A stretch of 64,000 nucleotides of DNA. It comes from Spongiibacter marinus. GTDB taxonomy: Bacteria; Pseudomonadota; Gammaproteobacteria; Pseudomonadales; Spongiibacteraceae. Below, piece after piece: positions 1 through 64,000 of this stretch (positions are counted from its first letter, which is position 1; every line of letters starts with the position of its first letter). Made by a program: the position numbers and the translations under genes. Location of the stretch: the NCBI RefSeq assembly GCF_016906995.1, contig NZ_JAFBBD010000003.1, forward strand, positions 310,001 to 374,000, in the 5' to 3' direction. A model generated the notes under the pieces. It did no database searches and was not told the DNA's origin. It saw only the letters and a program-made list of their open reading frames with translations.

Positions 1-161
1 TACAGCAGTCCATTACCAAGGCGGTAGGTTCAGCCCGATGCCCTGAACATGACCAGAAGCCAAAGATTAAGGTCAAGGGCCGCAACCTCGACTCCCTGAA
101 TTTTGAGGTTTCGGGATGCTGCGAGCAACTGATTGAAAATGTGAAGAAGAAACTCAAATAA
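1..161 (+). CDS. Small protein of unknown function, 5' part outside window
   Basis: An open frame enters from the left edge and ends at TAA 159-161. About 52 residues are visible, with a Cys in CPEHD and a CC pair in VSGCCEQLIE, and a lysine-rich C-terminus (NVKKKLK). I do not recognise the family. Short Cys-containing proteins like this are common among accessory genes of conjugative elements, which fits the neighbours. The next gene starts 12 bases downstream on the same strand, so the two may share a transcript. Function is unknown. Confidence 0.55.
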   Translation, partial: QQSITKAVGSARCPEHDQKPKIKVKGRNLDSLNFEVSGCCEQLIENVKKKLK

Positions 162-173
162 TTAGGTGGAGTT

Positions 174-544
174 ATGAACGGACCTACGCACCAATTTGCT
201 GGCGCGGTTGCAGCTTTCGCGATCGCGCAGCATGACTCAAAAAAACAAGACAACACCTTTGCATCATCCGACCGTTGCAATACCCATTGGCACATACCTG
301 GGCAAGCTACCCGACATGATCGAGCCCTCTCTGGGCAACCCTCACCATCGGCAGTTTTTCCACAGTTTAACAGTGCTGGGGTTATTGGGAGTAGGCATGC
401 ACAAAGTTTATCGCTGGGATCCGCAGGATAACGTTAAACAGCTTTTGCGGGGCCTGCTTTTGCTAGGGCGCAGCTTATCTCAGCCATTTAGCCCTTGATG
501 CATTGACGAGTCGATCGCTTCCCATCCTGGGAAAGATTCGCTGA
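174..544 (+). pseudogene. Frameshifted membrane metal-dependent hydrolase (DUF457/YdjM-like)
   Basis: Read in one frame only, the gene breaks twice, but three frames joined give a coherent protein. It starts MNGPTHQFAGAVAAFAIA, continues with LGKLPDMIEPSLGNPHHRQFFHS and a hydrophobic stretch, and ends LSHLALDALTSRSLPILGKI before TGA 542-544. The PDxxEP and HHRxFFHS signatures are those of DUF457 inner-membrane putative metal-dependent hydrolases. The first shift fits one extra A in the A7 run near 239-245. The second fits one extra G in the GGG at about 467-469. Both are homopolymers, so sequencing error is a real alternative to decay. Such genes are frequent cargo of integrative elements. 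Confidence 0.75.
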
Positions 545-651
545 CAAGCCGATACTCTCAGCGACTCAGGAACATATGATTACCGGGCGCACACCGCCCC
601 CTTCCCGATGGCTTACCGCCATCCAACAAGAAAGTAGCATTTTAATATTCT

Positions 652-915
652 CTAGCCGCGATGTTTGGTGGAAAGCGCCATTGAAGTCAGGACAAGTTCG
701 AGCCCTTCATGCGGATCGACTCCTAAGGCCCGACAGTATTCCACATACTCAATGATGTCGATGCGGCGTCGATCCTGCTCCATTTTGCCTAGCACAGAAT
801 GGTGCCGGCCTACCAACGTAGAAACAGCACGTAGCGACAAGCCTTGTTCTTCACGCTTGGCCCTGAGCCAAGTGCGAAGCTTGTCATAATGTTGTGAATA
901 GGCAGATGGCTTCAT
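652..915 (-). CDS. XRE-family helix-turn-helix regulator
   Basis: An 87-residue single-domain DNA-binding protein. The segment REEQGLSLRAVSTLVGRHHSVLGKMEQDRRRIDIIEYVEYCRALGVDP is a classical cro/C1-type HTH with the usual final helices. I place the start at the ATG at 915 (MKPSAYSQHYDK); longer readings run through the divergent promoter. It faces the winged-helix and helicase genes, and its start codon lies inside a perfect 11-bp inverted repeat (911-939). Autoregulation and control of the divergent operon are therefore likely, as with control proteins of restriction systems. That role is inferred, not shown. Confidence 0.8.
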   Translation of the reverse strand: MKPSAYSQHYDKLRTWLRAKREEQGLSLRAVSTLVGRHHSVLGKMEQDRRRIDIIEYVEYCRALGVDPHEGLELVLTSMALSTKHRG

Positions 916-939
916 TGTCTCGATAGTAGAGACAATGAA
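911..939. promoter_or_regulatory. Perfect palindromic operator between divergent genes
   Basis: TTCATTGTCTC at 911-921 and GAGACAATGAA at 929-939 are exact inverted repeats around a 7-base spacer. The site overlaps the XRE start codon at 913-915 and lies just upstream of the divergent gene. It is the obvious binding site for the XRE protein. Confidence 0.75.
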
Positions 940-940
940 G

Positions 941-963
941 AATGTCGCGAAATTCGAGACATT
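941..963. promoter_or_regulatory. Second, imperfect operator copy
   Basis: The 23-base stretch from AATGTC (941-946) to GACATT (958-963) is nearly self-complementary. Its right arm carries the same TGTCTCGA core as the first operator when read on the other strand. Two adjacent sites suggest cooperative binding of a dimeric XRE regulator. They argue that the downstream gene starts at 983, not at the ATG inside the first site. Confidence 0.55.
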
Positions 964-982
964 CAGCCTTCTACACGTGCCT

Positions 983-1516
983 ATGAAACCACTCCGCATC
1001 CACCCGGAGCTGCCCACCCTTTTGCAATCAGATCAGCTCGACACCTTTACAGTGCCGGAGTTGACAGCTGCCTATATGGCCTTACCCGCGCGGTCCCAGA
1101 AAACGGCGAAAGCCTGCCGTCAATTCGTGTACCGCAATGTATTGCGCCTTACAGAGATAGCGGTATTACAACGTGTTGAACGCAGCGACGGCAGGCCTCG
1201 TTATCGGTACGTTGGGGCTGAACAAGAAGGGCACCTGAAATTCGAGCACAATCAGCCACCCTCGGGTCATCACAATGCCAGGAACGAGACCGAGCTGCGT
1301 AGCCTCCACGACAAACTACACCGCTATAACCGGGAAATCCTGGCGGTCATCGGTGAAACCGAGGAATACGATGCCCTATGCAGCGAATTCCCGGAGCTAC
1401 GCAGTTCCGTTCAACAACGTTACAACGACGCGCGAGACCACTGCACCAAAATGCTCGGCAGGGTACGAGCACTGGAATTCGTGATCGCCGATCATCTTCC
1501 GGCCACCCAATCATGA
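983..1516 (+). CDS. Winged-helix/coiled-coil partner protein of the helicase
   Basis: A protein of 177 residues if started at ATG 983 (MKPLRIHPELPTLL); an upstream ATG at 935 lies inside the operator and would add 16 residues. The N-terminal half (FTVPELTAAYM to QRVERSDGRPRYRY) reads like a winged-helix DNA-binding fold, with the basic GRPRYRY hairpin as the wing. The C-terminal half (from about NETELRSLHDKL to RVRALEFVIAD) is charged and helical, probably coiled coil. Its stop overlaps the helicase start (ATGA at 1513-1516), so the two proteins are probably made in step and act together. I know of no characterised homologue; a role in DNA recognition for the helicase is inferred. Confidence 0.6.
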   Translation: MKPLRIHPELPTLLQSDQLDTFTVPELTAAYMALPARSQKTAKACRQFVYRNVLRLTEIAVLQRVERSDGRPRYRYVGAEQEGHLKFEHNQPPSGHHNARNETELRSLHDKLHRYNREILAVIGETEEYDALCSEFPELRSSVQQRYNDARDHCTKMLGRVRALEFVIADHLPATQS

Positions 1517-2925
1517 CTCTTCGACAGTGGCAGGCTGAGTGTATCACTCGGGCGTACCAAGCCTATTGTGGTGGCCAGCCGCACTTCCTGTGTCTAGCAA
1601 CGCCAGGGGCCGGTAAGACGTGGATGGCCTCCGCTTTGGCCAAGCGTTTGTTGGACGCAGGCTTGGTTGACCTGGTGGTTTGTTTCGCCCCCTCGGTCAT
1701 CGTGGCAGACGATTTTCGGACTGAGCTAGAAACCCAGTTTGAGGAATCCTTTGACAGCCTGCTGGGCTCACGCGGACGCACCCTGACGTACCAGGCGATG
1801 CTGAGTATCAACGACAGCTTCTGGGACCTGTTCCGACGCCAGCGGGTATTCGCGATATTTGACGAAATACACCACTGCGCCGGGCAAACGCCGGAGACAG
1901 CAAACGCCTGGGGCGAACGGGTCATTTCGCGAGTTCAGGGGCAGGCCGCCTATACGCTGGCGCTCACCGGAACACCCTGGCGTTCCGACGCCATCCCTAT
2001 CGCGCTGTCAAACTACTGCCGGGATAATGGCCAGATCCACTGCGACTACAAGTACGGATTGGCGCGAGCGATCGCCGATGGGGTCTGCCGGTCGCCACAG
2101 CTGACCATCGTCGACAACGACCGAATAACGATCCAGCGCGGTAATGCCCTCGACCGGTACACAAATTTTCGCGAACTGCTTGCAGAAAGCGAGTGCACCT
2201 ACCAGCAACTGTTGGAGACTGAAGCCCTCATCACATACATCCTTCAGCAGGCTAATCATACTCTGACACGAATACGCGCGACCTCGCCAAATGCCGGCGG
2301 ACTGATCGTCGCGGCCTCAGTGTCTCACGCACACTTTATCGCCGATCTTTTGGTGCGCACATGCGGTGAGAACGCAGCCATTGCCACCTATCGTGAAGAT
2401 GATCCGCTAGCGACGATCCGAAGGTACAAGCGCAACCGTGATAAGTGGATTATATCTGTGGGCATGATCAGCGAAGGCACTAATGTTCCCCGTCTGCGCG
2501 TCTGCTGTCACCTCACGCGCGTAAAAACGGAATTATATTTTCGACAGATTCTAGGGCGGATCTTGCGCGCCAACGGGCTCAGCGGTGAAAAAGGTTACCT
2601 CAACATGCCTGCAGAACCGACGCTAATTGAATATGCCGAGCGCTTAGCCGAGGATATTCCGACCGTCCAGCCGGTGAAATTTGATGTCATGCGCCCCACG
2701 CGCGGCGGCGACCTGCCTTCATCCTCACGACAAAAGAACCCTCCGGCACCAACTGATATGCGAATAATTCTTGGAACAAAGTTTACCACTCCTGTACAAC
2801 CCACTGTAGACCAATCCCAATCCATAGCGCCTTCAACGTTGCGGGAATCCTACGAATTGACTTTAAATATGCTCGGCCGCTTTCATCGGGAACTATTGAC
2901 CATCAATGGCCTAGACTCCGAATAA
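1513..2925 (+). CDS. SF2 DEAD/DEAH-type helicase
   Basis: A 470-residue superfamily 2 helicase or translocase. Walker A is ATPGAGKT (residues 29-36), motif II is DEIH (about 117-120), motif III is LTGTPWR (about 151-157). In the second RecA domain, GMISEGTNVPRLRV and FRQILGRILR correspond to motifs V and VI. This is the arrangement of type I restriction R subunits and RAD25/UvrB-like helicases, but no nuclease domain is visible. The roughly 80-residue tail is polar and probably disordered. It overlaps the upstream gene by 4 bases. Position next to an XRE regulator in accessory DNA suggests element maintenance or defence, which is inference. Confidence 0.85.
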   Translation: MTLRQWQAECITRAYQAYCGGQPHFLCLATPGAGKTWMASALAKRLLDAGLVDLVVCFAPSVIVADDFRTELETQFEESFDSLLGSRGRTLTYQAMLSINDSFWDLFRRQRVFAIFDEIHHCAGQTPETANAWGERVISRVQGQAAYTLALTGTPWRSDAIPIALSNYCRDNGQIHCDYKYGLARAIADGVCRSPQLTIVDNDRITIQRGNALDRYTNFRELLAESECTYQQLLETEALITYILQQANHTLTRIRATSPNAGGLIVAASVSHAHFIADLLVRTCGENAAIATYREDDPLATIRRYKRNRDKWIISVGMISEGTNVPRLRVCCHLTRVKTELYFRQILGRILRANGLSGEKGYLNMPAEPTLIEYAERLAEDIPTVQPVKFDVMRPTRGGDLPSSSRQKNPPAPTDMRIILGTKFTTPVQPTVDQSQSIAPSTLRESYELTLNMLGRFHRELLTINGLDSE

Positions 2926-2980
2926 CACCATTCCGATTAAGCAATCGTCGATCGTACACACCCAATCAATAAGCTCGACA

Positions 2981-3259
2981 CTATAAGCTATCAAGAGCCT
3001 TTCGAAGTGCGTCTATAGTGCCCACAGGAAAAACTGTTTTACCTGCCTCGTCTAAGACATCACCGCGAGATCCAAGTATTAATCCGGCATCTTCCAAAAA
3101 ACTGGAAGACACCAGGTATTCCAGTGCTCTTCGCTCAATTAAATTGAGCTCAGCTTTTATAATATTATCTGTGACTTTTATTTCTAAGCCTGGCGGCAGA
3201 AATTCTGAAATCAGACGATTAGCCTCTGCTAACTCTGCGGCCTGAACTTGCACCAGAAG
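2981..3259 (-). pseudogene. Gene fragment cut by IS3-family insertion
   Basis: About 92 residues of an unrecognised protein remain, ending LDEAGKTVFPVGTIDALRKALDSL. The frame runs straight into the IS end at 3259/3260, where only a TTG inside the IS inverted repeat could start it, so the native N-terminus has been lost. Composition is plausible for a small soluble protein (PPGLEIKVTDNIIKAELNLIERRALEYL). No matching N-terminal piece is seen beyond the other IS end, which fits the absence of a target duplication there. Confidence 0.5.
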
Positions 3260-3267
3260 TGTAGTGG

Positions 3268-4445
<1,178 letters not shown>

Positions 4446-4517
4446 TGGGTCACCTGTAATCGAATGAGGTGATGCTATCACCTCTAATTAGGTGGCCAAA
4501 TTCACTATGCCACTACA

Positions 4518-4658
4518 CATATGACATGGATCGCCGCCAAAGTATTTATTATATAGTATAGGGTTATTTCATCGGAGTAGGTAAGCTTATTCCTACACCG
4601 TAATCTAGCATTTAGCTGGTATAAGGCATAAATAGTACAAAAGTGAGTGGGGTTATAA
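4518..4658. other. Junction between accessory DNA and truncated greB
   Basis: About 140 bases with no gene, visibly A+T rich. It contains an imperfect inverted repeat around AAGCTT (GTAGG near 4578, CCTAC near 4592). The junction between the island and the chromosome must lie here, because greB similarity starts abruptly at 4659. No clear attachment-site repeat could be identified within the window. Confidence 0.4.
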
Positions 4659-5000
4659 TATATCTACGGTAAAAAACGGTTGAGAGAAATCGATAGCCGG
4701 GTGCGCTTTCTCAGCAAACGACTCGATGAAATCACCGTGGTCGACGAATTCCCCAGCGACCGAGAACGGGTCTTCTTCGGCGCATGGGTGTCCGTAGAGG
4801 ATGAAGACGGTAACGAAAGCCATTACCGTATTGTTGGCCCGGATGAGTTTGATGTCAGCAGTGGCAAACTTTCCATGGACTCGCCGCTAGCGAGAGCCTT
4901 GCTTGGCAAGCGAGTAGATGATGAAATTTCCGTCACAGCGCCAACCGGCGAAAAGCTTTATCATATTACTGCCATTCACTACGGGCATTCTCCGCGCTGA
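4659..5000 (+). pseudogene. greB: Transcription elongation factor GreB, 5' truncated
   Basis: The frame from 4659 reads YIYGKKRLREIDSRVRFL, then the full GreB C-terminal domain (VFFGAWVSVEDEDG, YRIVGPDEFD, SMDSPLARALLGKRVDDEI). Intact GreB is about 158 residues; here about 113 remain. Missing is the N-terminal coiled coil, with the acidic tip (the D and E of GDRSENA) that stimulates RNA cleavage by backtracked RNA polymerase. A TAA at 4656-4658 precedes the similarity. The remnant could at most make a C-terminal domain from TTG 4680 or an internal start. It was most likely cut by arrival of the accessory DNA on its left. Confidence 0.85.
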
Positions 5001-5030
5001 GTCGTACACATCAACCGAGGCACATTCGCA

Positions 5031-6302
5031 ATGCTGACACTTTCACTCTTCTGGGCTTGGTTTAGCTGGAACGCCTACCACCCTTGGAAAGGTAAACCTG
5101 AATTCATGGGCATCGTCAGTTTCATTTTTGGCATGTTAGCGGGCGAACTCGGTCTGCATATCATAGCCATCAATGTGCTGCTTACGGCGGGGATTGTGTT
5201 ATTCGGCGAACTCGACGGCCTCGCCGATAGCCTCGGACTACTGATCGCCATGGCAAGCTGGCTCAGCCTGGGCTTGTTTTACTTCAGGGCGCGAAATAAT
5301 GAAGCAATTATGCGTGCGGCTGTTTGCGAAGCGCTGGAGACTGACGATTATCCGCAGACTCCCGATAACCTGCACTACACCCCCGACAGCGACCGCTTGC
5401 TAAAACCCTTCGCGTTTCGCCACCCGCGGGTCGAGCGCTTGAAGGATATTCCCTATTGCGATGTTAATGGCCGCAAGCTTCATGTCGACATCTATCGCCG
5501 CCGGGATTGCCCCAAAAATGCACCGGTACTGCTACAAATACACGGCGGCGCATGGATGCAAAACCTGGGCAGCAAAGAGCAGCAGGCCCTGCCACTGATG
5601 ACACAGCTGGCCGAAAACGGCTGGATTTGCGTTGCCGTTCAATATCGCCTGAGTCCGGCGGCAACCTTCCCCGACCATATTATCGACTGCAAACGCGCGC
5701 TGGTCTGGACCAAAGATCACATCGCCGATTACGGTGGTGATCCCGACTTTATCGTTGCCACGGGCGGCTCTGCTGGTGGTCATTTAAGTAGTCTGTTAGC
5801 ACTGAGTGCTAACGCCGCCGAGTTTCAGCCGGGCTTTGAAGAGCGCGACACTCAGGTGCAAGCCTGCATCCCGTTTTACGGGGTCTATGATTTTCTGAAC
5901 AGCAAGGCACAGCGGCACAACGAAGGTTTAGAACAATGGCTGGCTGAGCGCGTGATTAAGAAGACGCGTAGCGAGGGCGGCGAACTGTGGCGCAGCGCCT
6001 CACCCGTGTCATGGATACATGAAGATGCACCACCCTTTCTTATTATTCACGGCGAAGCGGACACACTTGTACCGGTGAAAGAGTCGCGTGAGCTCTATGC
6101 AGAGTTGAAGGCCAGCTCGAAAAACCCCGTGGCCTACGCCGAACTGCCCGATGCTCAGCACGCTTTCGACTTGGTGATCTCGCTGCGAAGCCAAATTGTG
6201 GTCAATGCCCTCTGCGACTATTGCCACTGCCTTCACCAGCGCTACCTGGCGCAAGCCGAAAAGACGACCGAAGCGCTCAGCGATGAAACCAGCCCGGCGT
6301 AA
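5031..6302 (+). CDS. Membrane-anchored alpha/beta hydrolase (HSL-like esterase)
   Basis: 423 residues. The first about 100 contain three hydrophobic segments (around residues 1-14, 25-55 and 60-85) that anchor the enzyme in the inner membrane. The catalytic domain follows with HGGAW (oxyanion hole) and GGSAGGH (nucleophile Ser), then HGEADTLVP (Asp) and DAQHAF (His): the triad and oxyanion motif of the hormone-sensitive-lipase group of carboxylesterases. Substrate unknown; a short- or medium-chain ester or lipid is likely. It starts 30 bases after the greB remnant and may have been its operon partner. Confidence 0.85.
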   Translation: MLTLSLFWAWFSWNAYHPWKGKPEFMGIVSFIFGMLAGELGLHIIAINVLLTAGIVLFGELDGLADSLGLLIAMASWLSLGLFYFRARNNEAIMRAAVCEALETDDYPQTPDNLHYTPDSDRLLKPFAFRHPRVERLKDIPYCDVNGRKLHVDIYRRRDCPKNAPVLLQIHGGAWMQNLGSKEQQALPLMTQLAENGWICVAVQYRLSPAATFPDHIIDCKRALVWTKDHIADYGGDPDFIVATGGSAGGHLSSLLALSANAAEFQPGFEERDTQVQACIPFYGVYDFLNSKAQRHNEGLEQWLAERVIKKTRSEGGELWRSASPVSWIHEDAPPFLIIHGEADTLVPVKESRELYAELKASSKNPVAYAELPDAQHAFDLVISLRSQIVVNALCDYCHCLHQRYLAQAEKTTEALSDETSPA

Positions 6303-6323
6303 ACCGGGCTTTAGCGCGAGCCC

Positions 6324-6899
6324 CTAAAACGGGTTCCAGCTGGCTTTTTTGCTGTACTGCAAATACCCAACATTGGCGCCGCTACGCAGACCAACACCCG
6401 TGCGGATAGGCGCCAATACGATGTCGCCACTGCGCTGGTAATTCACCCCGACACCGGCCGCAACATAAATACTCCCTTCCACGCCCGGGAAGCGCTGATA
6501 CAAACGCTCGACGTCGTCAAGCTGATAAACCAGCGTAAAAACCTTGGAGGCATTTGCCCCGAGATCAAAACCGATGGAAGGCCCCTGCCAAAATATCGCG
6601 CGCACCTCCCCACCAAGGGTTTGCAATTCACCGCGGCCGTAGCGCACACCAACCCCCAGCGCTGCAGAGACCTCTTCGCCAACAATAATGGCGTTGGGCT
6701 CACCTTGTTCGGCAAAAACCTTTTCGACCGCCTTTGCCAACCCCTCGGTTGTTTCGCCGAAAAACAACCCGGCTTTTTCCATTACCTGCTCGCGACTGAA
6801 GCCCTTGGTGGACTCTTCCGCATGGGCACCCGCCAGCGTTGACAGCATGACAACCAAAGCAGCAAACACACCCTTGCTCCACCGCATTATCTGTTTCAT
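6324..6899 (-). CDS. DUF1134/EipA-like envelope protein
   Basis: 191 residues with a Sec signal peptide (KGVFAALVVMLSTLAGAHA, cleaved about residue 27). The mature part is DUF1134: glycine-rich beta segments such as ALGVGVRYGRGELQ, FWQGPSIGFDLGANASKVF and VAAGVGVNYQRSGDIVLAPI. EipA, the Brucella member of this family, is a periplasmic small beta-barrel needed for envelope integrity. A comparable role in the periplasm is likely. It converges with the esterase gene. Confidence 0.82.
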   Translation of the reverse strand: MKQIMRWSKGVFAALVVMLSTLAGAHAEESTKGFSREQVMEKAGLFFGETTEGLAKAVEKVFAEQGEPNAIIVGEEVSAALGVGVRYGRGELQTLGGEVRAIFWQGPSIGFDLGANASKVFTLVYQLDDVERLYQRFPGVEGSIYVAAGVGVNYQRSGDIVLAPIRTGVGLRSGANVGYLQYSKKASWNPF

Positions 6900-6967
6900 A
6901 CGACCTCCTCTTAGGCGCCTATCAAGGGCCCTGTCTTGCCGCCGGCGGCTATTACCGACAACGTTGT

Positions 6968-7582
6968 TTATATCTCACTGGGCGGCAGGCGCCCAAGCAA
7001 CGTCCTCCAACAGCCCTCATACTTCAGCAACAAGGCGTGCAGTTTTAGCAGCGCAGCGACGCTGATAGCATCGGTAATCTCACCGGAAAGCGCCATGTCT
7101 ATTACCTCGGTCAAGGGTAGACGCCGGATTTCAAGCTCCTCGCAGGGCTCCGGCGCGCTTTCGCCCAGCGTTAGGCCCCGCGCTACATAAATTTGTGCGA
7201 CTTCATCGGTGCAGGAATTGCTGGTGTGCAGCGTCATCAATGGGTGCAGCGCCGCCGCACGCAGGCCGGTCTCCTCTGCAAGCTCGCGCAGCGCTGCCTC
7301 TGGCGCGGAGCTGTCAAGAGGACAGCCGCCCTCGGGTATCTCCCAGCTATAGGCTTGCAGCGGATAGCGATATTGACCCACCAACCAGGTGTAGCCCTGC
7401 TCATCCACCGGTATCACGCCCACCGCACGGTTCTTAAAGCAAACTTTCCCGTAGATGCCCGGCGTGTTTCCCGGCGTGGTCACCTCGTGATGCTCAAGCC
7501 GCAGCCACGGATTCTCGTAGACATTCTCACTGTGATGCAGCCGCCAGGGCCCAATCATCACTGACTGTTTTTTATCACTCAC
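6968..7582 (-). CDS. NUDIX hydrolase (ADP-sugar pyrophosphatase-like)
   Basis: 204 residues. The Nudix box is complete (GGCPLDSSAPEAALRELAEETGL, fitting Gx5Ex7REUxEExGU). The upstream GVIPVDEQGYTWLVGQYRYPL and WEIPEGG resemble the ADP-ribose/ADP-sugar pyrophosphatase (NudF) group. It would hydrolyse a nucleoside diphosphate linked to a sugar or similar group, with Mg2+ bound by the RELAEE helix. Its start overlaps the end of the upstream glycosylase-like gene by 4 bases, so the two are co-translated, perhaps as a nucleic-acid hygiene unit. Confidence 0.87.
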   Translation of the reverse strand: MSDKKQSVMIGPWRLHHSENVYENPWLRLEHHEVTTPGNTPGIYGKVCFKNRAVGVIPVDEQGYTWLVGQYRYPLQAYSWEIPEGGCPLDSSAPEAALRELAEETGLRAAALHPLMTLHTSNSCTDEVAQIYVARGLTLGESAPEPCEELEIRRLPLTEVIDMALSGEITDAISVAALLKLHALLLKYEGCWRTLLGRLPPSEI

Positions 7583-8163
7583 GACGACTCGCTTAGCAGG
7601 GGGTGTATTCGGCGCTGAAACGATGGCAGTAGCTGCTCATCAAACCAAGGATTTTGCTTAAACCAACGGATATTTCTTGGCGAGGGATGTGGAAGACTGA
7701 TAAACCGCCCGTCTAGCAATTGGTTTCGCACGCGCTCGGTGAGGTTTTTCTCGTCATCACCGGCATAGCGTTTCTGAGCATACTGGCCGATCAACAGCAC
7801 AACCTCTATTTGCGGCATCTGCTGCAATAGGCGCTCATGCCATGTTGGCGCGCACTCGGGGCGAGGCGGCAAATCGCCACTCTTGCCCTTGCCGGGGTAA
7901 CAAAAGCCCATCGGCAGAATACCGAGGCGCGCGTCGCGATAGAATTGCTCTCGATCGATATTTAACCAGCCGCGAAGGCGATCACCTGAAGGGTCATCCC
8001 AGGGCAGCCCGCTATTGTGCACTTTTAGCCCCGGGGCCTGCCCGATAATAAGAATTCGAGCCTCTTGCGCGACCCGCAGAACCGGGCGCGGACCAAGAGG
8101 CAGCGCCGATTCACAAAGGCGGCATGCCGCTACTTCATTAAGTAACTGTTGAAGGTTCTCCAT
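7579..8163 (-). CDS. Uracil-DNA glycosylase superfamily protein
   Basis: 194 residues. The N-terminus has a Cys pair (CRLCES) and IIGQAPGLKVHNSGLPWDDPSG. This matches the GQxPG motif 1 region of uracil-DNA glycosylase superfamily proteins, of the short bacterial kind with N-terminal cysteines. SLPHPSPRNIRWF is motif 2 (HPSP). It probably acts on damaged or deaminated bases, though some members of this subgroup have no proven glycosylase activity. Co-translated with the NUDIX gene by a 4-base overlap. Confidence 0.8.
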   Translation of the reverse strand: MENLQQLLNEVAACRLCESALPLGPRPVLRVAQEARILIIGQAPGLKVHNSGLPWDDPSGDRLRGWLNIDREQFYRDARLGILPMGFCYPGKGKSGDLPPRPECAPTWHERLLQQMPQIEVVLLIGQYAQKRYAGDDEKNLTERVRNQLLDGRFISLPHPSPRNIRWFKQNPWFDEQLLPSFQRRIHPLLSESS

Positions 8164-8212
8164 AGCCGCATTTTGCAGTCGAATGCATATGGCGGCAAGG
8201 GAACAGCACTAG

Positions 8213-9277
8213 CTAGGGTGCCGCAACATCCAACGCGTCCAGGGTCTCGACTGACAAACGGCCTGTCGCCAACCCCTTCTCCTGCTGAAAACTGTGAATA
8301 GCGGTACGTGTGCGTTTACCGAGAATGCCATCGGCATAGCCCGCATCAAAGCCGCGCTCGTTCAGGGCTCGCTGAACATTGCGAATTCTGGCTTCACTTG
8401 CGTCGCGTTTGCACAGAATTTGCCGCCACACCAAGGTCTCATCGGCAATTTTTTCACGATAGCTGTAGCGCTCATACACAGCAGGTACCTTAATGCGCTT
8501 GACCTTTGCCGGCTCGACAACGTGCTGCACGCGCACCGTTTTGGTTGTTGCAGGCACCTTCACCTCAACCGTGTGTTCAGGCTTGTCGATTACCCGCTTT
8601 TTCACCGTCTCGAAAACGGCGGGCTCAACAACGCGGCGGTACACGGCTGGGCGCTTCAACACCTGGCGCTCGACTCGGCGGTACTTGGCGGGCACCTCCA
8701 CCAAGTTGAGAATCTCGCCGCTGTCTTCATCAATCTTTTCCACCGCACCGCGCCCCGGGCGCCACACCGACTCTGCCGGCTTGCTCAGAATTTTCTCTGT
8801 TACTGTCTCGTATTCAGCCTCAGACACCAATTCTTGGCGAACCCTGGCGGGAAGCACCTGCGTTTTTTCTTCAACCCATTTATAGGTCGCAGGAACCACC
8901 TTTAATTGCGTGTAGGCCTCGCTCACCACAACCTTTTCTTCGCGCCACTCCGTTTTGGCGGGCTGCATCTCCAGTTTTTCACTGGACTCCTTCACCACCC
9001 GAGTGGCTTCGCGATCAATAAATTTTGGCGGCAACAGCATTCGAGCATAACAAGCGCCCGTCTGTGCATCGGGCGGCATTGCCGATAGCGCGCTACCACC
9101 GTCTCGCGCCTTGAGCTTTTCAATCTGGATCAACGCATCTGCCAGCGCGGTTTCCAGAGAGGCAACACGCTGGCCACCTTGCTCGACGGGTGTGCGGCCA
9201 CCCCGGTAGTTCGGGGCCATCACACAGGCACTGCAAACAGCGGCGATCAATACGGCAAGCGTGGCACTGCGAATCAC
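8213..9277 (-). CDS. Repetitive lipoprotein with C-terminal peptidoglycan-binding domain
   Basis: 354 residues. A signal peptide ends in a lipobox-like VCSAC at about residues 14-18. A short coiled coil follows (VASLETALADALIQIEKLKA). Residues about 90-280 are built from degenerate repeats of the type VPAxYxxVxxxVLxxPA, for instance VPATYKWVEEKTQVLPA and VPAKYRRVERQVLKRPA. The C-terminus is a PG_binding_1 domain (RIRNVQRALNERGFDAGYADGILGKRTRTAIHSFQ). It probably spans from a membrane anchor to the cell wall. The gene is isolated, read away from gcvP. Confidence 0.75.
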   Translation of the reverse strand: MIRSATLAVLIAAVCSACVMAPNYRGGRTPVEQGGQRVASLETALADALIQIEKLKARDGGSALSAMPPDAQTGACYARMLLPPKFIDREATRVVKESSEKLEMQPAKTEWREEKVVVSEAYTQLKVVPATYKWVEEKTQVLPARVRQELVSEAEYETVTEKILSKPAESVWRPGRGAVEKIDEDSGEILNLVEVPAKYRRVERQVLKRPAVYRRVVEPAVFETVKKRVIDKPEHTVEVKVPATTKTVRVQHVVEPAKVKRIKVPAVYERYSYREKIADETLVWRQILCKRDASEARIRNVQRALNERGFDAGYADGILGKRTRTAIHSFQQEKGLATGRLSVETLDALDVAAP

Positions 9278-9520
9278 TCTATTCTCCTACTGACTACGGC
9301 CCACAAACCTAACGAGCGAGCTATGTTTATAGCATTTTATAACGAATTTATTTAGCTTATCGACCGCAATTTCCACAATTCGTTAAACCACACAATAAAC
9401 CGCCTGAATGCGGCGATCTCCAAGGAAAATATCGCAGCTGGCGGCAATAATGCCGGGGAAATTTCAACCACAATATGCTTTAATGAGCGCGCTTTTTTTG
9501 AACGCAGGCGCCTTGCAATA

Positions 9521-12394
9521 ATGACCCACTCTCTCAAGCAACTTAGTGACTCAGGTGAATTTCAACAGCGGCACATCGGCCCCAACGAAGAGCAAGTTCG
9601 CGCTATGCTCAATAGCTTGGGCAGCAGCTCGCTAGAGACATTAATCAGCGAAACTGTTCCCGCCTCCATCTTGCGTGACTCACTGCCGCTACCCGACGGG
9701 GTCAGCGAACAAGATGCACTCGATGAGTTGGCCAGTATTGCCGCCAAGAACACGATTGCCCGTTCTTATATCGGTATGGGCTACTACGACACTCATACTC
9801 CCAAGGTCATTCTGCGCAACGTACTGGAAAATCCAGGCTGGTACACCGCGTACACACCCTACCAGCCGGAGATCGCACAAGGGCGCCTAGAGGCGTTGCT
9901 GAATTTCCAACAAATGGTGATCGACCTCACCGGACTGGATCTCGCCAACGCATCGCTGCTGGACGAGGCTACCGCTGCCGCGGAAGCCATGGCGATGTGC
10001 AAACGCGCTGCGCGGAAAAACAAAAGTGATGTATTTTTCGTCGACCAACACTGCCATCCGCAAACTATCGCGGTACTTAAAACGCGCGCCGACGCGCTCG
10101 GCCTCGAAATCGTCGTCGGCGACGCCTTTAGCGACCTGGAAGCGCAGCCCTGCTTCGGCGTGCTAGTTCAATACCCACAGACAGGTGGTGAAGTTCGTGA
10201 CTTGCGGGGACTTTGTCAGCTCGCGCAGGAGAAAGACTGCCTTAGCGTGGTCGCTGCCGACCTTCTCAGCCTGATGCTACTCACACCTCCTGGCGAACAG
10301 GGTGCCGACATTGTCGTTGGCAGCGCTCAGCGCTTTGGCGTCCCCATGGGCTTTGGCGGCCCCCACGCAGCCTTTTTTGCAACCAAAGACAAGCATAAGC
10401 GCTCCGTACCTGGCCGCATCATTGGTGTGTCGGTAGACAGTCGCGGAAAACCGGCACTGCGCATGGCCATGCAAACCCGCGAGCAACATATCCGCCGCGA
10501 AAAGGCCACCTCCAATATCTGTACCTCGCAGGCGCTGCTGGCCATTATGGCGGTGTTTTACGCCATTTATCATGGTCCTGAGGGGCTTCGCCGGATCGCA
10601 CTTCGCGTCAATCGCTCTACCGCCATACTCGCATCGGGCCTCAAACAGCTCGGTTTCGACTGCAATACCCATTTCTTCGACACACTAACGGTCGCCTGTG
10701 GCGAGCGCAGCAGTGAGTTGGCCGACAAAGCAGAAGCGCTGGGACTAAACTTCCGGCGCAACCGCGGCAGCCTCGGTATCAGCCTGGATGAAACCACTCG
10801 CAGTGAAGATATCGAGCAAATTTGGTCAATATTTGCAGCAGACCAAGCGCTACCCAGCGTCGCGGATATCGACAGTCAGCTCGGCGAATTGCCGGGAATA
10901 CCGACAGACATGCAACGTCACACCAGCGTTCTTGAGCACCCGGTCTTTAATAGCTACCACTCTGAAACAGAAATGCTGCGCTATATGAGCCGCCTGGAGC
11001 GCAAGGACATTGCGCTTAACCACTCAATGATCGCGCTCGGCTCCTGCACCATGAAGCTCAATGCCAGCAGCGAGATGATCCCGGTTACCTGGCCTGAGCT
11101 GGGGCGCATTCACCCCTTCGCCCCCGCAAATCAGATAACGGGCTACCTGCAGCTGGTTGATGAATTAGAAAAACAACTGGTGGAATGCACAGGCTACGAC
11201 AAGTTTTCCATGCAGCCGAATGCGGGCTCTCAAGGCGAATATGCCGGACTGCTTGCCATCCGCCGCTACCATGAAAGCCGCGGCGATGCGCAGCGCGACA
11301 TCTGCCTGATACCGAGCTCAGCACACGGTACGAACCCCGCGTCAGCAGCGATGGCAAGTATGCGTGTGGTGATCGTCAACTGCGACGAGCTGGGCAATGT
11401 TGATGTCGCGGATTTGCGGCAAAAAGCCGAGCAACACCGCGACGAACTCGCCGCACTGATGGTGACTTACCCCTCGACTCACGGCGTATTCGAAGAAGGC
11501 ATTCGCGAAATTTGCGACATCGTTCACGAGCACGGTGGCCAGGTTTACGTGGACGGCGCCAATATGAATGCCCTGGTCGGCCTTGCCGCTCCTGGCCATT
11601 TTGGTGCCGACGTATCCCACCTCAACCTACACAAGACATTTTGTATTCCCCATGGTGGTGGCGGCCCGGGCATGGGACCTATCGGCGTTAAAGCCCACTT
11701 GGCTCCCTTTCTGCCCAATCACCCTGTACAGCCGATTGATGGCCTGGATAGCGAAAACGACACTGTATCGGCAGCCACCTACGGCAGCGCCAGCATCCTG
11801 CCTATCTCCTGGATGTATATCCGCATGATGGGCGGCGCCGGACTTCGCCGCGCCACGGAAGTTGCGATTCTTAACGCCAACTACATGGCCAAGCGCCTGG
11901 CTGACCACTACCCCATCCTTTATACCGGCAAACACGGTCGCGTTGCCCACGAGTGCATTATCGACCTGCGCCCCTTAAAAGAAAGCAGTGGCATCAGCGA
12001 AGAAGACGTTGCAAAACGCTTAATGGATTATGGTTTCCACGCTCCAACCATGTCCTTCCCGGTGCCCGGTACACTCATGATCGAGCCGACTGAAAGCGAA
12101 GCCAAGGCCGAACTCGATCGCTTCTGCGACGCCATGATCCACATTCGCAAGGAAATTGCGCGCGTGGAAGCCGGCCAGCTTCCCGCTGACGATAACCCAC
12201 TGGTTAATGCACCGCACACGCAAGCCGATATCATCAGCAGCGACTGGGCGCGCGCCTACAGCCGCGAAGAAGCCGCATGGCCCGTTAACGACTTAAGAGA
12301 GTCGAAGTATTGGCCAACGGTCAATCGCATCGATAATGTCTACGGCGACCGCAACTTGATCTGCTCCTGCCCACCGGTAGAGAGCTATCGATAA
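9521..12394 (+). CDS. gcvP: Glycine dehydrogenase (decarboxylating), P protein
   Basis: 957 residues, the size of single-chain P protein with N- and C-terminal aminotransferase-like halves. Landmarks are [12 protein letters not shown] at the start, [13 protein letters not shown] in the C-terminal half, and [18 protein letters not shown], where the Lys binds pyridoxal phosphate. The enzyme decarboxylates glycine and passes the aminomethyl group to lipoyl-GcvH in the glycine cleavage system. The gcvT and gcvH genes are not in the window. No glycine riboswitch was recognised in the 243 bases upstream. A stem-loop follows the stop. Confidence 0.97.
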
Positions 12395-12404
12395 CCCCTC
12401 CCCT

Positions 12405-12434
12405 CGCCCCACTCAAAAACCCAAGAGTGGGGCG
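12405..12434 (+). terminator. Stem-loop after gcvP (weak terminator)
   Basis: CGCCCCACTC and GAGTGGGGCG form a perfect 10-bp stem around a 10-base A-rich loop, 10 bases after the gcvP stop. No T-run follows, so it may stabilise the mRNA end or act with Rho instead of ending transcription alone. Confidence 0.45.
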
Positions 12435-12567
12435 AACTCCCCATACCCATCCTCTGCAATACCGCGATAGGACGAGCCAAAACCACACACGTTAAGGCAA
12501 ACTCTCCATCAGCTTGCGACATCGCCTAAAATCGCTTTTGTAACAGCGACATAGCGGTCGTTTAGCC

Positions 12568-12840
12568 CTAGGGCACCTCTGATTAATTCAGTAATGGCTC
12601 AGCGTAGTCTCTGGCGTGCACTGGCGAGGCGCAGCGCGAAGGTCAAGGGTGGTTCTCCTTGACGAGTGTTGCAACGACGCCCAGAGTGCGCCAGAGACCC
12701 GCCCTTCGGGGCTTTGTCTTATTTCGCCTGACGGCGTTGCGCCCACTTGAAAGGCAACCAGCCTTACTGCCTGAGCGCGCCTTGCCAAACGAAATAAGGC
12801 AAAGCCTGAGTTATCATCGAACTAACCAGAGGTGCCCTAG
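12568..12840. mobile_element. MITE-like element with CTAG target duplication
   Basis: A 265-bp element (12572-12836) starts GGCACCTCTG and ends CAGAGGTGCC, with the repeats extending imperfectly inward (20 of 22 positions including the duplication). CTAG occurs on both sides (12568-12571 and 12837-12840) as the likely 4-bp target duplication. That matches the YTAR target preference of IS5-type elements. It has no transposase, only internal inverted repeats, so it would need a transposase supplied in trans. The remaining bases to 13021 show no gene. Confidence 0.7.
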
Positions 12841-13021
12841 AATAGCGCCAATCAAGAGTCTAAACGTGCATAGGTCACAGAAATTTTTGGCCTTTTTGCT
12901 CTAACATCTAACTTTAGAGGTGACGACTGTTGTTTTTACCTACAACATCCGTAAAACTACGTAACCTTAAGCGCACACCCATTTCCTGTTGTACCAGCTT
13001 GACTCTCCGGGAGGGGAATAC

Positions 13022-15703
13022 ATGAAAAGCATAAAAATAGCGATGTCGCTCGTTTTCGCATCGTTCTTACTCGCAGCGTGTGGAGGCGGTGGCGATGCCC
13101 GCAGCCCCGACCGCCCGGGATTAACCATAGACCCGTCGACCATGCAATTGGAATTCGTCGACGGCATCACGGCTCTACCGGGAACAGGTAACAGCCATAT
13201 TTCCGTGAGAATGATGGCCCTGCAGTCTGACGGCGTTAACAAAAATGTCGGCCCAGCCCAAAACATTACCTCCCGCGTTAACTGGACGCTCACCAACACT
13301 CCACTTGCGGCACTGTCTTCAGGTGACGGTGGCGACCTGTCTTTCCGGACGGTCACCCGCAATGGTATTGGCACTGTTATCGATATCGAGAGCACCCAGC
13401 AAATGGAGATCGACGCGGCCGTGGTCAGCGCGTCAATCACTGGCACCTTCCAAGGGACCTCTCGAGTAGGCGACTTCACCATTGTTCCGCCAACTCCGAG
13501 AGACATCGTGCTAGTAGGCGAAGACCGCATCCTGCTTGACCCGACGATTCCCAGTGACAGCAAGACCTATGGTTACCGCCTCCTGCAGTATTTCACCAAC
13601 ACCCCGCAGCCCGAAAATCGTACTCATACTGTAGTAATTTGTTCAAACAGCGAATTCGCCACCATTGAAGCCGGTCAGCCAGTCACCCCAGGCGACGGTG
13701 TTGTGGATGTCACGTATACCAACCCCTTCACTCCCGATGGCAACAATGAAGCCAAGGAAGTCATCCTGTTCGCTGTTGACGGCGACAGCAACGACGCTTG
13801 CGTGGGCGCTGAGCCAAACGGCGAGCGTCAACTGCTAGTCAAACTTCTCCCAGCAACCTTCTCCAGCGTTGATATCTGCGCGGTGATCAACCCCGCCAGC
13901 GATGCCTGTAGTATAGGTGGAGCATTCAATCAGGACTACGTTGCGGATTGCCGCGGACTGGATACTGACAGTATCTTTGTACCCGCCGCGCAAAACCTTC
14001 AGTTCGTGGCCCGCAAGACGTTCAACTCGACTAGTGATCCTACGCAAACGCTCACCGAATACTTGTGTAGCGAAGAACGCGAAAACGCTACTGCACCGAC
14101 GTGGAGTGTCGACGAGCCCGATATCTTCTCCAGCGACCCCGCTGTTGACGCTAACCAGGGTACAGCCGCCACTATCGACCGACTCGCCTACGCAAAACTT
14201 GTCGAAGTTGTCGCCAACCCCAGTGCGGTTGTTACCGGTAACTTTGGCGAAGGCGTTCCCGAGTTGCAAGACAGACTGACGCTGAATCTGGTCGATGCGC
14301 GTGTAGACGTTATCAAGATTGAGCGCACTGACGGCCTCAACTCGGATGATCCCCAACAGAGCCCAGATACCATCTACGTCAACAGCTTCCTGGATGGCAT
14401 TGAGTACCGCGCCCTGTGTAAATTCAGCGGCCTGTCCGGTACTGAGCAAGAGTTCGAGACCTGCCCCAATGGTCTGATCCGCTGGACCTCTTCCGCGCCA
14501 GATGTTGCAGAACCCAGCGCAGAAGCAACACCTGTCATCACTCTCGAGCCCAAAACCGGCACTCAGCTGGCGGAGGATCCTCTCGCGTTCACACTGACTG
14601 TGACTTACATCGGCAGCGATGAGGACATCAGCGCCAGCCGAGATGTTGAAGCACGCGATCCCGGCGAACTGCAGGCGCTACGTCTGTTTATGGTGCCGAA
14701 CAACTCCAACCCAGATGAATTGGAAATCGACCAGTTCGCCTGTGTGGGCCGCTCGGACCTCGTATCGTCAGTCAGCAATGACGAAAACTTTGTAGAGAAC
14801 GGCCAGCAGTTCGAGATTTACGCCGTATTCTCCAATATCCCGGGCTCTGATGACCCGAATCTGGATGATCCCAATGCACCGGACTCCGGCCTCGTCTACG
14901 TCACCCCTGAGACTGAAATCCAGTTCAGCGCGGAATCGGGCTACTGGAGTGGCAGCTGGGCAGATCCTGCCATGTGTCAGAGCATTTCCAACCTCGGTGA
15001 AATCCCCGACCTCGGCGAGGAAACCGGTGGCGTTATTGTTAACTCACCAGCGGCCAGCTTCGACCCGAACAAGAAAGGTCGCCTGAAGTCAGATGGCTTA
15101 CTGCGCCTTAACACGGTGTGCGTAACAGGCTTTGCGCTGAAAGACGAAAGCAAGCAAATCCCTGAGGACATCCGTACGGTTGACGGCACCACTGTTCTGG
15201 TTCTGCCTGCCGCGGACGACACACTGCTTGCCTCGTCTAACGAACTCTGCGAAACACTGGAGCCCGTACTGACGCTCGGCGGCTCACTGTCATTCGTTGA
15301 CGGCGACGGCCCGGGCATTCTTCTGCCTGTCATCTACGGCGTAAGCCTGGTTGCAGACCCGCTGCTAGCCAGCCTGGTTGCCAATGACGACGGTGGCGCA
15401 TTGCCCGTAGAGGAAATCCTCGACGGTCTGCTCTACGGTGATTTCACTGGCCTGAGCGCAGATGCACCAGACCTCGGCTTTGGCTTGGCGACCATCACCG
15501 ATGGCTTGATTAACGGCGTCGGCGATGTTCCCGGTCTTGGCGTACTGGTCGACTTCCTCGACTCCTGTATTCTCTCCACGACGCTGGATATAGTGGGAGG
15601 CCTGCTGGACTTCATTCTGGGGCTGGGCGATACCAGCGGCTTTGAGGATATTGACTTCTCCTTCGATGATTGCACTGCTCTCTTCGGGGACTTCGCTCTA
15701 TAA
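13022..15703 (+). CDS. Large surface lipoprotein, unknown function
   Basis: 893 residues from ATG 13022, preceded by a strong GGGAGGGG ribosome site; an earlier start at 12989 would bury the signal peptide. The lipobox is LLAAC followed by GGGG, giving a lipidated, flexibly tethered mature protein. The body is acidic and rich in Thr, Ser and Asp, with repeated Ig-like beta patterns (for example NITSRVNWTLTNTPLAALSS, GLIRWTSSAPDVAEPSAEA) and several Cys pairs. It is probably exposed on the outer membrane. It is followed by a terminator-like hairpin and then an OmpA-type protein on the same strand, so the two may work together at the cell surface. Confidence 0.7.
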   Translation: MKSIKIAMSLVFASFLLAACGGGGDARSPDRPGLTIDPSTMQLEFVDGITALPGTGNSHISVRMMALQSDGVNKNVGPAQNITSRVNWTLTNTPLAALSSGDGGDLSFRTVTRNGIGTVIDIESTQQMEIDAAVVSASITGTFQGTSRVGDFTIVPPTPRDIVLVGEDRILLDPTIPSDSKTYGYRLLQYFTNTPQPENRTHTVVICSNSEFATIEAGQPVTPGDGVVDVTYTNPFTPDGNNEAKEVILFAVDGDSNDACVGAEPNGERQLLVKLLPATFSSVDICAVINPASDACSIGGAFNQDYVADCRGLDTDSIFVPAAQNLQFVARKTFNSTSDPTQTLTEYLCSEERENATAPTWSVDEPDIFSSDPAVDANQGTAATIDRLAYAKLVEVVANPSAVVTGNFGEGVPELQDRLTLNLVDARVDVIKIERTDGLNSDDPQQSPDTIYVNSFLDGIEYRALCKFSGLSGTEQEFETCPNGLIRWTSSAPDVAEPSAEATPVITLEPKTGTQLAEDPLAFTLTVTYIGSDEDISASRDVEARDPGELQALRLFMVPNNSNPDELEIDQFACVGRSDLVSSVSNDENFVENGQQFEIYAVFSNIPGSDDPNLDDPNAPDSGLVYVTPETEIQFSAESGYWSGSWADPAMCQSISNLGEIPDLGEETGGVIVNSPAASFDPNKKGRLKSDGLLRLNTVCVTGFALKDESKQIPEDIRTVDGTTVLVLPAADDTLLASSNELCETLEPVLTLGGSLSFVDGDGPGILLPVIYGVSLVADPLLASLVANDDGGALPVEEILDGLLYGDFTGLSADAPDLGFGLATITDGLINGVGDVPGLGVLVDFLDSCILSTTLDIVGGLLDFILGLGDTSGFEDIDFSFDDCTALFGDFAL

Positions 15704-15716
15704 AACAACAATATTA

Positions 15717-15740
15717 GCGCGGCCTCTGGGCCGCGCTTTG
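15717..15740 (+). terminator. Hairpin between lipoprotein and ompA-like gene
   Basis: GCGCGGCC (15717-15724) pairs with GGCCGCGC (15729-15736) around TCTG, followed by only TTT. It is a probable partial terminator allowing some read-through into the OmpA-like gene 33 bases downstream of the stem. Confidence 0.55.
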
Positions 15741-15768
15741 CCATTGGGTAGTTACTAGGAGAAACTAA

Positions 15769-17064
15769 ATGAAACTGCGTACTCTTGCGCTTGCGATGGC
15801 TGCTACGGCGTTGACCTCGCCCCTGCTCGCCGACAGCAGCGATGAAGAATCGGTGTATGATGACCGCTGGCGTGGCCACGTTATGCTCGGCGCAACCGTT
15901 GCCGACGACGAAGATTACGACAATGGCGGTATAGGCAAGATTGGTATCGGTAAACCGATCAACCGCTACATCATGATCGACGCCCACATGAACTACGGCG
16001 AGCTTAAGACCAGCAAGAACGATGTCTATGAGCGTGCCGCCGCTGGTGTCGATATTCTCTTTTTCCCCTTCGGCGCCTTCGAGCTGGATGCCAGTGCCCT
16101 GCAGCCCTACTTCGGCGTTGGCGCGACCTACCACGAAATTGAATTCGTTGGGGACATCGAATCCGACTTCGGCAACGATGCCGTTGCAGGTTTTACTTAT
16201 GACCTTGGCGGCGCGGCACTGCGTGCAGAAGCCCGCTACCAGATCGACAAAATCAACGAGAAAGACATCCTCGTTGACGATTACTTCTACACCTACGCCT
16301 TTATGCTGGGTGTCTCGGTACCCTTTGGCGACGAGCCACTGCCCTACAACTATGATAGCGACGGCGATGGTGTGCCCGATCGCATCGACAAGTGCCCCAA
16401 CACGCCGCGCGGCACGCCCGTTGACTCTAACGGTTGCCCGCTGGATAGCGACGGCGATGGTGTTCCCAACTTCCGTGACAAGTGTCCAAACACCCCACGT
16501 GGCGCCAAAGTAAATGTCCACGGCTGCTCTATCGACGATGACCGCGATGGCGTGCCCAATGATATTGACCAGTGCCCAGGCACCCCCCTTGGTGTACCTG
16601 TTGATGTTCGCGGTTGCCCGCTCGACAGCGACAACGATGGCGTACCCAATAAGATCGACCAGTGCCCAGGCACCCTGCCCGGAATGAAAGTGAATTCCCG
16701 CGGCTGTGTGATCTCACAAAAAGTCGATATCGATGGCGTGCACTTCGAATTTAACAAAGCTCGTCTGATGCTTGATTCGAAGACCGTACTGGATAATGTC
16801 GCCAAGGCCCTGAACAACGAGCCAGACGTTAGCATTATCATTGCGGGCCACACTGACTCTGTAGGTAGCGATGCGTACAACAAGCGCCTGTCGCAAGAGC
16901 GCGCCCAGTCAGTGGTCGACTACTTGATTAGCAAAGGTATTGAAAGCAGTCGCCTGCGCGCGGTGGGTTACGGCGAAAGCAAACCCGTTGCCGACAACTC
17001 CACCGACGAGGGCCGCGAGCGCAACCGTCGCGTAGAGCTACAGGTGAATAGCCCGAACCGCTAA
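15769..17064 (+). CDS. OmpA-family outer-membrane protein with TSP3 repeats
   Basis: 431 residues. A signal peptide (MAATALTSPLLADS) leads into an 8-stranded-barrel-like N-domain (to about residue 190). Four thrombospondin type 3 calcium-binding repeats follow (DSDGDGVPDRIDKCPNTP type, residues about 199-315). The C-terminus is an OmpA peptidoglycan-binding domain (HFEFNKARLMLDS, IAGHTDSVGSDAYNKRLSQERA, RNRRVELQV). It would link the outer membrane to the murein through an acidic, calcium-stiffened stalk. A clear Rho-independent terminator ends the unit. Confidence 0.92.
   Translation: MKLRTLALAMAATALTSPLLADSSDEESVYDDRWRGHVMLGATVADDEDYDNGGIGKIGIGKPINRYIMIDAHMNYGELKTSKNDVYERAAAGVDILFFPFGAFELDASALQPYFGVGATYHEIEFVGDIESDFGNDAVAGFTYDLGGAALRAEARYQIDKINEKDILVDDYFYTYAFMLGVSVPFGDEPLPYNYDSDGDGVPDRIDKCPNTPRGTPVDSNGCPLDSDGDGVPNFRDKCPNTPRGAKVNVHGCSIDDDRDGVPNDIDQCPGTPLGVPVDVRGCPLDSDNDGVPNKIDQCPGTLPGMKVNSRGCVISQKVDIDGVHFEFNKARLMLDSKTVLDNVAKALNNEPDVSIIIAGHTDSVGSDAYNKRLSQERAQSVVDYLISKGIESSRLRAVGYGESKPVADNSTDEGRERNRRVELQVNSPNR
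16360..16713 (+). repeat. Tandem TSP3 coding repeats
   Basis: Four copies of a 75-80 base unit encode (D)SDxDGVPNxxDxCPxTPxGxxVxxxGC. The units are similar in DNA as well as protein (GATGGTGTTCCCAA-type cores), so copy number could vary by recombination and change the length of the OmpA stalk. Confidence 0.75.
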
Positions 17065-17086
17065 TCGCAGCAGAAGCAATATTGTA

Positions 17087-17109
17087 AGGGGCCCCAGGCC
17101 CCTTTTTTT
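17087..17109 (+). terminator. Rho-independent terminator of ompA-like gene
   Basis: AGGGGCC (17087-17093) pairs with GGCCCCT (17097-17103) around CCA, followed directly by a run of T to 17109. This is a textbook intrinsic terminator. Confidence 0.9.
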
Positions 17110-17320
17110 GTGTCCGCAAACCGCCCTATCTGAAAATTTTATCCACTCGCGTTACACTGCGCGCTGCCGTATTCAAGCTACACTCTAAGAGTATTGCGCA
17201 GACAGCCATTGTCAGTCATCGGCAATATCAATACGCGACACATCAGCTCGCGCGAAACCGTCTCGGTGAATACCTGTTCGCCAGGCATCCGTGGAAAACC
17301 GAACAAGGAGCCCGCTCCCC

Positions 17321-19336
17321 ATGTCAGAACCAGGACGCCGTGTTGACCTCTCCCAAATTAACCCCCCGGTTTTTTTCGGCTCGGTCATTCTAATTTTTGC
17401 CATTGTTATCTTTGGCGCCAGTACCCCCGATATAGCTGGGAAAGTGTTCAGCAGCACCCAAAGCTGGATTGTTGATAGCTTCGGCTGGCTTTACCTCTTG
17501 GCCGTGGCAATCTTTTTATTCTTCTCTTTGTATCTGGCGCTTAGCCGCTACGGCAGTATTCGTCTCGGGCCAGAACACTCCCAGCCGGACTTTAGCTACG
17601 GCTCGTGGTTTGCCATGCTATTTTCCGCAGGCATGGGTATCGGCTTACTGTTTTACGGCGTCGCCGAACCCGTGCTGCACATGAGCTCACCACCACAGGG
17701 AGAAGGACAGACTATCGAAGCCGCTCGCGAAGCGATGGCAACCACCTTCTTTCACTGGGGGCTGCACGCCTGGTCGATTTACGCGGTAGTCGGTCTGTCA
17801 CTGGCCTATTTTGGTTTTCGCCACCGCTTGCCACTCACATTACGCTCCGCGCTATTTCCAATTATCGGCGAGCGCATGAACGGACCATTGGGCCACGCCG
17901 TCGACATCTTCGCGGTGCTCGGAACCATGTTTGGCGTGGCGACATCGTTGGGGCTCGGTGTGATGCAAGTAAACACCGGGCTCAACTATCTCTTTGGGCT
18001 CACTATCTCAACCCCGGTACAAATTGGCCTGATTGTCGCGATTACCGGCTTCGCGACTGTCTCGGTTGTTGCCGGTCTTGATGCCGGCATTCGCCGGCTC
18101 AGCATACTCAATGTGATGCTGGCCGCAGTACTAATGGTCTATATGGCCGCGAGTGGCCCGACACAGCACCTATTCCAGGCGCTCGTTCAAAATACCGGCC
18201 ACTACCTCGACACCCTGGTCAATAAAACCTTTAACCTCTATGCCTATGAGCCCACCGACTGGATGGGGGCATGGACACTCTTTTACTGGGGTTGGTGGAT
18301 CGCGTGGTCCCCCTTTGTCGGCATGTTCATTGCTCGCGTATCTCGAGGGCGAACCATTCGCGAATTTGTGATGGGTGTGCTCTTCGTGCCAGTCGGTTTC
18401 ACATTCGTGTGGATGACGCTATTTGGCAACACCGCAATCGCGCTGGACTTTGGCATTGCCGACGGCGCCATTTCGGCAGCGGTCAATAGCGATGTCACCA
18501 CTGCCGTCTTCAAGGTTTTTGAATACCTACCACTGGGCACTGTGGCGTCGCTGCTGGCCACATTGCTGGTAATCACCTTCTTCGTGACCTCTTCTGATTC
18601 CGGCTCATTGGTGATCGACATCATCACCTCTGGCGGCAATCACGAACCGCCGGTCTGGCAGCGGGTATTCTGGGCGGTAACTGAAGGCGTCGTAGCAGCT
18701 GTGTTACTGCTGGCTGGAGGGCTATCGGCCCTGCAAAGTGCGGCCATTGCCAGCGCCCTGCCCTTCACCTTTATCATGCTGATTATTTGCTATGGCCTGT
18801 TCAAAGGCTTGCGACTGGAAGCCCTAAAGCTGGACGCCCGCAACCAATCCGACCTCAGTGTGACCAATGGCGAAGTCCCCTGGCAGGTTCGCTTGAAGCG
18901 TATGGTGACCTTCCCAGGAAAAGAGAAAGCCAAAGCATTTCTCAATTCAGAGGTTTTGGATGCCTTCAGTGCTGTGAGTAAAGAGTTGGCAAAACACGAC
19001 CGTGAATGTCGAGTACAACGCGAGGCCGATAGTATTCAACTCAAGGTCTACCACGGCGATGAGGAAACCTTCCGCTACGGTGTATTTCTCAGCAGTCATA
19101 TCGCGCCGGGGTTTGTGGTTTCCGACCTCCATATGGATGAAAGCAAGCAGCGCCATTTCTACCGCCTGGATGTTCACCTGACAGAAGGTGCTCAGCATTA
19201 CGACATCATGGACTACACACGCGAGCAAATTATTAGCGACATCCTCTCGCAATATAACGCTCACCTGCTGTATCTAGATATGGCCCGCGCGGATAACACA
19301 ACCATTGACCCCAAAAGCCAGGAGACACTCACATGA
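17321..19336 (+). CDS. BCCT-family transporter, BetT-like
   Basis: 671 residues from ATG 17321, preceded by AAGGAG; a GTG at 17291 is a poorer choice. About 12 hydrophobic segments. The family signature is present in FYWGWWIAWSPFVGMFIARVSRGRT, with the aromatic residues that bind a quaternary ammonium group. A C-terminal cytoplasmic extension of about 150 residues is as in BetT, where it senses osmotic state. The likely substrate is choline, betaine or a related compound, taken up with H+ or Na+. Its stop overlaps the start of a porin gene. Confidence 0.88.
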   Translation: MSEPGRRVDLSQINPPVFFGSVILIFAIVIFGASTPDIAGKVFSSTQSWIVDSFGWLYLLAVAIFLFFSLYLALSRYGSIRLGPEHSQPDFSYGSWFAMLFSAGMGIGLLFYGVAEPVLHMSSPPQGEGQTIEAAREAMATTFFHWGLHAWSIYAVVGLSLAYFGFRHRLPLTLRSALFPIIGERMNGPLGHAVDIFAVLGTMFGVATSLGLGVMQVNTGLNYLFGLTISTPVQIGLIVAITGFATVSVVAGLDAGIRRLSILNVMLAAVLMVYMAASGPTQHLFQALVQNTGHYLDTLVNKTFNLYAYEPTDWMGAWTLFYWGWWIAWSPFVGMFIARVSRGRTIREFVMGVLFVPVGFTFVWMTLFGNTAIALDFGIADGAISAAVNSDVTTAVFKVFEYLPLGTVASLLATLLVITFFVTSSDSGSLVIDIITSGGNHEPPVWQRVFWAVTEGVVAAVLLLAGGLSALQSAAIASALPFTFIMLIICYGLFKGLRLEALKLDARNQSDLSVTNGEVPWQVRLKRMVTFPGKEKAKAFLNSEVLDAFSAVSKELAKHDRECRVQREADSIQLKVYHGDEETFRYGVFLSSHIAPGFVVSDLHMDESKQRHFYRLDVHLTEGAQHYDIMDYTREQIISDILSQYNAHLLYLDMARADNTTIDPKSQETLT

Positions 19337-20466
19337 AAAAGCGCTTAGCGAGTGCCGCTTTATTCTGCGTTCTGCCACTGACGGCGACAGCGGAAAGTGA
19401 TATTACTGTTGGCGGCGCGGTGCGCTTCCAATACAGCTTTGAAGACTACGACGACGGCAACCGCCAACGTGTGGGCGACATCGACCTGGACACGGTACGC
19501 ATCAATTTTGATGGCAGTGTCGACAATATCCTGCTTTCCGCCGAGCTGCGCTACTACGAGTATATGGAAGTGGTCCACCACGCCTGGCTCGGCTATCAAA
19601 TAAACCCTGAGTGGCAAGTACAGCTGGGTATTACTCAGCTACCTTTCGGCAACCTTCCCTACAACTCCCACAGTTTTTTCTTCAGCAGTAATTACTATTT
19701 GGGGCTGGAAGATGACTACGACTTCGGCATTAAATTTCTCTACCAAGGCGAGCATCTAGAAAGCCAAATTGCGCTGTTTAAGAATGATGAACAGGGCGGC
19801 ATTGACGGCTACGTTGACAATCGCAGTGACCGCTACTCCTACGACATTGTCGGCAGCCGCCAGCCCGGCCAGGGCATCTATGACGCCCCCAGCGCTTCGG
19901 GTGCACTGGCCGAAACCAACACGCTGGTGTGGCGGGTCGCGAGCGACCTGCTGGATCAGCCTAACGACAGCCTGCAAGTCGGATTCTCTGCCCTGCACGG
20001 CCAGCTCCATGACGACCAGGAGACCTCTGCAGGCGACTACAGCGCCTTCGCTCTGCATATGAATGGCCAGTTCGGAGCGTGGAATCTGCAGCTCACCAGC
20101 GGTCATTATGAATACAACCCGGACGATGGATCGGAGCTTATGGTGGTGGGTGCCTACTCCTTCTTTGATACTATCGCCGCGTCGGCCGACATCCACAGTG
20201 CTAATATCGCCTATCGCTTTGATGCGCCTGTCGACGGCATTGACGCTATCACCGTCTACTTAGACAACAGCGTCGTCAGTGGTAAGTCCGCCGACCTCGA
20301 CGACACGCGCATGCATGTCCTGGGAGCCTCAGTTAGCAAGGGCAGCCTATTCACCTACATCGACTTGATACACGGTGAAAACCAGCCATTTATTGGCAGT
20401 AGCATGGCCGCCAATGCCGGCAACAGCAACACGCGCTTTAACATCAACGTCGGCTTCTATTTTTAG
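19333..20466 (+). CDS. Outer-membrane porin coupled to the BCCT carrier
   Basis: 377 residues with a signal peptide (ASAALFCVLPLTATA). A series of amphipathic beta strands with aromatic girdles follows, and the terminal residue is Phe (INVGFYF), as needed for BAM-dependent insertion. It starts with ATG at 19333 overlapping the transporter's TGA, so translation is coupled. It probably forms the outer-membrane pore for the same solute, giving a two-membrane uptake route. The exact porin family was not recognised. A strong hairpin terminator follows. Confidence 0.75.
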   Translation: MKKRLASAALFCVLPLTATAESDITVGGAVRFQYSFEDYDDGNRQRVGDIDLDTVRINFDGSVDNILLSAELRYYEYMEVVHHAWLGYQINPEWQVQLGITQLPFGNLPYNSHSFFFSSNYYLGLEDDYDFGIKFLYQGEHLESQIALFKNDEQGGIDGYVDNRSDRYSYDIVGSRQPGQGIYDAPSASGALAETNTLVWRVASDLLDQPNDSLQVGFSALHGQLHDDQETSAGDYSAFALHMNGQFGAWNLQLTSGHYEYNPDDGSELMVVGAYSFFDTIAASADIHSANIAYRFDAPVDGIDAITVYLDNSVVSGKSADLDDTRMHVLGASVSKGSLFTYIDLIHGENQPFIGSSMAANAGNSNTRFNINVGFYF

Positions 20467-20512
20467 CCGCCACGCGAACAGCTGACCAACACAAAAAAGC
20501 TGCCCGAAATAA

Positions 20513-20546
20513 AAAAGCCCCGCGGTGACATCACCGCGGGGCTTTT
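20513..20546. terminator. Bidirectional terminator between convergent genes
   Basis: A 16-bp perfect stem (AAAAGCCCCGCGGTGA with its complement) around CA lies between the porin and sat stops. It has A-run and T-run flanks, so it can end transcription from both sides. Confidence 0.9.
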
Positions 20547-20565
20547 ATTTTGTAAAGGCGTCTAA

Positions 20566-21756
20566 TTAACCTTCGATCTGATAGTAGTCCATCAGAATCT
20601 GAGCCACTTCAGGGCGTGAAAACTCTGGTGGTGGCGCAATGCCATTACCCAGCATTTCACGAACCTTAGTGCCGGACAGCAATACGAAGTCCTCTTTATT
20701 GTGATCCGGCGCATCGCGCATCATCACTACTTTATTCAACTTCTTCGAGTAAGCTGTGTGGTCGGCGCGGTAGATATCAATTTCCAGCGCCCCTTCAGGT
20801 ACTTTCTCATCGAAAATTGTCTGCGCATCGAAACCACCGTAGTAGTCACCCACACCGGCGTGGTCGCGACCAACAATCAAGTGCGTACAGCCACAGTTCT
20901 GGCGGAACACCGCATGCAATACCGCCTCGCGTGGGCCAGCGTAGAGCATGTCGAAACCGTAGCCGGTAATCATTACCGTGTTCTTGGGGAAGTAAACTTC
21001 AACCATTTTGCGGATCGCCGCATCACGCACGTGAGCGGGGATATCTCCGGCCTTCAATTTACCGAGCAGCATGTGAATAAGGATGCCATCGGTACCCAGG
21101 TCTTCCATCGCCATGCGGCACAGCTCTTCGTGCGCGCGGTGCATTGGGTTACGCGTTTGGAAAGCAACCACTTTTTCCCAGCCACGCTCTGAAATCTCGT
21201 TACGAATTTCAACTGCCGTGCGGAAAGTATCCGGGAAGTCAGCCTGGAAGTAGCTGAAGTTAAGCACTTGGATCGGGCCTGACAGCAAGGTATTGCCCAA
21301 AGACTTGAAGGTCTTCACACCGGGGTGCTCAGCATCCAAGGTGCCAAAGATGTTCTCAGCCATGAAGTCGATCTGCTCGTCGCTAACCGACTCAACAGCG
21401 TCTACATCCATAATCGCCAATACGGGATTGCCCTCAACATTGGGGTCGCGCAGCGCGATTCGGCTTCCCGCTTCAATGCCTTGCGCATCTTGCACCAGGT
21501 TAACAACGGGCACGGGCCAAAACAGGCCTTCTGCGGTGTGAAGCTTCTCAGCCACACTTAGAGAGTCTGCCAGGTTCATGTAGCCAGTCAGCGGGGTGAA
21601 GTACCCGGCACCCAGCATCACCGCGTTAGCCGCAGCGGCAGAGCTTACAATAATAGAAGGCAGGGTTTCCGCCTCGGCATTGAGTGCGTGGTGTTTCTCG
21701 GTGTCGTAAACAAACAGCGGCTTAAGTTCATCAGCGCCATGGGGCTTAATCATCAT
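20566..21756 (-). CDS. sat: ATP sulfurylase (sulfate adenylyltransferase, Sat type)
   Basis: 396 residues, homomeric Sat type instead of CysDN. The catalytic QTRNPMHRAHE (RNPxHxxH) and GRDHAGVGDYYG motifs are intact, with an N-terminal PUA-like domain. The enzyme makes adenosine 5'-phosphosulfate from ATP and sulfate. It lies directly downstream of cysC on the same strand (53-base gap), so the pair makes PAPS for assimilation and for sulfotransferases. A sulfotransferase gene lies 1.7 kb away. Confidence 0.95.
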   Translation of the reverse strand: MMIKPHGADELKPLFVYDTEKHHALNAEAETLPSIIVSSAAAANAVMLGAGYFTPLTGYMNLADSLSVAEKLHTAEGLFWPVPVVNLVQDAQGIEAGSRIALRDPNVEGNPVLAIMDVDAVESVSDEQIDFMAENIFGTLDAEHPGVKTFKSLGNTLLSGPIQVLNFSYFQADFPDTFRTAVEIRNEISERGWEKVVAFQTRNPMHRAHEELCRMAMEDLGTDGILIHMLLGKLKAGDIPAHVRDAAIRKMVEVYFPKNTVMITGYGFDMLYAGPREAVLHAVFRQNCGCTHLIVGRDHAGVGDYYGGFDAQTIFDEKVPEGALEIDIYRADHTAYSKKLNKVVMMRDAPDHNKEDFVLLSGTKVREMLGNGIAPPPEFSRPEVAQILMDYYQIEG

Positions 21757-21809
21757 AAAACTCCGTAATTTGGTGGTGTCTTCTCGTTCAGTTGCTGATC
21801 AAATTGGGC

Positions 21810-22421
21810 TTAAATAATGCCGCGCTCTTTCAGCATATTCAGCAGAACCTCTACTTCTTCGTCCAGGCTCAGCTCGTGGCTATTGAGAACCAGTTCTGGG
21901 CTTTCCGGTGCCTCGTAGGGGTCATCAATACCAGTGAAGTTTTTGATCTCACCTGCACGGGCTTTCTTATACAGGCCTTTGGGGTCGCGCTCTTCAGCCA
22001 CTTCCAACGGCACGTTCACGTATACCTCGATGAACGCCATATCGCTCTCGTCATGCAGCGCGCGCACCGCATCGCGATCTTCGCGGTAAGGGCTGACAAA
22101 ACTGCTCAGTACGATTACGCCTGTGTCGACAAATAATTTCGACACTTCACCAATGCGGCGAATATTTTCTGCGCGATCTTCTGCACTAAAGCCCAGGTTC
22201 TTGTTAATACCCATGCGGATATTGTCGCCATCCAGGCGATAGCAAAGGTGACCCTGCTGCATCAGCGCTTTTTCCAACGCCACGGCAACAGTACTCTTGC
22301 CGCTGCCAGACAAGCCGGTGAACCACAGCGTGGCACCTTTTTGCTTCAACAGTGCATTGCGGTCTTCACGGCTAACTTCGCCGTCGTGCCAGTGAACATT
22401 CGTAGCCTTCACTTCGGTCAT
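21810..22421 (-). CDS. cysC: Adenylyl-sulfate kinase
   Basis: 203 residues from ATG 22421 (MTEVKATNVHWHDG). Walker A is GLSGSGKST. DGDNIRMGINKNLGFSAEDRAENIRR carries the APS-binding residues, followed by FVSPYREDRD and DPKGLYKKARAGEIKNFTGIDDPYE of the lid. It phosphorylates APS to PAPS. It is the first gene of the cysC-sat unit, read divergently from a LysR-type gene that is likely to control it. Confidence 0.96.
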   Translation of the reverse strand: MTEVKATNVHWHDGEVSREDRNALLKQKGATLWFTGLSGSGKSTVAVALEKALMQQGHLCYRLDGDNIRMGINKNLGFSAEDRAENIRRIGEVSKLFVDTGVIVLSSFVSPYREDRDAVRALHDESDMAFIEVYVNVPLEVAEERDPKGLYKKARAGEIKNFTGIDDPYEAPESPELVLNSHELSLDEEVEVLLNMLKERGII

Positions 22422-22539
22422 GGTGATCTCCACACTTGAGATAGCGTCAAAAGTAGACCAGCCGAACCGGCCAGTCAGAATTGGCGGCAATGATACGACT
22501 GCCCCACCAACAAGTAAAACGGCTTATTGCTATACTCAG

Positions 22540-22556
22540 TATCGATTTTATCGATA
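22540..22556. promoter_or_regulatory. LysR-type binding site
   Basis: TATCGATTTTATCGATA is a perfect inverted repeat (7-base arms, TTT centre) containing the T-N11-A of LysR-type sites. It lies 33 bases before the LysR-type ATG and about 120 bases before cysC, so it probably serves autoregulation and control of the divergent gene. Confidence 0.65.
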
Positions 22557-22589
22557 GCGGGATTAGCGCGAACACGCTACGCTTAGCCT

Positions 22590-23471
22590 ATGAACTACAG
22601 TCTGCGCCAACTCAGTATCTTCCTCGCCGTCGCCCGCCATGAAAACGTATCCAAGGCCGCGGCTGAGCTTAGCCTGTCTCAATCTGCGGCCAGCGCAGCG
22701 CTGCAAGCCTTAGAGCGAAACTACGGCGTGTCGCTGTTTGAGCGCCAGGGCAACAAACTGTCGTTAAACCCGGTCGGCCACAGCCTGCGCAAAGAGGCGG
22801 AAACACTGTACGCGCACGCACAGCAGTTTGAGCAACTGCTGCAACGCCACGGCGAGTTCGGGCACTTGAAGGTCGGCGCCAGCTTTACCATTGGCAACCA
22901 TCTGGTGGTGCGCTATCTCGCCGACTACCTGAGCCACTACCCCGATGCAGATGTAGAACTCGACACGGCCAATACCCCCGAAATCGTTCAGAAGGTTCTC
23001 AATTACGAGGTCGACGTTGGCATGATCGAACGGGAGGTTCAGCACAGAGAGCTGGAGTTGATCCCGTGGATGGAGGATGAGCTGATCGTTTTCTGCAGCG
23101 CCGCGCATCCCCTTGCCAAGCAGCAAAGCCTTAGCAACAAGGACATAAAAAGTGCTAGGTGGATTTTGCGCGAACCGGATTCAGGCGCGCGACACACCTT
23201 CGACAGAGCACTGGCAGGGCTGCTGCCGGAAATTAATATTTACCGGGAATTTCGCCACAACGAGGCGATAAAAAGCGCCGTGGAGTCGGGCCTGGGTATT
23301 GGCTGCCTATCACAGGTGGTACTGCAAAATGACTTTCGTAACGGCACCCTGGTGCCACTTAAATTGGCGCGTCGGGATATGCGCCGCCGCTTTTACTTCG
23401 CCCTGCCGAAAAAGCGGCACGAAAAAGCGGCAGTGAACTACTGGATAGAACTCTGCCGCCGCCAACGCTAG
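22590..23471 (+). CDS. LysR-type regulator, YeiE-like
   Basis: 293 residues. The N-terminal winged HTH is typical (RQLSIFLAVARHENVSKAAAELSLSQSAASAALQALE). The effector domain reads like YeiE (FGHLKVGASFTIGNHLVV, VDVGMIEREVQH, RWILREPDSGARHTFD). YeiE of enteric bacteria responds to sulfite, which fits its divergent position from cysC-sat. The pairing suggests a sulfur-responsive regulator of PAPS synthesis. The assignment to YeiE is by eye. Confidence 0.8.
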   Translation: MNYSLRQLSIFLAVARHENVSKAAAELSLSQSAASAALQALERNYGVSLFERQGNKLSLNPVGHSLRKEAETLYAHAQQFEQLLQRHGEFGHLKVGASFTIGNHLVVRYLADYLSHYPDADVELDTANTPEIVQKVLNYEVDVGMIEREVQHRELELIPWMEDELIVFCSAAHPLAKQQSLSNKDIKSARWILREPDSGARHTFDRALAGLLPEINIYREFRHNEAIKSAVESGLGIGCLSQVVLQNDFRNGTLVPLKLARRDMRRRFYFALPKKRHEKAAVNYWIELCRRQR

Positions 23472-23479
23472 TCGCCGCG

Positions 23480-24655
23480 TTAAAGGTATTTGGCACGGTA
23501 GTCGGCAAACATCTCTTTCAACTGCGACTCGGTAAAACCGAATTGCGCTAGCGTGTACTCATGGGCGGGACGTGCGTCGCGTTTATTGTCCTCACGGTAA
23601 CGCTCCATAGCGTCGCGTGCCTCATCGGTGAATGCCATTCCAATAAATTGATACACCGACTCCATGCTCTTCAGCGGGTCGCTAATCGTGTCTTTGTACC
23701 ACACGTCAAGAAAAGCGTCGGGATATTGCTCCCGTGTTGCCATGGTGTGCAGCGTACCCCGGGCGTATTTTTTTGCCCATTGTTCGCCTACCACCGTTGG
23801 GTCCACATCGTCGCTGCCCATAATCCACAGGTTGTAGTTCATACTGGCTGCCGACGGAATGGTTTGCAGCGGGTCGCGGTGGGTCTGCACGATTTTGGCG
23901 TCGGGAAAAACCTTCAACAAGACGGCGATATGGTGCAAGTGGTGAGGCGTTTTCAGCAACCAGCGTTCAGCCTGCTGGCCATTGCGTTTTTTCTGCCACT
24001 GCAAAAACTGCAGCATGCGCTTCAAATACTCATAGGCTGGGGTATTGTCGTGGCTGTCGTTCCACTCCCCGTAACTGGGAACATTGCAAAACGCGTCGGG
24101 GATCGTGCTGTAAAAGCTGTGCTCCAGCAGCAAAATATCCTCATCGGCACCCACCGGATCCATAGGGTGAATGGCCGCGATCTCTGGGTTAGCCTCCAGC
24201 ATCGCCGCAATCTCCTGCTCTGCCGAAGTAATCCTTGGGTCCTTGCCGCTAAAATCCCAATCCAGCGCTGGCGCGGGGTTACGCACTTCATACCAAAGTG
24301 GCGCATAAAAGCGCTGGTCACTGGCCAAAATGCGATGGGTGTATGTCGATCCCGTGCGCTGCAAACCGATAATCACCACCGGTGATAGCACTTTCTCGTC
24401 GAGAATTTCCGGGTGCTTGCTAATCCAGGCTTCCATTCTCAGACGGTTAATCAAAATATTCAGAATGCGTTGATACTGCCCGAAGCGGCCGGCAGCATTG
24501 AGCTTGGCTTCTTCGTTTAACGCCTTTACCAACACCGCCATTGGCTCGCGAAATGACTCGTCGCCAAAATCGCGTAAACCGCCCGTTGCCTCGGTGGCTG
24601 CTTGTAAAAGCGAATCAACACTGAGATCCACCTGCGGAATTGCCTGCTCTGTCAT
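23480..24655 (-). CDS. PAPS-dependent sulfotransferase family protein
   Basis: 391 residues. The 5'-phosphosulfate loop is GLQRTGSTYTHRIL, and the 3'-phosphate site is in VQTHRDPLQTIPSAASMN, as in the sulfotransferase fold. KTPHHLHHIAVLLKVFPDAKIV joins the two. It would move sulfate from PAPS onto a hydroxyl of an unknown small molecule, or act as a homologue with changed chemistry. It is near cysC-sat, which makes the donor, and 28 bases before a DUF1214 gene end, so the two form an operon (DUF1214 first). Confidence 0.85.
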   Translation of the reverse strand: MTEQAIPQVDLSVDSLLQAATEATGGLRDFGDESFREPMAVLVKALNEEAKLNAAGRFGQYQRILNILINRLRMEAWISKHPEILDEKVLSPVVIIGLQRTGSTYTHRILASDQRFYAPLWYEVRNPAPALDWDFSGKDPRITSAEQEIAAMLEANPEIAAIHPMDPVGADEDILLLEHSFYSTIPDAFCNVPSYGEWNDSHDNTPAYEYLKRMLQFLQWQKKRNGQQAERWLLKTPHHLHHIAVLLKVFPDAKIVQTHRDPLQTIPSAASMNYNLWIMGSDDVDPTVVGEQWAKKYARGTLHTMATREQYPDAFLDVWYKDTISDPLKSMESVYQFIGMAFTDEARDAMERYREDNKRDARPAHEYTLAQFGFTESQLKEMFADYRAKYL

Positions 24656-24683
24656 GGTGCTTTCCTTACTCGTTTCGCGATTG

Positions 24684-25820
24684 TTATTGTAGTGTGTCGA
24701 TTTTTACCACGCTGCAGCGCGGGTCAGTGATGTGTGCGGCACCAATCCAGCGAAAGGCCATGGTGCCCTCTCGGTGTCCCGTGGTATCTAACCAATTCGC
24801 GCAGCCCGGATCGCGAGCCGCGACGACTATGCGCACGCTGCCATCGTCGCGATACTGCGCGGTATGTTTATTCACATGGATATCGACGTAGCGGTATTCC
24901 AGCGACTCCATCCAGTAATTGTTGAGCTGGAAATTCCAATTGTCGCAATCGGGAATATCGTCGACTTCGATCACTAGCGCTTCATCGTCTGCCAGACAGA
25001 AATAGCCGTGGTAGTAATAGATATTGGGGTCGCCACCCAGTTTTTGGCAGTAGGCTTGGTCGGCGGCAGGAAGGCTATTGGGCTGCGCTTTAAAGCCCTC
25101 GGCCCAGTCGGCGAACAGGGTGGCGGTGCCCTTGACAAAGGCCGCCGTGCTGCGCAGTTTTTGAGCGAACTCTGCAGCGTTCAGGGGCGCTGGCTTAGCG
25201 CCGTCGCGGTTGAGGCGCTCAATAATCAGATCAGCCGCGACTTCGGTTTTCCGGTCAAGAAACGTCTGGCGCACTAGCACCGCCACGGTGTCCCCGGTGA
25301 TCGCCAACCAATTCCCGGGGTGAGGTTTACGGGACAGAATAATGTCGATGCTGCCATCGTCATTCACTTCCAAACCGCCATGGGTATCCAGCGCCGCGAC
25401 CGAGCGCATATTGCCGTCTTCTTCCTCATAGCCGCCAGCAATCGCGATGAAGCCCAGATACGCGACACTGCCGCGGCTTCCGCGAATTCGATAGTCGTGA
25501 GCGCCATTGATCTCAGCACGTTGATAGTAGTTATCCGGGTTGTCCGCACCAATTTTGGCGGTTTCGTGCGAGGGGCGATAAAAGTCGGGGAAGTCCGGAT
25601 CACTGCACTCGACAAACATATCCAGTGCAATGCGCGTTAAGCGCGTGAGGTAGCGCCATCCTTCGGCACGGTGCAGGGCATCTTGCGGGGCTTCAGGGCG
25701 CAAAATTTGCTGGCCAGCGTCTTTGAGTTGATCGCAGAACTCCGCCCAAAGCTCTCCGCTCATTACCGCATCCATCTCAGCGTTTACCGGGCTACCATTC
25801 GCCTTAGCATTATCAGTCAT
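24684..25820 (-). CDS. DUF1214 domain protein
   Basis: 378 residues, no signal peptide. The C-terminal half carries DUF1214-type signatures (DDEALVIEVDDIPDCDNWNFQLNNYWMESLEYR, then RIVVAARDPGCANWLDTTGHREGTMAFRW). Function is unknown. It is the upstream gene of a two-gene unit with the sulfotransferase; genes of these two families also occur together elsewhere in my recollection. It may process or bind the acceptor compound; this is inference. Confidence 0.72.
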   Translation of the reverse strand: MTDNAKANGSPVNAEMDAVMSGELWAEFCDQLKDAGQQILRPEAPQDALHRAEGWRYLTRLTRIALDMFVECSDPDFPDFYRPSHETAKIGADNPDNYYQRAEINGAHDYRIRGSRGSVAYLGFIAIAGGYEEEDGNMRSVAALDTHGGLEVNDDGSIDIILSRKPHPGNWLAITGDTVAVLVRQTFLDRKTEVAADLIIERLNRDGAKPAPLNAAEFAQKLRSTAAFVKGTATLFADWAEGFKAQPNSLPAADQAYCQKLGGDPNIYYYHGYFCLADDEALVIEVDDIPDCDNWNFQLNNYWMESLEYRYVDIHVNKHTAQYRDDGSVRIVVAARDPGCANWLDTTGHREGTMAFRWIGAAHITDPRCSVVKIDTLQ

Positions 25821-25894
25821 CGTGCTCTCCCATTATTATGGCAGGCACTATGGCGTTAAATGGCAACGGTAGGCATCACCCAGAGGGATGAAAA

Positions 25895-26578
25895 TCAGCC
25901 TTCACGAATGCGCTTATACCACTGTGCAGGCTCGGCGATTTCACCATCTTGCTCGCGCAACGCCGGGTAGTCCAAGCCATTCTCACGACAAAAGTCGCGC
26001 ACTTGCGGATGAGCCCATTCAAACAGGGTTTGCCGGTAGGTCTGTTCATCCAGTCGGGGTCGATCGTACAAACCCTGCTGGTCGCGCTGATACTGCGCCT
26101 CCGAAAGGATAATGCCCGCCGCCACCGACACATTGTACGACTGCACCATGCCCATCATCGGAATCGTGATGTGCGCATCAGCCAGGGCGCACGCTTCAGC
26201 GCTTACGCCCCGCTTTTCCGCCCCCAGTAATATCGCCGTGGGCCGGGTGTAGTCGGGTTGGCGGTAATCCACCGAGTCTGCGTCAAGATGGGCGGCAAGA
26301 ACCTGATAACCATCGCCCTGAAGCCCCGTAATCAACGCCGCAATATCGCGGTGGCGGCGCACCGCTACCCAGCTGTGGCTGCCCATCGCCGTGCCGCGGA
26401 AAGCCTTGTAGTCCTTATCGTCGATTACTGCGTGCATCTCCGCGATGCCCGCCGCATCGGCGGTGCGTACTATCGCTGATAAATTACGCCCTTTGTGGAC
26501 ATTGTCGGTGATGACCGTCAAATCAGGCTGGCGACGATCCAGCACGGCTCTGAGCCGTTGGTAGCGTTCCGGGGTCAT
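25895..26578 (-). CDS. trmH: tRNA (guanosine-2'-O-)-methyltransferase TrmH
   Basis: 227 residues. The SPOUT motifs are all visible: NVHKGRNLSAIVRTADA (motif 1), AILLGAEKRGVS (motif 2), IPMMGMVQSYNVSVAAGIIL (motif 3, the knot that binds SAM). The basic N-terminal MTPERYQRLRAVLDRRQ extension and the C-terminal extension are typical of TrmH, which methylates G18 in the D-loop of tRNA. Confidence 0.93.
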   Translation of the reverse strand: MTPERYQRLRAVLDRRQPDLTVITDNVHKGRNLSAIVRTADAAGIAEMHAVIDDKDYKAFRGTAMGSHSWVAVRRHRDIAALITGLQGDGYQVLAAHLDADSVDYRQPDYTRPTAILLGAEKRGVSAEACALADAHITIPMMGMVQSYNVSVAAGIILSEAQYQRDQQGLYDRPRLDEQTYRQTLFEWAHPQVRDFCRENGLDYPALREQDGEIAEPAQWYKRIREG

Positions 26579-26603
26579 GGTAGATACACGTCAAAAGCCG
26601 CCA

Positions 26604-27029
26604 TTATACCTGCATATCAATCACGGCCATGGTCAACCGTGAGATACAGATATCACGCTGTTGCTCGTCGCAGATGCGAATATCCCAAACGTGGGTGGTG
26701 CGGCCAATATGAATGGGCTTGGCAACCGCCGTTACGCGGCCGCTTACCACTTTACGCAGATGGTTGGCATTGATATCCAAACCGACACAGGCCTTACCGG
26801 GTTCTGCAGCCATCATCGCGGCCATACTCCCCACTGTTTCGGCTAGTACCACGGACGCCCCGCCGTGAAGAATACCCATTGGCTGGTGGGTTCTGTGGTC
26901 CACCGGCATGCTGGCTGTCAACGAGTCTTCTGCAATCGCCTCAATGCGAATATCCAACACCTCGGCAATGGTGTTTTTCATCATCTCATTGGCTTTTTCA
27001 ACATCACTATTTTGCTTCCACAAGGTCAC
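26604..27029 (-). CDS. PaaI/MenI-type hotdog thioesterase
   Basis: 141 residues from GTG 27029, chosen because AAAGGAG lies six bases upstream; a longer reading to 27131 runs into the divergent promoter. HQPMGILHGGASVVLAETVGS is the hotdog catalytic region (Gly-rich turn and general-base Glu), as in aryl- or acyl-CoA thioesterases of the PaaI/EntH group. It would hydrolyse a CoA thioester. It is divergent from an acyl-CoA dehydrogenase gene. Confidence 0.85.
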   Translation of the reverse strand: MTLWKQNSDVEKANEMMKNTIAEVLDIRIEAIAEDSLTASMPVDHRTHQPMGILHGGASVVLAETVGSMAAMMAAEPGKACVGLDINANHLRKVVSGRVTAVAKPIHIGRTTHVWDIRICDEQQRDICISRLTMAVIDMQV

Positions 27030-27155
27030 GTTTTTCTCCTTTTGTACTACATCCAAGCCCTTTTCCTGCGCGTATGCGGAGCTAGTGGCTTTTAAAGTTT
27101 TCCCTGTTAACATGTAGGAAAATAAGGTCAAAATCTATCACAAAGGAGGTCAGCC

Positions 27156-28304
27156 ATGAGCGGCATGCCACGATATATTTACGAAGAAGAACATGAAATG
27201 TTCCGCAACTCGGTGCGTAAATTCTTAGAAACCGAGGCAGCGCCCTACCACGCCCAATGGGAAAAAGATGGCCATGTCGACCGTCAGTTGTGGATTAAAG
27301 CCGGCGAGCAAGGCTTCCTTAGCCCCACCGTGGCAGAGGAATACGGCGGCGTCGGCGCAGATTTCCGCTACAACGCCATTGTCGACGAAGAAGTGGGCCG
27401 CAGTGGCCTGACCGGTATTGGCTGGGGCTTGCACTCTGATATCGCCGTTCCCTACATCATCAGCTACGGCAACGAGGCACAGAAAGAGAAGTATCTGCCC
27501 AAATGCGTGAGCGGCGAAATCATTACCGCCATCGCCATGACAGAGCCCGGTGCCGGCTCCGACCTGCAGGGCATTAAAACCACTGCCGTAAAAGATGGTG
27601 ACGACTACATTATCAACGGCTCCAAAACCTTCATTACTAACGGGCAGCTCTCTGACCTGGTGATTGTGGTTGCCAAAACCGACCCCAGCGCCGGCGCCAA
27701 GGGCGTTAGCTTGTTTTTGGTGGAGTCGGGAACACCCGGGTTTAGCAAAGGTGCAAACCTAGAGAAGGTAGGCATGAAGGCTCAGGACACCTCCGAGCTG
27801 TTCTTCCAGGATGTGCGCGTCTCCAAAGACCAGCTCCTTGGCGAAGAAGGCATGGGCTTTGTGTACCTCATGCAGGACCTGCCGCAGGAACGCTTGAGCG
27901 TTGCCATTAACGCCGTTGCCAATGCTAAGTCGGTGTTGGAACAAACTGTCGAGTACGTAAAAGAGCGCAAAGCTTTCGGCAAGAGTATCGCCACCTTCCA
28001 GAACACCCAGTTCAAGCTGGCGGAAATGGATACCGACATTACGGTGGCCGAAGCCTATATGGATCGCTGCCTGGAGCTTCATATCAACAAGCAGTTCGAC
28101 TCTGTCGCTGCCGCGAAATGCAAGCTGATGGCCACTGACCTGCAATGCAAGGTCATTGATGAGTGCCTGCAATTGCACGGCGGTTACGGCTTCATGTGGG
28201 AGTACCCAGTGGCGCGTGCATTTGCTGATTCGCGCGTGCAGCGCATCTATGCGGGCACCAACGAGATTATGAAGCTCATCATCGGTCGCGAGCTCGTTAA
28301 ATGA
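27156..28304 (+). CDS. Acyl-CoA dehydrogenase
   Basis: 382 residues with a strong AAAGGAGG site. AMTEPGAGSDLQGIKT (FAD/substrate loop) and IYAGTNEIMK are family signatures. The residue after IY is Ala, not Glu, so the catalytic base is probably the Glu in helix G (DLPQERLS), as in isovaleryl- or long-chain acyl-CoA dehydrogenases. It oxidises an acyl-CoA at C2-C3, passing electrons to ETF. A hairpin terminator lies just after the stop. Confidence 0.92.
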   Translation: MSGMPRYIYEEEHEMFRNSVRKFLETEAAPYHAQWEKDGHVDRQLWIKAGEQGFLSPTVAEEYGGVGADFRYNAIVDEEVGRSGLTGIGWGLHSDIAVPYIISYGNEAQKEKYLPKCVSGEIITAIAMTEPGAGSDLQGIKTTAVKDGDDYIINGSKTFITNGQLSDLVIVVAKTDPSAGAKGVSLFLVESGTPGFSKGANLEKVGMKAQDTSELFFQDVRVSKDQLLGEEGMGFVYLMQDLPQERLSVAINAVANAKSVLEQTVEYVKERKAFGKSIATFQNTQFKLAEMDTDITVAEAYMDRCLELHINKQFDSVAAAKCKLMATDLQCKVIDECLQLHGGYGFMWEYPVARAFADSRVQRIYAGTNEIMKLIIGRELVK

Positions 28305-28309
28305 CAGCC

Positions 28310-28348
28310 TACCGCTCGGGGCTGCACCAGTGGCCCCGAGCGGTATTT
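28310..28348 (+). terminator. Terminator after acyl-CoA dehydrogenase
   Basis: TACCGCTCGGGGC (28310-28322) pairs perfectly with GCCCCGAGCGGTA (28333-28345), followed by TTT. It sits right after the stop and shows that the following PhzF-like gene does not start at the overlapping ATG 28301. Confidence 0.8.
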
Positions 28349-28381
28349 GCCCTTCGCGATAAGATAACCCACACTTTGACG

Positions 28382-29083
28382 ATGCGCTCGTCAATCACAT
28401 CACTCCCTCCCCAACTCATTCACGCATTTACCGGCCCCAACTGTGCCGGAAATCCAGCCTGGGTCGTACCCGTTCAGCCAACGGCAGACATTCACGCAAC
28501 GGCAACGCAATATCTTGCTCGGCCCGGCGCGACGGCGTGTGCGCTTTTGCTGCCGACTACACACCGCAACAGCTCTATCACGCTTCGCAGCTTCGGCCCT
28601 TCTGGGGAAATTCAGCTCTGTGGGCACGCCCTGCTCTGTGCTGCCCACTGGCTGTGGTCACTCGGTAAGCAAGAGCCATTGCATTTCGATCTCCCCGCCT
28701 GTCAGCAACACATTCGCGCCACGCGATTACGCGATGAAACGTGCCTGGCGCTGCCCAGTAATAATTACCGGCTTTGCAACCCACCTGAGGGACTGGCAGC
28801 GCTGATCGGGCAACGGATATTGCGGTGCGCACGAAGCACTTCTCTGCCCGGCAGCCTTATCGTCGAGTTGCACAGTGAATCAGCCGTGCAAGACGTGCAG
28901 CTCAACGCCACAGCACTTATGCAGCTGACAACAGACTGCGTACTGATAACGGCCAGAAGTTATCGACCGGGCATTAAATACAATCCTGACGTTCGCTCGG
29001 GGAAGAACAACGTAGTTGTATGCGGATACCTCCCAGAGAGTGAAAGCCAGCGCCATCTGTTACTCGCCGCTATAAACGGCTAA
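28382..29083 (+). CDS. PhzF-like protein, short at the C-terminus
   Basis: 233 residues from ATG 28382. The N-terminal half carries PhzF signatures (HAFTGPNCAGNPAWVV and SFGPSGEIQLCGHALLCAAHWL). PhzF-type isomerases are usually 260-300 residues and carry a second conserved block near the C-terminus (EDPVTGSAH type). Here the protein ends after RPGIKYNPDVRSGKNNVVVCG with no such block. Either it is a divergent short member or the 3' end has been lost. The 223 bases downstream contain no recognisable remainder. Confidence 0.6.
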   Translation: MRSSITSLPPQLIHAFTGPNCAGNPAWVVPVQPTADIHATATQYLARPGATACALLLPTTHRNSSITLRSFGPSGEIQLCGHALLCAAHWLWSLGKQEPLHFDLPACQQHIRATRLRDETCLALPSNNYRLCNPPEGLAALIGQRILRCARSTSLPGSLIVELHSESAVQDVQLNATALMQLTTDCVLITARSYRPGIKYNPDVRSGKNNVVVCGYLPESESQRHLLLAAING

Positions 29084-29306
29084 GACCAACAAACTGGAAT
29101 CATCGCACGATATCCATCATGTGGATGCTGTCACCATCGAATAACTCGAAGCACTCTTGCCATGGAATGCGGAGCTGCAGGCTTAAAAAGTGGCTCAATA
29201 CGGTAAGGGCAAGTAGTCGATTTAACGACGCCTAGATCCCATCACGATCAAGACTCGGGCGGCCCTGACGGGCCTACTGCGGATGATGATGGCATGAGGT
29301 TCTGGC

Positions 29307-29657
29307 TCACGCCAAATTGAAATGTCGGGCGGTCACCTCTTCCTCTTCGACATGAATCCATTGCAAAGGTAGGTCAAGCTCGTCGTTCATGGCCTTCAAC
29401 AGAGCCTGCAACTCAAACAGCGCGGCCTCGCGCCGCTCGGGCGTCACCGACACCAGCACCCGCATTCCCGCCTCATATTGCCCCGGCAGAAACTGCGCCT
29501 TGTCCTCCTCTCCGTCTGCCGACCAAAAGCCGTCGATGGCTTCGCAACAAGCGCCGGAAAACGCCTCGCCCAATTTGGGGCCAAGCCAATCCAGCACCGC
29601 CTTGTAAGGAAAGGCCGGAGCGGAAAAAATCACGGTGAATCGAATGCGCTTACTCAT
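29307..29657 (-). CDS. Conserved small protein, partner of membrane protein
   Basis: 116 residues, soluble, no signal peptide. The pattern (RIRFTVIFSAPAFPYKAVLDWL, GQYEAGMRVLVSVTPERREAALFELQALLKAMN) suggests an alpha/beta ferredoxin-like fold. The family is not recognised. Its start overlaps the end of the 398-residue membrane protein by 8 bases, so the two are translated together and are probably one functional unit. Confidence 0.6.
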   Translation of the reverse strand: MSKRIRFTVIFSAPAFPYKAVLDWLGPKLGEAFSGACCEAIDGFWSADGEEDKAQFLPGQYEAGMRVLVSVTPERREAALFELQALLKAMNDELDLPLQWIHVEEEEVTARHFNLA

Positions 29658-30846
29658 GATTACGGTAGAAATACAGAGTGAAAAACAGCACCACTATAAC
29701 TGTAAAGCCCAGCAGATGTTCCGCCGACACCGCCTGGATCAGATCCAACAGGCCCACCGTTTCGCCATGACTGACCTCGCTGCCCACCGCAATCAAATCC
29801 ACAATCAGGCTGACCAGCCCCAGCGAACCCAGAAAGGCCAACAAGGTTTGAATACTGCGGTTTTGCTGACGGAGCTTGTTTTGCAGCAGACGATCGAGGC
29901 GCGCCTGCGCCAGCATCATCAATTGGCTTAGCCGTTCCCGCTGGGCTTCGAAACCCCAGGCCGCACTGAACTGTTGCAGCAGTTCACGGCGCCGCCCTTG
30001 TACGCCCGCCATCGCCGCTGATACCTGAATATTGATATATTCAATATGGTCATTGCGATACTGCTGGTTGGCAAAGAAGGCACTCAACGGCGTGTGCTCA
30101 CCCTCCTTGTAATGGTTGCTGTTATAGCGGCGCAGGCTTTCTTTTAGCATCTCTTCAATGCGCCCCATCAGCGCTGCATGGAACTGCGCCACCACCATAA
30201 TGCGATGCACATCCGAAAAACACGCCACATCGATCAGCAGGGAGTTGCCCGAACCTAACAACAGGTATTCGCTTTGCTCGTCCACGCTCTGCAGCCAGGG
30301 CAGGTAATGCTCGGGGCTCAATGTCTCGGCACAGATCAGCATTCTAGCAACCCAATGCGGCTTGCCGTGACACAGCGCGTCCTCATCGCTGTCAAAAAAC
30401 CGGTAGGCACGCGGATCAATCATGGGCGCCTCGGGCTTGGCGCGATACAGGACCCGCAACAAGGGCGACACATGCTGCTGCGACAGCGCCTCTATGCGCT
30501 GGGTAACCTCCAGATCGTCAATCTCGGCTAGATTCGCTACCACCGACAGGCGAACATGCAATACCGCCAGACAATTGTCGTAAACATACAAACAAGCCTC
30601 GCGTACATCCGGCTCAGCCGACAGTCCGGCAATCGTCAGCACCGCCGAAGGCTGATAAATCAGGGGGAAATTATCATACTCCAGCGAGCCATAGCCCATC
30701 GGCCAGGGATTCTCACTGACTGTCACCGAGTCAAACTCCGCCAGCCGCTTTCTCAACAAGTGATAACGTTGATCGTTATCCACCACCCGCTCCGACTGCC
30801 AGCTCACCGGCACCGAGATCGGCGCGTAAATCTCAAAGTCCAACAT
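29650..30846 (-). CDS. Membrane protein with long helices and two C-terminal TM segments
   Basis: 398 residues. About 220 N-terminal residues look like a mixed alpha/beta cytoplasmic domain. They are followed by long charged helices (RRRELLQQFSAAWGF, ERLSQLMMLAQARLDRLLQNKLRQQ) and two membrane segments close to the C-terminus (about 336-358 and 373-393). This order resembles CorA-type channels, but the GMN signature is absent, so magnesium transport cannot be claimed. Unknown function; operon with the 116-residue protein. Confidence 0.6.
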   Translation of the reverse strand: MLDFEIYAPISVPVSWQSERVVDNDQRYHLLRKRLAEFDSVTVSENPWPMGYGSLEYDNFPLIYQPSAVLTIAGLSAEPDVREACLYVYDNCLAVLHVRLSVVANLAEIDDLEVTQRIEALSQQHVSPLLRVLYRAKPEAPMIDPRAYRFFDSDEDALCHGKPHWVARMLICAETLSPEHYLPWLQSVDEQSEYLLLGSGNSLLIDVACFSDVHRIMVVAQFHAALMGRIEEMLKESLRRYNSNHYKEGEHTPLSAFFANQQYRNDHIEYINIQVSAAMAGVQGRRRELLQQFSAAWGFEAQRERLSQLMMLAQARLDRLLQNKLRQQNRSIQTLLAFLGSLGLVSLIVDLIAVGSEVSHGETVGLLDLIQAVSAEHLLGFTVIVVLFFTLYFYRNHE

Positions 30847-31268
30847 AGTTAAGGGAAGTCACTCAAAACCAAACCAACACCAGAAGATCCTAGCAGAACC
30901 GACCAGGCCATGAGCGATAAAACCTCAAGCTAAGCTTCTGGAGTCGACCCTCCCGACTCCACAATACGCTCCAGCCGCGCGTTTTCTGCCTGTATAGCCT
31001 GCTGTAATACTGGCCCGTAAACAAGTGTGCGAGCCATGCCAATGGATCGATCACCGGCAGCTCATTACGGTAGCGGACACCGGAAGCGACCTTGGTAAAC
31101 CAGCCTAGGTCACATCAGCAGATAACCCTGACAAGCCCTGTCTCCAATACCTTGTGCTGCACCGACGTCACACGTCGCACAGGGGTAAGCGGTTATAAAT
31201 TAGCACCTACAGGCCACACGTTAGAACTGCCCACACTAATTTCCTCACCAAAATCAGAAAGAATCAGC
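30847..31268. other. Gene-free stretch before transposon remnants
   Basis: 422 bases without a convincing gene. On the minus strand, 30930-31037 could encode a 35-residue peptide (MARTLVYGPVLQQAIQAENA and on), too short to judge. The stretch borders mobile-element debris and may be part of it. Confidence 0.4.
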
Positions 31269-31414
31269 ATGAACTACGCAGAATGCAAACGTGTCTGGCA
31301 GAAGCATATCGAAGACTGGCAGACGTACGGTTCATCCGGCACGGCCTACTGCCGAAGCAGTCACAGACCTACGCTCCTTTTATTTATTGGCGCAGAGAAC
31401 TGTCCGATCCTTAG
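31269..31414 (+). pseudogene. IS66-type accessory protein TnpA remnant
   Basis: MNYAECKRVWQKHIEDWQTYGSSGTAYCR, then after loss of one base SQTYAPFIYWRRELSDP and TAG 31412-31414. This W-hi-W...SG...YC....F.YWRR pattern is that of the small IS66-type TnpA protein. The shift lies near 31360. No tnpB or tnpC of IS66 follows, so it is an orphan fragment. Confidence 0.65.
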
Positions 31415-31953
31415 AGTTTGCTGCCTTTATGGCGTCGCGACAGCGCTTTTTGTTTGTGTTGAAGGTTTGCAGCAGCACGTTTCTGGAAACGTGGATTAGC
31501 TATTTGTGACCATCCGCGTAGATAGCGAGATGGGGGGAACCGCATATCGATGCCTAACACGCTATCAACCGTTTACGTGGGCGCAGGTGTTCCTGCACCG
31601 TCATCAATCAACAGCGAGGTATAATCTTTGCCCATCAACGTACGCGACATAATAATACTCTTGAATTTCCCGTCCAGCACACGGTGAACCCGCGCTTTGA
31701 TCGATTCCATCTTCGGCAACTTGATCAAGCTCCATCCTGCGCTGACACTCGTGCAGTGATGGCTGGATCGTTTGCCGTGCTTACGCGTGAAAGGGGGCTA
31801 ACGGGCGGAGAGCTTCAGGCCGTGGCGTTTGTATTGTGTACTGATGATAAACAAAGACTTGATGTTCACGAACCGCGCAGGATCGAACCGGCTGTTGAGA
31901 AATTCCTCCTGCTCAGATATCAAGTAATAGCGTACTTTGGCAGCTTTAAGCAT
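31411..31953 (-). pseudogene. tnpB: Degenerate IS200/IS605-family tnpB
   Basis: Starts MLKAAKVRYYLISEQEEFLNSRFDPARFVNIK at 31953, the usual TnpB N-terminus, and stops at 31798-31800. A second piece in another frame reads LIKLPKMESIKARVHR and IIMSRTLMGKDYTSLLIDDGAGTPAP. It has an in-frame TAA, then continues VLGIDMRF (start of RuvC-I), IANPRFQKRAAANLQ and ALSRRHKGSKL before stopping at 31411. Part of the wedge domain is missing between the pieces, and the C-terminal RuvC half with the zinc ribbon is gone. The nuclease is therefore dead. Confidence 0.78.
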
Positions 31954-31990
31954 AAATGTGGAGTTATACAGATTTTAATGATTTGTCGAC

Positions 31991-32032
31991 GCTGCTTCGC
32001 AGCATCCACTTGTATCCCCGCCCGAGTGGGCG
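31991..32032. repeat. Small hairpins next to tnpB remnant
   Basis: GCTGC-TTC-GCAGC (31991-32003) and CGCCC-GAGT-GGGCG (32019-32032) are short perfect hairpins upstream of the tnpB remnant. Imperfect palindromes near the ends are what IS200/IS605 elements use for single-strand transposition, so this may be the fossil element end. egtD similarity begins immediately after. Confidence 0.4.
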
Positions 32033-32049
32033 AGGCATGACGCGGGACA

Positions 32050-32484
32050 TTGCTAAAAGCCCTGGCTGGCCCATCAGGTGCATTGCTGTTAGGCGCCGAC
32101 CTGATAAAAGATCGACAGCGGCTGCTGGCCGCCTATGACGACAAGCGCGGTATCACAGCAGAGTTCAACAAGAATATTCTGCGGCGCATTAATCACGACT
32201 TGAACGCCAACTTCGATGTTGACGGTGGCTTTAAACACCGGGCCATCTTCAACGAAGGACTCAGCCGTATCGAAATGCAGCTGGTTGCCTGCCGAGAGCA
32301 AACCGTTAACGTGGCGGGTGAAAAGATGGACTTCCATTTAGGCGAGGTCATCCATACGGAAAATTCGCATAAGTACAGCGAACAAAGTATTGCCGAGTTG
32401 GCATCAGCGGCAGATATGGAAATTCACCGGGTCTGGAAAGATCCTCAAGGTGACTTTGGCGTATTCTTACTCGGCCAGAAATAA
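32050..32484 (+). pseudogene. egtD: Ergothioneine methyltransferase EgtD, C-terminal fragment
   Basis: About 144 residues matching the last part of EgtD (histidine Nalpha-methyltransferase). Recognisable blocks are LLLGADLIKDRQRLLAAYDD, ITAEFNKNILRRINHDLNANFD, NEGLSRIEMQLV, FHLGEVIHTENSHKYS and VWKDPQGDFGVFLL. Full EgtD is about 320 residues; the SAM-binding N-terminal half is absent and replaced by IS605-type debris. No egtB is near. The strain probably cannot make ergothioneine from this locus. Confidence 0.82.
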
Positions 32485-32549
32485 GCGCACAAATCCTTGA
32501 GACGCTGTGCGCCTTCACTGACAATACCTACCTCAAAATACTCGGCAGG

Positions 32550-33227
32550 TTGATCTTGGAAACACCCAGCGACAATTGGCAGTCTCACACTAGCTCGGCT
32601 CACTTTACACTGCAGTGGCCCGAGCCACGACCGTGTTTAAGCTCAGCAGTATTGAATGGTGGGCTGGTCAGCGCGCGGTCACTTATCAACTTGCGCGTCG
32701 AGCGCGACGCCAATGCCCCTTTGCACACCCCGGAACAAAGTCTTCAGCAAGCTCAACAGCGCCTTCAACTTCCCGACACCTGTGTCGGGATGATGACCGC
32801 AGCCTCAATGGCGTCACTGCGCCAGTCACACAGCCAGATCTACGGGGAAGCGCTTGCTGTTTATGTTAGCTGCGGACTGAGCAACGCACGCCGCGCCGGC
32901 GACCCCTGCGACTGGAAGCCCACCCAAGCGATGCCGGTCGGCACTATCAACAGCGTTGTTATCGCCGACCTGAGTTTTTCAACGGCGGGCATGGTGGAGC
33001 TCCACGGCTTGATCAGCGAAGCCAAGGCTGCGGTTCTGCAAGACATGAATATCCGCAGCCCGGTATCAGGGCAAGTTGCGACAGGAACCGGCACCGACGC
33101 CTGCGCAATAATTAGTGGTAGCGGCGCCCCTGTGCGTTGGCTGGGCAAACACACTGACATTGGCGAGCACATTGCCCGCCAGTATATGGACGCACTTAGC
33201 AGCAGTATCAACGCCTTCTATTGCTAG
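32550..33227 (+). CDS. cbiZ: Adenosylcobinamide amidohydrolase CbiZ
   Basis: 225 residues; a TTG at 32550 is the best start I can see. CbiZ signatures are SSAVLNGGL near the start, INLRVERD, CGLSNARRAGDP in the middle and ATGTGTDACAIISGSG near the end. The enzyme cleaves the aminopropanol side chain of cobinamides to adenosylcobyric acid, allowing salvage of foreign corrinoids. No other cobalamin gene is nearby, so it stands alone between egtD debris and tadA. Confidence 0.83.
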   Translation: MILETPSDNWQSHTSSAHFTLQWPEPRPCLSSAVLNGGLVSARSLINLRVERDANAPLHTPEQSLQQAQQRLQLPDTCVGMMTAASMASLRQSHSQIYGEALAVYVSCGLSNARRAGDPCDWKPTQAMPVGTINSVVIADLSFSTAGMVELHGLISEAKAAVLQDMNIRSPVSGQVATGTGTDACAIISGSGAPVRWLGKHTDIGEHIARQYMDALSSSINAFYC

Positions 33228-33256
33228 TGCTAGCGCTCGCTTCTGTGACCGCCCGA

Positions 33257-33766
33257 CTACTCGCCGCTACTTGCCTTCGCCGCACGCTTTGCCATTTTTT
33301 TCTCTTCGCGGCGGCGCGCGAAAAAAGCCTGCACCTGCGCACTCGCCAGCTCGGCCAGCACGCCGCCCTGCCACTGAACGCGGTGATTCATTTGCGCCTG
33401 ATCAAATAACTGCAAATGACTACTCACCGCCCCTGCCTTAGGCTCACTGGCACCAAACACCAGCCGCGCTACCCGGCTGTGAATGATCGCGCCCGCGCAC
33501 ATAGCGCAAGGCTCAATGGTGACGTATAGGGTCGCGCCCGGCAGGCGGTAATTTTCAACGTTAGCGGCGGCCTGGCGCAGGGCAATAATCTCCGCATGGG
33601 CGCAGGGATCATGCCCGGAAATCGGGCTGTTATAGCCCTCACCCAAGACAACGCCGTCGCGCACCACCAACGCACCAACCGGCACCTCATTGAGTTTTTC
33701 CGCACGCTCTGCCAATAACAGGGCTTGTTGCATCCAGTATTCGTCGTCGTGCAAAGCTTCTAACAC
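33257..33766 (-). CDS. tadA: tRNA-specific adenosine deaminase TadA
   Basis: 169 residues, GTG start. CAHAEIIAL gives the zinc-binding His and the catalytic Glu; PCAMCAGAI gives the two zinc Cys. VPVGALVVRDG, GYNSPISGHDP and the basic C-terminal tail are typical of TadA, which converts the wobble A34 of tRNA-Arg to inosine and is usually essential. Confidence 0.95.
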   Translation of the reverse strand: MLEALHDDEYWMQQALLLAERAEKLNEVPVGALVVRDGVVLGEGYNSPISGHDPCAHAEIIALRQAAANVENYRLPGATLYVTIEPCAMCAGAIIHSRVARLVFGASEPKAGAVSSHLQLFDQAQMNHRVQWQGGVLAELASAQVQAFFARRREEKKMAKRAAKASSGE

Positions 33767-33791
33767 CCTTATATTTATCGTGGCAACACCG

Positions 33792-34253
33792 CTACAACCA
33801 GCGGCGAACCCGGCGTTTGTAGTCTAAGAATTCACTGCCAAAAATCTGTTCTAAAGCGCGCTCTTCCGGACGAATTTGGAAATGCTGAATATAGACAATA
33901 AACAGCGGCAGTCCCAACAGGGCCCACAGCGACGACAAAAACACTGCCCACGCCAACAAAAATAACGCAAAGCCAACATACATTGGATTGCGGGTGTAGC
34001 GGTAAATACCTGTGTCGACCAGTGCCGAGGCTGATTCAGGCTTCAAGGGATTCACCGTCGTTTTTGCGCGCCGAAATGACATCACCCCACCAAGAGAGAA
34101 TCCAGCGCCCAGCAGATAACACAGGGCCACCAGAGCAAGCCTCGTTGTGTTATCAACGGGCATATTCGGCGTCGCCTCAGCGAGCCCCCACATAGCAGTG
34201 GCCACCAATAGGGCCACTGCTGGCGGCGGTATCTTATTCTCTAAGCCTTTCAC
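33792..34253 (-). CDS. Isoprenylcysteine/phospholipid methyltransferase-like membrane protein
   Basis: 153 residues with four hydrophobic segments. The C-terminal motif TGIYRYTRNPMYVGFALF followed by RPEERALEQIFGSEFLDYKRRVRRW is that of the ICMT/PEMT-like family, which binds SAM at the membrane. The substrate is unknown; bacterial members methylate lipids or small hydrophobic compounds. Confidence 0.85.
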   Translation of the reverse strand: MKGLENKIPPPAVALLVATAMWGLAEATPNMPVDNTTRLALVALCYLLGAGFSLGGVMSFRRAKTTVNPLKPESASALVDTGIYRYTRNPMYVGFALFLLAWAVFLSSLWALLGLPLFIVYIQHFQIRPEERALEQIFGSEFLDYKRRVRRWL

Positions 34254-34293
34254 TCAATATCATCCTTCGTGATAGAGATTATGGCGACGTATT

Positions 34294-34692
34294 CTACCCC
34301 GGCAGCGTCTCGAACGCCTGCAACTGTTCTAAATCGGCATCCCAGGACGCGCGGCTACGCGTAAACAAATGGGCATTGGGGCGCTGTTGTAGCGGCTCGT
34401 CTACGCTTCCCGCTGGTACCACCAACAGCTCCCCCGCAAGCTGCAGCGATGGCAGCGCCGAGCCACAACGACTACAAAAGCTTTTACAATGACGACTCCC
34501 CTCTAAGGTGAAGCTCGTTACCAATGCCTCTCCCTGACGCCACGTTAGCTGCCCGCCATGGGAAAACAGATTTGCCGCGTGGGCTGACCCGGTATCCTTT
34601 TGGCAATGGCGACAATGGCACAGGAAAAAATGGTCGAATTTTCCCTCGACTGTGTACTGCACTTCGCCACACAGGCACGACCCACTTATCAT
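34294..34692 (-). CDS. GFA/CENP-V family zinc protein
   Basis: 132 residues from ATG 34692. SGSCLCGEVQYTVEG and FLCHCRHCQKDTGSAHAANLF carry the Cys residues of the GFA zinc sites, and FCSRCGSALP the last pair. The family includes a protein first described as glutathione-dependent formaldehyde-activating enzyme, but most members have no proven reaction. Confidence 0.88.
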   Translation of the reverse strand: MISGSCLCGEVQYTVEGKFDHFFLCHCRHCQKDTGSAHAANLFSHGGQLTWRQGEALVTSFTLEGSRHCKSFCSRCGSALPSLQLAGELLVVPAGSVDEPLQQRPNAHLFTRSRASWDADLEQLQAFETLPG

Positions 34693-34801
34693 CACAACAC
34701 TCCCTTTGTTATGGCGGGGCGGGGGCACATAAATACCGCCGGCCCCAATATTCGGCGCAAGACCGTTCATTTCAAGGCCAATTAGTTCAAGGCCACCCAG
34801 T

Positions 34802-36061
34802 TCAGTTTAAGGACAGCCACTCTTTCAATTGGTCGGCAACGCGAGCGTCACTGAGCATACTCAAATGATCCAGCTGACAAAACACCCGCTGCCGGTCTGC
34901 GGCAAAGCCTAGCGTTTTTGCCCCCAGCGGGTGCCTCCCCAAAGCGCTATCGGGGTGCACCAAACCATCACTGCGCTGCAGGTAGCCCGCCGACGACCGA
35001 GACAGTGTCCCGGCAATCGCGTAATGGTCAATGCCTGGTGGAAGCATGAGCGGCACCCGATGATCGGCATTGTCCTGATGTTCGTCATACAACTGCCAAT
35101 CGGCGTCGACAATATTTCCATGGCGCAGGTCTGTAATGCCGTCGCTGCGAATGCGGCCCAGCGCAGCAAGCGGCGCAGTATAGGGACTGAATGCCATTGC
35201 TCTCTGCAGCCAATAGCCGCCCCGCTCCAACGCAGAGCCGTGGTGAGGTGTACCGATGTACACCACCTTATCCAAAAGCTGTGGCCACCGCTGCGCGTGT
35301 TCAAGAGCGCTGTGCATTGCGCTGCGCAGTACTAGCCCGCCCATGCTGAAGCCCAAGGCGGTAACCGACTGAACTGGAACAGGCCAGCGCTCGACAAGCC
35401 CCTCAAGGTGTTGGGCAAGCTCACGCCCATTTTGTGAAATATGTTTACCGCTGTTGTAACGCACAAACACCGGACTGTAGCCATACTCCTTAGCCAGCAT
35501 ATGTCCGTGGTTGTGCTGCTTCGCTGTCCACTCCAATTCATTCATGCACAGGCCATGGGCCAGCAATAAAATATGGCCACCCGCGGTAAACTCGCTGTCG
35601 CTCAGGGCCGCGGCACTGGGGTATATCTCAACGGATCTGTGGCAGGTTTCAAATAATGCGGCGCCGGGGGCATCACTTGGCGCCGCGTCCGGCCCCAGCA
35701 TCACTCTCAGCGTCATTGGGGTCGCTAAGGGGTTGCCACTGCGATGCAGGTGGTCGCCGCATATGCCGTTAAGCGCCGCAATCACTGCCGCTCGATGCGG
35801 CCCGGGGGGAAAGTGTCCATCTAAATAATTTGTCAGTGGTGACAGCGCCACATCAGTGGTGCTGCGAACCCCGCCGTTAACGCCGCGAATCACTCGATGC
35901 ACCAAGCCCGCAATACCGGGGGCAGGCCCCTCTGGCGCGCGACCAAATGGCAGCGGTGTCGCGCTGATATTACGGTACATCTGCTCTACGATGGTATTCA
36001 CACCGTCTACGCTATCAAAAGCGAGCCGCGCCGCGCCGTGGAGGACTTTTCCTGTTTTCAT
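34802..36061 (-). CDS. Alpha/beta hydrolase, lipase-like (PGAP1-type)
   Basis: 419 residues. LLAHGLCMNELEW provides the oxyanion region and ALGFSMGGLVLRSAM the nucleophile elbow (GFSMGG). VVYIGTPHHGSALERGGYWLQ is typical of PGAP1/lipase-like hydrolases. The catalytic Asp is probably in SDGLVHPDSA and the His in CQLDHLSMLSD. About 160 N-terminal residues form an extra helical region. No signal peptide is evident. Substrate unknown, probably a lipid ester such as storage or membrane lipid. Confidence 0.82.
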   Translation of the reverse strand: MKTGKVLHGAARLAFDSVDGVNTIVEQMYRNISATPLPFGRAPEGPAPGIAGLVHRVIRGVNGGVRSTTDVALSPLTNYLDGHFPPGPHRAAVIAALNGICGDHLHRSGNPLATPMTLRVMLGPDAAPSDAPGAALFETCHRSVEIYPSAAALSDSEFTAGGHILLLAHGLCMNELEWTAKQHNHGHMLAKEYGYSPVFVRYNSGKHISQNGRELAQHLEGLVERWPVPVQSVTALGFSMGGLVLRSAMHSALEHAQRWPQLLDKVVYIGTPHHGSALERGGYWLQRAMAFSPYTAPLAALGRIRSDGITDLRHGNIVDADWQLYDEHQDNADHRVPLMLPPGIDHYAIAGTLSRSSAGYLQRSDGLVHPDSALGRHPLGAKTLGFAADRQRVFCQLDHLSMLSDARVADQLKEWLSLN

Positions 36062-36181
36062 TGCCTGCTCTCTTCAGTGGTCACTTGCATGGTTTGCTAC
36101 ACCACTTTGCTCAATAATTGACCACTGCGACTATACGCCTTGACCGACAAGTGTCAATACATTTGTATATACACTCGTATA

Positions 36182-36963
36182 TTACAAATCAGACTGTAAA
36201 ATATACTGCACATCCGTCAACTCACCCTGCCAAACCTCTTCCACCCCTTGAGGGACGTGCCAAGCGGCACTGGCAGACGTCGGCACCCACATACCTAACC
36301 GGCGTTGGTAATGGCAAAAGCGTCCCTCCCAAGGGCGTTTCTCATAGCCATCGTTAACCCAGCAAAACCGTTCGGGGTGGACACCAGCGTGACCTCCCCT
36401 TCAGAATTAAAGTGAAAGCGCATGCTCACAGTGTGGCCGCCATCACTGAGTACTGCGACAGCCGAGCCCTTTTCCCCCTCCTGCCACACCAGACAATCGC
36501 TTGGTAAAAGCGCCTGTGGGTACCAAACCGCTTCAGCCAAATACCGTTGAAGCGCTGCTTCGGCGTGCTCATTGCTACCGCCGGCGTGGGCCAAAGGCAG
36601 CCCTATAAAATTCAGCTTGGAATAGGCCGCGCCGTCGTAGTAGCTATCGCGAATTTTTAGTGTCAACCCGAAGGCCAATTGCAATGTTGCCTGCCAGTCA
36701 AAGCCCGGAAACACCAATGTGGAGTGCTGCTGTGCAGAGAATACCCACCAACGTTGACGATTCACATCACTCCGCAACCGCCCACGCTGTTGTAATCGCA
36801 CTGCGGCGTAGTCGCGGGATACAGCCCCAAAACAGCGGTCAAAATAGCGCTCGACGACCGCAGGCAAGGCCGCGTTTACTGGTCGCGAGTGCGGCACTTT
36901 TTTATGAGACGCAGCGGCATTTAACAGCTGCCGACGGCGGGCATTCGCTGTAAAAGCAAACAT
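36182..36963 (-). pseudogene. DUF6544-like protein, frameshifted
   Basis: The first 193 or so residues follow the DUF6544 pattern (NAALPAVVERYFDRCFG, VFPGFDWQATLQLAFGLTLKIRDSYYDG, EAALQRYLAEAVWYPQALLP). The reading frame then turns into nonsense ending at 36295. A second frame continues the family exactly (ERFCWVNDGYEKRPWEGRF, QRRLGMWVPTSASAAWHVPQG) to TAA 36182-36184. The shift fits loss of one C in the CCCC run near 36380. It is either a recent pseudogene or a homopolymer sequencing error. Confidence 0.78.
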
Positions 36964-36986
36964 ACTCTCAAGCCTCCCGGCAGCCT

Positions 36987-37889
36987 CTAGCCCACAATAA
37001 TCGAAACGGCAAATACCAGCGGCGTCAGCAGACTCAACGCCACATTCATTGCCAGTATTCGCGTTAAACTGGCTGGCGTTGGCAAACCATGCCGAAGTCC
37101 GTGCAGTACCGGTAGCGCAAGCAGTAGAGGAATCACGCTAAGCAGCGACGCAAACGGCAGGCCGAGGTGAGTGACGCCGGCCAGAACCGTTATCAGGCTA
37201 GCCGCAATGAATGCCCCATACGCGCCAATACTTGCCTTCACCCCATAGGCCGACGGAAATTGCCTGCGGCCGACAGACTCATCAGCGCTGATATCCGGCA
37301 GCTGATTTAGTAAAAGTAGATTGTTGCTTAGAAAAAACGGCAACAGCGAAAGGTAAAAAGCCGTGTAGGAATATTGCCCTGTTAAAACATAGTCCGTTCC
37401 CATCACCATAAGCGGACCAAACGCCAAGCCAGGTGCAAGCAAGCATAACCAAGGGTGGCGATTAATCCACTGGGTATAGCTGATAATTGTGGCAACTCCC
37501 ACAAGGCCAAGTGGCAGCAGCGCCAAGCCAGTTACCGCAACAAAATAACCACCGATCACTACTGTCAGTGCCAGGCAGAAACACGCGGCATACAACACGG
37601 CTGCTGCCGCTTCAGGCTGGACGACTAGCGAACCACTGCCGCCACTGAAGGGCGTTCGCTGAGTTTTTGCATCCAAACCACTTTTGAAATCAAAAAACTC
37701 GTTGAAGAGATTTACACTGATATGTGCAGCCAGTCCCGCGACTATTACCAGGCTAAAATCGAAGTAGTCGACGCGCGCCAACCGGAGGCTCGCGCTCGCG
37801 TAGCCCAGCAGTAGGCACACCGGCGTGAGCACCAGAAATGGCAAGCGCATTGATTGCCCTACCGCCTGAAATCGTTGATGCATCGTCAC
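36987..37889 (-). CDS. UbiA-family prenyltransferase (MenA-like)
   Basis: 300 residues with eight or nine membrane segments. The first Asp-rich motif is NEFFDFKSGLD and the second is LPDISADESVGRRQFP, which bind Mg2+-diphosphate of the prenyl donor. The pattern is closer to MenA than to UbiA or heme O synthase. No menaquinone genes are nearby, so the aromatic or other acceptor is unclear. Confidence 0.83.
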   Translation of the reverse strand: MTMHQRFQAVGQSMRLPFLVLTPVCLLLGYASASLRLARVDYFDFSLVIVAGLAAHISVNLFNEFFDFKSGLDAKTQRTPFSGGSGSLVVQPEAAAAVLYAACFCLALTVVIGGYFVAVTGLALLPLGLVGVATIISYTQWINRHPWLCLLAPGLAFGPLMVMGTDYVLTGQYSYTAFYLSLLPFFLSNNLLLLNQLPDISADESVGRRQFPSAYGVKASIGAYGAFIAASLITVLAGVTHLGLPFASLLSVIPLLLALPVLHGLRHGLPTPASLTRILAMNVALSLLTPLVFAVSIIVG

Positions 37890-38070
37890 TCCCTAACCTC
37901 GCTAATTCCAAAAGCTGCGCAACGAAAGCTCGTCACATCACCTCAGCAATGTGCGCTGCTGCACAGCCTTTAGCATAACTTGTATTAGGGGTTTGAAGCA
38001 GCAAACCATACACGTTAGCCCCCTCGCGCTCGCCACTACGACTACCGTTACACGCTCCACAGGAGATAAC

Positions 38071-38909
38071 ATGACACTCTCCCTACGATTATTCGCCGCT
38101 GTTTTTGTTTTGCTACTCAGTGGTTGTGCTACGCACACCCCTCTCAACCTAATGGGTTACCACCCACACTACGAAGCGAATGTGGCCCCCTGCCGCAAGC
38201 CAAAGCGCTAATTATTACCACTAGCCAAGCAACCCTTGGCTAGGGTGGCAAAGCCACCGGCGTATTTGGCTCAGAAATGACCGCGCCTTACTACCGCTTC
38301 ACTGAGCATGGCCTCTCTGTGGATATCGCGAGTATTGACGGTGGTGAGGTTCCCATCGACCCGATTTCCTTTAAGTGGTACATCATCTCTGAAGATGACC
38401 AACGATATCTTCAAGATGCCGAGTTCCAACAAAAAGCTAAGCACTCCATCGCGATCGCCGACGTCAATATTAGTGACTACGATATTGTCTTTTTAGCTGG
38501 GGGCTGGGGCGCTGCATATGACCTGGGTTACTCGGAGGTACTCGGTGAAAAAATCACTCAAGCTTACGCCGCCGCAACACCCATTGGCGCAGTGTGCCAC
38601 GGCCCCCTTGGCCTGCTAAAGGCACGGCGCCCTGATGGCAAGCTGCTGGTAGAAGGCTTGTCGCTCACCGCCGTTACCGACAAACAAATCGAAGAGCTCG
38701 GTATCACCGAAACGCCACAACACCCAGAGTCTGCATTACGAGCTGCGGGCGCGGCCTTTGAATCCAATACAAGATTCTACGACCTGCTGGCCAATCACGT
38801 TGTGGTCGACGGTATAGTGGTTACAGGGCAGAACCAAAATGCCGGTTCAGAGGTCGCATTTACCTTAATGGAATTGCTCCACAAACAGCGTCAAATGGAC
38901 TCGAAATAG
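38071..38909 (+). pseudogene. DJ-1/PfpI-family lipoprotein, frameshift plus internal stop
   Basis: ATG 38071 starts a lipoprotein signal (RLFAAVFVLLLSGCATH). The frame breaks at the C5 run 38186-38190, where restoring one C gives PLPQAKALIITTSQATLG. An amber codon TAG then stands at 38241-38243, where family members have Glu, followed by GGKATGVFGSEMTAPYYRF and the rest of a DJ-1/PfpI domain (AVCHGPLGLL with the reactive Cys elbow). With two lesions this is probably a true pseudogene, although translation from ATG 38277 could still make a truncated cytosolic domain. Confidence 0.82.
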
Positions 38910-38912
38910 CCT

Positions 38913-39329
38913 TTATTGATAGGTTACCCCGCGGTGTTTCAACCAGCCGTGGGGGTGCCTGCCTCTCGGGTCGTGATGCGTCCAGTGGATGACCCCGCCA
39001 CGCTGATTCCATTCATACTCGCCATAAAAAGCGACCATATCACCGACCTTAAGGTCGTTTATGCGCGGTGCAAGATCAATATTGTGTGCGACGAGCAGAG
39101 TCTGCCCGGAAGCTAGACGTAAAATGAACCGTTGATGACGACTGCCGTCGAGATCATCGCTTAACAACTTTTCTACCACGCCCTGCCCAGACAGTTGCAA
39201 ATTCGACTGGCGATTCTCATAGGCGTGAAGAAATCGCTCATCGCTACCCTGTGCAACGTCATTGGTGTTGTTAGAAAAGCCAAAGGCCAGTGCAACCGTC
39301 GCGAACACCAGCACCCATATCAAACGCAT
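38913..39329 (-). CDS. DUF3465 protein
   Basis: 138 residues, with an N-terminal hydrophobic signal or anchor (MRLIWVLVFATVALAFGFS). The rest is DUF3465: GQGVVEKLLSDDLDGSRHQRFILRL, LLVAHNIDLAPRI, YGEYEWNQRGGVIHWTHHDPRGRHPHGW. Several conserved His residues suggest metal binding in an OB-like fold, but no function is known. It is probably periplasmic. Confidence 0.88.
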   Translation of the reverse strand: MRLIWVLVFATVALAFGFSNNTNDVAQGSDERFLHAYENRQSNLQLSGQGVVEKLLSDDLDGSRHQRFILRLASGQTLLVAHNIDLAPRINDLKVGDMVAFYGEYEWNQRGGVIHWTHHDPRGRHPHGWLKHRGVTYQ

Positions 39330-39448
39330 GTGCTCTCCCCCTACGAATCCATCCTCTCGGGCTAGCCCTGGTGGCTAGAAGTCTGTCAAAACACGGCGTA
39401 CACAGCCTGGCTCGACATCGCAAACGCCACAATTACCACCGTACTCAC

Positions 39449-39694
39449 TTAGCGATGCCGATATTGACTTGGGCAGTACGCACGAGTCACCGCCGGTGAT
39501 CGCAAACTAGCATGCTTGGTTTTACGACCGGAGACACGCTTGCGCCAGAGACGAAACGAAGACTGCTTCAGGGAGCGCCGCATCAGCTGTATTACCGCCG
39601 CCTCTGATAAACCGTAGTCGTTTTCTATCGCCTCGAAGGGAGTCCGATCCTCCCAGGCCATTTCGATAATACGCGATAAATCTTGAGGGCTCAT
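39449..39694 (-). CDS. TIGR03643/DUF2805 family small protein
   Basis: 81 residues from ATG 39694; a longer reading to 39766 adds a non-family leader. MSPQDLSRIIEMAWEDRTPFEAIENDYGLSEAAVIQLMRR is an HTH-like segment, and SSFRLWRKRVSGRKTKHA is the family's basic C-terminal signature. It is common in marine bacteria, function unknown, possibly nucleic-acid binding. Confidence 0.87.
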   Translation of the reverse strand: MSPQDLSRIIEMAWEDRTPFEAIENDYGLSEAAVIQLMRRSLKQSSFRLWRKRVSGRKTKHASLRSPAVTRAYCPSQYRHR

Positions 39695-40070
39695 AGTAGC
39701 AAAGACGAACAGACAGGTTTTGCTTATAAGCTGTTTAGCAACAAATGGATTCGCAATTCGCGTCACAATTACTCGATAAAAGGTGACACCCGCCTGCCCG
39801 GAACAATGGACATATTTCGTGTGAATTACATAGATTTAAGGCCAAATCTCAGAATAAATCAGCAAAATCATCACAACGAACATAATACAAGACCAGTGCC
39901 CAGAAGGAATTATATTATTTCGTGGCTAGCACTACAGCCTAATGATTACGGCCCCACAAAGCGTTTTAGCAATGCGATACGAAACTGACCAATTATATCG
40001 TATGGGAAATCGCTATAACGCTTACCAATTATGATCATACACACAGCATTGTTGGAAGCCCGCCAGCGCG
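39695..40070. other. Gene-free A+T-rich stretch
   Basis: 376 bases with high A+T content and no convincing gene, hairpin terminator or repeat. It separates the TIGR03643 gene from the 3' end of the catabolic cluster. Confidence 0.5.
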
Positions 40071-41261
40071 CTAATATTCGAGGGGTAAATTTAACTTCTT
40101 GCGAGCGATGATATTTTTTTGAATCTCTGAAGTGCCAGCGCCAATCGTGTCCAGCGGCGTCGCACGGTAGGACCACTCCCACTTACCACCTGCGGCAGCA
40201 TCGACATCATCTTTGTGAAGCAGGCCCTGTTCGCCGAGAAAATCAATTGCCGCCTGTGACAAACGCTGGTGAAGCTCGGTGCTGTAAAGTTTGCACTCCG
40301 CCGCCTCGATAGAGGGGACGCCCCCTTGAGAAGCCGCATAAATAACCCGCCGCTGCAGCATCTTGGCGGTCTCTACATCGGTTGCCAGACGCGCCATTTG
40401 ACGACGTACACTGCTATCTGCCGATAGCGGCTCGCCATCACGGTGAGTGTCGTTCACCAGCTCAAGCAGCGCGTTAAACTTCTCCTCCAATGGGCTGAAG
40501 GTATAAAAGGTAAAGCGTTCATAATCGAGGGCTTCGCAGATATAGGTCCAACCCTTGTTCAGTTCACCGACCAGATAGTCCTCATGTACCCAGACATCAT
40601 CGATAAATACCTGATTGGTGACGTGCTCGCCAAGCGTCTCTATCGGTGTGATAGTAATGCCCGGGTGATCCATCGGCACCAAGAACAAACTGATACCTTT
40701 ATGTTTGGGCGCATTGGGGTCGGTTCTTGCGGCCAGCCAGTACCAGTCGGCAAAATGGGCAGAGGTGGTAAACATCTTCTGGCCGTTGAGCAACCACCCC
40801 TCACCGGATCGCTCTGCCTTGAGTTTCAGTGATGCCAGATCGGAACCAGCCCCCGGTTCGGTATAGCCGAGCGCAAACTCGATCTCGGCCTTGAGAATCG
40901 CGGGCAAAAACTCGGCTTTGAGTTTTTCTGAACCGTGGCGAATCAGGGTCTGGCCAACACAGCCCACCCCTTTGCCGATCAGCGGCGCACCGACCCTGGA
41001 CAGCTCTTCATTGAGCAAGTACTCATAAATACCCGGCAGTTCCTTGCCGCCGTAGGCTTTGGGCCATGACATGCCCATGTAGCCACGCTCTGCCATGGCT
41101 CGGTTAAAACGTTTGCGCGCCGGCGTATCGGAGAGAATCGAGTCGGACTCCCGGTTGGGGTTCATGACATCATCGGCATCAGCAGACAGCGCCTGCTCGG
41201 CGATAAAGGCCTTCACCTCGGCCACGAACTGCTGCTCTTGCTCGCCAAAATCGAAATTCAT
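40071..41261 (-). CDS. Acyl-CoA dehydrogenase of the catabolic cluster
   Basis: 396 residues. GYTEPGAGSDLASLKLKAERSG and DTIGAGTSEIQKNIIARKK are the FAD-binding and C-terminal signatures. The family resembles dehydrogenases used for branched or ring-containing acyl-CoAs, including FadE-type enzymes of steroid catabolism. It is the last gene of the cluster, downstream of the TetR gene on the same strand (61-base gap), so it may be transcribed with it. Confidence 0.9.
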   Translation of the reverse strand: MNFDFGEQEQQFVAEVKAFIAEQALSADADDVMNPNRESDSILSDTPARKRFNRAMAERGYMGMSWPKAYGGKELPGIYEYLLNEELSRVGAPLIGKGVGCVGQTLIRHGSEKLKAEFLPAILKAEIEFALGYTEPGAGSDLASLKLKAERSGEGWLLNGQKMFTTSAHFADWYWLAARTDPNAPKHKGISLFLVPMDHPGITITPIETLGEHVTNQVFIDDVWVHEDYLVGELNKGWTYICEALDYERFTFYTFSPLEEKFNALLELVNDTHRDGEPLSADSSVRRQMARLATDVETAKMLQRRVIYAASQGGVPSIEAAECKLYSTELHQRLSQAAIDFLGEQGLLHKDDVDAAAGGKWEWSYRATPLDTIGAGTSEIQKNIIARKKLNLPLEY

Positions 41262-41322
41262 AGTACTCCACCTTTACCCACGCGCTGTTCGTGCAGCACG
41301 TTAAACATTGTTGTTGCAGCCA

Positions 41323-42021
41323 TTACGCGCCCAGATAGCGAAGCACGGCCGTAGAGAGATGATCGATCAGGGTCTCCTCATCGATCTTGGGAGAGTTGTT
41401 ATCGATGTAAGCATCGACACAACCGATTACCAGATGCTCGGTGACAAAAATTGCCGTTTCCAGATCGTCAATTCCGAGGTGTTCACGGTGCTGCATGTAG
41501 TAGGAAAAAATTGTCGTGTGCAGGTATTTTTCCGTCGTCAGTTGACGGGACACACTGCGATAACGCGGCACCTCCCGCGGCAACCGCAGAAACACAAATG
41601 CGTTTTCCTTGCGGGTCTCCAGGATGACCTTGACCAGTCGCGGCGTGCTCTCTTCCAGCGGCAGGCCCATACAAGCGAGCAGCTCCTCACGGATTCGCTC
41701 AGCCGCTTCCACCACAGTTTTTTCAACCAGCGATGCAACAATCGCCTCTTTGCTGGGAAAGTACTGATAGAGCGAGCCAATACTGACGCCTGCGACTTCG
41801 GCAATGTAATTGGTCGACGCCCGCTCATAACCTTCGTTGGAAAGAATCTGTTGGGTAGCCTGGATAATACTGTCGACGGTGTGTACGGCACGCCCCTGCT
41901 TGGGTGCCTTTCTGGGTTCAAACTTTTGTGCTTCGGTAGTTCTCATCGATTCAACCTCTGCGTTTTGCTCGCCCTCGCCTTGCGCTGGGGCAGTTCCGGG
42001 TAAACGGTTGCGTTTTGTCAT
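41323..42021 (-). CDS. TetR/AcrR-family repressor of the catabolic cluster
   Basis: 232 residues. The HTH is in NYIAEVAGVSIGSLYQYFPSKEAIVASLVE, and the long N-terminal tail is polar. The C-terminal ligand domain (RLVKVILETRKENAFVFLRL and on) is of the type that binds acyl-CoAs or aromatic compounds in many catabolic TetR proteins. A dyad at 42130-42145, about 110 bases upstream of its start, recurs before two catabolic operons, so this protein is the likely regulator of all three. Confidence 0.87.
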   Translation of the reverse strand: MTKRNRLPGTAPAQGEGEQNAEVESMRTTEAQKFEPRKAPKQGRAVHTVDSIIQATQQILSNEGYERASTNYIAEVAGVSIGSLYQYFPSKEAIVASLVEKTVVEAAERIREELLACMGLPLEESTPRLVKVILETRKENAFVFLRLPREVPRYRSVSRQLTTEKYLHTTIFSYYMQHREHLGIDDLETAIFVTEHLVIGCVDAYIDNNSPKIDEETLIDHLSTAVLRYLGA

Positions 42022-42129
42022 TATTCGTCACAACCCCTGCAGTAACAGCAACTTACGGGCCCCAAACCTCGTCTATGAGCAACCAGATTTGGCAACTGGA
42101 CCCTCGATGCAGCGACCCATCGATTAAAT

Positions 42130-42145
42130 GTGATAAATAACTCAC
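42130..42145. promoter_or_regulatory. Putative TetR operator, site C
   Basis: GTGAT-AAATAA-CTCAC, within the longer inverted repeat AATGTGA (42127-42133) and TCACATT (42142-42148). It lies in the gap between the SDR stop and the TetR start. It shares GTGA-N7-CTCA and a following ATT with sites A and B. Confidence 0.6.
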
Positions 42146-42181
42146 ATTCTACTCGCATTCCCTGCCCCTGCCGGCTCGCCA

Positions 42182-42895
42182 CTAGTGTTCGATCAGTCCG
42201 AGGTCAACCCGCAGCGCAGTGCCATTAACCGCGGGGTTAGTCGCGCAAAAGTAGACACTCTCGGCCACCTCCTCGGGTCTGACCAGCCGCCCCATCGTCG
42301 AGGCGCCGGCCAACTGGCTGAGCATCTCACCGCCATAGCCCTGCAGCATTTCGGTGTCGGTAAAGCCCGGACAAATACAGGCCGTATGGATGCCGCTGCT
42401 CCCCAGGTCCTGACAGGTACTGCGCATCAGCCCGAGCAGAGCGTGCTTGCTGGCCACATAGGCGGCGACGTTGGCCGTCGCTTTCAAGCTCATCGTCGAG
42501 CCGATATAGATAATGGCTGACCCGGGCTGCATGGCCGGTATCAACAGGCGGTTGAGAATAGCCGGCGCCACTACATTGATCTCCATTACCGCCCGCAGCT
42601 GTTGCGGGTCTAGCTCAGCCACGCCACCGTGATACTGCAGGGCGGCGTTGTGAACCACCACGATTTGTTGGGACCCATCCACCGCTGAGTGTAACTGTTC
42701 GGCCACCGCGTCGCTCCAGCCAGGATCGAGCAGATCGACGTCAATTTGCATGATCGCTGGATTTGGCGCGGCTGAGCGGGAAAGGTTAAGCACCCGAAAA
42801 CCGGCTTCTAGAAAACGCTCGGCGGTCGCCAGACCGATACCTCGACTGGCGCCGGTGATCACCGCGCAAGGCATTTCTTTGTTGTTGTTATTCAT
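42182..42895 (-). CDS. SDR-family oxidoreductase
   Basis: 237 residues. TGASRGIG (NAD(P)-binding), HNAALQYHGG in the NAG position, and the catalytic Ser (IYIGSTMSLK) and YVASK are present. It probably oxidises or reduces a hydroxyl/keto group on a catabolic intermediate. Last gene of the long minus-strand operon, 39 bases after the VOC gene. Confidence 0.88.
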   Translation of the reverse strand: MNNNNKEMPCAVITGASRGIGLATAERFLEAGFRVLNLSRSAAPNPAIMQIDVDLLDPGWSDAVAEQLHSAVDGSQQIVVVHNAALQYHGGVAELDPQQLRAVMEINVVAPAILNRLLIPAMQPGSAIIYIGSTMSLKATANVAAYVASKHALLGLMRSTCQDLGSSGIHTACICPGFTDTEMLQGYGGEMLSQLAGASTMGRLVRPEEVAESVYFCATNPAVNGTALRVDLGLIEH

Positions 42896-42934
42896 AGGAG
42901 TCCTCTAGTAGCTCTAGTGATAATGGCCAGCGGC

Positions 42935-43345
42935 TCAGGGATTGTCCACCTGCATCAATTCGAGCGCATTGCCGTCTGGATCTTCCAGCATCGCAGCCCA
43001 GGCGCCGGGGCGAATTTCGCTGGGCTCGACCACCACCGCGGCGCCCGCACTGCGACAGTCCGCCACCACCGCGGCAAGGTTCTGAATACCCAGCGAGAGA
43101 TAGCGGATGCCTGTCGCCGCACTGAAACCGCCACCGGGATTACTGGCAGCGGCGGGCTTCTCCAGCACCAGCAGTTTGAGAATGCTGCCGCCACAGCGCA
43201 ACTTATTGACCACCCCTAAACCGGCAAAATTAACCTGCCCCACCGGCTCCAGGCCGAGTACACGGATATAGAAGTCGAGCATCGACTCGCCCCGGGCGGT
43301 GACAATACCGACATGCAGGGCCGGATCATTCAGTTCGATCGCCAT
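42935..43345 (-). CDS. VOC-superfamily protein (glyoxalase-like)
   Basis: 136 residues, one VOC module (HVGIVTARGESMLDFYIRVLGLEPV and WAAMLEDPDGNALELMQ, with paired metal-ligand positions). Size fits glyoxalase I or methylmalonyl-CoA epimerase-like proteins. In this operon it may epimerise or isomerise a CoA intermediate. It is 17 bases from the thiolase-like gene. Confidence 0.8.
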   Translation of the reverse strand: MAIELNDPALHVGIVTARGESMLDFYIRVLGLEPVGQVNFAGLGVVNKLRCGGSILKLLVLEKPAAASNPGGGFSAATGIRYLSLGIQNLAAVVADCRSAGAAVVVEPSEIRPGAWAAMLEDPDGNALELMQVDNP

Positions 43346-43362
43346 CGTTGTTTCTCCTTTTG

Positions 43363-44505
43363 CTAGCGGCGCAACACCACCGCCCCATTGGGTGTGCTGT
43401 CGCAGGTTGCCACCAGACAGCTGTCGGCAGCGGCGACCTGGTTAGCCGCCTCGCCGCGCAGCTGCCGAACCGCTTCCGTCAACAGATTCATGCCATGAAG
43501 ATACACTTCTGAGAGGCTGCCGCCGGAGGTATTAACGGGAAGCCTGCCCTGCTGTGACATGCCGCCGTCGGCGATAAAGTCGGCCGCTTCTCCCCGCCCG
43601 CAAAAGCCATAGGCCTCCAGGCAGTAGAGGATCATCGGCGAAAAGGCATCATAGATTTGCGCCAGCTTGATATCCGAGGGTTGAATATCCGATTGCCGCC
43701 ACAGGTTGGCCGCCGTCGTCCAGGAAGAACTCTGCAGCGGGTTGTGACCGTGATAGTCGGTCATCAATTGATGCTGTGGTGACATGCCCTGCGAAAAGGC
43801 ATGCAGGTACACCGGTTGCTGGTGGCGGTCTACATCCGTGCTTCGTACCAGCACCAGTGCGATGGCGCCATCGCTCTCCAGGCAGTTGTCGTAGAGACAC
43901 AGCGGATCAGAAATCATTCGCCCTGACAGGTAGTCGTCCAATGACAGGGTTTTGTCGGCCATGATCGCCTTCGGGTTGTTGTTGGCGTAGGCGCGCTGAC
44001 TCAGTGCAACCGTCGCCAGTTGTTCCCGCGTCACATTGAACTCATGCATATAGCGCCGCATCGTCACCGCCACTTCATCCACCGGGCGCAGCAAGCCGTG
44101 GGGACGCGACCACTTCCAGTGATCCGCAATCCGCGGCTGTACCCCGGCCCACTGGCGCTTGCTCGGGTCGCCCCGTTTGCGTGAGCGCCACACCACCCCG
44201 ACGTTGGCGACACCGCAGGCCACAGCCATCGCCACCTGCCCCAACACACCACAGGCCGCACCGCCACCGTGGGCCACCTGATTAAAAAAGTGTACGTCGC
44301 CAAAACCCAGGCTGCGGGCGATGTCGAATTCGGGTGTAGTTTCCTGATTGAAACAGCCCATCGCATCGACCTCGGAGGGATCGATGCCGGCATCGTCCAG
44401 CGCGGCCTTGATCGCCTGGCAGGCCAGCGCCCACTCGGTATCCTCCAGCCGTTTGGCAAACCGGGTTTCGCCGATACCGACGATAGCCGTTTGATCTTTA
44501 AGCAC
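43363..44505 (-). CDS. Thiolase-family protein (SCP2-thiolase/lipid-transfer type)
   Basis: 380 residues from GTG 44505, which sits behind GAGGAGG and overlaps the SDR stop. IVGIGETRFAKR starts the fold; VAHGGGAACGVLGQVAMAVACG contains a Cys near the nucleophile position. IYDAFSPMILYCLEAYGFCGRGEAADF and NTSGGSLSEVYLHGMNLLTEAVRQLRG are hallmarks of the lipid-transfer thiolase group. Some members (Ltp2 type) are retro-aldolases that need a DUF35 partner, and a DUF35 gene is in this operon. It may thus be an aldolase or a thiolase. Confidence 0.85.
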   Translation of the reverse strand: MLKDQTAIVGIGETRFAKRLEDTEWALACQAIKAALDDAGIDPSEVDAMGCFNQETTPEFDIARSLGFGDVHFFNQVAHGGGAACGVLGQVAMAVACGVANVGVVWRSRKRGDPSKRQWAGVQPRIADHWKWSRPHGLLRPVDEVAVTMRRYMHEFNVTREQLATVALSQRAYANNNPKAIMADKTLSLDDYLSGRMISDPLCLYDNCLESDGAIALVLVRSTDVDRHQQPVYLHAFSQGMSPQHQLMTDYHGHNPLQSSSWTTAANLWRQSDIQPSDIKLAQIYDAFSPMILYCLEAYGFCGRGEAADFIADGGMSQQGRLPVNTSGGSLSEVYLHGMNLLTEAVRQLRGEAANQVAAADSCLVATCDSTPNGAVVLRR

Positions 44506-45424
44506 CGCCAACCTCCTCGGCATGCGCTGCAACCGTCTGCGAGGGTGCCGCTACGCCGTCGTGAAACGGATAGGGCTTAGCCAGCATGCCCAGCGCGCCA
44601 AACTCAGCGCGCAACTGTGGCAACAGCAAGCGGTCGATCGCCTCGACATCCCAGCCCTCTGTACGAATCAGTGTTTTGCCATAGTGGGGCTGAACCTGAT
44701 GTGCGATACGCTCACCGCCGCAGCCAAAGATCTGGCCGCTGACCGCTGCGGCCCGATCGCTGGCGAGCCATGCGACTAGCGGCCCATTGAGTTCCGGGTC
44801 GATAAAAGGCAGCGCTACTTCGTTGCCCGCAGCGTCGCGATAGGTATCCGACATACGGGTTGTGCCAGTCGGGCCAATGGCGTTAACGCGAATGCCATAA
44901 CGCGCCAGCTCCAACGCCCAGGTATAGGTCATTGAGGCGAGCGCTCCCTTTGCGGCTGCATAATTGCTCTGCCCAAAACTGCCAAAATGAGCACCGGAAG
45001 TGGTATTGATAATGGCGCCGCCCTGCCCCTGGTGACGCATCGCGGTGGCCGCCGCCTGAGCACACCAGAAGCTGCCCTTGACGTGCACCAACCAAACGGC
45101 GTCGAACTCTTCGTCGGTCATTTTCAGGAAGCTGCGGTCGCGAAGATTGCCGGCGTTGTTCACCAGCACATCCAGCCTGCCAAACTGCTTAAAGCTGGCA
45201 TCAATCAGTTCTTTGGCCCCCTCCCGGCTAGCGATGTTAGCGGTACTGAGCGCCGCCCGACCGCCGGCGGCGACGATGTCCTTCACCACCCGCTTGGCCT
45301 GATCGCCGTCGATATCGTTGACGATTACCGCAGCACCGGCCTTCGCCAAGTGCAGGCAGTGGCCGCGACCGATACCACGGCCGGCTCCGGTTACCACGGC
45401 AACCTTGTGGTCGAGTATTTTCAC
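44498..45424 (-). CDS. SDR-family dehydrogenase with C-terminal extension
   Basis: 308 residues from GTG 45424 behind AAAGGAG; a longer reading overlaps the upstream gene. VVTGAGRGIGRGHCLHLAKAG, NNAGN, TTSGAHFGS and YAAAKGAL are the SDR cofactor and catalytic motifs. The extra C-terminal about 50 residues (HYGKTLIRTEGWDVEAIDRLL) are as in multifunctional 17-beta-HSD4-like enzymes that act on 3-hydroxyacyl-CoA. Stop overlaps the thiolase start. Confidence 0.88.
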   Translation of the reverse strand: MKILDHKVAVVTGAGRGIGRGHCLHLAKAGAAVIVNDIDGDQAKRVVKDIVAAGGRAALSTANIASREGAKELIDASFKQFGRLDVLVNNAGNLRDRSFLKMTDEEFDAVWLVHVKGSFWCAQAAATAMRHQGQGGAIINTTSGAHFGSFGQSNYAAAKGALASMTYTWALELARYGIRVNAIGPTGTTRMSDTYRDAAGNEVALPFIDPELNGPLVAWLASDRAAAVSGQIFGCGGERIAHQVQPHYGKTLIRTEGWDVEAIDRLLLPQLRAEFGALGMLAKPYPFHDGVAAPSQTVAAHAEEVGGA

Positions 45425-45452
45425 AGAGTGCTCCTTTGCTTCAACGGGATCA

Positions 45453-48400
45453 TCAGTCGATGTTCTCCACAATATTGTGCCCCGCAGCGATTCTAGGTTC
45501 AGTCGCTGACAGTTCGTGGTATTGCGCCAGCAACCGCCGCTGCTGCGCATTCGCCTGTTCAATACTGGCTTCTTTCACCGTGTCATAACCGCGGATTTTT
45601 TCCGGTAAGGCTGCAATGGCAACGGCGACGCTATAGTTGTGCGGTGCCAATGTAGGCAACAGGCTGCGCAGGGTATCGGCATAATCGGCGGCCAGCCGAC
45701 GTTCCAACCGGCGATGTTTGGCATAACCGAAGGGGTCGAACACGCTGCCACGCAGAAAGCGCAACCCGGCCAAGCAGCGAAAAACCGGCAATATCCAACT
45801 GCCGAACACCCGCTTCGGATAGCGGCCGGTATGCGGATCGCGACCAGACAATACCGGCGGCGCCAGATGAAAAGCGAGTTTGAAATCGCCCTCGAATGTT
45901 TCTGCCAGCGCCTGCTGTAACTCGCTGGAGCTGTGCAGTCGCGCCACTTCGTATTCGTCTTTATAGGCCAGTAGTTTGAAATAGTTGCTCGCCACAGCCT
46001 CAGATAACCTCGACCCCTCGGAGCCCAACTTGCGGTCAGCGGCCTGCACTTCCTCCATCAGTTGCCGATAGCGATCGGCGTAGGCGCGGTTCTGGTAAGC
46101 AATCAGTTCCTGGTAGCGGTGTTCAAGTGCTTCATCAAAAGCGGCACGCGGATCAAATACCGCCACCGCTTGCGGCTCGACTGCGTCGGGCGAAGCAGCC
46201 TTTTCCACCTCAGATAAATCGACGGCGGCTAGCCGCCCCCAAGCCAGGCTAGCCTTGTTCATCGAGACGGCAACGCCATTGAGCTCAATGGCACGCTCAA
46301 TCGCGGCAAGCCCAACTGGTAACCAGCCTTTTTGCAGCGCAAAGCCCACAAGAAACATATTAGTGGCAACTTCATTACCCATCAGAGCTGTAGCGAGGGA
46401 AGCGGCGGCGACAAACTGCGCTTGACGGTCATCGGTCACGTCAGTAATCGACGCGATCATTCCGTCAGCCGACAGATCTAGATCTGGGTTACTCGCAAAG
46501 TCGGAGGTAGGTGCGACACAGCGGTTTATCACGGCGCGAGTCTGTCCTGGCCTCATCTTCTGCAAAACATCTTTACCTGCGGCAACGACGATGTCACAGC
46601 CGATCACTAAATCCGCCGTAGTAATACGAGTAGCGTGAATCGAAGACTGATCTTCGGCTACGCGGATATGACTGGTTACCGGACCGTTTCGCTGGGCCAG
46701 GCCAGCCACATCCAGTACGGAACAACCACGCCCTTCCAAAAATGCCGCCATGCCGATCAACGCGCCGAGCGTTACAACACCAGACCCGCCGATACCGGTG
46801 ATAAGAACGCTGTAAGGGACGCGGCTATCCATACGCTCCGGCTGAGGCAGCGCTGACACACGCTGTAAAATATCAACACCAGCAACACCCCGACCGTTGG
46901 TAACGCCCCGCTTTCTGAGTTTACCGCCAAACACGGAGATAAAACTCGGGCAATAACCCTTAACGCAGGAGAAATCCTTATTACAAACAGATTGATTGAT
47001 ACGCCGTTTACGACCATAAGGGGTATCTTCTGGTTCGATGGCTATACAATTAGATTGCACGCTGCAATCGCCACAGCCTTCACAGACCCGAGAGTTAATA
47101 AAAATACGCTGGTCTGGGTCTTCAGCGCTACCACGCTTGCGCCGGCGTCGCAGTTCGGTGGCACAGTACTGGTCGTAAATAATCGCGGTCACACCCTTGT
47201 AATCACGCAGGGATTTTTGAACCCGATCAAGCTCATCGCGGTGATGAAGGGTCACGTTGTCTGCAAAGCCCGAATCATGGGAACGATACTGACTGGGGTC
47301 ATTCGCGACCAATGCGATACGGCGCACACCCTCGGCCTCCAATTGCCGACTCAGCACGTCCACACGCATTTGCCCCTCAATCTGTTGCCCCCCGGTCATC
47401 GCGATTGCGTCATTGACCAGAATTTTGTAGGTGATGTTAACCTTCGCAGCGACCGCCGCACGAATAGCTAGTAAGCCCGAGTGATAATATGTGCCATCGC
47501 CAATATTCTGGAATAGATGTTCTCGCTCGGTGAACGGCGCCATGCCTATCCAAGAGGCTCCCTCTCCCCCCATCTGAAATAAGGTGGGAGTATTACGTTC
47601 CGGCAAAAACGTCGCCATACCATGACAACCAATACCGCCGAAGGCCATACTTCCCTCTGGAACTTTGGTAGAGGTGTTATGAGGACAGCCGGCACAAAAG
47701 CTAGGCAGGCGATTCAGACTCTGTCCGACCATGGCACCCGTTTGATCTGTGACCACCGACAGGTCGAACTGTTTTTCACAACCGGGAATCAATCGTTGCA
47801 AACGAGCGGCTATAATCTGTGACAGGCCCTGTGGATTAAGCTCGCCGGTACTGCTAACTAGTGGTTTTCCGGCTTCATCAACCTTGCCGGTCAGCAACGG
47901 TCGGTTGTGCTGATTCACCAGCAAACTGGCCAGCTGCTCTTCGATTACCGGGCGCTTTTCTTCTATAACCAATACTTCGTCGTAACATCCGACAAACTCG
48001 CTGATATTGACCGGTTCTAGCGGCCACGGCATTGCAACTTTATAGATGCCAATTCCCAACTGGCTGCAAGCACTCAGATCAAGGCCTAAGCCGTCAAGCG
48101 CCTGCATGACATCTAGGTACGCCTTACCAGTGGTTACAATACCGAGCTTTCCTTGCTCACAAGCGACCACTGTTTTGTCCAGAGCATTGGCTCGAACGAA
48201 GGCCTGTGCAGCGGGCAGTCGATGTTGATACTGGCGCACTTCGGAAGCCTGGGCAGTAAGCCCCTCGCGGGCATTAAGACCACCCTCGGGCATGACGAAG
48301 TCACTGGGAATCACAGCCTTGAAGCGATTGGGGCTAACATCAACCGAAGATGAACTTTCTACAGTATCAGTGACACATTTCATCCCGACCCAACAGCCTG

Positions 48401-49058
48401 AAAAACGCGATAATGCAAAACCCGCCAAGCCAAAGTCGAGATATTCCTGCACGTTAGCCGGGTTGAGGTAAGGCATGCCGAAGTGAACAAAAGCGTGATC
48501 ACTCTGATGGGCCGTCGTGGAAGATTTGGCGCCGTGGTCATCACCAGCCAGCACTAGCGTTCCACCAAAACGGCTAGCGCCACTGTAGCTGCCGTGCTTG
48601 AGCGCATCACCAGAACGATCGACACCCGGCCCTTTGCCATACCAGAGTGAAAACACTCCGTCGTACCGGGCCTCACCGACGATATCGAGTTGCTGCGAAC
48701 CCCATACCGCGGTAGCGCCGAGATCTTCGTTTATACCCGGTTGAAAGTGTATATGGTTAGCAGCCAGATGATCTGAGGCTTGCTTCAACGCCGTGTCGTA
48801 ACCTCCCAGCGGCGACCCGGTGTAACCGGAAATGAAGCCTGCGGTATTAAGCCCCTGGGCCTCATCAAGCTGGCGCTGCATCAGCGGCAACCGAACCAGT
48901 GCCTGTGAGCCATTCAGGTAGACTCTTCCCTGCGTGCGTTGGTATCGATCTTCCAGAGCGTAAGTAGTCAGATCGCCGTCGCCATCCTGATCGGTAATAG
49001 TATGTGAGCTCATTGAGGTACCTGCTTCTGATAGTGGCGGAATCGTTGACTCACTCAT
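45453..49058 (-). CDS. Giant 2-oxoacid (indolepyruvate-type) ferredoxin oxidoreductase
   Basis: 1201 residues from ATG 49058. It is a fused IorA/IorB-like enzyme. An N-terminal pyrimidine-binding domain (SGYTGSPLGGYDTALKQA) and a TPP domain (GIGCHGMATFLP, LVNDAIAMTGGQ) are followed by Fe-S Cys clusters (CEGCGDCSVQSNC, CNKDFSCVKGYCP). The gamma-type domain follows (ITGIGGSGVVTLGALIGMAA, GLAQRNGPVTSHIR). Such enzymes convert 2-oxoacids to acyl-CoA with reduced ferredoxin. In a ring-cleavage operon it could process an oxoacid product. Overlaps the dioxygenase stop by 8 bases. Confidence 0.9.
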   Translation of the reverse strand: MSESTIPPLSEAGTSMSSHTITDQDGDGDLTTYALEDRYQRTQGRVYLNGSQALVRLPLMQRQLDEAQGLNTAGFISGYTGSPLGGYDTALKQASDHLAANHIHFQPGINEDLGATAVWGSQQLDIVGEARYDGVFSLWYGKGPGVDRSGDALKHGSYSGASRFGGTLVLAGDDHGAKSSTTAHQSDHAFVHFGMPYLNPANVQEYLDFGLAGFALSRFSGCWVGMKCVTDTVESSSSVDVSPNRFKAVIPSDFVMPEGGLNAREGLTAQASEVRQYQHRLPAAQAFVRANALDKTVVACEQGKLGIVTTGKAYLDVMQALDGLGLDLSACSQLGIGIYKVAMPWPLEPVNISEFVGCYDEVLVIEEKRPVIEEQLASLLVNQHNRPLLTGKVDEAGKPLVSSTGELNPQGLSQIIAARLQRLIPGCEKQFDLSVVTDQTGAMVGQSLNRLPSFCAGCPHNTSTKVPEGSMAFGGIGCHGMATFLPERNTPTLFQMGGEGASWIGMAPFTEREHLFQNIGDGTYYHSGLLAIRAAVAAKVNITYKILVNDAIAMTGGQQIEGQMRVDVLSRQLEAEGVRRIALVANDPSQYRSHDSGFADNVTLHHRDELDRVQKSLRDYKGVTAIIYDQYCATELRRRRKRGSAEDPDQRIFINSRVCEGCGDCSVQSNCIAIEPEDTPYGRKRRINQSVCNKDFSCVKGYCPSFISVFGGKLRKRGVTNGRGVAGVDILQRVSALPQPERMDSRVPYSVLITGIGGSGVVTLGALIGMAAFLEGRGCSVLDVAGLAQRNGPVTSHIRVAEDQSSIHATRITTADLVIGCDIVVAAGKDVLQKMRPGQTRAVINRCVAPTSDFASNPDLDLSADGMIASITDVTDDRQAQFVAAASLATALMGNEVATNMFLVGFALQKGWLPVGLAAIERAIELNGVAVSMNKASLAWGRLAAVDLSEVEKAASPDAVEPQAVAVFDPRAAFDEALEHRYQELIAYQNRAYADRYRQLMEEVQAADRKLGSEGSRLSEAVASNYFKLLAYKDEYEVARLHSSSELQQALAETFEGDFKLAFHLAPPVLSGRDPHTGRYPKRVFGSWILPVFRCLAGLRFLRGSVFDPFGYAKHRRLERRLAADYADTLRSLLPTLAPHNYSVAVAIAALPEKIRGYDTVKEASIEQANAQQRRLLAQYHELSATEPRIAAGHNIVENID

Positions 49059-50010
49059 TGCGCAGCGAATCACTGGAGGCCATAACTGCCTCAACCAACC
49101 CGTGATGCCCCCAGACATCGCCCTCACAGAACTCGTTCACCGTCCAGCTGTCGTCAATTAGCAAGCACCCGCAGCCGATTTCCACATCGAAGCCCGAGGG
49201 ACTGTTCATATAGAACGACAACATGCCATCATTACGGTGGCGGCCTAAGCTACTGCTAACCTTGACCTCTTGCTGCATGGCCCGATCAAGCGCCTTGCCC
49301 ACATCATCAATGTCTCGCATTTCGAACATCAGATGTTGCAGACCGCTGACATTTTTCATCCCGATAAGTGCTAGGCTATGATGGCGTTCATTACATCGAA
49401 GAAATTTCAACGCTGACTCCGGCCCCATACGGATATAGTCCGACAGTTTGAAACCGAGCACGCGTGTGTAAAAATCGAAATTGCTTTCCAGGTCATCGAC
49501 AAACAGATTCAGGTGGCCAATGCCGAGGTGGCCGGCAACAAATTGCTGGCCGTGGCAGGGCGAGGTGAAGTTGTAATCTTTGGTCGGCCCGTAAAACAAC
49601 TCCAGACTGTTACCCGCAGGATCCTGCAGGTAGGCAATCGCCGACACCGCGCGGGAGCGAGCTTCTTCGTCACTGCCTCTGCGCACATTAATGCCCTGGG
49701 CATCAAGTTCGGCGACAGCGCCTTCCAACGCCAATTTGTCTTCCAGCTCTAGACCAAGATAAAGCAGGCCGCGCTTATCATCAGCAGGGTGAACGGCCAC
49801 ACGCCATTGCCAATCATCCATTTTCAGAAACACCGATCCGTCCGGTGCAATACCACTCCTGTTATCGATATGGTTTGACTGCGGTTCTCCCCAACCTTCA
49901 CCGGGTATCGCTCGCGACGGCATCATACCGACCACATCAACGCCGTACCTCAACCAGGACTTAGGCTCAACTGCAGCAATACCGATATATCCAACGGATT
50001 TAATCTTCAT
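49051..50010 (-). CDS. Type I extradiol dioxygenase (BphC/HsaC-like)
   Basis: 319 residues from ATG 50010 behind AAGGAG. Two VOC modules, the C-terminal one catalytic. Fe(II) ligands are seen as H166 (GIGHLNLF), H226 (LQHLMFEM) and E277 (FDVEIGCG). The nearby FLRCNERHHSLAL and LGRHRNDGMLSFYMNSPSG are hallmarks of 2,3-dihydroxybiphenyl dioxygenases. It opens a catechol ring next to the hydroxyls. This implies that the pathway forms a catecholic ring, as in aromatic or steroid A-ring degradation. Confidence 0.92.
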   Translation of the reverse strand: MKIKSVGYIGIAAVEPKSWLRYGVDVVGMMPSRAIPGEGWGEPQSNHIDNRSGIAPDGSVFLKMDDWQWRVAVHPADDKRGLLYLGLELEDKLALEGAVAELDAQGINVRRGSDEEARSRAVSAIAYLQDPAGNSLELFYGPTKDYNFTSPCHGQQFVAGHLGIGHLNLFVDDLESNFDFYTRVLGFKLSDYIRMGPESALKFLRCNERHHSLALIGMKNVSGLQHLMFEMRDIDDVGKALDRAMQQEVKVSSSLGRHRNDGMLSFYMNSPSGFDVEIGCGCLLIDDSWTVNEFCEGDVWGHHGLVEAVMASSDSLRNE

Positions 50011-50011
50011 T

Positions 50012-50470
50012 CTATTCTCCTTGACGACCTGACGGTTCCAATACCCAACACGGCAGGGCAACATCATCAGCGAGTCGTTTAAATTCAATACTAACGGCCT
50101 GACCAATGCTGAGCTGATCAGCACGAACACCTTGGATGTCACCCCCAGGTGCCAGCAGCAATGGACCAACCACTCGCAAGTCTTCATGCTCATCTAGACT
50201 GACAACGGCAGTTACATATGGCGTCAAAGCCTCAAAGGCTGGAAGTAACGGCGAAGCCGGTGTGGCGAAGGACCAGACCTTGCCGCGCCCCGACATAACT
50301 TGCCACCCGCTGTCAGAGCTTTGACATTTCGGGCACATCGGACGCGGCGGAAATCGCAGCAGACGACAGCCGCTGCAGCGCTGAACCACCAATTGCGACT
50401 GCAGGGCCGACGCCCAGAAGCCATGATCCACAGGATCATTTGTCACTGGTAGGGGAAGGTCATTTATCAT
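50012..50470 (-). CDS. Zn-ribbon/OB-fold DUF35 protein
   Basis: 152 residues from ATG 50470. A Cys4 zinc ribbon (CSGCRLLRFPPRPMCPKC) is followed by an OB-fold (GRGKVWSFATPASPLLPAF, PYVTAVVSLDEHEDLRVVGPLL). DUF35 proteins bind acyl-CoA and are partners of thiolase-like enzymes, notably retro-aldolases of steroid side-chain degradation. The thiolase-like gene in the same operon is the likely partner. One base separates its stop from the dioxygenase start. Confidence 0.88.
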   Translation of the reverse strand: MINDLPLPVTNDPVDHGFWASALQSQLVVQRCSGCRLLRFPPRPMCPKCQSSDSGWQVMSGRGKVWSFATPASPLLPAFEALTPYVTAVVSLDEHEDLRVVGPLLLAPGGDIQGVRADQLSIGQAVSIEFKRLADDVALPCWVLEPSGRQGE

Positions 50471-50506
50471 CTCGTAATACCTGTACAGAAAATTAGGCTG
50501 CAATAA

Positions 50507-50974
50507 TCAGGCGCGATACAGCAGTTTCCAATCGAATGCGAGCGCAGGTCGGCCTTTGCCCACTTCATGAATAGCCACTCCCACAGTAAGCATTACACCG
50601 CCCTTTGCGTGTTCGACTTCACGTAAGCGGGTGTGGCCATGCAAGCTGGCACCAGCTGGCACTGGGCTGATAAAACGCACATTCTCCAGCCCGTAGTTTA
50701 GGGCGTTGCCGTGGCCGACGATCTGATAGTTGGTGGTGTTTTTAATCAGCGTGGACATGCCCAACACCAGAAAACCGTGGGCGATGGTGCTACCAAACGG
50801 ACTGTCCCGGGTGGCGCGATCGACATCGACATGAATCCACTGGTGATCACCAGTCATCTCGGCGAAGAGATCGATCATGCGCTGGTCAATTGACACCGGC
50901 TTACTCCAGGGCCCAAACTCATCGGAGCGCATTGCGCGCAGGGTATCGACATCATCAAATCGAACGTCTTGCAT
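50507..50974 (-). CDS. MaoC-family (R)-enoyl-CoA hydratase
   Basis: 155 residues from ATG 50974. AEMTGDHQWIHVDVDRATRDSPFGSTIAHGFLVLGM contains the hydratase 2 Asp-His dyad and substrate-binding segment. It hydrates a trans-2-enoyl-CoA to the R-3-hydroxyacyl-CoA. NodN-like in length. Within the long operon, between a DUF35 gene and enoyl-CoA hydratases of the crotonase fold. Confidence 0.87.
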   Translation of the reverse strand: MQDVRFDDVDTLRAMRSDEFGPWSKPVSIDQRMIDLFAEMTGDHQWIHVDVDRATRDSPFGSTIAHGFLVLGMSTLIKNTTNYQIVGHGNALNYGLENVRFISPVPAGASLHGHTRLREVEHAKGGVMLTVGVAIHEVGKGRPALAFDWKLLYRA

Positions 50975-51006
50975 AGTTCTGTCCTTACAATGGCCGTGGC
51001 GGGCCG

Positions 51007-51747
51007 TTAATGACTGCTTGCGGAAAAATACGCAGTAAATTCCCGGCTGGCTTGTTGTTCTCGCTCCATACACTCAACCAGTGAAGAGCCGAAACTGTCG
51101 CGCAAAAGCTGCTTGGACTGGCTGACGATACTGCCCGGGGCGGCGCTGATACTGCGCGCCATAGCGATCGCGGTGTCCAATAGTTGTGCGGCAGGCACAA
51201 TCTGTTGCACCAGCCCCAGTTTTTGCGCGGTATCAGCGCTTAAGCAGCGGCTGTTTAACAACACATCATCTGCGCTGCCGGCACCAATCAAACGGGGCAG
51301 AAAATAACTGCTGCCAAAACCGGGCACGACACCGAGGCGCACGAAGGGAAAGTCAAACCGCGCTTGGTCAGAGGCTATTCGCAAATCGAAGGGCAGCGTC
51401 ATGGTGGCACCGACCCCTGAGGCGACTCCGTTCACCGCCGCGATCATCAGTTTCGGCGACGAGGCGATCTCGGCGGCAAAACCGCTGATAAAATGTTCTT
51501 CGCCTAGCCGCTTGCCGCAGTTCGCCACCTTCCCTTGCAGAAAGTCCCGATCGGCTCCCGCACAGAACCCTCGCCCCTCCCCCGTCAGCACCAGCGCCCT
51601 GACGTCTGACTGCTCGACACCACGGCGGTAGGCATGAACAACTTCTTCGCCCATATCCGGTGTGTAGGCGTTTAACTTTTCCGGTCGCGACAGCTTGATC
51701 ACAGCGACGCCACGATCAACCACGTAGGTAATATTCTGATAATCCAT
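51007..51747 (-). CDS. Enoyl-CoA hydratase/isomerase (crotonase family)
   Basis: 246 residues. VIKLSRPEKLNAYTPDM, GEGRGFCAGADRDFLQG (first oxyanion loop) and AAVNGVASGVGATMTLPFDLRIASDQARFDFPFVRLGVVPG (second oxyanion loop) are family marks. FDFPFVRLGVVPGFGSSYFLPRL has no Glu in the classic hydratase position, so isomerase or hydrolase activity is possible. Operon position between MaoC and a second crotonase. Confidence 0.87.
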   Translation of the reverse strand: MDYQNITYVVDRGVAVIKLSRPEKLNAYTPDMGEEVVHAYRRGVEQSDVRALVLTGEGRGFCAGADRDFLQGKVANCGKRLGEEHFISGFAAEIASSPKLMIAAVNGVASGVGATMTLPFDLRIASDQARFDFPFVRLGVVPGFGSSYFLPRLIGAGSADDVLLNSRCLSADTAQKLGLVQQIVPAAQLLDTAIAMARSISAAPGSIVSQSKQLLRDSFGSSLVECMEREQQASREFTAYFSASSH

Positions 51748-51770
51748 AACAACACTCCGATTCCATTCGT

Positions 51771-52559
51771 TTAATCTGGTCGATACGGCTGCCAGACCGG
51801 GGGCCGACCGTCCTGAAAAGCACGCAGGCCTTCTGCAAAATCAGGGCTTTGGTTATGGGCAATGATCTGCTCCCAAGCGAAATCCACCGCCGCATCTAGG
51901 GGCTGCTGCTTTGCGGCCCAGATCGCTTTCTTGGTGCGTGCCATGGCGCTGGGGCAGTTCCCGACCATCTGCCGAGCCAGCTGCAGTGCTCGCGCCATTA
52001 ACTGATCCGCGGCAACCACTTCACCGACCAGACCACACTGCAGGGCCCGTTCAGCACTGACACGCTCGGCAGATCCAAGCAATGCCATTCGCAGCACCGC
52101 TTCGATCGGCATGCGCCGTGCCAATCCCACCGGTTCAACACCCGACACCAGACCAACACTGACGTGGCTGTCAAAAAAAATTGCCGTGTTTGCGGCGATA
52201 ACAATGTCGCTGTCGGCGATAAAGTGCAGACCACCGCCGACCACCACACCGTTGACGGCACAGATCACCGGCTTCCAGACATTGTTCTGCAAAGCAGTCC
52301 AGCCGCATGATTGTTTGGCGGCTCCGGCCGATGACAGATCAATATCCGGTAAATCGCTAATATCAGCACCGCTGCAGAATGCCTTGCCCTGACCGGTCAG
52401 CACCGCCACTACGGCATCGGGGTCCTGATTAAAATGCTGCCAGACCTCTGGCAACTCACGACTCATCTGCGAATTAATCGCATTTTTCCGCGACGGGCGA
52501 TTCAATGTGATAACGGCGACACCACGGTCGAGCTTATAGTCGATTGTTTCGGTGTTCAT
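51771..52559 (-). CDS. Enoyl-CoA hydratase/isomerase (crotonase family)
   Basis: 262 residues from ATG 52559. VITLNRPSRKNAINSQM, GQGKAFCSGADISDLP and CAVNGVVVGGGLHFIADSDIVIAANTA are the crotonase motifs; FFDSHVSVGLVSGVEPVGLAR replaces the usual catalytic region. Its ATG overlaps the stop of the acyl-CoA dehydrogenase (ATGA), so the two are co-translated. A longer reading frame upstream is only the antisense-like shadow of that gene. Confidence 0.87.
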   Translation of the reverse strand: MNTETIDYKLDRGVAVITLNRPSRKNAINSQMSRELPEVWQHFNQDPDAVVAVLTGQGKAFCSGADISDLPDIDLSSAGAAKQSCGWTALQNNVWKPVICAVNGVVVGGGLHFIADSDIVIAANTAIFFDSHVSVGLVSGVEPVGLARRMPIEAVLRMALLGSAERVSAERALQCGLVGEVVAADQLMARALQLARQMVGNCPSAMARTKKAIWAAKQQPLDAAVDFAWEQIIAHNQSPDFAEGLRAFQDGRPPVWQPYRPD

Positions 52560-53746
52560 GCGAGGGCCGCCTTTAACCGCGACACTCGGTGCTGCATTGC
52601 GAGTGACTGTGCACCGGGAAACAACTGCTCTGCGATGCGCCGCTCTAATTCCGCTGGTTCTCCGTTGAGCAGCTGCAATTGCTTGGCGCGGCGAAAGAAC
52701 AACTGCGGATCGGCCTCGAGGGTGTAACCGATGCCGCCATGAATCTGAATTGCCAGCGCTGCCGCCCGACGAAAGGTTTCGCAGGCCTGCAGTTTTGCCA
52801 TCATTGCCAGCTTGCTGAAGGGCCTGCCCCGATCTTTCATCCACGCTGCCTGATGTACCAGCGTGCGAGCCCCATCGATAGCGACGACGATGTCCGCTAG
52901 GTAGTGGGCGATCGACTGGAAGCCACCGATAGGTCTGCCAAAGGCTTTGCGATAGTTCGCATATTCATTGCTGATTTCATGAATACGCTCGGCGGCACCA
53001 ACGGCATAGGCCGCCAGCGGCAACAGCGCTACATCGTTAACGTATTGCCATTGCGACCAACAACAGGCGTCTTGCTCCCCGGCTCCGAGTCGGTGTTGTT
53101 CAGCAACAAACAGTTGATCGAAGTCGCAGCGATATAGAGCGTCTTTAGCGTGGTTGTGTTGATAGCTCAGTGTTGCGTTTTCTTGTAACTGTTCACTGCT
53201 AACCAAGAATGTCAGTCGCTTGTCCTGATCGCCTCTGGCCAGCACAAGCACCGCATCAGCCTGGCGAGCATAGGGCACCAAGTGTTTACAGCCTGTGATG
53301 GTGTATCCACCATCGACGCGCTTGGCCTGCAGGGAAATGCTGTTCTTCTGTGTGCCTCGGCCGGGCTCTGACAGGGCCACCGTTAGCAGACGCTCTCCGC
53401 TGGCAATACCGGTCAGCCACTGTTGCTTCTGTGCCGCACTCCCCTGTATAGCCAACAACCCGCCAGCCAGCATTGAGCTGCAATGGTGGGGGGAAACGGC
53501 CAGTGCGCGGCCAAACTGCTCGTAGACGACAACCGTTTCCAGCAGACCAAGGCCAAGACCGCCATCGTCGGAGTCGATATTGAGCCCTGTAATACCCAAT
53601 TCGCCAAGCGACGACCAGAACGCCTCACAATACCCGGGCTCAGTGCCTTCGAGCTCGCGCAGCCTAGTCAGCGGCAGGGTTTGTTCACACACCTTGTTCA
53701 CCATGTCGCCCAGCATTATCTGTTCTTCTGAAAAACCAAGATCCAT
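52556..53746 (-). CDS. Acyl-CoA dehydrogenase, divergent type
   Basis: 396 residues from ATG 53746 (MDLGFSEEQIMLGDMV). VALSEPGRGTQKNSI is a changed FAD loop, and the C-terminus reads IQIHGGIGYTLEADPQLFFRRAKQLQLLNG, without the usual IYxGTxEIQ. Such forms often pair with a standard subunit in heterotetrameric dehydrogenases for ring or steroid acyl-CoAs. The enzyme at 40071 could be the partner. First gene of the long operon, with operator site A 66-95 bases upstream. Confidence 0.85.
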   Translation of the reverse strand: MDLGFSEEQIMLGDMVNKVCEQTLPLTRLRELEGTEPGYCEAFWSSLGELGITGLNIDSDDGGLGLGLLETVVVYEQFGRALAVSPHHCSSMLAGGLLAIQGSAAQKQQWLTGIASGERLLTVALSEPGRGTQKNSISLQAKRVDGGYTITGCKHLVPYARQADAVLVLARGDQDKRLTFLVSSEQLQENATLSYQHNHAKDALYRCDFDQLFVAEQHRLGAGEQDACCWSQWQYVNDVALLPLAAYAVGAAERIHEISNEYANYRKAFGRPIGGFQSIAHYLADIVVAIDGARTLVHQAAWMKDRGRPFSKLAMMAKLQACETFRRAAALAIQIHGGIGYTLEADPQLFFRRAKQLQLLNGEPAELERRIAEQLFPGAQSLAMQHRVSRLKAALA

Positions 53747-53811
53747 AATCGGCCTCTGGCCGCGGCTCACCGCGGAATGTTTATAAAATTGATCAACAAA
53801 AAAATACTAAT

Positions 53812-53841
53812 ATGAGCCCAAGCTCACCTAAAACTCGCTTT
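53812..53841. promoter_or_regulatory. Putative TetR operator and promoter block, site A
   Basis: On the plus strand ATGAG-CCCAAG-CTCAC (53812-53827), followed by CTAAAACTCGCTTT. Read toward the dehydrogenase it begins AAAGCGAGTTTTAGGTGAGC and continues to CTCATATTAG. The same sequence with few changes occurs at 55016-55045. It marks a second promoter, inside the minus-strand cluster. Confidence 0.65.
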
Positions 53842-53850
53842 GCCGCACCA

Positions 53851-54348
53851 TCAGCCCATAGCCTGATCGCCCTGGGCCAATAGCAGATCCGCCCACGCGT
53901 TATCGGTAAAAGACCAGGGGGAATTTTCTGCGGCAATGACAACCTGTACCGCCGACTCCGTAACGACCTCGGCAGCGACACTGATCGTTATCGCTAGGTC
54001 AAACCAGATACAGCCAGCTTGTTCAGTCAGTCCTTTCACCCGACCACGAAACACCATCTTGCCACCAGGGCAAATCGGCTTTTTCATGGCAAAGCGCAAA
54101 CGCGAAACCCTTGCTTCGCTGCCGGCCCAGTCGCTTACATAGCGACTTAGCCAACCCGCCTGGGTGTAGTTATTCATAATGATGTCGGGAAGACCGGCCT
54201 GCGATCGGGCATAGTCGCGGTCGTGATGGATCGGCTGCCAATCTCGGGAGCCGGTAGCCCCCATGATGATGGTTTTCGCGGTGACCTCGACTTGCAGTTC
54301 CGGCAAACGGTCGCCAACCCGAACAGCAGACATTGACTTGATTGTCAT
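53851..54348 (-). CDS. MaoC-like hotdog hydratase subunit (catalytic)
   Basis: 165 residues. GATGSRDWQPIHHDRDYARSQAGLPDIIMNNYTQAGWLSRYV holds the Asp-His hydratase motif. Its start overlaps the stop of the preceding hotdog gene (ATGA type), so the two make a two-subunit hydratase. The arrangement is like ChsH1/ChsH2-type enzymes, where one hotdog is catalytic and the other binds the bulky acyl chain. It fits a large ring-bearing substrate. Confidence 0.82.
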   Translation of the reverse strand: MTIKSMSAVRVGDRLPELQVEVTAKTIIMGATGSRDWQPIHHDRDYARSQAGLPDIIMNNYTQAGWLSRYVSDWAGSEARVSRLRFAMKKPICPGGKMVFRGRVKGLTEQAGCIWFDLAITISVAAEVVTESAVQVVIAAENSPWSFTDNAWADLLLAQGDQAMG

Positions 54349-54887
54349 AGCGACGCCTCCTTGCGATAGCTAACGAATTTCAGCGTCTGGATGCCCGCCA
54401 GCTGGTTATCGCGATGATAGTAGTGAACAGCAATGGTCCAGCGCCGGCCCGGTCCCATCCGGGTCTGGTATTGTTCGCCAATCTCGACCAGCACCTGTTC
54501 TGCGCGCAGCGAGTCGCCACTGCGAACCGGCCTAAAAAATAACAATTCGACATCGACCACCACGCCAAACGGCAACTCGAGTTCATCTTTCAAAAGGAAA
54601 TGCAGTTCGAGTGTTCGCTTTCTGTCTCGCCCCGGATCAGGGTGCCAGTCGTGATCAACTACCCAGGACGGCAACATCGCCGGCGGTGCAATCGGCCCCG
54701 CTTCGCTGCCGGGTACTGCATCCCAATAGGCCTGATTACGATCTTCAACGGCAACACAGTAGTTCAACCACAGGCCCTGCTCTGCAACCAGAACAGGATC
54801 CATACAAATCACAGGCTTACCTACCCAACTGGCGACCTGTTCCGGTAAGGGCGGTGACGAATCGCAATCCACGTTGTACTCCTCCAA
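54345..54887 (-). CDS. Non-catalytic hotdog partner (FAS1-like dehydratase domain)
   Basis: 180 residues. AMLPSWVVDHDWHPDP and LFFRPVRSGDSLRAEQVLVEIGEQYQTRMGPGRRWTIAVHYYHRDNQLAG are typical of the N-terminal MaoC/FAS1-like hotdog. It lacks the D-H hydratase pair. Co-translated with the catalytic hotdog gene downstream. First gene on the minus strand from the divergent promoter region 54888-55119. Confidence 0.82.
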   Translation of the reverse strand: MEEYNVDCDSSPPLPEQVASWVGKPVICMDPVLVAEQGLWLNYCVAVEDRNQAYWDAVPGSEAGPIAPPAMLPSWVVDHDWHPDPGRDRKRTLELHFLLKDELELPFGVVVDVELLFFRPVRSGDSLRAEQVLVEIGEQYQTRMGPGRRWTIAVHYYHRDNQLAGIQTLKFVSYRKEASL

Positions 54888-54962
54888 TAACTGTACGCTG
54901 TGCCACGGCCTAATATTCTTTGTGGCGGCCTCGAAAAGTACGCGGTTGGGCTATTCAGTTTT

Positions 54963-54972
54963 AACTCGCTTT
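54963..54972. promoter_or_regulatory. Extra AACTCGCTTT box
   Basis: AACTCGCTTT is the exact inverse of AAAGCGAGTT at 55016-55025 and equals the box in site A (53832-53841). It may be part of the promoter for the hotdog pair on the minus strand. Confidence 0.4.
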
Positions 54973-55015
54973 TTACCTGCATTCTTTCAATTACGATCGA
55001 TGCAGCGAGTGATTC

Positions 55016-55045
55016 AAAGCGAGTTCAAGGTGAGCAGAAACTCAT
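55016..55045. promoter_or_regulatory. Putative TetR operator and promoter block, site B
   Basis: AAAGCGAGTTCAAGGTGAGC followed by AGAAACTCATATTAA; the dyad GTGAG-CAGAAA-CTCAT is at 55030-55045. It lies 75-104 bases before the acyl-CoA synthetase ATG, the same orientation and similar spacing as site A before its gene. Confidence 0.65.
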
Positions 55046-55119
55046 ATTAAGCTGCCGGAAATTAAAAATCGGCAGGCGGCCCATAATCCGTCACACCACA
55101 CAATTCAGAACACGCCGCT

Positions 55120-56745
55120 ATGGATGAATCACTACAACAATCGATCTGGCTATCTGACCGGAATCTCTCTAATCCAGTGGGTCAGGCATTGGGCCAACTC
55201 CTCACAGAGAGAGCCAAACGCTACGAACAGCGCGAGGCTGTGGTCTATGCCTGTCACACAGAAGTTGACAATGTTCGCTGGAGTTTTCGCGAGCTGGACG
55301 AGATGAGTACCGCGATCGCCAGCGCCCTTTTGCAACAGGGTTATGCGCCCGGTGATCGCGTCGCTCTCTGGGCAGCGAACTGCCCCGAGTGGATTCTGCT
55401 GGAATATGCGCTCGCCAAAGCCGGTCTGGTAATCGTTGCTCTCAACCCCTTGTATAAAAGTGCAGAGCTGGCCTTCGCCCTGGCTACCGCCCGAGTCAAA
55501 GGCATCTTTCATGCCGATGAGATCGGCGGTCAGTCACTGGCACAGATTATCGATGAGGTACGCAGCTCGTTGCCGACACTGCAATTCATCCACCCTATCA
55601 GCCGCGACATTACCCGGCTGCTTAAGCGGGCCAGTGCGCACCAGCCGCTGCCAACAGTCGACCCCGACAGCTGCCTGATGATCCAGTACACCTCGGGCAC
55701 CACTGGAGAACCCAAAGCGGCTCAGCTGTCACATGCCGGCATCGCCACTATGGCGAGAAACTCTTACCAGGCCTGGGGCTTCGGTGAAGGCGACCGGGTC
55801 TGTCACGGCTTTCCGCTTTACCACGTCGGCGGCTCCGGCAATTCAACGCCCGGCGCGGCGCTGATCGGGGCAACCACCCTGCCGCTGTATATCTTCAAGG
55901 CACGCCGTACCCTCGACATCCTCGAACAGGAACGCTGCAGCGGATTTATCGGTGTGCCCTCCATGCTGACAGCGATGCTGGAAGATGACAGTTTTTCGGG
56001 GCGGGATTTATCGGCGTTGAAATACATTGTCGCAGGAGGAGCCTGTGTCCCGGCTGGCCTGATTCGCCAGTGTGAGGATGCCTTTGGCGTCGACATCATC
56101 AACGGCTATGGTCAAACCGAGACCAGTGGTGTCAGCTGCAGTACCGTCGCCGGCGACAGCCCCGACATAAAATCGACTACCAGCGGCAAGCCCCTGCCCG
56201 GCGTCAGTCTCAAAGTGATCGACAAGAGCGGAGCCATTACCGCGATCGATCAGCCCGGAGAACTGTGTTATCGCGGTCCCGGCAATATGCTGGGCTACCT
56301 CAATCACCCCAACCCCGAAGCGGTTGTTGACTCAGACGGCTGGGTTCATTCCGGTGACCTTGCTGAAATGAACACGACAGGCTTCATCCGTATCGTCGGC
56401 CGTGTAAAGGAAATGATTATCCGCGGCGGCGAAAATCTCTCACCATCTGAGATAGAAGCCTTTTTGTGCCAACACCCCGATGTCGTAGAAGCAGCGGTAA
56501 TCGGTCTACCTGACTCAAAATATGGTGAGGAAGTCTGCGCTGTACTCGTCGGCAGCCATGACCAGACCGCCTCGCCCGAGCAAATCCGGCGCTGGTGTGC
56601 CGATAAGCTGTCACGCTGGAAAGTCCCGCGCTACATAAGCTACATCGACGCACTGCCTAAAACCTCATCGGGAAAAATTCAGAAATTCAAACTCAAGCAG
56701 GCGATGATCGCCAAATTTAATCTAGAGGATCATGTGACGGCATAG
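55120..56745 (+). CDS. Acyl-CoA synthetase (AMP-forming)
   Basis: 541 residues. YTSGTTGEPKAAQLSH is the ATP-binding loop, GYGQTETSG the A5 motif, DGWVHSGDLAEMNTTGFIRIVGRVKEMIIRGGENLSPSEIE the hinge, and PKTSSGKIQKFKL carries the catalytic Lys. It activates a carboxylic acid to its CoA ester, the entry step of the pathway. First gene of the plus-strand operon that faces the long minus-strand one across operator site B. Confidence 0.93.
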   Translation: MDESLQQSIWLSDRNLSNPVGQALGQLLTERAKRYEQREAVVYACHTEVDNVRWSFRELDEMSTAIASALLQQGYAPGDRVALWAANCPEWILLEYALAKAGLVIVALNPLYKSAELAFALATARVKGIFHADEIGGQSLAQIIDEVRSSLPTLQFIHPISRDITRLLKRASAHQPLPTVDPDSCLMIQYTSGTTGEPKAAQLSHAGIATMARNSYQAWGFGEGDRVCHGFPLYHVGGSGNSTPGAALIGATTLPLYIFKARRTLDILEQERCSGFIGVPSMLTAMLEDDSFSGRDLSALKYIVAGGACVPAGLIRQCEDAFGVDIINGYGQTETSGVSCSTVAGDSPDIKSTTSGKPLPGVSLKVIDKSGAITAIDQPGELCYRGPGNMLGYLNHPNPEAVVDSDGWVHSGDLAEMNTTGFIRIVGRVKEMIIRGGENLSPSEIEAFLCQHPDVVEAAVIGLPDSKYGEEVCAVLVGSHDQTASPEQIRRWCADKLSRWKVPRYISYIDALPKTSSGKIQKFKLKQAMIAKFNLEDHVTA

Positions 56746-56788
56746 TGGCCCCCGGCTTTCTATCGCAACAACAACACGGAGAAACACC

Positions 56789-57583
56789 ATGAATTACGAC
56801 CATTACCAGGCTCTAAAAATTCAGCGAGAGAACCGCATACTGACCATCACGATTGACAGGCCGGAAGCCAAAAACGCGGTGAACGCGGCTCTGCACGGCG
56901 AATTTTCGCGCATTTTTTACGACATCGATCGAGATGAAGAAACTGACGTTGTCGTTATCACAGGCACCAGCGAGGCCTTTAGCGCTGGCGGCGATCTCGA
57001 CTGGCTCATCGAAATTCAGGGCGATCCCGCAGCCACCGCTGAGGCGATTGTCAACGACCGAAAGATTCAAAACTCGCTGCTCGATCTTGAAAAGCCGGTG
57101 ATCGCCAAAGTCCGTGGCCCAGCCATTGGGTTGGGCTGCACCCTGGCGCTGTTTTGCGACTTTATCTATGCAACAGCGGATGCCAAGTTTGCCGACCCGC
57201 ATGTATCAGTAGGCCTGGTGGCCGGAGACGGCGGCGCGGTTATCTGGCCACAACTCATCGGTTACGCCCGGGCCAAACGCTACCTGCTCACCGGCGATTT
57301 CATCGACGGGAAAACCGCCGAACTGTACGGCCTGATTACTGAGACGGTCGCAGACGATGAACTCGACGCAGCGGTAGATGCGATGGCAAACCGAATGGCC
57401 AACGGCGCCCCGTTCGCGATTAAGTGGACCAAAAGTTCCATTAATGCCGGCCTCAAGCAAGTCGCCAATGCCATCATTGACCGCGCCGCAGCGTTCGAAA
57501 ATATGACGATGATGACCGAGGATCATAAAACTGCGCTGATGGCCTTCAAAGACCGTATAAAACCTCAGTTCCATGGCCGCTAG
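56789..57583 (+). CDS. Enoyl-CoA hydratase/isomerase (crotonase family)
   Basis: 264 residues behind CGGAGAAA. ITIDRPEAKNAVNAALH, GTSEAFSAGGDLDWLIEI and AKVRGPAIGLGCTLALFCDFIYATADAKFADPHVSVGLVAGDGGAV are the two oxyanion loops and surrounding family marks. GDGGAVIWPQLIGYARAKRYLLTGDF is in the usual place. Third crotonase of the cluster and second gene of the plus-strand operon. Confidence 0.9.
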   Translation: MNYDHYQALKIQRENRILTITIDRPEAKNAVNAALHGEFSRIFYDIDRDEETDVVVITGTSEAFSAGGDLDWLIEIQGDPAATAEAIVNDRKIQNSLLDLEKPVIAKVRGPAIGLGCTLALFCDFIYATADAKFADPHVSVGLVAGDGGAVIWPQLIGYARAKRYLLTGDFIDGKTAELYGLITETVADDELDAAVDAMANRMANGAPFAIKWTKSSINAGLKQVANAIIDRAAAFENMTMMTEDHKTALMAFKDRIKPQFHGR

Positions 57584-57612
57584 ACCTAACGATTAAAATA
57601 AGGGAGAAGACA

Positions 57613-58329
57613 ATGCAAATTCGTGCAAATCAGGTAGCCGTCATTACCGGTGCCGGTAGCGGAATCGGTGCTGCGCTGGCGACAGCCTGTGCGAAGCGCG
57701 GCCTGCGGGTGCTAGTGGCGGATATCGAATACGAGGCCGCCGAAGCGACTGCGTCTAGACTGCGCAAAGCGGGGGCCAAGGCAAACGCTTATCAGGTCGA
57801 TGTCAGCGATTCGGAAGAGGTCTACGCCATGGCTGATCATTGTCAAAAACTGTTCGGCGGTTGTGATTTACTGTGCAACAACGCGGGAGTCTCAATCCAA
57901 AAGCCAATCGAAGAGATGAGCCCCGCTGATTGGTCATGGCTTGTATCGGTGAATACATTAGGAGTTGCCCACTCCCTGAGTGCATTCCTGCCTATTATGC
58001 GGCAACAGCAGCAGGGCTACATAGTTAACACCGCATCTATGGCTGGCTTGACTCCACTTTGTAACTTCGGTGCGTACACCGCCAGCAAGTATGCTGTCGT
58101 CGGCATGTCCGAGGTCCTGAAGGAAGAACTAAAAGACAGCCACCTTGGCGTATCTGTCCTGTGTCCCGGCATTGTGAAAACTCAGATTTATCAAAGCGAA
58201 CGTAACCGCCCCGATAATGCCAACATCGCCCCTCCTCAGTCCAAAGCCTCCATGGAAACCGACTTCGATTCAATAAAAATCTCAGCATCGTCGTCAACTT
58301 TTGACAAAGCAGATTCAACGAGGTGTTGA
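57613..58329 (+). pseudogene. SDR oxidoreductase truncated at element junction
   Basis: The SDR frame is normal to about 58250: VITGAGSGIGAALATACAKRG, NNAGVSIQKPIE, NTASMAGLT and YTASKYAVVGMSE. After SVLCPGIVKTQIYQSERNRPDNANIAPP the family sequence stops. The last residues (TDFDSIKISASSSTFDKADSTRC) are the antisense of the element gene on the other strand. Usual members continue for 40-60 residues with the helix that closes the substrate pocket. The loss coincides with the edge of the conjugative element. Confidence 0.8.
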
Positions 58330-60152
58330 GCACGTGGGGAACCTATTGATTGAGCTAATTTAGCTACCCTAATTAGAGACTGAGGATTAGCATCGTCTCT
58401 ACCCTTCCATTCTTCTTCAACAAAGTGATGAAGACTTTCCCAATCTCCAGAAGAGATGGCTATGTTAACAAGAAGTTCTTTATGTCTATCTTTAACTTTT
58501 GAGTCTTCAATTAACTCCAGTTCTTTCTTGGCGTCTGAGAATCGGCCAAGCTGATAATAACTGACCGCCATCAATCCTCGAAGTTGATCGGACTGACATA
58601 CAAAGTCAGAATTTTCATTGAGAAATTTCAATACCTCATCAGGTTGCTTACAGTAATGTATCGAAAATGCCAAACTGATTGCATCTTCTAATGATCGGGT
58701 TCTTTCAAATAGATCCAATGCATAACCATGCATTTCTTCCCATTCAGACAGGTTTTCTAGTTTCTTTACCAGAAGAACGAGATCTGGCAACTCGTTTGTT
58801 CTATTAAATTGCTCCTTATATTTACCAATTGACTCATCACCACATGACTCGGCGATAATATTCTCAAGCTTTAATCTTTGAGCTTCAGGCAATCCATATT
58901 CAATCAACTCGGTCAAGCAAGACGATGCTGCATCAACGTCACCACTTCTGGATAGCGCTTCAATTTGAATTGAGTCGATATAAATTCTGTCTAGGCATTG
59001 GTATAGCTGGTCTTTATACTTCCATACATATTGAGCGACATCCTTGGGGGAATTTTGCTCAAACGCTAAAGCTAACCGGCCCAGTGCAATCTCTGTAGAG
59101 ATTCCTCCGGAACGAACAATACTTTGCTGTATTTCTGATTCAAACTGTTTTAGATCGATCGGAATCCCAAATTGTAGTGCCAATGGAACTCTTCTAATTT
59201 TGTGGTCTGAATCACTCAGGCTTGCTTTTAACTCATCTAAAGCATCAGTCCTTAATTCGGTGTCTCTTAGACGCAACCAAAGATTATAGTCACTTGCGAT
59301 ATTTGCAGCTTGACTACAACCTGAATTTTCTGCCGCCTTGCTACACAACAAAAAATTACGAATAGCCAGCCTGCGACTATTTAGAGAAACATCGTCATCA
59401 AACAATCTAATTGATGCATCTAAAGGCGGGTGCCTCAATAAAGCACTTCTTAATTCTTCTGGAGCAGCTTTAAGCAAATTTGATAATGCGGCACTAAAGT
59501 ACAATACAGGCGTTATTTCAAAGTCTTGACTTACAAGCTTCCCTACACAGTCAAATGCTTCATCCCAGTTTCCAGCATCTAATTGATGAGATATGAATAA
59601 AAACTTGCCATCAGAGTCTAGATCAAGAAAGTCATGCCCTGCACTTTTCAGCCATTCAATACCCTCTGCGGGGGTATCGTGGTGAATGACCACTAAGAAG
59701 CAAGCCGTAACTGACTGTAAAGTGTCAATTTTCGACAAAATTGACAGCGCTAACGATCTATCACCTTCTGAAGAGGCAATGAAAGCCTTAGCGATAGAAA
59801 CCTCTTCCGACCCTGAGTGTTTCTCGGCTTCTTCAAGAGATTTTTTAGCAGCAGCTATATCCTTATATGCAAGAACCCTTGAACACCAAGCTAAAGCTAT
59901 ACCCCTTACTGGATCAGCACTTGCGGAATACTCCCCATCCAAAAGCTTATGACAAAACTTCTTTGCCCGGTCTGCAGGCTCTACTTCTCCTACAAAAAAT
60001 CGCGCTGCCCTTAAGTCCAATAATTCCTGTGCTATGGTCTTTGAAACAATGTTTTGCGGGTAGGAGTTTAAAAAATAGTTGTACTGATTGTTTCCATCAC
60101 CTATTTGAGCCCCTTGAACATTAAGAGGGTTGCTTCCATCATTTTCAGACAT
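58236..60152 (-). CDS. Helical-repeat protein with N-terminal RHIM-like motif
   Basis: 638 residues from ATG 60152. Residues about 11-27 read NVQGAQIGDGNNQYNYF, matching the C-terminal motif of the neighbouring small protein (QIGDxNxQxN). The rest is almost all helical, with degenerate TPR-like pairs (for example AVSYYQLGRFSDAKKELELIED, NIAISSGDWESLHHFVEEEW, LAFSIHYCKQPDEVLKFLNE). No NTPase, nuclease or membrane segment is visible. It looks like a sensor or scaffold that presents an amyloid seed. The gene is A+T-rich against its neighbours. Its end lies on the junction with the truncated SDR, so the C-terminus may be altered. Confidence 0.7.
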   Translation of the reverse strand: MSENDGSNPLNVQGAQIGDGNNQYNYFLNSYPQNIVSKTIAQELLDLRAARFFVGEVEPADRAKKFCHKLLDGEYSASADPVRGIALAWCSRVLAYKDIAAAKKSLEEAEKHSGSEEVSIAKAFIASSEGDRSLALSILSKIDTLQSVTACFLVVIHHDTPAEGIEWLKSAGHDFLDLDSDGKFLFISHQLDAGNWDEAFDCVGKLVSQDFEITPVLYFSAALSNLLKAAPEELRSALLRHPPLDASIRLFDDDVSLNSRRLAIRNFLLCSKAAENSGCSQAANIASDYNLWLRLRDTELRTDALDELKASLSDSDHKIRRVPLALQFGIPIDLKQFESEIQQSIVRSGGISTEIALGRLALAFEQNSPKDVAQYVWKYKDQLYQCLDRIYIDSIQIEALSRSGDVDAASSCLTELIEYGLPEAQRLKLENIIAESCGDESIGKYKEQFNRTNELPDLVLLVKKLENLSEWEEMHGYALDLFERTRSLEDAISLAFSIHYCKQPDEVLKFLNENSDFVCQSDQLRGLMAVSYYQLGRFSDAKKELELIEDSKVKDRHKELLVNIAISSGDWESLHHFVEEEWKGRDDANPQSLIRVAKLAQSIGSPRAQHLVESALSKVDDDAEIFIESKSVSMEALD

Positions 60153-60178
60153 AACTAATTCCTGCCCCCTCAACTTGG

Positions 60179-60580
60179 CTAAAATTTATTAATTTGCGTG
60201 TTATTGTCCCCTATCTGAACCCCTTTTCCGCCTTGAACAGTTACATTGTATTTGCCAGTATCGAAACCGTTCTTATCTAACAGCTCATATAGCGCCTGAG
60301 CTTTATCAACAAGCTCAGCCGAAGGCTCAGGTATGGATTCAGACAATTTCTTTTCAACTGGCACCTGAAATGTTTCGGGGTCATCCTCCAAATTAGATAT
60401 TAATATATTGGCTTCTTGCTCCAGCTTACTGTCATTACCACTAACTTGGTTGTTCCAATGATGAATAACCAAAGTTCTTAAACCAGAATATGCGTCTTTA
60501 ACTGCTTGGCTAGCAGTATCTTTTAACGCGGCAGATGAGCCCGCCACTAGTGCGCCAACTATCATCGAAATAGGTTCCAT
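60179..60580 (-). CDS. Small Bell-like effector with C-terminal RHIM-like motif
   Basis: 133 residues. The N-terminus (MEPISMIVGALVAGSSAALKDTASQAVKDAYSGLRTLV) is a hydrophobic/amphipathic helix followed by a helix rich in Ala. This is the pattern of Bell-type effector domains that accompany bacterial NLRs and resemble fungal HeLo domains. The C-terminus YNVTVQGGKGVQIGDNNTQINKF has the VQIG core of RHIM amyloids (RIPK3 has GVQVGDNN). The last residue is Phe. It starts the operon, 26 bases before the helical-repeat gene. Predicted to attack membranes when its tail is templated; this is inference. Confidence 0.7.
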   Translation of the reverse strand: MEPISMIVGALVAGSSAALKDTASQAVKDAYSGLRTLVIHHWNNQVSGNDSKLEQEANILISNLEDDPETFQVPVEKKLSESIPEPSAELVDKAQALYELLDKNGFDTGKYNVTVQGGKGVQIGDNNTQINKF

Positions 60581-60715
60581 GGGGAATTTCCTCTAAAATT
60601 TATACTAAATCCCTCCGACACGATCATAAGACTTCGAAACTTCACGCAAAGGGGGTCTACGACACTGCTATTTATAAATGGGGGGTAACATCTTGATATT
60701 CAACCCAAAACAATG

Positions 60716-61444
60716 TCAAAAGTACTTCTTTAACCTCTCAAACGCTACACGAACAGCCAAACCATAAAGGCAAGCAAAGGGCAGGATGATAAAGGAGGGA
60801 TTTAAACTATATGGAAGGCCAATATAGATCACACAGGCCATAACAAATGCAGGCATGATAGATCGTTTGGCCAGGTTAAAGACGTTGCTGCTTTCCCTGC
60901 CACCACCCCAGCGCCTGAGGTCTCGTTCTACCAAACCATCAATCGCCCCAACTAATCCGGTGAGTGCGAAAACCGGTAACGAGAATAGAATCAACGTCAA
61001 CCGGATAACAAAGGTCTGCGAGACATAACCTGCCGCTAGAATATAGCTATCATAGCGGCTATAGAGCCCACTTGCCCAGTCTGCAACCGCTGAAAAAATT
61101 CTACCTGAGTCGTTTGGTGGCGTTTGCTTGACGCCCATCAACGCTACTTGCTGATCGATCCAGCGAACAGCCCGCTCTGCCTTTACAGAAGCTAGGCGTT
61201 TGTAATTCACAGACTGCTGCTGGAGGTGTTGGTTGAGGTAGGCCTGATCGGCTTGGAATATTTCTTTGGCGTGGCCATCTCTCTGATCTGGCCAGAAATA
61301 CACCATACCCACCCACTCGATGAAAATAGAGAGTATCAGGCTAATTATTAACCAGGCAATTAGCTGCGTAGTGCCAGAGAGCAACCTGCCTATGAGACCG
61401 GGTTCTTTTCTTTTAGGGGGCTGATACTGCTGTGACTTGGCCAT
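60716..61444 (-). CDS. ICE membrane protein, TIGR03747/PFL_4697 family
   Basis: 242 residues with four membrane segments (about 25-50, 135-155, 165-185, 200-225). RWGGGRESSNVFNLAKRSIMPAFVM and GAIDGLVERDLRRW are family marks of the integrating-conjugative-element protein DUF4400/TIGR03747, found next to traD. It probably belongs to the mating-pore or coupling complex in the inner membrane. It follows traD by 17 bases on the same strand. Confidence 0.87.
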   Translation of the reverse strand: MAKSQQYQPPKRKEPGLIGRLLSGTTQLIAWLIISLILSIFIEWVGMVYFWPDQRDGHAKEIFQADQAYLNQHLQQQSVNYKRLASVKAERAVRWIDQQVALMGVKQTPPNDSGRIFSAVADWASGLYSRYDSYILAAGYVSQTFVIRLTLILFSLPVFALTGLVGAIDGLVERDLRRWGGGRESSNVFNLAKRSIMPAFVMACVIYIGLPYSLNPSFIILPFACLYGLAVRVAFERLKKYF

Positions 61445-61461
61445 GGGTTTATCACCCTGGC

Positions 61462-63534
61462 CTATCGGCCACTCATACTGCTAGAGTAACTGGACCAGTC
61501 CACAACTGACGTATAACTGCGCCGCATATGCTGAAGCATGTCGCCCAAATCGTCGGGCAGTTCCTGATCATCCATTTTGGACGGCATGGGAATACGGATT
61601 TTCCACAGTTCACTGCCCCTGAGCAGGACGAATGCCTGCCCTTTGGGAAGCGCCACAATATCGGCGGGGGAGATCATAGGCACACGGCTGATGCTGACCC
61701 GATCCTGATTATTGGAGGTAAAACCAATGCCAGCTGAGGTATCGACATTGTCGGTGACGCCGGAAACCGCCATGATTTCGCTGACACTCACCTCCGGCAG
61801 CTGCCTGGTGAACATTTCACAGGTGGCCACCTCCTTCACGCCCATGATCAGCATAGTGCCGATGTTGCCAGCCAACTGCCCGGCTTTCGCCTCGCTACCC
61901 AACTCGGCAATCGGGTCGCTCCAGGTTTGGGTATACAAATTAAGCTGGTAACCAGCACCGCCGCTTTTATTAATCAGCGTCTTGAACTGCGGCCCGATCA
62001 AGTCGGAGAACTCGTCCCCGTGGATCACAATATCCGGCGGTTTCTTGGCGTACTCGTTCGTCTTACTTGGCGCTATGCCATGCTTATAAATATGGCCCGC
62101 CAAACTGGTCAGGTCACTGAACATGGAAGCGCCCACCGCACTGGCTACTTCTGGATCGGTGAGTGCGTCCAGTCCCACATAGACCACAGCGTTAGACCTT
62201 ATCGCTTGCGCCCATTCCAACACCGGACGTTGATCGTCGGTATTCGCCTTATCGGGTGCCAGGATCGATGCGATGTTGCCCGTGGTTAGCTTTTCCAGAA
62301 AGGGCTTGATGGACACCGTGATTTTCAGGAAATACTCACGGTCATAGCGGAAAGCAGACATTAGCCCTTCTAACACCTGATCGAAAGTCGCATGGGTATT
62401 GAGATAGCGCACCATTGCCAGTGCTTCGGGGTCTTTGCCCTGATCGATCCTTGGCAACGACTTCAGGTTGATACTGTCTTGCAGTTCCCCCAACTCATCC
62501 TGCCAATCCTCCGGACCATTTTCAGCCAGCCAATGGCGGCCATACAGAATCAACAGAGCATCAATATCGGTGATATAACGACGAATTTTTAGGTAATCCG
62601 GAGTTTCGCCCATCGCCACTAACGCTACTGCAATGACGTTGATAAATTGCCAGGCAAATTCTTTAAACGCACTGGCCTCCCCTTCGCCCGGTAGCTGGCT
62701 GGCGATTCGCGTCGCAACTTCTGTAATCCGTGAAAAGGAACCAATGGCATTGTAACGGGCGCTCAGCTCGGGATAGCCCAGATGAAAGATAATGAGTTGA
62801 CGCCCTGCTTTCTGGGATTCGACATAGATACGCTTTAGATAATCGGCGTCTCCTTTCGGGTCTAACACAATGACACAGTTGTTGCCGCGTCGAATATCCT
62901 GGGTGGTCAGCACCTCGGCCAGCCGGGTTTTGCCATGGCGCGTTCGAGCAACAACCACCATATGTCCAACCCGGTCACTAAGCGGCATGGTGGCATTGGT
63001 TTCCCCTCTGATCCCGACGCCGTGTATGACGGCATCGCCCCCGATAGCTGGCGGGGGACGGACGGGGTTCAGAGGGGAATCTAGTGCGGTCCATCGCATG
63101 ATCGTTCGCAATAGGGGTTTATGCTCCCATTCGATCTCTTTGCGACGAACCCATTGCTTGATGGCGCTGGGCTGCAGATAACGTTCAGCGCGTTTATCGC
63201 GGGCAGCATAGAGCCGCTCTGTGTGTGTCTGGTTCCAGCGAAAGCCTCGCCCTAAGAACAACACCGACTGACTCACCGGCACTTGGGATGATGACATGAC
63301 ATAGCGCGGGCTGCGCTTGAGATGACGCTGATATTGAATCACACGCCAGGCCTGGCGAGCTCGCCAAACACCCACCCCACCCAGACACCCGGCGCTGAAC
63401 AAAGCAACCGATGGCGTCATCATCAAGATACGCGGTGCAGCTAACACGATCCCCGCACAACTCAGCGCCACTATCGCCGAAGACAATTCCACAGGGGGAC
63501 GTAACAACACCTCGACTTCATACCGGTCGGTCAC
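61462..63534 (-). CDS. traD: Conjugative coupling factor TraD (SXT/TOL type)
   Basis: 690 residues from GTG 63534, which overlaps the preceding stop (GTGA). Two N-terminal membrane segments (about residues 20-55). VVVARTRHGKTRLAEVL is Walker A and DIVIHGDEFSDLIGPQ is Walker B. VIVLDPKGDADYLKRIY and NLYTQTWSDPIAELGS are typical for TraD/VirD4-type ATPases of ICEs. It brings the relaxosome to the type IV secretion channel. Confidence 0.93.
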   Translation of the reverse strand: MTDRYEVEVLLRPPVELSSAIVALSCAGIVLAAPRILMMTPSVALFSAGCLGGVGVWRARQAWRVIQYQRHLKRSPRYVMSSSQVPVSQSVLFLGRGFRWNQTHTERLYAARDKRAERYLQPSAIKQWVRRKEIEWEHKPLLRTIMRWTALDSPLNPVRPPPAIGGDAVIHGVGIRGETNATMPLSDRVGHMVVVARTRHGKTRLAEVLTTQDIRRGNNCVIVLDPKGDADYLKRIYVESQKAGRQLIIFHLGYPELSARYNAIGSFSRITEVATRIASQLPGEGEASAFKEFAWQFINVIAVALVAMGETPDYLKIRRYITDIDALLILYGRHWLAENGPEDWQDELGELQDSINLKSLPRIDQGKDPEALAMVRYLNTHATFDQVLEGLMSAFRYDREYFLKITVSIKPFLEKLTTGNIASILAPDKANTDDQRPVLEWAQAIRSNAVVYVGLDALTDPEVASAVGASMFSDLTSLAGHIYKHGIAPSKTNEYAKKPPDIVIHGDEFSDLIGPQFKTLINKSGGAGYQLNLYTQTWSDPIAELGSEAKAGQLAGNIGTMLIMGVKEVATCEMFTRQLPEVSVSEIMAVSGVTDNVDTSAGIGFTSNNQDRVSISRVPMISPADIVALPKGQAFVLLRGSELWKIRIPMPSKMDDQELPDDLGDMLQHMRRSYTSVVDWSSYSSSMSGR

Positions 63535-64000
63535 TGCTCCCACCCCTCTTTTGATAGCAGGATTGGGTAGTAGCTCAAACCCAGCTTAGTGGCGAAGCCT
63601 TCGGCTGAAGCAGGCACCAAACGAAGTCCTTTCGCGATAGCCAAAACCGCCTCAATCTCCTGACGATCCTTCGCCTCAACCAATAGGCCAACGGCTCCGA
63701 TACGGATAAGCAGCTCGCGCTTTTCAGCAAGCCAGTCTCGTGATTTCTGATCAGCCCCCACCAAAAACAAGGGTCGCTGCAAATAACGTAATGCTTTTGG
63801 GGTGACTGTGACTTTACCCGGCTGCATTGAAGGTGTGGTGATCGGCAGCTTGAACGGCAACTGCCGATTCGCGTCCTGAGTGGTGGTCTTTTCCTGTGGC
63901 GCTCGTTTCGGCAGATAGGGTCCAAGCGGTAAGGTATCGCCTGATTCATAAATCACGGTTAGTGGTTCTCTGGCGTGAGCGCCTAAACACAAAAACAGAC
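63531..64000 (-). CDS. ICE protein, PFL_4695 family (TIGR03765), 5' end outside window
   Basis: The frame is open to the right edge. The visible part starts LFLCLGAHA, the end of a signal peptide, then REPLTVIYESGDTLPLGPYL. The C-terminal half (PLFLVGADQKSRDWLAEKRELLIRIGAVGLLVEAKD, LGLSYYPILLSKEGWEQ) is the PFL_4695/TIGR03765 family of integrating conjugative elements. Probably periplasmic, in mating-pair formation. Stop overlaps the traD start. Confidence 0.87.
   Translation of the reverse strand, partial: LFLCLGAHAREPLTVIYESGDTLPLGPYLPKRAPQEKTTTQDANRQLPFKLPITTPSMQPGKVTVTPKALRYLQRPLFLVGADQKSRDWLAEKRELLIRIGAVGLLVEAKDRQEIEAVLAIAKGLRLVPASAEGFATKLGLSYYPILLSKEGWEQ

Follow-up and report, generated by a model that had tools for sequence, protein, structure and literature searches.

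The 64,000-nucleotide stretch of the Spongiibacter marinus genome analysed here (hereafter, the window) probably carries the left-hand portion of a conflict module of three genes, borne on an integrative conjugative element (ICE). The complete module would consist of a Bell-like effector, a TPR-GreAB-C-PIN (TGP) receptor equipped with a BASS3/RHIM-type motif, and a permuted-GreAB-C partner; amyloid formation, a trigger and cell killing are inferred for it. Catalogues of bacterial amyloid signalling have centred on NLR receptors, which are STAND ATPases. The receptor described here has no detectable ATPase of this kind.

A truncated receptor gene and its intact counterparts

The gene encoding a small, 133-aa protein is followed by a large minus-strand ORF (58236-60173), whose likely start is an ATG at 60152, 26 bases past the stop of the 133-aa ORF (Table 1). 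Pfam detected a TPR_19 domain in it (E = 1.7e-6). By scanning 84,980 species genomes, we retrieved three loci with elements matching the window (L012, L013 and L014), with identities over 5.7 kb of 99.98% for L012 and L014 and 96.3% for L013. The window and two other elements have 5,728 bp in common at 99.98% identity down to position 58273, where the window switches abruptly to a short-chain dehydrogenase (SDR) gene; L012, L013 and L014 all agree with the window down to this point and differ from it beyond. In L012, the receptor gene continues to 1262 codons (1255 aa from the ATG; protein A); after a gap of 2 bases come a gene for a 646-aa protein (protein B) and then further conjugation genes. 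The large ORF of the window is thus a truncated copy and not a natural gene.

Table 1 Features of the module and its surroundings in the window.
Feature	Position	Strand	Basis
SDR gene, 5' part, cut at the junction	57613..58272	+	Profile match stops at residue 213 (family length 295 aa)
Fortuitous extension of the interrupted receptor frame into the complementary strand of the SDR gene, ending ...ESKSVSMEALD	58236..58272	-	Unlike L012-L014 beyond 58273
Receptor gene (TGP protein A), 5' part: N-terminal motif and TPR region, without HTH-PIN-PIN	58273..60152	-	99.98% identity to L012 up to 58273; Pfam TPR_19
Receptor-side RHIM/BASS3-like motif GAQIGDGNNQYNYF (Q16, Q23 from the ATG)	60072..60113	-	Alignments to effector motif and BASS3 peptide; Pfam alone misses the motif
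Bell-like effector, 133 aa	60179..60580	-	ORF; relatives beside NLRs on plasmids; hydropathy
Effector-side RHIM/BASS3-like motif GVQIGDNNTQINKF (Q122, Q129)	60182..60223	-	Pfam hits under cut-off (RHIM, EAD10); similarity to validated BASS3 peptide
ICE membrane protein TIGR03747, upstream border of the module	60716..61444	-	Profile match; in other ICEs a RAQPRD-type gene comes next, without the module
TraD coupling protein (TIGR03754/TIGR03743)	61462..63543	-	Profile match
PFL_4695-family ICE protein (TIGR03765)	63531..63998 (gene runs past the window end to contig C3:374025)	-	Profile match

The half of the receptor gene missing from the window was not found in the rest of this genome, with the exception of 52 bp right at the junction. 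The 8 kb past the break in L012 have no counterpart elsewhere in this genome either, so that its conjugation set is not complete. At the break, we found no element-end repeat in the window and no SDR orthologue in relatives of the genus; the region after guaA is variable. The break at 58273 may be genuine, through deletion or rearrangement, or may be a product of assembly. Since the receptor and the third gene have been lost or misassembled in this genome, the window copy of the module is probably non-functional.

The intact proteins revealed the nature of the receptor. In addition to TPRs, Pfam identified in protein A of L012 an HTH_upst_double_PIN domain (PF24407, residues 666-735, E = 7e-19) and a PIN-TPR-GreABC domain (PF20698, residues 929-1040, E = 4e-15). 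Protein B, whose gene is not in the window, matched Permuted_GreAB-C (PF24388) weakly (E = 0.022), and homologues ~30% identical to it matched the same family at E = 1e-7 and 4e-10. Because intact copies carry the HTH-double-PIN region, two PIN matches and a permuted GreAB-C gene, we classify the intact receptor and its 646-aa partner as a TGP conflict system. The initial annotation had described a receptor with only helical repeats forming a minimal two-gene module, and neither description is supported: intact copies add the HTH-double-PIN region, and a further gene follows the receptor in them. The same annotation was right in finding no NB-ARC or NACHT domain, as Pfam detected no such STAND ATPase in either the window ORF or the intact 1255-aa protein. 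TGP systems, known from sequence analysis, are predicted to act on hijacked RNA polymerase, and their N-terminus is EAD10 or one of 13 effectors (Kaur et al. 2021, PMC8195603).

The receptor copies of L013 and L014 depart from that of L012 at different later points but share a short segment: the gene is interrupted near position 9943 in L013 and 10633 in L014, with a similar ~85-bp segment in both. These interruptions are probably insertion sequences, and there may be selection for loss of the receptor gene.

A pair of RHIM/BASS3-like motifs

The C-terminus of the 133-aa protein contains the motif GVQIGDNNTQINKF, its longer tail ending in ...VTVQGGKGVQIGDNNTQINKF, and the receptor, read from the likely ATG, begins with MSENDGSNPLNVQGAQIGDGNNQYNYF, which includes the motif GAQIGDGNNQYNYF. 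The arrangement is that originally proposed, with the effector motif C-terminal and the receptor motif N-terminal. Local alignment of the two motifs gave a score of 48, which 1 in 20,000 shuffled versions of the receptor N-terminus attained. As reference we used a Frankia BASS3 peptide (ORT49035.1, VDLRDAKGVQVGDGNVQINRF; PMC8086366), whose infrared spectra are of the aggregate type and which stains with Congo red (PMC8086366). The effector motif aligned to it with a score of 68 and the receptor motif with 51, and none of 20,000 shuffles was as good in either case. Both motifs share the conserved core of this validated BASS3 (GVQVGDGNVQINRF). In Streptomyces atratus BASS3, Q113 and Q120 lie 7 residues apart and proline mutants abolish foci (PMC9815663); the effector (Q122/Q129) and the receptor (Q16/Q23) both have glutamines at this 7-residue distance. 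These alignments uphold the claim of a RHIM-like motif pair, and amyloid formation by both motifs would be expected from their resemblance to BASS3.

Profile searches, which had been proposed as a check of the motifs, detected the effector side below cut-off and missed the receptor side. Pfam matched effector residues 103-128 with RHIM (E = 0.029) and EAD10 (PF19954, E = 6.5e-4), both under their curated cut-offs. The RHIM model scored 14.4 bits on the full-length effector, 17.9 on its tail (queried with a peptide bearing one wrong letter, outside the match) and 18.7 on the validated BASS3 peptide, against a curated cut-off of 20. This cut-off thus misses true BASS3 motifs, since the validated peptide itself falls below it. 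EAD10 reached 20.1 bits on the full-length protein and 21.4 on the same tail query, also short of its cut-off of 24.1. The receptor motif was not detected by Pfam on its own, and neither motif had any Pfam match above a curated cut-off. The EAD10 match overlaps the RHIM core of the effector and is suggestive only. An EAD10 survey of 399 Pseudomonadota genomes yielded mostly noise, and in none of nine of its loci that we checked was there a RHIM-like core in the EAD10-matching frame.

The Bell-like effector and motif covariation among its relatives

The small protein is predicted to combine an N-terminal hydrophobic helix, as judged from hydropathy, with the C-terminal amyloid motif. Its 15-residue stretch of highest hydropathy begins at residue 4 (mean 1.81), and an equal N-terminal stretch appeared in 49 of 5,000 shuffles. 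Helices were also predicted in a single-sequence structure model, but at its mean pLDDT of 54.9 any likeness to the HeLo/MLKL helical bundle would be tentative; a PDB search with the model gave no match at E <= 0.001, and nothing relevant emerged from the search of solved structures. PADLOC matched neither window protein, no relatives of the small protein or of the receptor were found in viral and phage collections, and a Bell survey of 399 genomes gave a single additional match, which was weak.

Relatives of the small protein do occur on conjugative plasmids of Arthrobacter, Sphaerospermopsis, Acaryochloris, Tolypothrix, Nostoc and Rhizobium. They share its N-terminal region at 30-38% identity and adjoin genes with the features of nucleotide-binding receptors (NACHT/NB-ARC; NLRs). 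This neighbourhood, together with the N-terminal hydrophobic helix, supports the earlier proposal of a Bell-like protein, and we consider it a probable membrane-killing effector.

The tail motifs of these relatives all differ. In an 8 x 8 matrix of motif scores, the best match of each tail was its own neighbour in all eight rows, and the observed sum of cognate scores was reached by 1 of the 40,320 possible assignments. For this matrix, the receptors of L006, L010 and L040 were extended upstream, in frame, from the annotated starts and the partner in L009 was picked by eye from two neighbours; L008 (no partner), L041 and L042 (non-NLR partners) were left outside. The survey of neighbours suggested in the initial annotation thus recovered the motif pairing, with NLRs as partners, and this cognate pairing corresponds, by its sequence pattern, to the Bell/BASS effector-receptor logic. 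Pairing of a Bell-like protein with a TGP receptor was found in one independent lineage, L012-L014 and the window being almost identical. Within the TGP branch we did not find a second Bell-TGP pair with a different motif, and the covariation concerns the wider Bell family.

Two further observations came from these plasmids. The NLR gene starts at L006:3902-4052 and L040:4406-4532 appear to be annotated too far downstream, the upstream frame encoding a motif that matches the tail of the neighbour. In Rhodococcus and Gordonia plasmids (L041:3851-5106 and L042:4001-5154), Bell-like proteins are followed by a non-NLR protein of ~200 aa with a short N-terminal glycine/asparagine motif; these may be a further case of NLR-free amyloid pairing.

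Effector swapping at the receptor N-terminus

Homologous receptors carry diverse N-termini: a DUF676 esterase (L004), a transmembrane segment (L005), a nucleoside phosphorylase (L031), an HNH domain (L033), REase-like regions, recognised by inspection (L034-L036), and a caspase (L037). Given this swapping, the RHIM-like motif with its upstream Bell-like gene represents a further means of coupling an effector to the same receptor. In L032 (561-7515), a phosphorylase-bDLD3 protein is encoded just upstream of a bDLD3-TGP receptor, a wiring in trans like that of the window pair, with a Death-like domain as adaptor. The receptor is rare: PF24407 was present in 3 of 399 Pseudomonadota genomes, and protein A had a match in 2 of 274 genomes of the class, the one containing the window among them.

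A mobile module inside a conjugation operon

The module resides on an ICE with a TOL/SXT-like TraD and PFGI-type genes, whose integrase lies near the 3' end of guaA, ~15 kb past the window end. In comparable elements (L097-L100), a RAQPRD-type gene directly follows the TIGR03747 gene, and in L012 the three-gene module is placed between the two. The initial annotation had located the gene pair at the edge of a conjugative element. Carriage on such an element is borne out, but the module lies within the conjugation operon, and what looked like an edge is the break.

L012 and L013 differ by ~8% over PilL-TIGR03759 and TraD, but the stretch between TIGR03747 and the end of the sequenced portion of protein A is 99.7-100% identical in the two. 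Such identity of the module on backbones that are ~92% identical indicates that it has moved recently between them. The 99.98% identity over the element links this genome with L012 and L014, which are MAGs labelled Cellvibrionaceae and Alphaproteobacteria; identity at this level across such labels reflects either very recent transfer or shared misbinning. Just outside the window (contig C3:378833-386276), we observed by inspection metal-efflux-type genes, a cation diffusion facilitator and an RND pump, apparently on the same element.

Proposed mechanism and alternative explanations

We propose that gene 1 encodes a Bell-like membrane-active effector, that gene 2, intact only in the sister elements, encodes a TGP receptor in which the amyloid motif replaces an N-terminal effector of its own, and that gene 3 encodes its permuted-GreAB-C partner. 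The products of genes 2 and 3 would detect an invading agent, possibly at RNA polymerase or via RNA as proposed for TGP systems. Clustering of the receptors would then allow their N-terminal motifs to nucleate a cross-beta fold, which would template the same fold on the C-terminal motif of the Bell-like protein. Once clustered, the latter would insert its hydrophobic helix into the membrane and the infected cell would die, a candidate form of phage defence in which a STAND ATPase would not be needed.

The two tags might alternatively be a matching docking motif, for instance a beta-hairpin or beta-roll contact, mediating finite direct binding and no templated polymer. Amyloid is backed here only by sequence similarity, and EAD10, the best-scoring Pfam model on the motif, has been described as a mixed alpha+beta adaptor (PMC7159879), both of which would suit such docking. 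However, the peptide that both motifs match aggregates and binds Congo red (PMC8086366), and the spacing of their glutamines is that of the critical residues of the Streptomyces BASS3 (PMC9815663), so that we hold simple docking to be rather unlikely. It is more doubtful still that the genes form a toxin-antitoxin pair, in which the small protein would be a constitutive toxin held through its tail by the TPR protein and freed by loss or cleavage of the latter. A two-gene operon with a tail-to-head motif match and a short membrane-seeking protein upstream has the look of such a system, but in its intact form the partner is a multi-domain receptor of 1262 aa that belongs to an effector-swapping family and has a second subunit. 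The survival of the motif-bearing half beside the intact small gene in the window fits both readings.

That the 638-aa TPR-only protein might be a natural receptor and the window a complete two-gene system appears highly improbable. The reading frame is uninterrupted and both motifs are complete, but the identity to three elements stops exactly at 58273, the gene goes on to 1262 aa in L012, the SDR gene across the junction is also cut, and the missing parts are absent from the genome. We favour the three-gene module in which a TGP receptor controls a Bell-like effector, most likely through amyloid templating.

Relation to known systems and implications

Both halves of the module belong to known families, and it is their join that appears new in the literature searched. 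The TGP systems of Kaur et al. 2021 (PMC8195603) resemble it in their TPRs, HTH and PIN regions, GreAB-C-related partner and swappable N-terminus. They differ in that the receptor is here split over two genes and has an N-terminal RHIM/BASS3-like motif, with a Bell-like partner encoded by the adjacent upstream gene. The NLR-BASS-Bell signalosomes of Dyrka et al. 2020 (J Mol Biol 432:6005), as presented in PMC7889193 and PMC8086366, share the small Bell protein with a C-terminal motif, the adjacent receptor with a matching N-terminal motif and the BASS3 class, whereas the receptor here is a TGP protein with no detectable NB-ARC/NACHT ATPase. The bDLD3-coupled TGP pair (L032) similarly has its effector, a phosphorylase, in a separate upstream gene and matching adaptors, but the adaptor is a folded Death-like domain instead of a RHIM-like motif. 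The RIPK1-RIPK3 necrosome and the fungal HELLP-PNT1 pair (PP/RHIM) are alike by analogy in having a RHIM-related core and a membrane-active executioner; the remaining domains are non-homologous, and the present module is bacterial and carried by a mobile element.

In the literature that we searched, which comprised no preprints and few subscription papers, we did not find a BASS3-type motif and a Bell-like protein joined to an ATPase-free TGP receptor. In the text of Kaur et al. 2021 (PMC8195603), RHIM goes unmentioned and the lone occurrence of 'amyloid' is a reference title. Nevertheless, EAD10 is in that study the archetypal N-terminal adaptor of TGP (eLife, PMC8195603), and since the stretch that EAD10 matches best here is the RHIM-like core, part of this arrangement may already have been described under another name. 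We tentatively raise the possibility, which we regard as somewhat doubtful, that RHIM/BASS3-type amyloid templating serves ATPase-free TGP receptors in general as a plug-in adaptor and that EAD10 is the same RHIM-like motif. If true, bacterial RHIM signalling would serve receptors for RNA-polymerase or RNA surveillance besides NLRs.

A RHIM-like tag on an ATPase-free receptor would uncouple the amyloid switch from the NLR machine and link the BASS/Bell and EAD/TGP literatures, and it predicts a necrosome-like fibril nucleated by a TGP receptor. The near-identical modules on divergent conjugative-element backbones point to the horizontal movement of putative RHIM-like death circuits among marine bacteria.
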